From contig JADHLH010000016.1 in assembly GCA_016780765.1 (NCBI GenBank), positions 1 to 35,151 of the forward strand: a stretch of 35,151 bases of DNA, written 5' to 3'. The stretch is from Alphaproteobacteria bacterium (GTDB lineage Bacteria; Pseudomonadota; Alphaproteobacteria; Puniceispirillales; Puniceispirillaceae). The notes under the pieces were generated by a model. That model ran no database searches. It was not told the DNA's origin and worked only from the letters and a program-made list of their open reading frames with translations. Position 1 is the stretch's first letter. Every line of letters starts with the position of its first letter. Shown piece by piece: positions 1-35,151 of this stretch. Position numbers and translations under genes: made by a program.

Positions 1-52
1 GATCAATCACCAGGCCAAGCTTGATGGCCGATGGTTCCGGCAACATGGTCAT
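1..52 (-). CDS. soeB: Sulfite dehydrogenase iron-sulfur subunit SoeB (N-terminal fragment)
   Basis: Only the first 17 codons are inside the window. The ATG overlaps the soeA stop as ATGA, and the reading begins MTMLPEPSAIKLGLVID. A KLGLVID segment just before the first ferredoxin cysteine motif is typical of the ferredoxin-like subunit of SoeABC/DMSO-reductase-type complexes, where it usually continues into DxDxCVGCHAC. The protein would carry four [4Fe-4S] clusters and pass electrons from SoeA to the membrane subunit SoeC. The cysteine motifs lie off the left edge, so the identification rests on the short N-terminus plus position directly after soeA. Confidence 0.7.
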   Translation of the reverse strand, partial: MTMLPEPSAIKLGLVID

Positions 53-2943
53 GAAGCATCTCCCTTGGTCTTGGTCTTGGTCTTGTCCTGCTCTGTCCAT
101 TCCATACCGTAACGCAGCGCTGCGTCCGGTCTGGGGCCACCATTCACCCGCGGCAGCGTATCGAATTGCGGCCAGGATTCAGCCGGCTCATCAGCTGCCG
201 CCTTTTCAATCCGGACCCGCAGATCAAACCACGCGGCCTGACCGGTCACCGGATCGGAATTGGCCCAGCGCATACCGTCATCCTGCGTTGGCAACAATTC
301 ATGGATCAGATGGTTCAGCAGGAAGCCCTTTTTGGCTTCTGGCGCATCGGGGTCGAGTTGCCAGGCACCTTTGCGCTTGCCGATCGCGTTCCATGTCCAG
401 ATGGTGTGTTCATTCACCCCTTCCATGACCGCCACCGGCGCACGAATCTTGCCATGGTGCGATGTCACCCAGATCCAGTCACCGTCAGCCAGATCATGCG
501 CGGCTGCCAGCGTCGCCGAAACAAACATCGGGTTATGCCCGTGAATTTGGCGCAGCCACGCATTCTGCGACCCCCAGGAATGATACATGGCCATCGGGCG
601 TTGGGTCAGCGCATGCAGCGGAAACGTGCCAGCATCGACGGCACTACCCTCAAACGGTGCATACCATGACGGCAGCGGCGTAAAACAGCGATGGATACGA
701 TCCTTCAGATGTGCCGGTGGTTGTTGCGGGCCATGACCTTCCGCTGCCAGACGGAACTTTTGCAGCACTTCGGAGTAAATCTGGAACGCATAGGGTTGCG
801 GGGCATCATAGAACCCCATCTCTACGGCAAAATCCTGATAGGCAGCGTTTGCCTGTTTGAAATAGCGCGCCTCGGCCGGGATGTCGGCATGCCAGAACGC
901 GCCATTTTTGATATAGGCATCCAACTGGTCCGCATTGGGCGCGCCGCGCCCTTTCTCATTGCCCTTTTCACCGCGAAAACCGGCCAGTGGGCCGATGCCG
1001 GGCTTGCGCTCATGATTGACGATATAGTCACCATAATCCTTGAATTTTGGTGATCCGTCGCCATTCACCATGCCGGGCAAACCAAGTCGCGCGCCCAGAT
1101 CCAGCAGCACTGACTGGAAGCCGCGCACATCACGATCAGGTTCCACCACCGGCCAGCGAATGGCATCGGCGACGCCGTCAGCCTCGCAGATTGGCCGATC
1201 CAGCAGCGAGATCGCGTCATGGCGTTCAAGATAGGTGGTGTCCGGCAAAATCAGATCGGCATAGGCGACCATTTCAGATGAATAGGCATCCGAATAGATG
1301 ATCTTGGGAATCTTGTAGTCACCAGTCTGAGGATCGGTCTCGGTCAGCATATCCATGACACCGCGTGTATTCATTGAGGAATTCCACGCCATATTGGCCA
1401 TATACATGAACAGGACATCCACCGGATAGGGATCACCCGCCACCGCGTTGGAGATGACCATATGCATCATCCCGTGCGCCGACATCGGGGCATCCCAGCT
1501 ATAGGCCTTGTCGATCCGCTGGGGTGCGCCATTGTCATCAATGATCAGGTCTTCCGGCCCCAATACATAACCAAGCGGCGCACCGCCAAGCGGCGTATCG
1601 GGTGCCACCTGATCAGGCCGGCCAGCGGGTTTCGGGTGCGCATGCGGCGGTTTCGGATATGGCGGCTTGAAACGAAAACCGCCCGGGGCCTCGACCGAGC
1701 CCAGAAGAAGCTGCAGCACATGCAGCGCGCGGCAGGTCTGGAAGCCGTTCGAATGCGCCGAGATACCGCGCATTGCATGCATCGACACCGGACGGCCGAT
1801 CATCTTGTCATGCCGTTCACCCTTCCAGTCGGTCCAGGGCTGGTCGATCACCACCTCTTCAGCAAAGGCGGCTTCGGCCAGATCTGCCGCAAACTGGCGG
1901 ATACGGTCCGCACTGATGCCAACAGCCGGGCTGACCGCCTCGGGGGCATAGGCATCATCCAGCCACGCTTCACCCATCAGCATGAAGACAGGCACGGCTG
2001 TTCCGCCGCCGTCCACCTTTACCTCACCATGCAGTGCCACCTTCACCGCAGCAGCATCATGCGGTGCAGGCTTGCCGGTTGCCCGGTCCAGCACCTGCGG
2101 CGTGCCCGCATCATCACGCAGGAACAGCCCGTCATTTGCTGCACCCGGATTGCGGATAACCAGCCACGGCGCGTTGGTATAGCGCGCCAGATAATCGATA
2201 TCGACCTTGCCAGCGCGCAACAACTCGCGGATCACCGACAGAATCAACAGCCCGTCCGTGCCCGGGGTCACCCCGAACCAGTCATCCGAAATAGCCGCAT
2301 AACCGGTCTGCACCGGATTGACCGAAATCACCCGTGCGCCGCGTCCCTTCAGCTTGCCAAGTCCCATCTTGATAGGGTTTGAATCATGGTCTTCGGCAAC
2401 GCCAAACAGCACAAACAGCTTGGTCAGGTCCCAGTCGGGCGAGCCAAACTCCCAGAACGCGCCGCCAAGCGTGTAGATGCCGCCCGCCGCCATATTGACC
2501 GAACAGAACCCGCCATGCGCGGCAAAATTGGGGGTTCCGAATTGTTGTGCCCACCAGCCGGTCAGCGCTTGCGACTGGTCCCTGCCGGTAAAGAAGGCCA
2601 GCTTCTTCGGATCGGTTTTGCGGATCGGTCCCAGCCAGCCCACCGCCGTTTCCAGCGCCTCTTCCCAGCTGATCGGTTCAAACTGGCCAGACCCGCGCGG
2701 GCCAACCCGTTTCATCGGGCTTTGCAGGCGTGCCGGTGAGTAATGCTGCATGATCCCGGCTGAGCCCTTGGCACACAGCACACCCTTATTGACCGGGTGA
2801 TCACGATTGCCCTCGATATAGCGAATCTTGCCATCGCGCAGATGCACATTGATGCCGCAGCGGCAGGCGCACATATAGCAGGTCGTTTGCTTGATCTCGT
2901 CGCTGACTTTTGGCGCGGTATCAATCCGGGGCTCTACACTCAT
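49..2943 (-). CDS. soeA: Molybdopterin oxidoreductase, sulfite dehydrogenase catalytic subunit SoeA-like
   Basis: A 964-residue Mo-bis-MGD enzyme of the DMSO reductase superfamily. The N-terminus carries a [4Fe-4S] motif with Cys22, Cys25, Cys29 and Cys57 (CxxCxxxC, then GVLCAKG). Cys147, in GGFCSVNMA, sits where the molybdenum-ligand cysteine of PsrA/PhsA/SoeA-type enzymes lies. There is no twin-arginine signal peptide, which fits the cytoplasm-facing SoeABC complex that oxidises sulfite to sulfate and reduces quinone. The start overlaps the pta stop (ATGA) and the stop overlaps soeB (ATGA), so the three genes are translationally coupled. With pta and taurine genes next door, its likely job is removing sulfite released from sulfoacetaldehyde. 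The last residues form a KTKTKTK tail from a hexanucleotide repeat. Related thiosulfate or polysulfide reductases are alternatives, but the context favours sulfite. Confidence 0.82.
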   Translation of the reverse strand: MSVEPRIDTAPKVSDEIKQTTCYMCACRCGINVHLRDGKIRYIEGNRDHPVNKGVLCAKGSAGIMQHYSPARLQSPMKRVGPRGSGQFEPISWEEALETAVGWLGPIRKTDPKKLAFFTGRDQSQALTGWWAQQFGTPNFAAHGGFCSVNMAAGGIYTLGGAFWEFGSPDWDLTKLFVLFGVAEDHDSNPIKMGLGKLKGRGARVISVNPVQTGYAAISDDWFGVTPGTDGLLILSVIRELLRAGKVDIDYLARYTNAPWLVIRNPGAANDGLFLRDDAGTPQVLDRATGKPAPHDAAAVKVALHGEVKVDGGGTAVPVFMLMGEAWLDDAYAPEAVSPAVGISADRIRQFAADLAEAAFAEEVVIDQPWTDWKGERHDKMIGRPVSMHAMRGISAHSNGFQTCRALHVLQLLLGSVEAPGGFRFKPPYPKPPHAHPKPAGRPDQVAPDTPLGGAPLGYVLGPEDLIIDDNGAPQRIDKAYSWDAPMSAHGMMHMVISNAVAGDPYPVDVLFMYMANMAWNSSMNTRGVMDMLTETDPQTGDYKIPKIIYSDAYSSEMVAYADLILPDTTYLERHDAISLLDRPICEADGVADAIRWPVVEPDRDVRGFQSVLLDLGARLGLPGMVNGDGSPKFKDYGDYIVNHERKPGIGPLAGFRGEKGNEKGRGAPNADQLDAYIKNGAFWHADIPAEARYFKQANAAYQDFAVEMGFYDAPQPYAFQIYSEVLQKFRLAAEGHGPQQPPAHLKDRIHRCFTPLPSWYAPFEGSAVDAGTFPLHALTQRPMAMYHSWGSQNAWLRQIHGHNPMFVSATLAAAHDLADGDWIWVTSHHGKIRAPVAVMEGVNEHTIWTWNAIGKRKGAWQLDPDAPEAKKGFLLNHLIHELLPTQDDGMRWANSDPVTGQAAWFDLRVRIEKAAADEPAESWPQFDTLPRVNGGPRPDAALRYGMEWTEQDKTKTKTKGDAS
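65..88. repeat. Hexanucleotide tandem repeat in the soeA 3' end
   Basis: Three perfect TTGGTC units (65-82) and one imperfect unit (TTGTCC). Read in the soeA frame they encode alternating Lys-Thr (KTKTKTK) six residues before the C-terminus. Likely a slippage-prone, non-essential tail. Confidence 0.85.
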
Positions 2944-3914
2944 TCCTGTTCCTCCTGACCGGCGATCGCGGCCAATACCAGAGATGCCAGACGCGCTGCC
3001 GGAGGGTCTGACCGGCTGGTCAGAATAATCGGTACGCGCCCGCCAAGCACAACACCCGCAGCAAGGCCGCCGGCAAAATAGACGATAGATTTGAATAGCA
3101 CATTGCCGGCCACAATGTCAGGAACGACAACTGCGTCAGCATGTCCGGCCACCCTGCCCTGCGGGTTGTCGCCTTCGATCCCCTTGATGCTGGCTGACAG
3201 GGGCGAGACCGCAAGGTCAAAAGACAGTGGACCGGCAAAGTCCGCAGCGCCATCAGCCGCCCCGGCGGCCACAGCAACTTCGGCCCCTTCAATACTGGAC
3301 GGCATGGCTGGCAGTTCTGATTCGGTGGCAGACAGAACGGCAATTCGCGGGCGCGCAATGCCCATGCGCCGCAACAAAGCTGCCATTTCCAGCGCCGCAG
3401 TTGTGCGGGTTGTGACATCCGGTGCGATATTGACCGCCGCATCACTGATCAGAAGCGGGCGTCCGCCATCAGGCGGCACCATGGCAAAAACATGCACAAG
3501 CCGCCGCGTTGTGCGAATACCGGATGCTCGGCGCACAATACCGCCCATGAAGACATCGGTGTGCAGCTGGCCCTTGACCAGACCTGCCGCACGGCCCTCG
3601 GCAACCAGCGCAATAGCCGTGGTGATTGCACCCTCTTCGCCATTCGCATCAATGATCTCTGCGCCTGCCAGATCCCATCCAATGGCAGCGGCGTCTTTTG
3701 CAATCTGCGCCGCCTCACCAACCAGCAACGGCAGGGCAAGCCCGGCAGCCACCGCATCACGTGCTGTTTCCAGCGTGGCAGTACCAGTGGCCCTGACAAA
3801 GGCCATCGGGCGCGGCACGGTCCCGGCAGCAAGCGCCAGAAAATCATCCGGGCACGCAGCTGGCGGTGTGCGCAAAAAGGCACTGCTATTCTTGTCTGAC
3901 AGACTGGCCGCCAT
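2940..3914 (-). CDS. pta: Phosphate acetyltransferase (short PTA_PTB type)
   Basis: A 324-residue protein of the phosphate acetyl/butyryl transferase family, without the long N-terminal DRTGG/BioD-like extension of E. coli Pta. It shows the family's alternating Rossmann-like pattern: VLVGEAAQIAKDAA-type segment near residue 85, GLVKGQLHTDVFMGGI near 135, DAAVNIAPD near 180, and a C-terminal GDNPQGRVAGHADAVVVPDIVAGNVLFKS segment (positions about 2986-3180). It interconverts acetyl phosphate and acetyl-CoA. Between soeA and tauR the obvious role is converting the acetyl phosphate made by sulfoacetaldehyde acetyltransferase (Xsc) to acetyl-CoA. ATG at 3914 lies downstream of a purine-rich GGGGGGAAGG stretch. 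A role with phosphate butyryl substrates cannot be excluded from sequence alone. Confidence 0.85.
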   Translation of the reverse strand: MAASLSDKNSSAFLRTPPAACPDDFLALAAGTVPRPMAFVRATGTATLETARDAVAAGLALPLLVGEAAQIAKDAAAIGWDLAGAEIIDANGEEGAITTAIALVAEGRAAGLVKGQLHTDVFMGGIVRRASGIRTTRRLVHVFAMVPPDGGRPLLISDAAVNIAPDVTTRTTAALEMAALLRRMGIARPRIAVLSATESELPAMPSSIEGAEVAVAAGAADGAADFAGPLSFDLAVSPLSASIKGIEGDNPQGRVAGHADAVVVPDIVAGNVLFKSIVYFAGGLAAGVVLGGRVPIILTSRSDPPAARLASLVLAAIAGQEEQE

Positions 3915-4019
3915 TGGAACCGAAACCTTCCCCCCGTAACGGCTGCCATCATTACAGCAAGCCGCCTGTGTTCAATAATGTTCGCATCGGCGTCTGAAGC
4001 GATCACCGCCGGCGCGCCT

Positions 4020-4065
4020 AACATGAAACTGCCAGCAGACACTGTCAATCAAGCTGGCTGTCCAG
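4020..4065 (-). promoter_or_regulatory. Candidate pta-soeAB promoter with CTGG-type regulator sites
   Basis: On the minus strand a perfect TTGACA (4048-4043) is followed after 17 bases by CATGTT (4025-4020), a weak -10. CTGGACA (4065-4059) lies 11 bases upstream of the -35, and CTGGCAG (4035-4029) lies 30 bp from it, in the spacer. As I recall, TauR of Rhodobacter capsulatus binds direct repeats beginning CTGGAC; that resemblance is the only reason for linking these to TauR. The rest of the 227-base gap shows nothing else I can name. Confidence 0.35.
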
Positions 4066-4141
4066 ACATCAAATTTGCGGCTTTGATGATCGGCCTTGCC
4101 GCGCTGATCGGGCGTGTGACGCGCCGCTGTCATTTGCGCCC

Positions 4142-5626
4142 TCAGGGCCGCAATGTTTCCACCGCCGCCGCAAGCCGCCCTATACCCTCAGCGATCTGCG
4201 ATTCACCGATTGATGAATAGGCCAGCCGAAAATAGTTGTGTTGCGCTGCACCCGGCTGGAAAAACACCTCACCCGGCTCGATCAACACCCCCATTTCGGC
4301 GGCGCGGTCTGCCAGCGCGCGTGAATCCAGCCAGTCCGGTCCCTTCATCCAAAAACTGGTACCCCCGAAATGTGATGCCGTATGCGAAAACAGCTGATGC
4401 TGGTCCAGCGCGGCCTGCAACACCTGCCTGCGCCCGCCAAGGTGACGTCGCAAACGTCTGATCTGCGCATCGTAATGACCCAGCGCCATGAAGTAGGCCA
4501 ATGTGCGCTGGGCATGGCCGGGCGGGTGGCGCAAAATCAGATGCCGTAGGGCGCGCGCCTGCTCAATCAGTTGTTCGGGTGCCACAAGATACCCAAGCCG
4601 CAATCCCGGAAAAACCGATTTTGACAGGCTGCCAACATAGATGACACGCCCGTCATGATCCTGCGATTTCAATGCAGGTGTGGCTGGTTCGAGAAAGTTC
4701 ATCTCGAACTCGTAATCATCCTCGATGATGATGAAGTCATGTTGGCGTGCCAGATCCAGCAGCGCCCGCCTGCGGTCGGCCGGCATGGTATGCGTGGTCG
4801 GGCATTGATGGCTGGGGGTGATGAACACGGCATCGCTTTTGCCCAGCACATCCGCATCCAGAACCAGCCCACCCTTGTCGACCGGCAGACATGAAATATT
4901 GTCGGTGCGTTGTTTCAGGATATCACGCAGATCAGGATAGGCCGGGTCCTCGATCACCACATGGCGGTCAGCAGATACAAGCAATTGCGCAATCAGATAC
5001 AGGGCATTCTGCGCGCCAAGCGTAACAAGGATTTGTTCCGGACGCGCTGCAATCCCCCGCCGTGGCAGGCTGCGTGAGCAGATATAATTGACCAGCATCG
5101 GGTCATCATCCAGCCCGAAATCGCCAACCATACGGCCAAAATTGCGCATGCCCAGCGCCTGACGCGCGCAATCGCGCCAGTCGGTCATCGAGAACAGCTC
5201 GTTATCGACCTGCCCGTATACAAAGGGAAACGGGTATTCACGCCAGTTGAGCGGTTTTCGCACCGGCCGGATATCGGTGCAGCTTTGCACCAGCTTGCGA
5301 TCCCAGTCGATGCCCGCCATATCGCCGGGCACGTCGCTGGATGTGCCGGCGGGCGACACAAGACGCGACACGGGCGCATCAATACTGACGATATAGCCAC
5401 TGCGTTCACGCGGCTGCACAAAACCGGTATCGATCAGCGCCTGATACGCCAGCACAACAGTATTGCGCGAGACGCCCAGCTGTGTTGCCAGCATGCGGCT
5501 GGACGGCAGTTTGTCACCAGGCAGAATGGCGCGGGCCAGAATCGCCTCAACCACCGATTCGCGGATCTGTGCCTGCAGACTTGTCTCGGCTTTCGGATCG
5601 ACAGTGATGATCAGGTGATCCAGCAT
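4142..5626 (-). CDS. tauR: MocR/GntR-family transcriptional regulator with aminotransferase domain, TauR-like
   Basis: About 494 residues when started at the ATG at 5626, which has an AGGA element five bases upstream (AGGAAACAG-ATG). An upstream in-frame ATG at 5695 would add 23 residues unlike the family N-terminus. Residues 1-75 are a GntR winged helix (LPSSRMLATQLGVSRNTVVLAYQAL). Residues from about 110 on form a fold-type I aminotransferase-like domain with the PLP-lysine motif SLSKS (Lys336) and GLRLGY. Such MocR proteins sense a ligand through PLP; TauR activates taurine genes. The gene sits divergent to tpa and upstream of pta-soeAB, as expected for the local regulator of taurine dissimilation. 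The TauR name rests on context and the MLDHLIITVDP start; a GabR-like function is possible. Confidence 0.8.
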   Translation of the reverse strand: MLDHLIITVDPKAETSLQAQIRESVVEAILARAILPGDKLPSSRMLATQLGVSRNTVVLAYQALIDTGFVQPRERSGYIVSIDAPVSRLVSPAGTSSDVPGDMAGIDWDRKLVQSCTDIRPVRKPLNWREYPFPFVYGQVDNELFSMTDWRDCARQALGMRNFGRMVGDFGLDDDPMLVNYICSRSLPRRGIAARPEQILVTLGAQNALYLIAQLLVSADRHVVIEDPAYPDLRDILKQRTDNISCLPVDKGGLVLDADVLGKSDAVFITPSHQCPTTHTMPADRRRALLDLARQHDFIIIEDDYEFEMNFLEPATPALKSQDHDGRVIYVGSLSKSVFPGLRLGYLVAPEQLIEQARALRHLILRHPPGHAQRTLAYFMALGHYDAQIRRLRRHLGGRRQVLQAALDQHQLFSHTASHFGGTSFWMKGPDWLDSRALADRAAEMGVLIEPGEVFFQPGAAQHNYFRLAYSSIGESQIAEGIGRLAAAVETLRP

Positions 5627-5705
5627 CTGTTTCCTGCCTGTTGCAGCGGCCAGACTGCGCGGCGAATCGCCCCAGTTGGCGTGTTCTGGCTCCATGATAA
5701 GCCTG

Positions 5706-5719
5706 ATCTGGTTCTATAG
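5706..5719. promoter_or_regulatory. Candidate tauR promoter element / MocR site
   Basis: The plus strand reads ATCTGGTTCTATAG; its complement supplies TATAGA (5718-5713), a plausible -10 for tauR, with a loosely matching TAGACA 15 bases further upstream. CTGG followed by an AT-rich CTATAG palindrome overlapping the -10 resembles sites reported for self-regulated MocR factors. No footprint-level support is visible. Confidence 0.3.
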
Positions 5720-5830
5720 TAGGCCGGAAAGCCTGTCTAGCCTTTGACATTAGCGGGGTAGCGTGCAGAGTTGGCATGTGACATGTGCCGTGTCACACCG
5801 TTGCTGCAAAGCCGCCGTATGCGACCAATT

Positions 5831-5890
5831 CCGGTGCCAGATGCCGGTGCCAGATGCCGGTGCCAGATGCCGGTGCCAGATGCCGATACC
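5831..5890. repeat. 13-bp tandem repeat in the tpa leader
   Basis: Four perfect copies of CCGGTGCCAGATG (5831-5843, 5844-5856, 5857-5869, 5870-5882) and a diverged partial copy (5883-5890). The array is bracketed by ACCAATT at 5824-5830 and again at 5888-5894. It ends 25 bases before the tpa start codon, so it lies in the 5' leader or promoter. Each unit contains CCAGAT, whose complement ATCTGG also occurs in the tauR promoter element at 5706. Confidence 0.95.
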
Positions 5891-5907
5891 AATTGAGGGA
5901 GACCACC

Positions 5908-7236
5908 ATGTCCGATACAGCCATGTCCTATGACGTGAATTCGCTTGAAGCGCACTGGATGCCCTTCTCTGCCAACCGTGACTTCAAGAAAAACCCGCGG
6001 ATGGTTGTCAAATCCGAAGGCATGTATATGTGGGATTACAAGGGCGGGCAGGTCATTGACGGGTCCTCGGCCCTGTTCTGCACACCGGCTGGCCATGGTC
6101 GTCGCGAAATTGCCGAAGCTGTCTATAACCAGATGCTGAACAATGACTATGCGCCGCATTTCCAGCTTGGCCATCCGGGTTCGTTCGAACTGGCCGAGCG
6201 TGTCTGCCGGCTGCTGCCAGATGATTTCAATCACCTGTTCTTCACGAATTCCGGATCGGAATCAGTGGAAACGGCGATCAAGGTAATCCTGGCCTATCAG
6301 CGGGCGCGGGGCGAGTCGCAGCGCAACCGGCTGATCAGCCGCGAGCGCGCCTATCACGGCGTCAATATGGGCGGTGTGTCGCTTGCGGGCATGGTGCGCA
6401 ACCGCGAAACCTTTGGCCTGACCCTGCCCAATATCTCGCTGATCCGGCACACCTGGACCGAGGACCAGCGCTTTTCGAAAGGCCAGCCCAAGACTGGCGC
6501 AGAACTGGCGATGGATCTGGACCGGATTGCCGAAAATCTTGGAGGCAGCACGCTGGCGGCTGTGTTCATTGAACCTGTGGCCGGATCAACCGGCACGCTG
6601 GTCCCGCCTGTGGGCTATCTCGAGAAAATCCGCGAAATCTGCGACAAGCACGGCATGCTGTTGGTGTTTGACGAGGTGATCACCGGGTTCGGGCGTATGG
6701 GCACACCATTTGCCACACAGAAATTCAACGTCAAGCCGGATATCATCACCATGGCAAAGGCGCTGACCAACGGGGCCATTCCGATGGGCGGTGTTGCGGT
6801 GACTGACGAGATTTATGAAACGGTGACGAACGCCGCACCGGAAAATGCCATCGAATTCTTCCATGGCTATACCTATTCGGCACATCCGGCTGCCTGCGCT
6901 GCCGGTATCGCCACCCAGAAAATCTATGAAACTGAAGGGCTGTTCGAAAACGCAGCTGCGCTGGAGCCCTATTTCCTCGACGCAATTTTCTCGTTGCAGG
7001 ATCATCCGATGGTGGCCGATGTGCGCGGCATCGGCATGATGGGCGGCATCGAGGTGCATCCCGAAGGCGGGCCCGGCAAACGCGGCGGCGAATTGCAAAA
7101 GAAGATGTTCTGGAACGGGCTGCATGTGAAATGGACAGGCGATAACGGTATCATCGCCCCGGCCTTTGTTGCCGAACGCAAACATATCGACGAAATTGTC
7201 GACAAGTTCCGCAAAACCCTCGACCAGATGATGTAA
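5908..7236 (+). CDS. tpa: Class III aminotransferase, probable taurine:pyruvate aminotransferase
   Basis: A 442-residue PLP enzyme of the omega-amino-acid transaminase group. The start at 5908 follows GAGGGAG with a short spacer; the longer reading frame upstream only translates the tandem repeat. Visible features are HWMPFSANRDFKKNPR at the N-terminus, the NSGSESVETAIK PLP-phosphate region, LVFDEVITGFGR, and Schiff-base Lys284 in ITMAKALTNGAIPMGG. The reaction is transfer of an omega-amino group to pyruvate, giving alanine and an aldehyde. Neighbouring tauR, pta and soeAB make taurine (giving sulfoacetaldehyde) the best substrate guess. Beta-alanine or hypotaurine transamination is the main alternative, since the fold does not separate these by eye. 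The next gene follows after 25 bases on the same strand. Confidence 0.8.
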   Translation: MSDTAMSYDVNSLEAHWMPFSANRDFKKNPRMVVKSEGMYMWDYKGGQVIDGSSALFCTPAGHGRREIAEAVYNQMLNNDYAPHFQLGHPGSFELAERVCRLLPDDFNHLFFTNSGSESVETAIKVILAYQRARGESQRNRLISRERAYHGVNMGGVSLAGMVRNRETFGLTLPNISLIRHTWTEDQRFSKGQPKTGAELAMDLDRIAENLGGSTLAAVFIEPVAGSTGTLVPPVGYLEKIREICDKHGMLLVFDEVITGFGRMGTPFATQKFNVKPDIITMAKALTNGAIPMGGVAVTDEIYETVTNAAPENAIEFFHGYTYSAHPAACAAGIATQKIYETEGLFENAAALEPYFLDAIFSLQDHPMVADVRGIGMMGGIEVHPEGGPGKRGGELQKKMFWNGLHVKWTGDNGIIAPAFVAERKHIDEIVDKFRKTLDQMM

Positions 7237-7261
7237 AGCCGCACTGCGGCGGGGGTAAAGC

Positions 7262-8377
7262 ATGGCATTACTGGGTGTGAGCGGTGGCGGCATCGCCGGC
7301 ATGGCAGCCGCATTGGCCGCCAGTCGGGCCGGTCATGATGTGGTGCTGTTCGCAAGACCCGCCGACCAGCCTTTTGCCGGCGGTTTGCAGATTGCACCGA
7401 ACGGCTGGGCAGCGCTTACCCGTCTCGGCATTGCCGAGGCGGCAGAGGCATGCTCGTTGCGTCTCAATAATATAACCGTGCGGGCGCTTGACAGCGGTGC
7501 AACCCTGATCCATCTGCCCTTGGCCCAGCATTATGCAAGCTTCAGCCGCAACGCGCTTTTCGGAATGCTGAATGATGCCGTCGGCGCGCGTGCCAGCCTG
7601 ACGCGTGTCCCGTGTAACCTGACCCATATCGACCAGCCGCCGGCTGGTTCATTGTCGGTCATTGATGAGACTGGCACACGCCATCACCTTGACGGGCTGA
7701 TTGCTGCTGATGGTGGTGACGGTCCCGGCAAGCAACATGTCACCTCGGGCCAGCGTGGCGCGGATATGGGGGCAAAGCTGGCGATGCGGGCGCAGATACC
7801 GCTGCACAGTCTGCCCGCACATTTCGCGCTGCCAGCCAGCCAGCTGTGGCTGGGGCGCGGCGTGCATGTGGTGCACTACCCGATTGGCGATGACCTGAAC
7901 CTTGTTGCGACTTTGCCTGCATCGCGCGCGCGCGCCGACTGGCAGCAGACTGTGATGCCAGCCACGTCGCCGCTGGCTGTTCTTGGCGACCCGGCAATCA
8001 ACTGGGCCCGCACATCCATTTCATCAGCCTTTACCTCCCCCTGCTGGCGGCGCGGCAGCGTGGTGCTGGCAGGTGATGCCGCGCACAGCATGCCGCCACA
8101 TCTGGCGCAAGGGGCCGGGCAAGGTCTGCAGGATGCGGCCAGCCTTCTGGCCTGGCTTGACGGTACAGATAATATCGACACCGCCTTTGCAGGTTATGCG
8201 CGGGAACGTGCCACTGACGTGTCCCGGATTGTCCAGAAGGCCGACATCTCGGGCCGGATCATGGCCATGTCGGGCCCGGTAGCACGGCTGCGTGATCTGG
8301 CATTGAATCTGGGGGGGCCGCGCCTGATGCAAAGCTGGCTGGCCGAGGTCTGGGCAGCTGACCCACGCCTGGTCTGA
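7262..8377 (+). CDS. FAD-dependent aromatic-hydroxylase-type monooxygenase
   Basis: A 371-residue flavoprotein of the PHBH/UbiH/salicylate hydroxylase group. The N-terminal dinucleotide fold is GVSGGGIAGMAAALAA (GxGxxG at about residue 8), followed by GGLQIAPNGWAAL, the segment that carries the ribityl contact in salicylate-hydroxylase-like enzymes. The DG motif is present but modified (AADGGDG), and the GD motif is VVLAGDAAHSMPPHLAQGAGQ with Asp272. Such enzymes hydroxylate a substrate using NAD(P)H and O2. It starts 25 bases after tpa behind a GGCGGGGG stretch and is probably cotranscribed with it, yet no step of taurine catabolism needs such an enzyme. The substrate is unknown. Confidence 0.75.
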   Translation: MALLGVSGGGIAGMAAALAASRAGHDVVLFARPADQPFAGGLQIAPNGWAALTRLGIAEAAEACSLRLNNITVRALDSGATLIHLPLAQHYASFSRNALFGMLNDAVGARASLTRVPCNLTHIDQPPAGSLSVIDETGTRHHLDGLIAADGGDGPGKQHVTSGQRGADMGAKLAMRAQIPLHSLPAHFALPASQLWLGRGVHVVHYPIGDDLNLVATLPASRARADWQQTVMPATSPLAVLGDPAINWARTSISSAFTSPCWRRGSVVLAGDAAHSMPPHLAQGAGQGLQDAASLLAWLDGTDNIDTAFAGYARERATDVSRIVQKADISGRIMAMSGPVARLRDLALNLGGPRLMQSWLAEVWAADPRLV

Positions 8378-8449
8378 TGGCTCACGCATCGCCATTGGTC
8401 AGGCGCCATTCCTCACCCTGCCATTTCTCACTGCAAGAGGCCCTGCGTG

Positions 8450-9550
8450 TCAGGCCAGACCGCAGCTGCGTATCCGGCTTTCGAAATCCTCACGGTTGAT
8501 ATATGAGCCTGCCATCTTGCGCATACCGCTGAACGCACCGCGCCCGTGCAACACGCGCCAGTTATCAAAAACCAGCATATCACCCGGCTGCAAGGTATAG
8601 CGCCACTGCATCGCCGGATCATTGGCCATCTGGTCAAAGCGGCAGATGCCGGCATAAAGCGCGCGCATGTCCCGATCCGGCAGCCGCATGGTATCGCGGT
8701 CGTAATTATTGAAGGTGACCTGTGCCAGCCTGCCATCGGCATGACAGCGCAGAACCGGACGATTGGCGCGCAGCACCACCCCGTCACCCTTATAGATGCC
8801 AGTCACACCGATGCGGGTCAGATCATCATAGATAGTTGGCGCTTCTGCCTTCAGCGCGGCGGCTATGCGCGCGCCGTCAACCATGATGGATTCGCCGCCC
8901 TGTGCGTTGTAGTCAACACATAGCAACAGCTGCACACCTGGCGCATCATGGCTGTAGGTACCATCTGTGTGCGGGCGCAATTCCTTCGGCGTATAGGCGG
9001 AATCGGCCATATCTTCATTTGCCTCGAATTCAAACAGCCCGCCAAAAATGGTCTGCCGCACATAGCCGATGTCATTGGACAGCTCTTCCACCGCATCCAG
9101 ATTGCGCGGCGTACCAGTGACAACCGCAAAGCCGTAACTGACCAGCCGCTCCATCAGCGGTGTGACCCCGTCATCTCCGGTCAACGCATCAAACGGCACG
9201 CGAACAGCGTCATGATCCAGAGTCGCGCGCTCCCAGGGCTGTGGTGCTGGCAAGTGCATGCCATCGCCCGGCACCGCAAATTCAGCAAGGAACGCAGCAT
9301 CATATTCGGCCTGCCCGTCCAGATCGGGCCAGTCCAGAACCAGTGCCGACGCATCGCTTTTCAGCTTGGCAGATATCGGGCGAATGGCCGGGTCCAGCGC
9401 CGCTGTGAACAATTCGCGCTGATGACTGCGCGAATCAAAACTGACCGGATCACGTGCATTGTCGCGAAGCCAGAAATAATCGAACCGCGTATCGGCACCA
9501 TTTACCGACAGGCTCAGCCCCGTATCGCCAAGTACCAGATGATCCAGCAT
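8450..9550 (-). CDS. Gamma-butyrobetaine hydroxylase-like Fe(II)/2-oxoglutarate dioxygenase
   Basis: A 366-residue protein starting at 9550, where GGAGG stands five bases before the ATG; the 19 extra upstream codons are not family-like. The N-terminal part (about 1-85) matches the GBBH-like domain (FDYFWLRDNARDP), and the C-terminal TauD/TfdA domain holds the facial triad His194-x-Asp196 (PHTDGTYSHD) and distal His335 (RVLHGRG). Family members hydroxylate gamma-butyrobetaine or trimethyllysine during carnitine synthesis, using O2 and 2-oxoglutarate. The cysteine cluster that binds zinc in the N-terminal domain of animal GBBH is absent here. The gene is alone on its strand between two plus-strand genes, so the substrate is not indicated by context. 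Confidence 0.78.
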   Translation of the reverse strand: MLDHLVLGDTGLSLSVNGADTRFDYFWLRDNARDPVSFDSRSHQRELFTAALDPAIRPISAKLKSDASALVLDWPDLDGQAEYDAAFLAEFAVPGDGMHLPAPQPWERATLDHDAVRVPFDALTGDDGVTPLMERLVSYGFAVVTGTPRNLDAVEELSNDIGYVRQTIFGGLFEFEANEDMADSAYTPKELRPHTDGTYSHDAPGVQLLLCVDYNAQGGESIMVDGARIAAALKAEAPTIYDDLTRIGVTGIYKGDGVVLRANRPVLRCHADGRLAQVTFNNYDRDTMRLPDRDMRALYAGICRFDQMANDPAMQWRYTLQPGDMLVFDNWRVLHGRGAFSGMRKMAGSYINREDFESRIRSCGLA

Positions 9551-9691
9551 CGAAACCTCCATATTCACAATGGTTCCCAGACTAGCCATGGCGCCAGTGG
9601 CAGACAAGCCGCAAGCACTGTCATGCTATTGGAAAAAAGCGGCGCCAATGCTAGAACCGAGCGGATTTTCAACGCGGCCAGCGGATGCAAG

Positions 9692-10699
9692 ATGACCAGC
9701 CTGATCACAGCCATGCATGAAGCACGCGCCCATCACGGCACCGGCGATGACGCCACGTTTGCCATCGCCGCGCTGTATAAATTCGTCGACCTTGATGATC
9801 ACCGGGCCTTGCAGCCGGTCTTGCAGGATCTTTGCGATTCCCAAGGCATTCAAGGCACTGTGCTGCTGGCCGAAGAAGGGATCAACGGCACCATCTGCGG
9901 TACAGTGGCGGGTATGGAAACGGTGCTGCAGTGGCTGGCGGACGACAGCCGTTTCAACGATCTGTCGATCAAATTCTCATTCGCGGGCGAACAGGCTTTC
10001 CTGCGTATGAAGGTGCGGCTGAAGCGCGAGATCGTCACCATGGGCTGTCCTGACATCCGCCCTGCACAGGCCACCGGCACCTATGTCGATCCGGCCGAAT
10101 GGGACGCGCTGATCGATGATCCCGATGTGATGGTGATCGACACCCGTAATCGCTATGAAACAGCCATTGGCAGTTTCCGCGGCGCGGTTGATCCGGAAAC
10201 CGACAGCTTTCGCGAATTTCCCGAATGGGCCGCCGCCCTGGCCAGCCGCAATGATGGAACGCGTCCACGCAAACTGGCGATGTTCTGCACCGGCGGCATC
10301 CGCTGCGAGAAAGCAAGCGCGCTGATGCAGTCCCAAGGCTTTGACGAGGTCTACCATCTGAAGGGTGGCATTCTGAAATATCTTGAGGATATCCCGCAGG
10401 AAGACAGCAGCTGGCAGGGCGAATGCTTTGTCTTTGATAGCCGCGTGGCAGTGGATCATGACCTGCAGCCGGGGCAATATGGCATGTGCCATGCCTGCCG
10501 TATGCCGCTGGCCCCGCAGGACTTGTCCCACCCGGAATATGCGCCGGGGATCAGCTGTCACCATTGCCGTGACGGCCAGGATCCGCAGCAACGCGCGCGG
10601 TTCATGGAACGACAAAAACAGGTCAGACTGGCAGCAGAGCGCGGCGAGGCGCATATCGGCGCAGCAGCGCGCGACAGCCGTAAATCCCGTGACGCCTAA
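9692..10699 (+). CDS. trhO: tRNA uridine(34) hydroxylase, rhodanese domain (TrhO/YceA)
   Basis: A 335-residue protein with the TrhO layout: an N-terminal acylphosphatase-like domain (FAIAALYKFVDLDD, GTVLLAEEGINGTICG), a central rhodanese domain with Cys199 and Cys205 in CTGGIRCEKAS, and a C-terminal pair of CxxC motifs (Cys266/Cys269 and Cys289/Cys292) likely binding zinc. TrhO hydroxylates wobble uridine 34 of certain tRNAs using oxygen, a step toward cmo5U/mo5U. Start chosen at 9692, where homology begins; it lacks a strong ribosome site, and in-frame ATGs at 9623 and 9713 remain possible. It is divergent from the dioxygenase gene, with 141 bases between the two starts. Confidence 0.88.
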   Translation: MTSLITAMHEARAHHGTGDDATFAIAALYKFVDLDDHRALQPVLQDLCDSQGIQGTVLLAEEGINGTICGTVAGMETVLQWLADDSRFNDLSIKFSFAGEQAFLRMKVRLKREIVTMGCPDIRPAQATGTYVDPAEWDALIDDPDVMVIDTRNRYETAIGSFRGAVDPETDSFREFPEWAAALASRNDGTRPRKLAMFCTGGIRCEKASALMQSQGFDEVYHLKGGILKYLEDIPQEDSSWQGECFVFDSRVAVDHDLQPGQYGMCHACRMPLAPQDLSHPEYAPGISCHHCRDGQDPQQRARFMERQKQVRLAAERGEAHIGAAARDSRKSRDA

Positions 10700-10736
10700 A
10701 TCCGGTGAAACATAAATCCGGTGAAACATAAATCCG
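10681..10736. repeat. 16-bp tandem repeat across the trhO stop codon
   Basis: Units of TAAATCCGGTGAAACA at 10697-10712 and 10713-10728, a partial third at 10729-10736, and a diverged first unit at 10681-10696 inside the gene. The real stop TAA is the start of the second unit, so each later unit repeats a TAA. It fills the convergent gap between trhO and yqjG. Confidence 0.93.
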
Positions 10737-10751
10737 CGGCCGAAACAGTCT

Positions 10752-11732
10752 CTAGAGTGCGGCGCGATCATGCGGCGCATCAAGACCCAGTTCTGGCCCG
10801 ACAGGAATGATACCGGTGGGGTTCAGATTGCGATGGCTGGCATAATAGTGCCGCTTGATCTCGTCAATTCTGACAGTGTCTGCAATGCCCGGCATCTGAT
10901 ATAGCTCGCGCATATAGCCGGACAGGGCAGGGTAATCAGCAATACGGCGGATATTGCATTTGAAATGCCCGACATAGACCGCATCAAAGCGGATCAGTGT
11001 CGTGAAGAAGCGCCAGTCAGCCTCGGTCACCTGATCACCAACCAGATAGCGGCGGCGAGACAGATGCGCCTCCATCCGGTCCAGCCCGTCAAACAGCTTT
11101 GACACCGCGTCGGCATAGGCCTCATGCGTCGTGGCAAAACCTGACCGGTAAACACCATTATTGATACAATCATAGATATCGGCATTGATTGCATCGATGT
11201 CGGCGCGCAAATCCGGCGGGCAATAGTCATCGGTGTTGCCTGTCAGATCATTGAAGGCGCTGTTGAACATGCGGATGATCTCGGAAGATTCGTTTGAGAC
11301 AATGCGCGATGTCTGACGGTCCCACAGCACCGGCACTGTCACCCGGCCCGTTGCGGCGGGATCAGCCTTTGTATAGATCTGGTGCATGAAGCTGGCACCA
11401 TGCAGATGATCGCCTGTTCCGCCATCCGCATCAGCGGCAAAAGTCCAGCCATCATCCAGCATCAGCGGATGCACCGATGATACATCGATATGGGATACAA
11501 GCCCCTTCAGATGCCGAAAAATCAGCGTGCGGTGCGCCCAGGGGCAGGCAAAGGAAATATAGAGATGATAGCGTCCGCTTTCCGCGGCAAAGCCGGCCTC
11601 ACCCGTCGGGCCAGCGCTGCCATCGGCGGTGATCCAGTTGCGGAACCGCGCCGTGTCCCGCACGAAATGACCACCACTTTCCTTGGTGTCATACCAGGCG
11701 GATGACCAGGTGCCGTCAATCAGCTGACCCAT
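10752..11732 (-). CDS. yqjG: Glutathionyl-hydroquinone reductase (Xi-class GST, YqjG/ECM4)
   Basis: A 326-residue protein with the long Xi-class glutathione transferase arrangement. An N-terminal extension of about 55 residues (TRFRNWIT) precedes the thioredoxin-like domain with active-site Cys63 in SFACPWAHRT, and an all-alpha C-terminal domain follows. Conserved features include PVLWDRQTSRIVSNESSEIIRMFN and RYLVGDQVTEADWRFFTTLIRFD. These enzymes reduce S-glutathionyl-hydroquinones, repairing glutathione-quinone adducts. The gene lies 15 bases after rpe on the same strand and is probably transcribed with it. Length and motifs are normal for the family. Confidence 0.9.
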   Translation of the reverse strand: MGQLIDGTWSSAWYDTKESGGHFVRDTARFRNWITADGSAGPTGEAGFAAESGRYHLYISFACPWAHRTLIFRHLKGLVSHIDVSSVHPLMLDDGWTFAADADGGTGDHLHGASFMHQIYTKADPAATGRVTVPVLWDRQTSRIVSNESSEIIRMFNSAFNDLTGNTDDYCPPDLRADIDAINADIYDCINNGVYRSGFATTHEAYADAVSKLFDGLDRMEAHLSRRRYLVGDQVTEADWRFFTTLIRFDAVYVGHFKCNIRRIADYPALSGYMRELYQMPGIADTVRIDEIKRHYYASHRNLNPTGIIPVGPELGLDAPHDRAAL

Positions 11733-11747
11733 ACAGTATGTCCCTGT

Positions 11748-12428
11748 CTAGCGCGCAGCAGCAGCAGCAGTGCGAATGGCGTCGATATTGGCCCGGTAGG
11801 CAGCTTCACCATCACCCTTGAACACAGCTGAACCAGCAACAAGGGCGCGGGCACCTGCGGCGGCCACCAGCGGTGCTGTCTCGGCCGTGATCCCGCCATC
11901 CACCTCGATGACGATGTCGCGACCGGCCGTCATCTGGCGGATCGTGGCAATCTTTTCGGCCATCGCCCCTATAAAGGACTGGCCACCAAAGCCGGGATTG
12001 ACCGTCATCACCAGAATCAGATCAAGCCGGTCCAGCACATGCGCCAGCACATCGGCCGGGCTGTGCGGATTGAGCGACACACCGGCCCGGCACCCCAGCT
12101 CACGGATTCGCGACAGCGTGCGGTCAAGATGTGCGCAGGCCTCGGCATGCACCGTGATAATCTCGGCACCGGCCTTGGCATAGCTGTCCAGCAGCGCATC
12201 GGGATTCGACACCATCAGATGCGCATCGAAGGTGCGATCGGTGACATGGCGGAGCGCCTTGATCACCGGCGGACCAAACGTCAGATTGGGCACAAAATGC
12301 CCATCCATTACATCCAGATGTATCCAGTCCGCACCAGCGCGGTCGATGGCCGACACCTCGTCAGCAAGCCGGCTGAAATTCGATGCAAGGATCGAGGGTG
12401 CGATGATAATGCCGTCATCCACGTGCAT
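11748..12428 (-). CDS. rpe: Ribulose-phosphate 3-epimerase
   Basis: A 226-residue TIM-barrel enzyme that interconverts ribulose 5-phosphate and xylulose 5-phosphate. Visible motifs are [15 protein letters not shown] at the N-terminus, the metal-site segment [44 protein letters not shown] and the phosphate loop near IEVDGGI and [13 protein letters not shown]. Start taken at 12428 (AGGCGGAC upstream), giving the usual family length; the longer frame to 12488 adds unrelated residues. It is followed by yqjG and faces gcdH across a 250-base divergent gap. Confidence 0.95.
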
Positions 12429-12678
12429 GTCCGCCTGCGCTGTTCCTATCCAAAGAGGAGTGATAGCGGTCCGCCGCCGAAAACTCAAGCTGCGTGCATT
12501 CAGGCTTTCACAAGACTGGTGTCTGCCATTGATCCCGGCATCCAGACATAAAATGCCGCAGGGGCTAGCCCATTGCGGGTCTATTGCGCTACACTGCCGG
12601 TCAATCGCAGGCAGGACGGTCCACCATTGTTGGCCACCCTGGCCATATCCGCCCGCTCAGAACAAGGAAGACCTCGCC
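12429..12678. promoter_or_regulatory. Divergent intergenic region rpe/gcdH
   Basis: A 250-base spacer that must hold promoters for both directions. TAAAAT at 12549-12554 has TTGATC 14 bases upstream, too close for a standard promoter, and no convincing -35/-10 pair is visible for either gene. The gcdH ribosome site AAGGAAG sits at its right end. Confidence 0.3.
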
Positions 12679-13881
12679 ATGGAAGGTGTACTTACATCAT
12701 CAAAACCAGTGTTCTCGTGGGAAGACCCGTTCTATCTCGACAGGCAGTTGAATGACGAAGAACGCATGGTCCGCGATACGGCGCGCCAGTTCGCGCGCGA
12801 TGTGTTGTTGCCGCGTGTTATCGATGATTTTCGCGAAGAGAGATTTGACAAGGATGTCATGCGCCAGATGGGCAGCCTTGGCCTGCTTGGCCCGACCATT
12901 CCCGATACCTATGGCGGCGCCGGCGTGAACCATGTTGCCTACGGCCTTGCCGCGCATGAGATTGAAGCTGTTGATTCCGGCTACCGGTCGGCCATGTCGG
13001 TCCAGTCATCGCTTGTCATGCATCCGATCCACGCGTTTGGCACCGAAGAGCAAAAACAGAAGTTTCTGCCGAAACTGGCTAGCGGCGAGATGATCGGCTG
13101 TTTCGGATTGACCGAGCCTGACTATGGGTCCGATCCCGGCGGCATGGTCACAAAGGCGGTCAAGGTCGATGGTGGCTATCACCTGAGCGGCGCGAAGATG
13201 TGGATTTCAAACGCACCGATCGCCGATATTGCCGTTGTCTGGGCAAAGCTGGATGGCGTGATCCGCGGGTTCGTTGTTGAGCGTGAAACCGCTGGTGACG
13301 GCTTCTCGACACCAAATATCGGCGGCAAACTGTCTTTGCGCGCTTCGGTCACCGGGTCCATCCAGATGGATAATGCCTTCGTGTCCGACGATAATCTGTT
13401 CCCTGATGTAAAGGGCCTGAAAGGACCGTTTTCCTGCCTGAACAAGGCGCGTTACGGTATTGCCTGGGGTACATTGGGGGCTGCGCAGTTCTGTTATGAT
13501 GCAGCGCGCACCTATACGCTTGATCGCAAGCAGTTCGACCGTCCACTGGCCGCTAACCAGCTTGTGCAACTGAAACTGGCCGACATGCATACCGAGATCA
13601 GTATCGGTCTGCAGGCCTGCTTGCGCGTTGGACGGTTGCTGGATGAAGGCAACTGCCCGCCAGAAAACATCTCGACGATCAAGCGGAACAGCTGTGGCAA
13701 GGCACTGGCCATGGTACGTGTTGCGCGTGACATGCATGGCGGCAACGGCATTGCAGAGGAATATCACGTGATGCGTCATCTGATGAATCTTGAAACGGTG
13801 AACACCTATGAGGGCACGCATGATGTGCATGCGCTGATCCTCGGCCGGGCCATCACCGGCATTCAGGCCTTCACTGGCTAG
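12679..13881 (+). CDS. gcdH: Glutaryl-CoA dehydrogenase
   Basis: A 400-residue acyl-CoA dehydrogenase. Oxidative decarboxylation of glutaryl-CoA to crotonyl-CoA with electrons to ETF is the family reaction. Start at 12679 with AAGGAAG eight bases upstream. Motifs follow the GCDH pattern: [28 protein letters not shown] at the N-terminus, [34 protein letters not shown] for flavin/substrate binding, and catalytic Glu378 in [19 protein letters not shown]. The next gene begins four bases after the stop. Together they form a glutarate/lysine/tryptophan end-pathway pair. Confidence 0.93.
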
Positions 13882-13885
13882 TCAG

Positions 13886-15130
13886 ATGACAACGCCGGTC
13901 GGCGCCCTGTCGGATCTGCGGGTACTGGATCTGTCGCGCATTCTTGCCGGCCCCTGGGCCACGCAGATGCTGGGGGATCTTGGTGCCGATATCATCAAGA
14001 TCGAACGCCCCGGCAGCGGTGATGATACCCGTGGCTGGGGCCCGCCCTATGCAGATGATATCACTGGCGATGCGGCAGCCGATGCCGCCGCGCGGTCTGC
14101 TTATTTCTGTTCGGTAAACCGGAACAAGCGGTCGCTTGCCATCGATATCACATCAGAAGACGGCGCGACCATTCTGCGAGATCTGGCAGCGCATGCGGAC
14201 ATCCTTGTCGAAAACTTCAAGGTTGGCGGGCTTGCCAAATATGGCCTCGATTATGAAACGCTCCGCGCGATCAATCCGGCGCTTGTCTATTGCTCGATCA
14301 CCGGCTTTGGCATGAATGGCCCCGATGCGCAGCGCGCCGGCTATGATTTCATGATCCAGGGCATGGGCGGGCTGATGAGCGTGACCGGAGAGCCAGATGG
14401 CATGCCGATGAAGATTGGTGTGGCGCTGGTAGATGTGCTGACCGGCACCAATGCAGCCACGGCCATTCTGGCAGCTGTCATGCATGCGCAGCGCACCGGT
14501 ACCGGCCAGCATATTGATATGAGCCTGTTTGATGTCAGTGTGGCCAGCCTTGCCAATCAGGCGCTGAACTATCTGGTCAGCGAGAAGGTGCCGGGACGGC
14601 TTGGCAACGCCCATCCCAATATCGTGCCCTATCAGGCCTTTGCCACCGCTGACGGGCACGTCATTCTTGCTGTCGGCAATGATTCGCAATTCAGGAAGTT
14701 TTGTGCCGTTGCCGGGTGTGACGGGCTGGCCGATGATCCGGCCTATGCGACGAACCGTGCCCGCGTGGAAAATCGCCAGGAGCTGTTGCCGCATATCACC
14801 GCTGTCTTCCAGACGCAGACCACGGGCTGGTGGCTGGACAAGCTGGCGGCAGTCGGTGTGCCGGCCGGCCCGATCAACAGCATCGATGCCGTTCTGGATG
14901 AACCACAAGCCCGACAGCGCGGCCTGTCTGCCAGTATTGCGGATGATCTGCTTGGCAGCGTGCCAACCATTGCCAGCCCGATGCGGCTGTCGGAAACCCC
15001 GCCGCAGGCCACCTTGCCGCCGCCGCGGCTTGGTGCGCACAGCCGCGAGGTGCTGTCGGAACTACTGACCATGGACAGTGCCCGGCTGGACAAGCTGGTC
15101 GCCGACGGCATCATTGGTGACGCCAGCTAG
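13886..15130 (+). CDS. Class III (CaiB/BaiF) CoA-transferase, probable succinyl-CoA:glutarate CoA-transferase
   Basis: A 414-residue family III CoA-transferase. The N-terminal LRVLDLSRILAGPWATQMLGDLGADIIKIE signature is complete, and the catalytic aspartate is Asp183 in ALVDVLTGTNAA, within GYDFMIQGMGGLMSVTGEPDGMPMKIG. Its position four bases after gcdH suggests it activates glutarate to glutaryl-CoA using succinyl-CoA, as the human SUGCT and bacterial gcdH-linked homologues do. Family III enzymes for other acids look alike, so the substrate comes from context. Its stop TAG overlaps the stop of the convergent transporter gene within the palindrome AGCTAGCT (15125-15132). Confidence 0.82.
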   Translation: MTTPVGALSDLRVLDLSRILAGPWATQMLGDLGADIIKIERPGSGDDTRGWGPPYADDITGDAAADAAARSAYFCSVNRNKRSLAIDITSEDGATILRDLAAHADILVENFKVGGLAKYGLDYETLRAINPALVYCSITGFGMNGPDAQRAGYDFMIQGMGGLMSVTGEPDGMPMKIGVALVDVLTGTNAATAILAAVMHAQRTGTGQHIDMSLFDVSVASLANQALNYLVSEKVPGRLGNAHPNIVPYQAFATADGHVILAVGNDSQFRKFCAVAGCDGLADDPAYATNRARVENRQELLPHITAVFQTQTTGWWLDKLAAVGVPAGPINSIDAVLDEPQARQRGLSASIADDLLGSVPTIASPMRLSETPPQATLPPPRLGAHSREVLSELLTMDSARLDKLVADGIIGDAS

Positions 15131-16026
15131 CTGGGCGACTCACCCCTATCCATGTCATCATGCATCTTTTTGCGCATCGCCTCGGGATCGATGACCACAA
15201 CGCCGACACCTGTGATCACCACCGCCCCGCCAACCAGCACCCAGGCGTCTGGCCGTTCACCCAGAAACGTTACCGCACCAAGGATAGTCGACACAGGCAA
15301 CAGCAGCAGCACAGGCATCACCAACGGCACCGGATAACGCGCCAGCACAAAAAACCAGGCCGAATAGCCGATCACCGTCATCACAATCCCCAGATAGGCA
15401 ACAGTGATCCAGGCACTTGCCGGAGCGGCCTGCAAGGCTGGCCACGGGTCACCTTCAAACAGGATCGAGGCTATGAACATCTGCGGGGCAGCCAGCATGC
15501 CGATCCACGCTGTCAGCTGAAATCCGCTCAGCGCATCACCCAGACGGCGCACCAGAATCTGCCCGAATGCCCAGCACAGGCACCCCGACAAGACCAGGAT
15601 CACTCCGGTCATCTGCCCGGCGAGCGACGGCGCACCAACAATCATCACAATACCCGCCAGCGACACGCCAGTGCCAACAAGCTGGCGCAGGGTCGGGCGT
15701 TCCTTCAGGATCACCGCCGCCATCAGGGTACCGAATATCACTTCGGACTGTACCAGCAGCACAGCTGGAGTGGCATCGATCCGCGCCAGACCGGAAAATG
15801 TCATCCCGTATTGAAGCGTTGCCGACACCAGCGTGATGATGGTCAGCGACCACCAGTGGCCACGCGGCACCGGCACCAGCCAGACAAGTATCGCCGCGGC
15901 AATCGCAAAACGCATCGACATCAGCAACAAGGGTGGAAAATGATCAAGACCGGCCTTTGCCAACGCAAAACCGAAACCCCATGTCAGCGGCACCACAAGT
16001 GCGATCAGCAGATGCCGCAATTGCAT
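15127..16026 (-). CDS. EamA-family (DMT superfamily) transporter
   Basis: A 299-residue hydrophobic protein with the two tandem five-helix EamA repeats expected for drug/metabolite transporters. The first repeat starts LLIALVVPLTWGFGFALAKAGL and the second begins near ILVLSGCLCWAFGQILV. The cytoplasmic tail is charged (EAMRKKMHDD). It is the last gene of the leftward set, starting two bases after the M20 deacetylase stop, and so is probably cotranslated with it. EamA proteins usually export amino acids or metabolites, and some import. Substrate unknown; the operon suggests an amino or diamino acid derivative. Confidence 0.82.
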   Translation of the reverse strand: MQLRHLLIALVVPLTWGFGFALAKAGLDHFPPLLLMSMRFAIAAAILVWLVPVPRGHWWSLTIITLVSATLQYGMTFSGLARIDATPAVLLVQSEVIFGTLMAAVILKERPTLRQLVGTGVSLAGIVMIVGAPSLAGQMTGVILVLSGCLCWAFGQILVRRLGDALSGFQLTAWIGMLAAPQMFIASILFEGDPWPALQAAPASAWITVAYLGIVMTVIGYSAWFFVLARYPVPLVMPVLLLLPVSTILGAVTFLGERPDAWVLVGGAVVITGVGVVVIDPEAMRKKMHDDMDRGESPS

Positions 16027-16028
16027 GG

Positions 16029-17231
16029 TCAGTAACCCCCGCGCATATAGGCGGCAAGCCGGTCGATGAATTGCAACCCTTCGACAAGCGCCGCCTCGGT
16101 GATGAATTCATCAGGTTGATGCATCTGCGCCATCCCGCCAGGACCAAAGATTACCGTATCCATACCCGCTTTCTGGAAGAACGGCGCATCAGTGCCGAAT
16201 GACACCACCTGCGGTGTTTCGTTCGTCCACAGCCGCGCCACCAGATTTGCCGCCGGGCCATCAGGCCGGGCCTCCAGCGGGGGCGCATCACACAGCATAT
16301 GCGTTTCAATTCCGGCACGCGGGTCAATCGCCGTCATCTCGGGGACAAGACCGTGCGTTATGAAATCGGTGACCCGGCCAAGATACTGATGCGGATCATC
16401 ACCCGGATGGGCCCGAATTTCCCAGTCAATCTCACATCTGTCCGGAATGATGTTACGCGCTTCACCGCCGCGGATGACACCCACCGACAGGCTGGTATGT
16501 GGCGGGTTGAATGGTGAGCCCTCAATCGGTGCCGCCGCCAGATCATCGGCGCAGCTGCGCATGAAATCGACCAGTCGTGCCGCATAATAGACGGCATTCA
16601 CCATACCGGCAGGTTGCGACGCATGCCCCGATGTGCCGGTGACCACAGTGGTCAGTTCCATTCCGCCCTTATGCCCCACAAAAGGCTGCATGTTGGTGGG
16701 CTCGCCGATGATGGCAATCTCGGCACGAAGACCGATAGAATCAAAAAATGCCGGCAGCTGCGATGCGCCAAAGAACCCGGTTTCCTCATCAAAGCTCAAC
16801 GCCACATGCAGCGGCATCGACAGGCTGTCAGCCTGCGCCATGATATCGGGCAGGCTGGCCAGAACGATAGCGATAAACCCCTTCATATCAACCGCGCCGC
16901 GCCCATGAAGGCGCCCGTCATCACGTCGCAGGATGAACGGATCACCGGTCCAGCCATCGGGGCTGGCCGGCACCACATCCATGTGACCGGACAGCAACAC
17001 CCCGCCAGGGCGCTGCGGACCGGCGCTGGCCAGCAGATTGAAGCGCTGACCATCTTCATGGGCATCGCGCACACACCGCATGCCGAGGTCACGCATCCGC
17101 GTTTCGATATAGCTGACGATCGTATCATTCGGTTGCAGGCTGACGCTGGGAAATGCCACCAGATCAGCCAGAATCTCGATAGCCAGATCGAGCGCCGGAT
17201 GCGCTGGCGATGTGCCTGCTGCTTTGGTCAT
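16029..17231 (-). CDS. M20 metallopeptidase, acetylornithine deacetylase (ArgE)-like
   Basis: A 400-residue di-zinc amidohydrolase. Metal-site motifs are GHMDVVP (His83, Asp85), GRGAVDMKG, SFDEETG (acid pair), GEPTNM and a C-terminal histidine in GGMAQMHQPDEF. GHKGGMELTTVVTGTSGHAS marks the dimerisation domain. Pattern and length match ArgE, which removes acetyl from N2-acetylornithine. Here it overlaps the ectoine-hydrolase-like gene by four bases (ATGA) rather than sitting with arginine genes, so an acetylated relative such as N-acetyl-2,4-diaminobutyrate is a reasonable alternative substrate. M20-type DoeB2 enzymes have been proposed for that step. Which of the two is correct cannot be settled from sequence reading. 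Confidence 0.75.
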   Translation of the reverse strand: MTKAAGTSPAHPALDLAIEILADLVAFPSVSLQPNDTIVSYIETRMRDLGMRCVRDAHEDGQRFNLLASAGPQRPGGVLLSGHMDVVPASPDGWTGDPFILRRDDGRLHGRGAVDMKGFIAIVLASLPDIMAQADSLSMPLHVALSFDEETGFFGASQLPAFFDSIGLRAEIAIIGEPTNMQPFVGHKGGMELTTVVTGTSGHASQPAGMVNAVYYAARLVDFMRSCADDLAAAPIEGSPFNPPHTSLSVGVIRGGEARNIIPDRCEIDWEIRAHPGDDPHQYLGRVTDFITHGLVPEMTAIDPRAGIETHMLCDAPPLEARPDGPAANLVARLWTNETPQVVSFGTDAPFFQKAGMDTVIFGPGGMAQMHQPDEFITEAALVEGLQFIDRLAAYMRGGY

Positions 17232-18403
17232 GTGTCGATCAGATGAACATGCTGCGGCATATCACACAGCCGCACGCAATCGCTGTCGCGCACATGCAAT
17301 GTCTCGCTGAGTTCCATCCCCCAATCATCCATCCACATGCCCAGAATGATGTGAACAACCGCATTTTCCGGAACGATGGTTGTCTCGCCCGGGCGGAAGG
17401 ACAGGGTGTGCTCACCCCAGTCCGGCGCATAGGCAGCGCCGATCGAATAGCCGATCCGGCTTGGCTTCTCCAAACTATAGCGATCCAGCACTGCCTGCCA
17501 GGCCGCATGGACGTCACCGGCAATGGCGCCGGCCTTAAGTGCGCCGATGACCGCAGCCATGCCTTCCTGGACCGCATCAGACGTTCGCAGCAACGTATCT
17601 GGCGGTGGTCCCAGATGCACAGTGCGCGCCAATCCTACATTATAGCGCTTCACGCAGGCACCCAGCTCGAACGAGACTGTCTGTCCGTCCTCCAGCGGTG
17701 CGGCGGTCCACATCGGATGCGCGGTTGTAGCCGCCTCTCCGGCGAGGATCAGGGGGTGCAGCGCCGGCATATCGCCGCCACATTCGGGCGTGCCGCGAAT
17801 TTGGGCAGCCACAACATCTGCCATCAGGTCACACTGGCGAACGCCCGGGCGCGCACCGTCCCACGCTGTCTGCATGGCAATCTCGGCAATGCGTGCGGCC
17901 TGCGTCATCACCGCGATTTCGGCGGTGCTTTTTATCAGACGCTGCCAGTTCACCAGCAGATCGGCATCGATGAAGGACGCATTCGGCAATCCGGCACGCA
18001 GCGCGTCAAGGGCACGCGGCGACAGGAAGTAACTATCACTTTCAAATCCGATCCGCGCCGTGGCAAAACCATTATCCCTCATCCAGCCGGCCAGCCAGTC
18101 CATCGGGTGCGTGTCGGGCCGCTGGACCAGCGTTTCAGGATAGGCCACCACCTGATCATCACTCAGCCAGCTGGTGAATTTTGCCGCCCCCGCATCCATC
18201 AGCCGGCCCATCCACCACGGTCCGCCAGACAGGCCCACCAGCATCATCTGCGGGGTGTAGAACGACCATGCGTCATAGCCGGTCAGCCAGTTGATATTCG
18301 CCGGATCGCCAATCACAAGCGCGGTCAGCCCGCGCGCCTCCATTTCGCTGCGCACCCGCGCCAGACGATGATCATATTCAGCCTTTTCAAATGCCGGTGC
18401 CAT
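17228..18403 (-). CDS. M24-family hydrolase, ectoine hydrolase (DoeA/EutD)-like
   Basis: A 391-residue protein with a creatinase/prolidase N-terminal domain and a pita-bread C-terminal domain. Start taken at 18403, where TGATG links it to the ureohydrolase stop. Motifs recall DoeA/EutD, the ring-opening ectoine hydrolases: DPANINWLTGYDAWSFYTPQ (residues 33-52), VNWQRLIKS, MPALHPLI, FELGACVKRY and PDWGEHTLSFRPG. Canonical M24 metal ligands are not kept: the first Asp aligns with Glu246, the second with Gly257, and the active-site GHGIG histidine with Tyr319 (GYSIG). That loss is shared with EutD-like sequences as I recall them and argues against a metal aminopeptidase. Likely substrate is ectoine or another cyclic amidine or amide; creatinase is a distant alternative. 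Confidence 0.65.
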   Translation of the reverse strand: MAPAFEKAEYDHRLARVRSEMEARGLTALVIGDPANINWLTGYDAWSFYTPQMMLVGLSGGPWWMGRLMDAGAAKFTSWLSDDQVVAYPETLVQRPDTHPMDWLAGWMRDNGFATARIGFESDSYFLSPRALDALRAGLPNASFIDADLLVNWQRLIKSTAEIAVMTQAARIAEIAMQTAWDGARPGVRQCDLMADVVAAQIRGTPECGGDMPALHPLILAGEAATTAHPMWTAAPLEDGQTVSFELGACVKRYNVGLARTVHLGPPPDTLLRTSDAVQEGMAAVIGALKAGAIAGDVHAAWQAVLDRYSLEKPSRIGYSIGAAYAPDWGEHTLSFRPGETTIVPENAVVHIILGMWMDDWGMELSETLHVRDSDCVRLCDMPQHVHLIDT

Positions 18404-19377
18404 CAGCTGCCAGCACCGTCGCGGTAAGCCACACCAGGCAGCACACACAGCATTTCATAAATCAGATTGGCAGCCAGCAAAGCCGTGTTGCCCTGTGGGT
18501 CATAGGGCGGTGACACCTCAACAAGATCAGCCCCGACAATGTTGAGGCCGCGACAACCGCGGATAATCTCAATCGCCTGAATGGGGGTCAGTCCACCAAT
18601 TTCCGGTGTGCCTGTCCCGGGGGCAAATCCCGGATCAAGGGAATCAATATCGAATGTCAGATAGACCGGGCCGTCACCCATGGCGGCGCGGGTGCGTTCA
18701 ATCAGCGGGGCCGCCGACTGGTGCCATAATTCCTCTGCCTGCACGACGGTAAAGCCCTGATCGCGCGACCAGTCAAAATCTTCGGCCGTATAGCCAGTGC
18801 CGCGCAGCCCGATCTGCCAGGTGCGATGCGGGTCGATCAACCCCTCCTCGACAGCGCGGCGAAAGGGTGTGCCATGGGCGATGGACTCGCCAAACATATG
18901 CTCGTTGATATCAGCATGGGCATCGATATGGATCAACCCGACCGGTCCATGTTTGCTGGCAATGGCGCGCAACACCGGCAGGCTCAGCGTATGATCACCG
19001 CCAAGCGTCAGCGGTATCACATCATGTTCCAGCACTTTGGCGTAGAAATCTGTAATGCGGGCCACCGCATCTTTGAGATCAAAGGTGTTGATCGGCACAT
19101 CACCCAGATCACCGACACGCAGCGAATCAAAAGGTGCGGCGCGTGTCCACATATTATAGGGGCGCAGCATGACCGATTCCGCCCTGATCTGTTTTGGCCC
19201 AAAACGCGTACCCGGCCGGTTGGATGTACCAACATCAAGCGGGATGCCGATGAAGACCACGTCCATACCCTCGGCAGTTTCGACGGCAGGAAGCCGCATC
19301 ATCGTGCCGGGGCCGGCAAAGCGGGGCATATCATTGCCGCCAAGCGGCTGGGGGAATTTGTCTGTACTGTCACTCAT
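18403..19377 (-). CDS. Agmatinase-family ureohydrolase
   Basis: A 324-residue member of the arginase/agmatinase superfamily, di-manganese enzymes that split guanidino compounds into urea and an amine. Metal-binding motifs are complete: GGDHTLSLP (His129), HIDAHADI and FDIDSLDPGFAPGTGTPEIGG. GIPLDVGTSNRPGTRFGP is typical of agmatinase, guanidinobutyrase and guanidinopropionase rather than arginase. Start taken at the ATG at 19377; an upstream GTG at 19398 is possible, and neither has a clear ribosome site. It overlaps the next gene by one base (TGATG) and begins 30 bases after fghA. The substrate is unknown; linkage to an ectoine-hydrolase-like gene and an ArgE-like deacetylase is unusual for polyamine metabolism. 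Confidence 0.82.
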   Translation of the reverse strand: MSDSTDKFPQPLGGNDMPRFAGPGTMMRLPAVETAEGMDVVFIGIPLDVGTSNRPGTRFGPKQIRAESVMLRPYNMWTRAAPFDSLRVGDLGDVPINTFDLKDAVARITDFYAKVLEHDVIPLTLGGDHTLSLPVLRAIASKHGPVGLIHIDAHADINEHMFGESIAHGTPFRRAVEEGLIDPHRTWQIGLRGTGYTAEDFDWSRDQGFTVVQAEELWHQSAAPLIERTRAAMGDGPVYLTFDIDSLDPGFAPGTGTPEIGGLTPIQAIEIIRGCRGLNIVGADLVEVSPPYDPQGNTALLAANLIYEMLCVLPGVAYRDGAGS

Positions 19378-19407
19378 CGCGATACCGGCCACCGGCACCA
19401 GCAGGCG

Positions 19408-20238
19408 TCACAGACGTGCCGCATGCCAGCGAAGATGATCCTCCATGAAGCTGGAAATAAAGTAATAGGAATGGCCATAGCCGGGCTGCATGCGCAAGGT
19501 CAGCTCAGTCTTGGTACCGGCGACAGCTGTCTCCAGCAGCCACGGACGCAGACCAAGTTTCAGAAAACTGTCAGCATCACCCTGATCGATCAGAATTTCA
19601 GGAAAGCTGTGGCCATCCTCGACAAGCGATACCGCATCATAGGCCCGCCATGCGGCCTGATCCGATCCCAGATATCTGGTAAACGCCGAAGATGACAGGT
19701 CTGCAGTCGACGGGTTGACGATGGGGGCAAAGGCAGAGGCGCTGCGAAACCGGTCAGGATTGCGAAGCGCCATCACCAGCGCGCCATGCCCACCCATTGA
19801 ATGGCCAAAGATGCCCTGGCGCGACATGTCCAGATTGAAGGCATCACCCACCAGCGCAGGCAGCTCGTCACGGATATAGCTGTACATCCGGTAATGCGTT
19901 TCATAGGGCGCCTCGCTGGCATCGACATAGAAGCCGGCACCACTGCCAAACTGCCAGTTATCCGGCTCGTCCGGCACTTCTGCCCCGCGCGGGCTGGTAT
20001 CAGGTGCGATGATGGCAAGGCCAAGTTCTGCGGCAACACGCCGGTATTCACCCTTTTCCATCACATTGGCATGTGTGCAGGTCAGACCTGACAGGTACCA
20101 CAGAACAGGCACTGGCCCGGCCTCGGCCTGCGGCGGCATATATACCGCAAATGTCATGTCACATGCGGTCTGGCTGGCGGCATGGCGATAGACACCCTGC
20201 ACACCGTCAAAGCTCTTTTCGGTGGACAATGTTTCCAT
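19408..20238 (-). CDS. fghA: S-formylglutathione hydrolase
   Basis: A 276-residue alpha/beta hydrolase of the esterase D family. The nucleophile Ser147 lies in GHSMGGHG, with the oxyanion-loop segment WYLSGLTCTHANVMEKGEYRR and IAPDTSPRGAEVPDEPDNWQFGSGAGFYVDA both typical of FghA. It cleaves S-formylglutathione to formate and glutathione. ATG at 20238 is preceded by GGGGAG; two in-frame GTGs stand directly before it. It follows adhC on the same strand with a 61-base gap, and together they give the complete glutathione-dependent formaldehyde oxidation route. Confidence 0.95.
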   Translation of the reverse strand: METLSTEKSFDGVQGVYRHAASQTACDMTFAVYMPPQAEAGPVPVLWYLSGLTCTHANVMEKGEYRRVAAELGLAIIAPDTSPRGAEVPDEPDNWQFGSGAGFYVDASEAPYETHYRMYSYIRDELPALVGDAFNLDMSRQGIFGHSMGGHGALVMALRNPDRFRSASAFAPIVNPSTADLSSSAFTRYLGSDQAAWRAYDAVSLVEDGHSFPEILIDQGDADSFLKLGLRPWLLETAVAGTKTELTLRMQPGYGHSYYFISSFMEDHLRWHAARL

Positions 20239-20255
20239 CACCACATCTCCCCTAT

Positions 20256-20291
20256 CAGATCATTTCAGGCCAGATCATTTCAGGCCAGATC
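20256..20291. repeat. 15-bp tandem repeat between adhC and fghA
   Basis: CAGATCATTTCAGGC occurs at 20256-20270 and 20271-20285 and is followed by a third CAGATC. It fills much of the 61-base gap between the adhC stop and the fghA ribosome site. Confidence 0.93.
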
Positions 20292-20299
20292 GGGCCGGA

Positions 20300-21409
20300 T
20301 CAGAATACGACAACAGACCGGATTGATTCGCCCTCATGCATCAGATCAAATCCCTTGTTGATCTCGTCAAGTGACAGCGTGTGGGTGATCATCGGATCAA
20401 TCTCGATCTTGCCCTGCATGTACCAGTCGACAATCTTTGGCACATCGGTACGCCCGCGCGCACCGCCAAATGCCGTGCCGCGCCAGCTGCGTCCAGTCAC
20501 CAGCTGGAACGGACGCGTATTGATTTCCTGACCGGCACCAGCAACGCCAATGATAATGGATTCGCCCCACCCCTTATGCGCGCATTCCAGTGCCTGTCGC
20601 ATCACATTGGTGTTGCCGATACATTCAAACGAATAGTCAGCACCGCCACCTGTCAGCTCCACCAGATGGCCCACAAGATTGTCGCCATGATCTGCCGGAT
20701 TGACAAAATGGGTCATGCCGAAGCGTTCGCCCCATGCCTGTTTGTCATTATTCAGATCAACACCGACAATCTGGTTGGCACCGATCATCCGCAGGCCCTG
20801 AATCACATTCAGCCCGATGCCGCCAAGCCCGAACACCACAGCCGTGCAGCCCGGCTCTGCCTTGGCCGTGTTGATCACTGCCCCGATGCCGGTTGTAACG
20901 CCGCAGCCGATATAGCAAATCTTGTCGAAAGGCGCATCGGGATGCACCTTGGCAAGCGCAATTTCGGGCACCACGGTGAAGTTTGAAAAGGTCGATGTGC
21001 CCATATAATGCAGCACTTGTTCCCCACCGATTGAAAACCGGCTGGTGCCGTCCGGCATCACACCCTGGCCTTGTGTTGTTCTGATGGCCTGACACAGGTT
21101 TGTTTTGGGATGCAGGCAATATTCACATTCGCGGCATTCCGGCGTGTAAAGCGGGATCACATGATCACCCGGGACCACACTTTTGACGCCAGCCCCCACT
21201 TCGCGCACGATGCCCGCACCTTCATGCCCCAGAATGGCCGGGAACATGCCTTCCGGGTCATCCCCGGACAGGGTAAAGGCATCGGTGTGACAAATGCCGG
21301 TTGCCATGATCTCGACCAGCACCTCGCCTTCGCGCGGCCCAGCCAGATCGACTTCCATGATTTCGAGGGGTTTGCCGGCGGCAACCGCCACCGCTGCACG
21401 TGTTTTCAT
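20300..21409 (-). CDS. adhC: S-(hydroxymethyl)glutathione dehydrogenase / class III alcohol dehydrogenase
   Basis: A 369-residue zinc alcohol dehydrogenase. The catalytic-zinc Cys40 is in [22 protein letters not shown] follows, and the structural-zinc cysteines are in [17 protein letters not shown]. The NAD fold is [15 protein letters not shown], and the substrate region [21 protein letters not shown] is the class III pattern. It oxidises S-hydroxymethylglutathione to S-formylglutathione with NAD+, and may also reduce S-nitrosoglutathione. The ATG has GGAGG about nine bases upstream. fghA follows on the same strand. A 194-base gap with direct repeats lies between it and the upstream GMC gene. 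Confidence 0.95.
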
Positions 21410-21481
21410 CTTCTGCTTCCTCCGGGAACCTTGCAGCCTGTTGCCAGCAGTTCAGGGCAACAACGCCTTACTTTTTTTCTT

Positions 21482-21510
21482 GCATGCGTTCTGTCGCAAC
21501 GATGGCATGC
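21482..21510. promoter_or_regulatory. GCATGC pair upstream of adhC, possible operator
   Basis: Two copies of the palindromic hexamer GCATGC (21482-21487 and 21505-21510) stand 17 bases apart, 73 to 101 bases before the adhC start. They could form a regulator site or be chance. No clear promoter hexamers are visible for adhC. Confidence 0.2.
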
Positions 21511-21529
21511 TGTCTGCCACCATACAAGA

Positions 21530-21565
21530 CAGATTTTGGACCAGATTCCGGATCAGATATCGGGG
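21530..21565. repeat. Three imperfect 12-bp direct repeats upstream of adhC
   Basis: CAGATTTTGGAC (21530-21541), CAGATTCCGGAT (21542-21553) and CAGATATCGGGG (21554-21565) are adjacent and in phase, consensus CAGATNNYGGRN. They lie in the gap between the GMC stop and adhC. Either a decayed tandem duplication or a row of regulator half-sites. Confidence 0.7.
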
Positions 21566-21603
21566 TCTGGCAAGTGCTCTGGTTTGACGGGCGCTCTGAA
21601 GGA

Positions 21604-23262
21604 CTAGCGCTGGGCGCTTTCCCAGTCAGGATGGAAAAACGGCTCATCATTGGCGCGCGGCAATGGCTGACGCCCCAGAATATGGTCGGCCGCCTTTTCG
21701 CCGGTCATGATTGAAGGGCCGTTCAGATTACCATTCGTGATCCGCGGAAAGATTGATGAATCGGCAACCCGCAGACGGTCCACACCGATTACCCGGCATT
21801 GCGGATCAACGACACTGCCCGGATCATCAGCTGCCCCCATGCGCACGGTACCGCAGGGGTGATAGGCGCTTTCGACATTGTCGCGGATAAACTGGTCAAT
21901 CGCGTCATCCGAAATGGCACCATCACCGGGCTGGATTTCACGCCCGCGATACGGGTCCAGCGGGTGCTGGCTGACAATCTCGCGCGTCAGGTGGATACAG
22001 CGACGAAACTCGGTCCAGTCATCCTCGTGGCTCATATAGTTGAAACGAATTTCCGGGGCGCTGTCATGCCGGTTGTCGCGGATCCGCACATGACCACGTG
22101 ATTTTGAACGCATCGGCCCGACATGAAGCTGGAACCCATGACCTTCGGCCGGGGCCTGACCATCATAGCTGATCGCCACCGGCAGGAAATGATACTGGAT
22201 GTCGGGATAGCTGATACCGGCAGCAGAGCGAATGAAGCCGAGCGTTTCAAACTGGTTCGACGCACCAAGGCCAGATTTGAAGAACAACCATTCGGCACCG
22301 ATCCGCGCCTTGGCCAGCAGGCCCAGATGTTTGTACAGCGTGATCGGCTGCAGACAGGCGATCTGGAAATACACCTCGAGATGGTCCTGCAGATTCGCAC
22401 CGACACCCGCCCTGTCCACGCGCACGTCAACACCGGCCGCCTGCAATAGCTTGCCCGGGCCAATGCCCGAGCGCTGGAGGATTTGTGGTGAATTGATCGC
22501 CCCGGCAGCCAGCACCACCTCGGCGCGGGCATTCACCCGGTGGCGCGCGCCGCGGCGCACAAACTCCACCCCGACCGCTGTCATGCCGTCGAAAATAACC
22601 CGGTCAACCATCGCGCCCGTCACCAGATCAACATTGCCGCGTGCCATGGCTGGCCGCAGATAGGCATTTGCCGATGACCAGCGTCGGCCCTTCCACACGG
22701 TCATGTCAGCCGGCCCAAAGCCTTCCTGCCGGTAGCCGTTATAATCTGGCGTGGTGGTATATCCAGCCGCCCTCGTTGCCTCGACAAAGGCCGCATGCAG
22801 CGGATTATCACGTGGCCCGCGTGTGACATGCAGCGGCCCGTCCGTCCCCCGCCAGGGTGTCTCACCGCCATGGGAATGTTCCATCCGCCGGAAATAGGGC
22901 AGCACATCGGCATAGCCCCAGCCGGCAGCGCCCGAATCCTCCCAATGCGTGTAATCACCAGCATGACCGCGTACATAGATCATCCCGTTGATCGAGGACG
23001 ACCCGCCAATCACCTTACCGCGTGGACAAACAAGCCGCCGTCCACCAAGTGCCGGTTCCGGTTCGGCAAGATAGCCCCAGTCATAGCGCTTCATGTTCAT
23101 CGGATAGGACAGCGCGGCCGGCATCTGGATTAGCGGTCCGGCATCACTGCCTCCGAATTCCAGCACCAGAATACGGCTGCTGCCATCCTCACCAAGCCGG
23201 TAGGCCATAGCACCGCCGGCAGATCCTGACCCGATGATGATAAAGTCATAATCCTGTTCCAT
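21604..23262 (-). CDS. GMC-family FAD oxidoreductase (choline dehydrogenase-like)
   Basis: A 552-residue glucose-methanol-choline oxidoreductase. The FAD-binding fold is [17 protein letters not shown], the GMC signature 1 segment is [23 protein letters not shown], signature 2 is [15 protein letters not shown], and the C-terminal catalytic His region is [12 protein letters not shown] with [12 protein letters not shown] following. Start taken at the ATG at 23262; a GTG at 23310 would add residues of no recognisable kind. GMC enzymes oxidise alcohols, choline or sugars and pass electrons to quinone or another acceptor. Adjacent adhC/fghA hint at an alcohol or N-methyl source of aldehyde, but substrate cannot be assigned. 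BetA for choline is only one of several options. Confidence 0.82.
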
Positions 23263-23372
23263 CAGCCCACTATCTGGCCGGCATCCTTGCGCGTCAAGAC
23301 CGGTGCGCACACGGCAACAACAATCAAGAAACAGGGATGATTTTTGCTGCCAGCCAGGTCATAGTCCTGGGT

Positions 23373-24722
23373 ATGACCATGTTGATCTCAGACGTCGCCG
23401 ACGCACTTGCCAGTGGACAGCTCTCCGCACGTGACCACCTTGAACAGTGTCTTGCTGCCATCGACAGCGAAGATGGCCGCCGCGCCTTTGTCACGGTGAA
23501 TGCCGAAGAGGCGCGCCGCAATGCCGATCACACCGACATGCTGCACAAGGCTGGTGCGACGCTTCCCGCCTTTGCCGGGGTGACCCTGTCGGTAAAGGAT
23601 CTGTTCGATATTGCCGGTGAGGTGACACGTGCCGGCTCGCGTGTTCTGGATGATGCGGCCCCAGCCAGCGTCGATGCCACGGTTGTCGCCAGACTGAAAG
23701 CTGCCGGCTTTAACATCATCGGGCGGACCAACATGACCGAGTTTGCCTATTCGGGCCTTGGCATGAACCCGCATTACGGCAACCCGCGCAGCCCTTACGG
23801 ACGCGATATCGATGACGGGTTTGTTGCCGGAGGCTCATCATCAGGCAGCGCTGTTTCCATTGCTGATGGGATGGCAGCGGCCACCATTGGCACGGATACA
23901 GGCGGGTCGACACGCGCGCCAGCTGTTTTCTGCGGCATTACCGGATTGAAACCGACCACCACGCGAATGCCGGGCGACGGTGTTTTTCCGCTGTCTACAT
24001 CCTTTGACGCTGCTGGCCCGATGGGGCACAGCGTTGATTGCTGCGCTATTCTGGACAGCCTCATGGCTGGTGGCAGCGGCACGATCGAGGCCGATTTTCC
24101 GGCGTCCGGACTGCGCCTTGCTGTGCCGCGCGGCTATCTGTTCGAGGATTTGGATGATCAGGTGTCGCAGGATTTTGAGACCGCGCTGTCCCGCCTGTCA
24201 GCCGTTGGCGTTACAATAAGCGATGTCCGGCTGGATATTCTGGAGGAGTTGCGACCTGCCAATCTGCCGAAAAGCATCGTGTCCGCCGAAGCCTATGAAA
24301 TCCACCGCGAGCTGCTGGCATCGGGCCGCGATCTGTATGATCCCTATATTGCGACACGGCTGGCAGCCGGCGCCGACATCGCTGCTGCAGATTATATTGC
24401 CATGCATCGGGACCGCGCCGCAGTTTGCGCCGAAGTGGCAGGCCTGACGCGTCCGTTTGATGCGCTGATACTGCCGACAACGCCGACACTGCCCCCAGCG
24501 CTGGCCGGGCTGCAGGGAACCGATATGCTGATGAAGACCAGCGCGCGCGTCTTGCGCAATACAGCCCTGTCCAACTATCTGGACCGGCCAACCATCACCA
24601 TCCCCGGCCACGCCCCCGGCACCGCGCCCACTGGTGTGTCACTGATCGGGTCGCACAGCCATGATCGCCGCTTGCTGGCGATCGCTGCCGGGCTGGAGGA
24701 TATCATCCGCATAAAGGCCTGA
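23373..24722 (+). CDS. Amidase signature family hydrolase
   Basis: About 449 residues from the ATG at 23373; an in-frame ATG at 23337 would add 12 hydrophobic residues, and the choice is uncertain because neither has a strong ribosome site. The Ser-cisSer-Lys triad of the amidase signature family is readable: Lys75 in SVKDLFD, the cis-serine in GGSSSGSA (residues 155-157) and nucleophile Ser179 in GTDTGGSTRAPA. The C-terminal region (LDRPTITIPGHAPGTAPTGVSLIGSHSHD, about 24580-24665) is typical of GatA-like amidases. It hydrolyses a carboxamide to acid and ammonia; no gatB/gatC neighbours, so a catabolic amidase rather than a tRNA amidotransferase subunit. Convergent with the RND gene. Confidence 0.85.
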   Translation: MTMLISDVADALASGQLSARDHLEQCLAAIDSEDGRRAFVTVNAEEARRNADHTDMLHKAGATLPAFAGVTLSVKDLFDIAGEVTRAGSRVLDDAAPASVDATVVARLKAAGFNIIGRTNMTEFAYSGLGMNPHYGNPRSPYGRDIDDGFVAGGSSSGSAVSIADGMAAATIGTDTGGSTRAPAVFCGITGLKPTTTRMPGDGVFPLSTSFDAAGPMGHSVDCCAILDSLMAGGSGTIEADFPASGLRLAVPRGYLFEDLDDQVSQDFETALSRLSAVGVTISDVRLDILEELRPANLPKSIVSAEAYEIHRELLASGRDLYDPYIATRLAAGADIAAADYIAMHRDRAAVCAEVAGLTRPFDALILPTTPTLPPALAGLQGTDMLMKTSARVLRNTALSNYLDRPTITIPGHAPGTAPTGVSLIGSHSHDRRLLAIAAGLEDIIRIKA

Positions 24723-24738
24723 CGCAAACCCCGGTGCA

Positions 24739-24759
24739 GCCCGGCTTATTTGGCCGGGC
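24739..24759. terminator. Hairpin in the convergent amidase/RND gap
   Basis: A perfect 7-bp stem GCCCGGC/GCCGGGC closes a 7-base loop (TTATTTG). It sits between two converging stops and could serve both directions, but no T-run follows on either strand, so it is terminator-like only. Confidence 0.4.
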
Positions 24760-24780
24760 CTATTCAGGTGGGCCTATTCA
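24756..24780. repeat. 14-bp-period duplication over the RND stop codon
   Basis: GGGCCTATTCA occurs at 24756-24766 and again at 24770-24780. The second copy includes the RND stop codon (TAG on the minus strand), so a GAATAG is repeated just downstream of the true stop. The first copy merges with the hairpin's right arm. Confidence 0.9.
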
Positions 24781-27700
24781 GCCGGCATTACACCGCGTGG
24801 CCGTCGCAGACGGGTCGGGATCAGCCCCGGCAACCGTGCCAACAGACGGCGCAGGAATGACGGGTTGGTGGCGGCCGGATCACGCATGAAACGCCCACCC
24901 ATGACCAGCATTGCCGGTGTGGCAACCAGTGTCAGGATGGTGGCGAATGTCAGACCACCAGCGATAGAACTTGAAAGCTGCGTCCACCATTGCGAGGACG
25001 GCGCGCCAACCAGAATTTCGCGGTCGAGGATCTTGATCGTCAGCTGAAAGACCATTGGCAGCAGGCCAAGAATGGTCGTCACCGCTGTCAGCAATACCGG
25101 CCGGAAACGCACCAGCCCGGCCCGGAAGGCCGCGTGCCGTGCCGTATAGCCGCGCCGCCGATATTCGTTGAAGGTGTCGATCAGAACGATGTTGTTGTTC
25201 ACCACGATACCGGCCAGCGAAATCACCCCCAGCCCGCACATGACAATGCCGAATGGCTGGCCTGCGGCCCACAGACCCAGCACCACACCACCAGTTGACA
25301 GTACAATCGCCGACATCGTGACAAAGGCCTGCCACAGCGAGTTGAACTGCAGCATCAGCACAATCACCATCAACAGCAGTGACAGCATGAACGAGCTGGC
25401 AAGGAAGGACTGCGTCTCGGCAATATCCTCATCCTCGCCGCCAAAGACGACGCTTACATCCTGTGTCAGGGGCATCTCCGCCAGCGATGCTTTGAGCTTG
25501 TCAAAGCGTTCAGCCGGCAGCATCCCCTCCGCCACATCGGAATTGATATACATATACCGGGTGCCGTCCTTGCGCTCGATATCGCCGCCCTTCTCGCGCG
25601 GTTGCAGCGTGGCAAATACCGACAGCGGCACATAGGACCCGTCTGCCGCCGGCACGCGCAGTTCACGAAGCCGGTCAAGATTGCGCTGATCACCCATAAA
25701 GCGCATCACCACATCCAGCTCATCTTCGCTGTCATCGGGGCGGAAGTCGGAAATACGCACACCGCGGGTCAGCAGCTTGATCATCGTGCCAAGGCCCGAA
25801 ATCGACACACCGTGGCGGCTGGCCGCCTCACGGTCGGTGACCAGCGTCCATTCAAGGCCGGGCAACGGACGGCTGTCTGCCACATCGACAAAGCCGCCAA
25901 CATCACTCATCCGTTCGACGATGGCATCGGTGGCAGCGGCAATTTCATCCATGTCATCGCCCAGCACCTCAACCCGGATCGGCAATGCGCCGCCAGGTCC
26001 CTGCGCCTGTTTGGTGATGCTGAAATCTGCGCCTGCCAGCCCGCCGATCAGCTCACGCATGCGTTCCATCAGAGTGGCAGCCGGATCGCGTTCATTCCAG
26101 TCGGTAAAGACGGTGCGGATTGTGCCAACCGAATCTCGCGGGCTCTGATTGCCGCCACTGCCCGGGCGGAATGAGCGGGCATAGAAATCCGCCACACCTT
26201 CAACTGGCAGAATGGCGGCTTCAGCACTGACGACAAGGGCATCACGTTCCTTGGCCGACAGATCACCACGCGCCAACACCTGCACCTGTGCCTGATCAGG
26301 CTCGATATCGGGGAAAAACGCAACGCCGAGGCCAGCACTGCCATAACCAATGAAGCTGGCAACAATAATGCCGATGACGGTCATCATGGTGATGATCGGA
26401 AAGCGGATCGCCTGTTTCAACACCCAGCGATAGCTGCGCGGCGCACTGGCTGAGACCATGCCTTTGGGCATCCGCGACTTGCCGATGAAACCACCCAGTA
26501 CCGGAATGAAAATCAGCGCCATAAACAGCGATGCCGACAATACGCTGATCACCGTGATCGGCAGGTATTTCATGAACTGGCCAACAATGCCCGGCCAGAC
26601 AAGAAGCGGCAAAAACACCATCAAAGTGGTGATCGTTGACGAAATGATCGGCCAGGACATGCGCTGCGCACCAAGACGATAGGCCTCGCGGCGTGATGAC
26701 CCCATGGCAATACGCCGGTCGGCATATTCGGTCGTGACAATCACCCCGTCGACCAGCATGCCGGCAACAAGAATAAGCGAGAACAGCACGACGATATTCA
26801 TCGTCACACCCATCAGATTCAGAATACTGATGCCAATGAAAAAGGACCCCGGAATAGCCAGCCCGACAAGGGTGGCATTGCGCAGCCCCAGTGCCGCCAG
26901 CACCACAACCATCACGATGATGACTGCCGCCGCAACATTGTTGCCAAGATCGCTCAGAAGGTTGCGCACATCCTTCGAATCATCGAACAGATAGCTGACC
27001 TTGACTCCTTCGCCGATCTTTGGTGCCTCTTCGTCGATCACCGCACGCGCAAGCTCGACAACCTTGATGATGTTGGCGCCGACACGCTTGCGCACATCCA
27101 GCACCACCGCCGGTTCACCATTCACCCGCGACCAGCCCTCGGCCTGCCGGAAGGCGCGCCGCACAACGGCAACATCGCCAAAAGTAATGCTTGTGCCATC
27201 GCGGGCGCTGATCGGCATATTGACCAGATCATCAACGCTTTCAATCACGCCCGGCACCTTGACCAGCAGACGCCCGCCGCCATCATCAATCGCGCCTGCG
27301 GTTACCAGCTGGTTGTTGCCACTGACAAGGCGGATAACGGCTGACGGGTCCAGCCCATAGGCTTCGATTGCCGACGCATCAAGCAGGATCTCCAGAACCT
27401 CTTCACGGTCACCGCCGATCTCGACCTCCAGCACTCCCGGAAGCGCCTCAAGCTTGTCCTTTATGTCGCGCGCTGCTGTCACCATCTCGCGTTCTGACAC
27501 CGGCCCGTACAAGGCGGCGGTCAGGATCGGAAACAGCGACAGGCTGACCTCGGTCACCTTCGGGTCATCCGCTTCGGCTGGCAGGTCCGGCTTTGCCTCA
27601 TCCACTGCCTGGCGCACATCTGCAATCAGCAGGTCGATATCCTCGCCCGCTGCAAATTCCAGCGTGACCGCGCCATACCCTTCGGATGCAACCGAGGACA

Positions 27701-27941
27701 TGCTGTCCAGCCCTTCAACGGACCGCAGATGCTTTTCCAGCGGCTTGACCAGCAGGCGTTCAGAATCCTCGGGTGAAATGCCTTCATAGCTGACAGACAC
27801 ATAGGTCACCGGAATATCAACATCCGGCGCCGCTTCCTTGGGAATTTCTATGTAGGAGGCAAGGCCAAGTCCGCTCAGCACAAGCAACGTCAGAATAACG
27901 GCGCCGGCGCGGTTGAACGCCGCCTCAATCACCGCGTTCAT
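24774..27941 (-). CDS. RND efflux pump inner-membrane transporter (AcrB-like)
   Basis: A 1055-residue RND protein with the twofold arrangement: TM1 at the start (AGAVILTLLVLSGLGLASYI), a large periplasmic loop, TM2-6 (about residues 335-470), a second loop from about 545, and TM8-12 near 860-1020. The periplasmic porter motifs PDVDIPVTYVSVSYEGISPEDSE and PITVISVLSASLFMALIFIPVLGG are typical of the HAE-1/AcrB-like group. In TM4 the AcrB Asp-Asp pair reads Asp398-Gly399 (MLVDGVIV), and in TM10 the AcrB lysine position reads Asn (VVNNNIVLID, Asn915-917), as seen in a subset of the family. The start overlaps the fusion-protein stop by ATGA. No outer-membrane channel gene is nearby. Substrates unknown. 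Confidence 0.9.
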   Translation of the reverse strand: MNAVIEAAFNRAGAVILTLLVLSGLGLASYIEIPKEAAPDVDIPVTYVSVSYEGISPEDSERLLVKPLEKHLRSVEGLDSMSSVASEGYGAVTLEFAAGEDIDLLIADVRQAVDEAKPDLPAEADDPKVTEVSLSLFPILTAALYGPVSEREMVTAARDIKDKLEALPGVLEVEIGGDREEVLEILLDASAIEAYGLDPSAVIRLVSGNNQLVTAGAIDDGGGRLLVKVPGVIESVDDLVNMPISARDGTSITFGDVAVVRRAFRQAEGWSRVNGEPAVVLDVRKRVGANIIKVVELARAVIDEEAPKIGEGVKVSYLFDDSKDVRNLLSDLGNNVAAAVIIVMVVVLAALGLRNATLVGLAIPGSFFIGISILNLMGVTMNIVVLFSLILVAGMLVDGVIVTTEYADRRIAMGSSRREAYRLGAQRMSWPIISSTITTLMVFLPLLVWPGIVGQFMKYLPITVISVLSASLFMALIFIPVLGGFIGKSRMPKGMVSASAPRSYRWVLKQAIRFPIITMMTVIGIIVASFIGYGSAGLGVAFFPDIEPDQAQVQVLARGDLSAKERDALVVSAEAAILPVEGVADFYARSFRPGSGGNQSPRDSVGTIRTVFTDWNERDPAATLMERMRELIGGLAGADFSITKQAQGPGGALPIRVEVLGDDMDEIAAATDAIVERMSDVGGFVDVADSRPLPGLEWTLVTDREAASRHGVSISGLGTMIKLLTRGVRISDFRPDDSEDELDVVMRFMGDQRNLDRLRELRVPAADGSYVPLSVFATLQPREKGGDIERKDGTRYMYINSDVAEGMLPAERFDKLKASLAEMPLTQDVSVVFGGEDEDIAETQSFLASSFMLSLLLMVIVLMLQFNSLWQAFVTMSAIVLSTGGVVLGLWAAGQPFGIVMCGLGVISLAGIVVNNNIVLIDTFNEYRRRGYTARHAAFRAGLVRFRPVLLTAVTTILGLLPMVFQLTIKILDREILVGAPSSQWWTQLSSSIAGGLTFATILTLVATPAMLVMGGRFMRDPAATNPSFLRRLLARLPGLIPTRLRRPRGVMPAE

Positions 27942-29236
27942 GATGTTGGTTCCATCAGCACACGCACCGGATCACCTGCCTCGACAAAGGCCTGACCAAA
28001 GGTCAATAGCGTGTCACCATTCGCAAGGCCGGACACAAACACCTGCTCGACACCCGAACGCACCAGTTCAACCGGTTTGACCCGCACGACACCCGCGTCA
28101 TCAACCTTGGCGGTCAGCGACCCGTCAGATGCCACCGACAGATGCGCAGGTGACATGCCAAATGCCGGCTGGTAGCCAACATCGATATCGGCCTCGACTG
28201 TCATGCCGGCGCGCAGCATGCGGTCCGGGTTCGGCACGGTGATCTCGACATCAAAGGTGCGCGTCGTCGATGTGCTGATCGAGGCGATCCGTGACACCGT
28301 GCCCGTGCGCCGGCCAATACCAGCGACATCGATGCTGACCGGGTTGCCGATCGCGACCTGCGCAATATTGGTCTGCGGCACCGCGACGATGATGCTCAGT
28401 TCATTCATGTTCAGGATGGTGGCAGCCACAACGCCAGCCGGCATCTGCTCTCCCTCATCGACATGCACGGTTTCCAGCCAACCGGAAATTGGCGCCGTAA
28501 TCCGTGACTTGGCCAACTGGTCCTGCAGCACCACGAGGCTTGATTTCGCACCTGCCAAGCGCGCCTCGTTTTGCGAAATATCAAGTTCGGCACGGTAATT
28601 CTTTTCGAGATCGATCCGTGCCAGCGTCATCCGGGCTGTCTCAAAATTCGCCTTCAACTGCGCCAGATCAACCGGCGCACTGAAACTTTTGGCAACCAGC
28701 TTTTCACCAATCTCCAGCCGCTGCGTGGCAACCTCGAGATTGGCCAGCGCCGCCGCACGCTCTTCTTCATAGGTGCCGCCAGACAGGGTCTTCGCTGTTG
28801 TCAGCGCAGCCTCGGCAGCGGCCATCTCGGCCTTCGCGGCGGCAATGCGGGACGGCAATGTGTCGGTATCCATGACAACCAGCACATCACCTTTTTCAAC
28901 GGCGCTGCCTTCACGCACAGCCACCTTGGTGATGGTACCGCCGATCTCGGCTGAAATGGTGAATACGGCTTGCGGTTCGGTGATCCCGCTGGCCCGAATG
29001 GACTGTCGGATTTGCGCATTCTCAACAATAACAGCCGACACACGCGGCGCGGCATTGGCTGTCTGTTCTGGTGATGTCTGTGTTTGACCGGCAGATGTGG
29101 TCATGTCCTGGCCAGATCCGTCGCTGACGGCGGCCGTGCCCGCTTCATCGCTTCCCGTGAAGCTGCCGGAGACCATCCAGCCAATAACGCCAAGCGCAAC
29201 AAGGCCTGCCCAGATATAGGAATTTTTGAATTTCAT
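27938..29236 (-). CDS. Periplasmic membrane fusion protein (AcrA/HlyD type)
   Basis: A 432-residue adaptor with one N-terminal membrane anchor (SYIWAGLVALGVIGWMVSG), a Thr/Gln/Ser-rich linker, a split barrel-sandwich hybrid (ITKVAVREGSAVEKGDVLVVMD and ITAPISGWLETVHVDEGEQMPAG), an intervening alpha-helical hairpin rich in Ala/Glu/Lys (residues about 130-230), and beta-barrel and membrane-proximal domains. It links the RND pump to an outer-membrane channel, supplied from elsewhere. It overlaps the pump gene by four bases. A good promoter candidate lies 55-83 bases upstream. Confidence 0.9.
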   Translation of the reverse strand: MKFKNSYIWAGLVALGVIGWMVSGSFTGSDEAGTAAVSDGSGQDMTTSAGQTQTSPEQTANAAPRVSAVIVENAQIRQSIRASGITEPQAVFTISAEIGGTITKVAVREGSAVEKGDVLVVMDTDTLPSRIAAAKAEMAAAEAALTTAKTLSGGTYEEERAAALANLEVATQRLEIGEKLVAKSFSAPVDLAQLKANFETARMTLARIDLEKNYRAELDISQNEARLAGAKSSLVVLQDQLAKSRITAPISGWLETVHVDEGEQMPAGVVAATILNMNELSIIVAVPQTNIAQVAIGNPVSIDVAGIGRRTGTVSRIASISTSTTRTFDVEITVPNPDRMLRAGMTVEADIDVGYQPAFGMSPAHLSVASDGSLTAKVDDAGVVRVKPVELVRSGVEQVFVSGLANGDTLLTFGQAFVEAGDPVRVLMEPTS

Positions 29237-29290
29237 GGATCAGTCACCGGTCCTGATTGCGCCCAAGGGCATCGTCGCGCCTGTTCGCGA

Positions 29291-29319
29291 TATATAGTCG
29301 CAGCAACGGTTTCAAACAA
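29291..29319 (-). promoter_or_regulatory. Sigma70-like promoter for the MFP-RND operon
   Basis: On the minus strand TTGTTT (29319-29314) is separated by exactly 17 bases from TATATA (29296-29291), about 55 bases before the fusion-protein ATG. This is the most convincing promoter in the window. Confidence 0.55.
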
Positions 29320-29340
29320 GCAGTGCTGCCCGTTCAAACA
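29311..29340. promoter_or_regulatory. Direct repeat TTCAAACA flanking the -35, possible operator
   Basis: TTCAAACA at 29311-29318 overlaps the -35 hexamer and recurs at 29333-29340, a 22-bp centre distance (two helical turns). A regulator of the efflux operon could bind here; no regulator gene is adjacent. Confidence 0.35.
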
Positions 29341-29365
29341 CCTTGAAAGTTGCAAACATCAGTCT

Positions 29366-31042
29366 CTATCCGGCATCGGCAAGGATCATCTGTGCCGCCT
29401 TGTGGGCCAACATGATGGTTGGCGCATTGGTGTTGGCCGAAGTGATATTCGGGAATACCGACGCATCAACAATCCGCAGGCCACCAATGCCATGAACGCG
29501 CAGCTGCGGATCAACAACCGCATCCCGTCGATCCGGTCCCATCCGGCAGGTACCACACAGATGAAAGACAGTGCTGCCACGTTCACGAAAATCATCGATC
29601 ACAGCCGCATCATCCATATCGGCAAGTGGCGTCATCGGGTCTTCGGCAAGCACCGCCTTCAGCGCAGGTGCTTCCTGCAGGCGCTGGACAAAGCGCGCCA
29701 TGCGGACCGCATCATCAAGGTCCTGCTGATGGTCCAGGTAATTGCCATGGATGCGTGGCTGAACCTCGGCATCGGGGCTGGTTATGGTGACACTGCCAAG
29801 GCTTGCCGGACGACAGCTGTTAAAGCCGATGATGAAACCGGAAAACGGGTCAGGGCGCATCAGGCGTCGTCGCCCGTCATGAAAGCTGTGATAGCTGAGC
29901 GGATTCATATAAAGCTGACAATCTGCACGCGTCTGATCGGGGCGCGTTCTGACCAGCCCGCCATATTGGTTGATGCTGAGCGACAACGGACCACGCCTTG
30001 TCAGCACGTAACGAAGTCCGGCTGCCAGACGGCCGGGCCAGCTGCCAAACACATCATTCAATGTTGGCCGGTTCGCCTTGAACAGATAGTTGATGCCGAA
30101 ATGATCCTGCAGATTCTGACCGACAGCCGGCTGGTTCTGCACCACATCAAGGCCAAGCTTCTGCAATGATGCACCGTCGCCAACACCCGAAAGCTGCAGG
30201 ATTTGCGGCGTGCCGATGGCACCGGCAGACAGAATGATCTCGCGCCGGGCCCGCACCACTGTCTCGGCGCCCTTGTGCCGAAACGTTACGCTGACAGCCC
30301 GCCCCGCTTCAAAAGCAATCCGGCGCACCGATGCATTTGTGCGCACCGCAAGGTTTGCACGCTTCATCGCTGGCCACAGAAAGGCAACCGCGCTGGAACA
30401 TCGCATGCCGTTGCGCGTTGTCATCAGATAGGAACTTACACCCTCACCCTCACGATACGGCGTGGTGCTGCTGGGAACCTGCGCCTCATTGCAGATCGAA
30501 GTGAAGGTTGCCCCGAACGGGTGACATTCGGCGCTGTTGTCTGTGACCGAAAGATGCGATCTGCTAGCAGGGTTGCCTGCCGCCTTATTCACCGGATCAC
30601 GGGTCTTCTGGCCCGCCTTCTGGCCCGTCTGACAAACTGGGTTCTGGTCTGGATGCGGATGTTCAAAACTGTCAAATACAGTACTGACATCCTCATAGCC
30701 CCAGCCGGGATTGCCAGCCGCCTGCCAGTCATCATAATCACCCGCCTGACCGCGGTGATACACAAGCGCGTTGATCGAGCTGGACCCACCAAGCACACGC
30801 CCGCGTGGATGATAAACTGACCGTCCGCCAAGTTCGTCCTCGGGCACGCCGTCATACATCCAGTTCACACGCTGGTCATGAAACAGCATGCCGTAGCCGA
30901 TCGGCGCCCGTACCCAGAAGCGCCGGTCAGACGGCCCTGCCTCGATCAACAGCACATTGTGGCGGCCATCAGCTGACAGCTTGTCAGCAAGTACACTGCC
31001 GGCCGATCCGCCGCCGATAATTATATAGTCGAATTCCGCCAT
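29366..31042 (-). CDS. GMC-family FAD oxidoreductase (alcohol/choline dehydrogenase-like)
   Basis: A 558-residue GMC flavoenzyme. FAD motif IIIGGGSAGSVLADKL, signature 1 RVLGGSSSINALVYHRGQAGDYDDW, signature 2 GAIGTPQILQLSGVG, catalytic His region STVFHLCGTCRMG and the terminal ITSANTNAPTIMLAHKAA are all present. Oxidation of a primary alcohol to an aldehyde is the usual reaction; substrate unknown. It differs from the GMC gene at 21604 throughout, so the two are not a recent duplication. A Gln/Lys/Asn-rich stretch around residues 130-165 (PVCQTGQKAGQK region) looks like an insertion and contains a 12-bp DNA duplication. Start ATG at 31042. The Cys/Met PLP gene lies 59 bases upstream. Confidence 0.83.
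   Translation of the reverse strand: MAEFDYIIIGGGSAGSVLADKLSADGRHNVLLIEAGPSDRRFWVRAPIGYGMLFHDQRVNWMYDGVPEDELGGRSVYHPRGRVLGGSSSINALVYHRGQAGDYDDWQAAGNPGWGYEDVSTVFDSFEHPHPDQNPVCQTGQKAGQKTRDPVNKAAGNPASRSHLSVTDNSAECHPFGATFTSICNEAQVPSSTTPYREGEGVSSYLMTTRNGMRCSSAVAFLWPAMKRANLAVRTNASVRRIAFEAGRAVSVTFRHKGAETVVRARREIILSAGAIGTPQILQLSGVGDGASLQKLGLDVVQNQPAVGQNLQDHFGINYLFKANRPTLNDVFGSWPGRLAAGLRYVLTRRGPLSLSINQYGGLVRTRPDQTRADCQLYMNPLSYHSFHDGRRRLMRPDPFSGFIIGFNSCRPASLGSVTITSPDAEVQPRIHGNYLDHQQDLDDAVRMARFVQRLQEAPALKAVLAEDPMTPLADMDDAAVIDDFRERGSTVFHLCGTCRMGPDRRDAVVDPQLRVHGIGGLRIVDASVFPNITSANTNAPTIMLAHKAAQMILADAG
30605..30628. repeat. 12-bp tandem duplication inside the GMC gene
   Basis: CTTCTGGCCCGC (30605-30616) followed directly by CTTCTGGCCCGT (30617-30628). 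It keeps the reading frame and yields repeated Gly-Gln-Lys in the protein. Confidence 0.85.
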
Positions 31043-31101
31043 GCCAGGTCCCCTGTTACCCGATCATATTCTTCGCCGGACAAAGGGGCGGCAATTATCC
31101 T

Positions 31102-32322
31102 CTATTCGCCATTTACGGCTGCAAGGGCGGCGTTCAGTTCACCCAGAAGAAGTGCCGCAGGCTCAATCCCAACCGACAGCCGGAAGAATCCCTCGCTCAT
31201 CCCCAATGCGGCACGTGCCTCTGCGCTTAATGCGCGGTGCGATGATGACGCCGGATGCGACAGGGTGGTGGCCACATCGCCAAGGGTCGGCGCAAAGGGA
31301 ATCTTGCCGGCAGCGGCGATGAACCTGTTCACCTCGTCGCGCCCGCCCGCAATCTCGAAACTGACCATATTGCCAAAGGAACCGCCAAACAGCGTTGCCG
31401 CAAGATCATGATCAGAATGGTCGTTGCGGCCCGGATACAGCACCTTGGTCAATCCCGGCTGGCCAGCCAGGCCGTCAGCAATGATCCGCGCCGTGTCCTG
31501 CGCCGCTGCAAATCGCACTTCGAAACTGTTCAGCCCGCGTTCAGCCAGCCAGCAGTCAAACGGGCTTGGCGTCATCCCCCAGGTTACCGCTGCGTCATAA
31601 ATTGCCGTGCGGTGTGCCGGATCGCGCGCCGCCACATATCCCAGCGTCACGTCAGAATGACCAGCCAGAAACTTTGTCACTGAATGAATGATGATGTCCG
31701 CGCCATGATCAAACGGGCGAAACACAGCCGGCGTTGTGAAGGTGTTATCAACCACCAGAATCAGCCCATGGCGCGCGGCCATGGCGGCTATTCCGGCCAC
31801 ATCGGCCACCCGCAATGTCGGGTTTGATACCGCCTCGATCATCACCATGCGGGTATTTGGCCGGATGGCAGCAGCAAGATTGTCAGCACTTCCGGCATCA
31901 AAGAAACCGGTCTCGAACCCCATCCGCGGCAAATCCTGGGACAGCATGCGCAGCGAGCGCCCATATAGCTGGTCGCCAGCCAGCACGTGATCGCCGGCCT
32001 TCAAGAGACCCAGAAACATTGCCGAAATTGCCGCCATGCCCGAGCTGGTCACAATGCCGCCTTCTGCCCCTTCCATACCGTCTATTTTTGCCGCAAGAAT
32101 ATCCGCGTTCGGATGCCCTTCGCGGGCATAGGTATAGCCGTCAACCGCACCTTCATACTGCGCATCAAGCGTGTCTGCAGATGGCGAGGAATACACCACC
32201 GACGGAAAGAGCGGGGTTGCCACCGGGCGGCTTGCTGATTCCGGAATCTCCACACGGCGAACGATCGTATCACGAGGGGGCTTGTTGTCATCCTTGGGGG
32301 GCGTCATCACACGGTCTTCCAT
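31102..32322 (-). CDS. Cys/Met metabolism PLP enzyme (cystathionine gamma-lyase/methionine gamma-lyase type)
   Basis: A 406-residue fold-type I PLP enzyme. Key features are TYAREGHPNADILAAKIDGMEGAEGGIVTSSGMAAI, the segment IEAVSNPTLRVADVAGIA, the Asp of LVVDNTFTTP, and the PLP-lysine Lys217 in HSVTKFLAGHSDVTLG. The C-terminal LSVGIEPAALLLGELNAAL is standard. Members cleave or form C-S bonds in cystathionine, methionine or O-acyl homoserines; residues that would fix the reaction are not decisive by eye. The start at 32322 is weakly supported; the ATG at 32307 has GGAAG upstream and is equally possible. It lies between a P450 and a GMC gene, both on the same strand. Confidence 0.85.
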   Translation of the reverse strand: MEDRVMTPPKDDNKPPRDTIVRRVEIPESASRPVATPLFPSVVYSSPSADTLDAQYEGAVDGYTYAREGHPNADILAAKIDGMEGAEGGIVTSSGMAAISAMFLGLLKAGDHVLAGDQLYGRSLRMLSQDLPRMGFETGFFDAGSADNLAAAIRPNTRMVMIEAVSNPTLRVADVAGIAAMAARHGLILVVDNTFTTPAVFRPFDHGADIIIHSVTKFLAGHSDVTLGYVAARDPAHRTAIYDAAVTWGMTPSPFDCWLAERGLNSFEVRFAAAQDTARIIADGLAGQPGLTKVLYPGRNDHSDHDLAATLFGGSFGNMVSFEIAGGRDEVNRFIAAAGKIPFAPTLGDVATTLSHPASSSHRALSAEARAALGMSEGFFRLSVGIEPAALLLGELNAALAAVNGE

Positions 32323-32379
32323 ATAAAAGGCAGGGTTAGGTCAGGGCGATTGTATGTCTTGCAGCACGCAGGCAGCACG

Positions 32380-33567
32380 TCAATGCCATCTGGCGTGCAT
32401 GGTCACCGGCCCCCTGAAGGCCCAGCCACGAAACACTGCCGGATGATCCGGGTCAAGACGAAGAGACGGCAGACGGTCAAAAATCATCGGCAACGCCACA
32501 TCGGCGACAAGCGCCCGCGCCGCAAACGCGCCGGCACAAAAGTGCGGACCGGCCCCGAAGGCGATATGCTTGCGGGTATCCCGCTGCACGTCGAACCGGT
32601 CAGGATTGTCAAAATGCGCCGGGTCACGGTTTGCCGCGCTGAACATGAAAAAGGCGCGCCCGCCAGCCTTGATGTCCACCCCGCCAACCAGTGCATCGGT
32701 GGCAATGCGGCGTGGTGACATGCCAATCGGCGACATCCAGCGAACATATTCCTCAAAGACGCGGTCCCAGCCGGCCACACCATCAAGCACCATCGCCAGC
32801 TGATCCGGATGGGACAGCAACGCCCAGATCGCCCCGGCAATGGCATCGCGCGGTTCATTCTGCCCACCGCTGATTGCCAGCTTCACATTGGCGCGAATCT
32901 GTTCATGCGGCGCACCCGCTCGCACCAGAACAGCGATCATCGAACTGCCAGCCAGCGTATCCACATCTGTTGGCGTGGTTTCAAAATCGGCAATGCGGGC
33001 ATTGATCGCCGCATCCAGTGCCGCCACCGCCGACAGGCAGCGCGCCTCGATATCAGGATCGCCACCATAATTGGCTATGCCGTCAATCATCGCTTGTGAA
33101 TGGGCATCCATATCGCGCGCGGAAATGGCCTCAAGCCCGGTGATCAGGCGCTGTGCCTCTCCCGACAGCAGCATCGCATAATCAGTGCATAAATCCGCAG
33201 ATCGGCGGGCCGACAACCCCTGCAGGATTGTGCGGGCTGAATCGCGAAAAGCCTCACGCCAGTGGCGCGCCACCGTGCGCGGCGATACAGCTGTTTGAAT
33301 CTGGCGGCGTTGCGTCTGATGTGGCATGCCATCCCGGCGCATCATATTCTCGCCCATCAGCCGGGTCATCAAACCGCCGGGTTGTTCCGAGCTGAACACA
33401 TCAACGCGCTTTTCCCAGACATCGATATCATCGCGGCGCGTGATCACGATCCCGTCCAGCTGCGGCACAAAGGCAACTGGTGCGACGCTGCGCAGATGCT
33501 CCAGCGCGGGATACGGATCGCGCCAGAAGGCATCCATGTCGATATCGATAACGGGCGGTTTGGTCAT
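32380..33567 (-). CDS. Cytochrome P450
   Basis: A 395-residue soluble bacterial P450. Heme-ligand Cys344 is in FGAGPHFCAGAFAAR, the ExxR helix is represented by EEYVRW, and AANRDPAHFDNPDRFDVQRD is the usual meander-region motif. The I-helix reads AISGGQNEPRDA (Glu238), where most P450s have AGxDTT; the acid-alcohol pair is therefore Glu-Pro, a feature of a minority subgroup. No ferredoxin or ferredoxin reductase gene is nearby, so electrons must come from elsewhere. Start taken at the ATG at 33567; a GTG at 33588 is an alternative. Substrate unknown. It begins 57 bases upstream of the PLP enzyme and may share its transcript. Confidence 0.88.
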   Translation of the reverse strand: MTKPPVIDIDMDAFWRDPYPALEHLRSVAPVAFVPQLDGIVITRRDDIDVWEKRVDVFSSEQPGGLMTRLMGENMMRRDGMPHQTQRRQIQTAVSPRTVARHWREAFRDSARTILQGLSARRSADLCTDYAMLLSGEAQRLITGLEAISARDMDAHSQAMIDGIANYGGDPDIEARCLSAVAALDAAINARIADFETTPTDVDTLAGSSMIAVLVRAGAPHEQIRANVKLAISGGQNEPRDAIAGAIWALLSHPDQLAMVLDGVAGWDRVFEEYVRWMSPIGMSPRRIATDALVGGVDIKAGGRAFFMFSAANRDPAHFDNPDRFDVQRDTRKHIAFGAGPHFCAGAFAARALVADVALPMIFDRLPSLRLDPDHPAVFRGWAFRGPVTMHARWH

Positions 33568-33680
33568 GCGCGCATCATGCAAGCGCACACCGGCAACTGT
33601 AAAGATACGAAGCCTGAAAAAGACCGGTATTCCAGTACTGCCAGGCGGCCACCCGGGGCAACTTTCACCTGATCAGGCTT

Positions 33681-34103
33681 TTAGCGGGTGCGACGCGCCA
33701 TCAGCACGCGTCCGCCAAACAGGCCGGCCAGCATCATCACGACGAACAGCCCCACATCACCCGGCACCAACACCAGTGACGAAACAGCCGGTCCCGGGCA
33801 TAGGCCGCCAAGGCCCCACCCGACACCAAACAGCACAGCACCACCAACAAGATGTCGATCAATACCGGCAGCGTCCGGCAGACGAAAGCTGCCGGCAAAC
33901 AATGGGGCACGGCGACGCTGTACAAGGCGCATACCGATAAAATTTGCCACCACGCCGCCGCCCATGACAAAGGCCAGCGATGGATCCCAAACACCGAAAA
34001 TATCAAGAAAACCGGCCACTTTCGCCGGGTTCAGCATGCCGCCGATGGCAAGCCCTGCCCCAAACAGCGCACCGATGAAAATAATGGTCAATGATCGCAA
34101 CAT
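33681..34103 (-). CDS. YeeE/YedE-family membrane protein, second half (DUF6691-like)
   Basis: A 140-residue protein with about four membrane segments (IIFIGALFGAGLAIGGML at the start; VVMMLAGLFGGRVLM at the end). The motif GGLCPGPAVSS carries the conserved cysteine of the second repeat in the YeeE/YedE sulfur-compound transporter family, whose characterised members take up thiosulfate. It lies 12 bases after its partner gene on the same strand; together they make up the two halves that are fused in long YeeE proteins. Length is normal for the split form. Confidence 0.85.
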   Translation of the reverse strand: MLRSLTIIFIGALFGAGLAIGGMLNPAKVAGFLDIFGVWDPSLAFVMGGGVVANFIGMRLVQRRRAPLFAGSFRLPDAAGIDRHLVGGAVLFGVGWGLGGLCPGPAVSSLVLVPGDVGLFVVMMLAGLFGGRVLMARRTR

Positions 34104-34115
34104 ACTCAGCTCCCG

Positions 34116-34550
34116 TCAGCCCGTATGCCGAATGACATAGACGGTGATCACCGCGGCACACATGAAAATGCCGACCGCTGCGGCCGACCGCAAAGACAGC
34201 CGTGCCAGCCCGCAGATACCATGACCTGACGTGCATCCTGACCCGATGGCCGTCCCGAGGCCGACAAGAAGCCCGGCCACTGGCAACAACATACCGTCTG
34301 CAACAGGCTGTACCGCCACCGGGCGCCCCAGCAGATAAATCACAATCAACGGACCCAGCAACGCGCCAAAGACAAACAACACCCGCCAGCCCACATCACC
34401 GCCAGATGTTGGCCTGACAAGCCCGCCCAGAATGCCGCTGATTCCCATGACGCGGCCATGAAGCAGCATCAGCAACAGCGCCGCAATACCGATCATCACA
34501 CCGCCGGCCAATGACGCAGCAGGTGTAAATGACGCAAAATCGATCGTCAT
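34116..34550 (-). CDS. YeeE/YedE-family membrane protein, first half
   Basis: A 144-residue protein with about four membrane segments and the hallmark SGCTSGHGICGLARLS, Cys106 being the conserved sulfur-relay cysteine of the family. Paired with the downstream half-size gene it probably forms a transporter for thiosulfate or another reduced sulfur compound; in other bacteria such pairs accompany sulfide or persulfide detoxification genes, none of which is visible here. An AAAGAGA stretch precedes the ATG. Confidence 0.87.
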   Translation of the reverse strand: MTIDFASFTPAASLAGGVMIGIAALLLMLLHGRVMGISGILGGLVRPTSGGDVGWRVLFVFGALLGPLIVIYLLGRPVAVQPVADGMLLPVAGLLVGLGTAIGSGCTSGHGICGLARLSLRSAAAVGIFMCAAVITVYVIRHTG

Positions 34551-34570
34551 CAGACAGTCTCTTTCTGTTT

Positions 34571-34588
34571 CATAATTTCAATTTAAAT
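34571..34588. promoter_or_regulatory. AT-rich element upstream of the YeeE/YedE pair
   Basis: CATAATTTCA followed by the palindrome ATTTAAAT (34581-34588) stands out against GC-rich flanks 20-40 bases before the start codon. It may hold the -10 region or a regulator site; no clear -35 was found. Confidence 0.3.
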
Positions 34589-34663
34589 CCGCGTGGCGGC
34601 CCTGAAACTGCCCCGGGTAGACGCTATCAGGCGCACATAACAAACAAGTTACCGCGCAGCCGG

Positions 34664-35151
34664 CTAGGCACCACCATTGGCGGTTGACCATCCGCGCGGG
34701 TCATGCAGAAACGCTTCAACCTGTTCCAGCATGGCTGAATCAAACGCGCCCGACTCGCGGCTGGCAGCCAGCACATCCCACCATGTTGTCAGATAATGCA
34801 GGCTGACACCTTCGTTCGCCAGCTTTTGCGGGGTGTCCTTGAAGATGTCGTAATAGAAGATGACAAAGGTATGCGCGCATTCAGCGCCGGCGGTGCGGAT
34901 GGCTTCGATAAAGCTCAGCTTGCTGCCGCCATCGGTCATCAGATCCTCGACCAGCAATACGCGCTGGCCTTCATGGATGTCGCCCTCGATGCGCGCATCA
35001 CGGCCAAACCCCTTGGGCTTTTTACGAACATATTGCATCGGCAGCGCGGTGCGTTCGGCAAGCCAGGCGGCAAAGGGAATGCCTGCCGTCTCTCCACCAG
35101 CCAGCGCATCAAGGCTCTCAAACCCCACATCATTCATGATCACCGTCTTGC
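34664..35151 (-). CDS. pyrE: Orotate phosphoribosyltransferase (C-terminal part, cut by right edge)
   Basis: The frame is open to the right window end ([23 protein letters not shown]...), so about the last 162 residues of a roughly 220-residue protein are visible. [32 protein letters not shown] carries the Lys residues that contact PRPP, and [14 protein letters not shown] is the PRPP-binding motif. PyrE joins orotate with PRPP to give OMP in pyrimidine synthesis. The ATG at 35137 region is internal. It shows the long C-terminal tail common in alphaproteobacterial PyrE. No functional link to the sulfur-transport pair, which begins 113 bases downstream. Confidence 0.93.

Follow-up and report, generated by a model that had tools for sequence, protein, structure and literature searches.

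Tandem repeats in bacterial spacers have well-described precedents. In bacterial intergenic VNTR loci, or minisatellites (long simple sequence repeats, MLVA loci), perfect units stand head to tail, copy number differs between relatives, and units are unrelated between loci. Marine Beggiatoaceae carry intergenic tandem TAACTGA repeats close 5' of start codons, one heptamer over 169 sets (PMC4679880). Operators of MocR-family regulators form a third point of comparison: their boxes are described as spaced one or several helix turns apart, and R. capsulatus TauR as binding CTGGACYTAA repeats (PMC5320631).

The array described here, four 13-bp units before the taurine-pyruvate aminotransferase gene tpa, resembles each of these systems and departs from each. 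It shares with VNTR loci its perfect head-to-tail spacer units, a copy number differing between relatives, and units unrelated from one array to the next; unlike them, it belongs to a genome where a sizeable fraction of the spacers contains arrays, and the variation known here is between species. As in the Beggiatoaceae, intergenic tandem repeats lie close 5' of a start codon in a marine bacterium, but the arrays of the present genome each consist of a different unit, mostly of 12–17 bp, where the Beggiatoaceae sets share a single heptamer (PMC4679880). Two direct CTGG boxes at 5686–5716, spaced by 22 bp, match the TauR/MocR kind (PMC5320631), whereas the array is 13-bp spaced, reverse in orientation and more than 100 bp downstream. 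We conclude that the array is probably an intergenic minisatellite produced by slippage, with TauR acting at the separate operator and the array itself having little or no specific regulatory role.

The window, the whole 35,151-nucleotide stretch that was analysed, is one complete contig of a SAR116-clade genome (G000). The nearest named relative in our collection is CPC65, a SAR116 metagenome-assembled genome; over the best segment, the two tpa products share 99% identity. The features needed here are as follows.

2940–3914, minus strand: phosphate acetyltransferase gene (pta-like), fitting taurine dissimilation
4142–5626, minus strand: tauR, MocR-family regulator gene divergent from tpa, with a predicted start
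5684–5697, plus strand: candidate TauR operator box 1, TTCTGGCTCCATGA, of the 22-bp paired-box pattern
5706–5719, plus strand: candidate TauR operator box 2, ATCTGGTTCTATAG, 22 bp past box 1
5735–5741, plus strand: GTCTAGC, candidate -10 region of the tpa promoter, conserved 27–28 nt past box 2 in all 11 genus leaders
5824–5830, plus strand: left-hand ACCAATT flanking the array
5831–5882, plus strand: tandem array of four identical 13-bp units, CCGGTGCCAGATG (minus strand, CATCTGGCACCGG)
5883–5894, plus strand: degenerate fifth unit, CCGATACCAATT, holding the right-hand ACCAATT, in a 13-bp register shared with the CPC65 alignment (L034)
5896–5901, plus strand: Shine-Dalgarno-like AGGGAG of tpa, read from the sequence, with GGAGA aligned in relatives
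5908–7236, plus strand: tpa; context points to a taurine-pyruvate aminotransferase, and the product passes the NCBIfam cut-off of the AptA omega-aminotransferase model

Genomic context identifies the two genes that flank the array. Among NCBIfam models, PdxR fits the tauR product best (342.8 bits; cut-off 320). On the minus strand past tauR lie genes for phosphate acetyltransferase and a molybdopterin oxidoreductase, and a true xsc is encoded elsewhere in the genome (933.6 bits against a cut-off of 676.4). Because these genes accompany tauR and tpa, and because tpa and xsc have an operator pattern in common, as expected for a TauR orthologue with pta nearby, we read the pair as TauR and Tpa. 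The tauR start at 5626 (MLDHL...) is likelier than the one at 5695, since the ATG at 5695, which gives the longest ORF, overlaps operator box 1.

The array is an exact and non-random feature of this leader. Tandem Repeats Finder (TRF) reports CCGGTGCCAGATG x 4.2 with 100% matches over 5831–5885 (score 110), and both TRF and the sequence bear out the first-pass annotation in its description of four perfect 13-bp copies, flanking ACCAATT repeats and 25 bases (5883–5907) between the fourth unit and the tpa ATG. Its interval, however, ended at 5890 and so splits the second ACCAATT, which spans 5888–5894. The left-hand ACCAATT at 5824–5830 is probably what is left of an older unit. Across the source genome (2.25 Mb, 82% complete) the double unit occurs at the array alone, and an array of score 110 is not a chance product, since Markov shuffles of 25 kb of the genome's own spacer DNA gave a mean of just 0.2 arrays with a TRF score of at least 50.

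The array lies outside coding sequence, in the spacer that separates tauR from the tpa ATG and its Shine-Dalgarno sequence. The tpa frame is also open 5' through the array up to a GTG at 5785 (5785–5907), an extension that is probably fortuitous because a Shine-Dalgarno sequence precedes 5908. Each unit contains an ATG; since the 13-bp period is not divisible by 3, successive ATGs move from frame to frame and cover all three, and by position the one at 5854 is in frame with tpa. Judged by eye, none of the in-array ATGs has a Shine-Dalgarno sequence, whereas ATG 5908 has one. Leader RNA structure was no better than that of shuffled sequences (-23.0 kcal/mol, shuffled mean -27.4 kcal/mol, z = +1.5), and an Rfam search of the window gave no match.

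Comparison with relatives reveals a difference of exactly one unit. In the alignment, a gap leaves CPC65 precisely 13 bp, or one unit, short of the source genome, and the CPC65 units have diverged from each other; the array must therefore predate the split between the two, while the copies in the source genome look recently made uniform. The tpa genes are 93.6% identical in DNA and the promoter regions nearly identical, and the leader at about 5758–5830 is poorly conserved. The comparison of copy number that the first-pass annotation had called for accordingly returned a change of one unit between two related species, each represented by one genome. Near-identical head-to-tail units at a non-coding site, with copy number differing in one relative, are among the hallmarks of a VNTR locus. 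The other nine of 11 genus tpa leaders lack a 13-bp array at the corresponding place. Two tpa leaders have arrays of their own with unrelated units, three in G001 and one in G003; those of G001 (L016) have periods of 14, 23 and 14 and lie 68–256 bp before the start of the tpa match.

Variation of this kind could in principle be put to use. Slippage that changes unit number from cell to cell might turn the array into a copy-number rheostat that tunes translation or stability of the tpa mRNA, or the choice among in-array ATGs. The one-unit difference between two related species, the unit identity that suggests recent expansion, and the ATG in every unit with the 5854 copy in the tpa frame are all consistent with such a role. 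Against it, no within-population variation is seen with one genome per species, RNA structure does not go beyond shuffles, and ribosome-binding signals favour ATG 5908 over the ATGs in the array. We regard the rheostat as very unlikely.

Spacer arrays of this type are abundant in the source genome. We took a census of arrays with TRF scores of at least 50 in sampled stretches, where a simple longest-ORF rule marked off the spacers. In the source genome, 25.5 kb of sampled spacer contained 23 arrays, of which 20 have periods of 11–19 and units unrelated to one another, compared with one array in 31.7 kb (3 per 100 kb) in E. coli K-12 and 3.5 per 100 kb at non-SAR116 alphaproteobacterial loci. 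Rates per 100 kb of spacer are 90 in the source genome, 35 in G001, 50 in G016, 86 in G023, 49 in G013 and 84 in G018, which together span four genera. Elsewhere they are 0 in G027 (7.9 kb), 19 in G017, 0 in G012 (4.8 kb), 13 in G037, 0 in G043, 60 in G038 (4 arrays) and 11 in G039. Shuffled spacers from five genomes yielded 0 to 0.4 arrays per sample. Richness does not follow family cleanly, since distant G038 is high and zeros occur inside the family, with small samples making these rates uncertain. Spacers with arrays are convergent, divergent and co-directional alike, so there is no evident preference for leaders.

Further arrays of this class are found in the window and beyond it. Two other window spacers hold arrays, at 10681–10736 and 20256–20291; the former is absent in the one relative aligned, the latter in all four. 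Many 11–19-bp spacer arrays occur at loci L124–L143, L144–L169, L183–L195, L265–L269 and L280–L284, from several SAR116 genera. A repair-gene cause of array-rich genomes was considered and rejected: of 61 genomes, 51 have a MutS above the family cut-off and 57 have some MutS match, and SbcD is above its cut-off in one of the 61, being missing from array-rich and array-poor genomes alike. A search of the SAR116 and Puniceispirillum repeat literature, judged by title, returned no paper on these arrays.

A separate pair of boxes near the promoter is the candidate TauR operator. In the window, two direct CTGGnnCYA boxes stand exactly 22 bp apart (5686–5716). The tpa promoters of relatives have two direct boxes at the same 22-bp spacing, and 21 distinct pairs were gathered, with the source genome and its closest relative left out. 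Searching 12 genus genomes for CTGGnnCYA-13-CTGGnnCYA returned 19 occurrences in 11 genomes, every one of them, by coordinates, before tpa or xsc; the reversed-pattern control gave none in the same 12 genomes. Only G009 lacks the pattern, and its tpa match is truncated. The ATCTGG at 5706, which the first-pass annotation had assigned to a tauR promoter element, proves to be part of this candidate operator, falling in box 2 of a direct repeat limited to tpa and xsc. The 22-bp spacing fits the helix-turn rule described for MocR boxes (PMC5320631), and 13 bp does not. On this sequence evidence, TauR most likely controls tpa through the conserved 22-bp direct-box pair at the promoter.

The sole other occurrence in the source genome is the xsc operator pair at G000:C35:3014-3044 (L320), and the xsc boxes resemble the R. 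capsulatus consensus CTGGACYTAA (PMC5320631). The xsc upstream region contains short duplications too, with periods of about 13 and 14. Several genus leaders share a conserved (G/A)TGCCACCATCGGTCGCA-like element about 50 nt past box 2 (L006, L008, L009, L011, L012, L013, L007 and L016); it is not evident in the window, unlike in many genus members.

The array probably lies within the transcribed leader. If GTCTAGC is read as the -10 region, tpa transcription would start near 5750, placing the array, about 115 bp downstream of the operator, in the predicted 5' leader. A consensus scan of 5600–5960 for a sigma-70 promoter and a terminator found neither. The suggestion that the array is a spacing element tuning TauR action is unlikely to hold, since the array is downstream of both operator and predicted promoter and alters no spacing between them.

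The unit nevertheless resembles a TauR box. CCAGAT, the complement of ATCTGG (5706–5711), is present in every unit, as first noticed, and the minus-strand unit ATCTGGCACCGG is one letter off the box-1 consensus ATCTGGCACCAG (11 of 12 positions). Among 130 sampled arrays with periods of 10–22, coding ones included, this unit has the top box-1 PWM score. Reverse box-1-like sites near the start codon reach p<=0.02 against shuffles in five of 11 genus tpa leaders (G000, G005, G010, G004 and G007), p values that are partly after the fact because a remark in the first-pass annotation prompted the test. The nearest relative's reverse site near the tpa start is a perfect ATCTGGCACCAG. Some 7 equally good or better matches occur in 221 kb of sampled genome, a chance of roughly 0.6% per leader. 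We take the likeness as suggestive, short of a demonstration that TauR binds there: given its box-1 rank and the reverse sites in relatives, the array may have arisen on, or kept, a word that TauR might read.

These observations sustain the main rival to the minisatellite reading, in which an auxiliary TauR half-site was multiplied in tandem to give the array, starting from a single reverse box-1-like site near the tpa start that was inherited in the genus. We keep it alongside because the unit is the best box-1 match and a single similar site exists in some relatives, and we judge it unlikely. A working version, in which four copies hold extra TauR near tpa and so raise its local concentration or put a roadblock into the leader, seems to us just as doubtful. 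The rank among arrays, the five leaders and the low background rate speak for both. On the other side, spacings of 13, 26 and 39 bp do not keep the phase of the 22-bp operator or the helix-turn spacing described for MocR boxes (PMC5320631), and the distance to the operator varies between species. The reverse site misses p<=0.02 in six of 11 genus leaders (G001 is borderline at 0.057; G002, G003, G006, G008 and G011 are not significant), and reaches it in one of eight xsc leaders and none of 18 tpa leaders of other genera. The co-regulated xsc leader of the source genome has no reverse box-1 site at p<=0.02 and no array units. The word WTCTGGCACCNG is common genome-wide, with 21 matches, four in the array and 17 outside it, against two for the reversed control. 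A pattern search found no operator pair within the array. What survives of the proposed row of regulator half-sites is the sequence likeness, the closest to box 1 of 130 arrays; a working row of TauR sites finds no support, given the 13-bp spacing, the opposite orientation, the absence from the genome's own xsc leader and the lack of an array in nine of 11 genus leaders.

A site for some other DNA- or RNA-binding protein, unrelated to TauR, is highly improbable. GTGCCA(G) persists close to the start codon in several genus leaders that otherwise diverge, as such a site might, but the double unit occurs at this one place in the genome, and a regulon would need the same array at a second gene.

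Instead, we read the array as belonging to a minisatellite class that is spread over the genome, because spacer arrays are common in this genome, the nearest relative has one unit fewer, and 13 bp misfits the operator. Slipped-strand replication would have expanded a segment of about 13 bp in the fast-evolving tpa leader, and the same process may have seeded the many unrelated 11–19-bp spacer arrays in this SAR116 genus and in some genera close to it. Downstream of the promoter, in the predicted 5' leader, the array would be near-neutral, with little or no specific regulatory role. It is also conceivable, and in our estimate quite unlikely, that the genome-wide process captured and amplified a half-site of the local activator, TauR. 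The tpa leader would then have an expandable row of regulator boxes, and changes in their number over evolution could tune taurine use in SAR116 bacteria.

The array is probably of minor importance for tpa itself. The surrounding analysis provides a clean candidate TauR operator, confined to tpa and xsc, for an ecologically important marine clade, together with evidence that short-period arrays of unrelated units occupy a substantial fraction of the spacers in several SAR116 genera. If the box-1 likeness is functional, a minisatellite process that copies regulator sites would offer a route to regulatory evolution.
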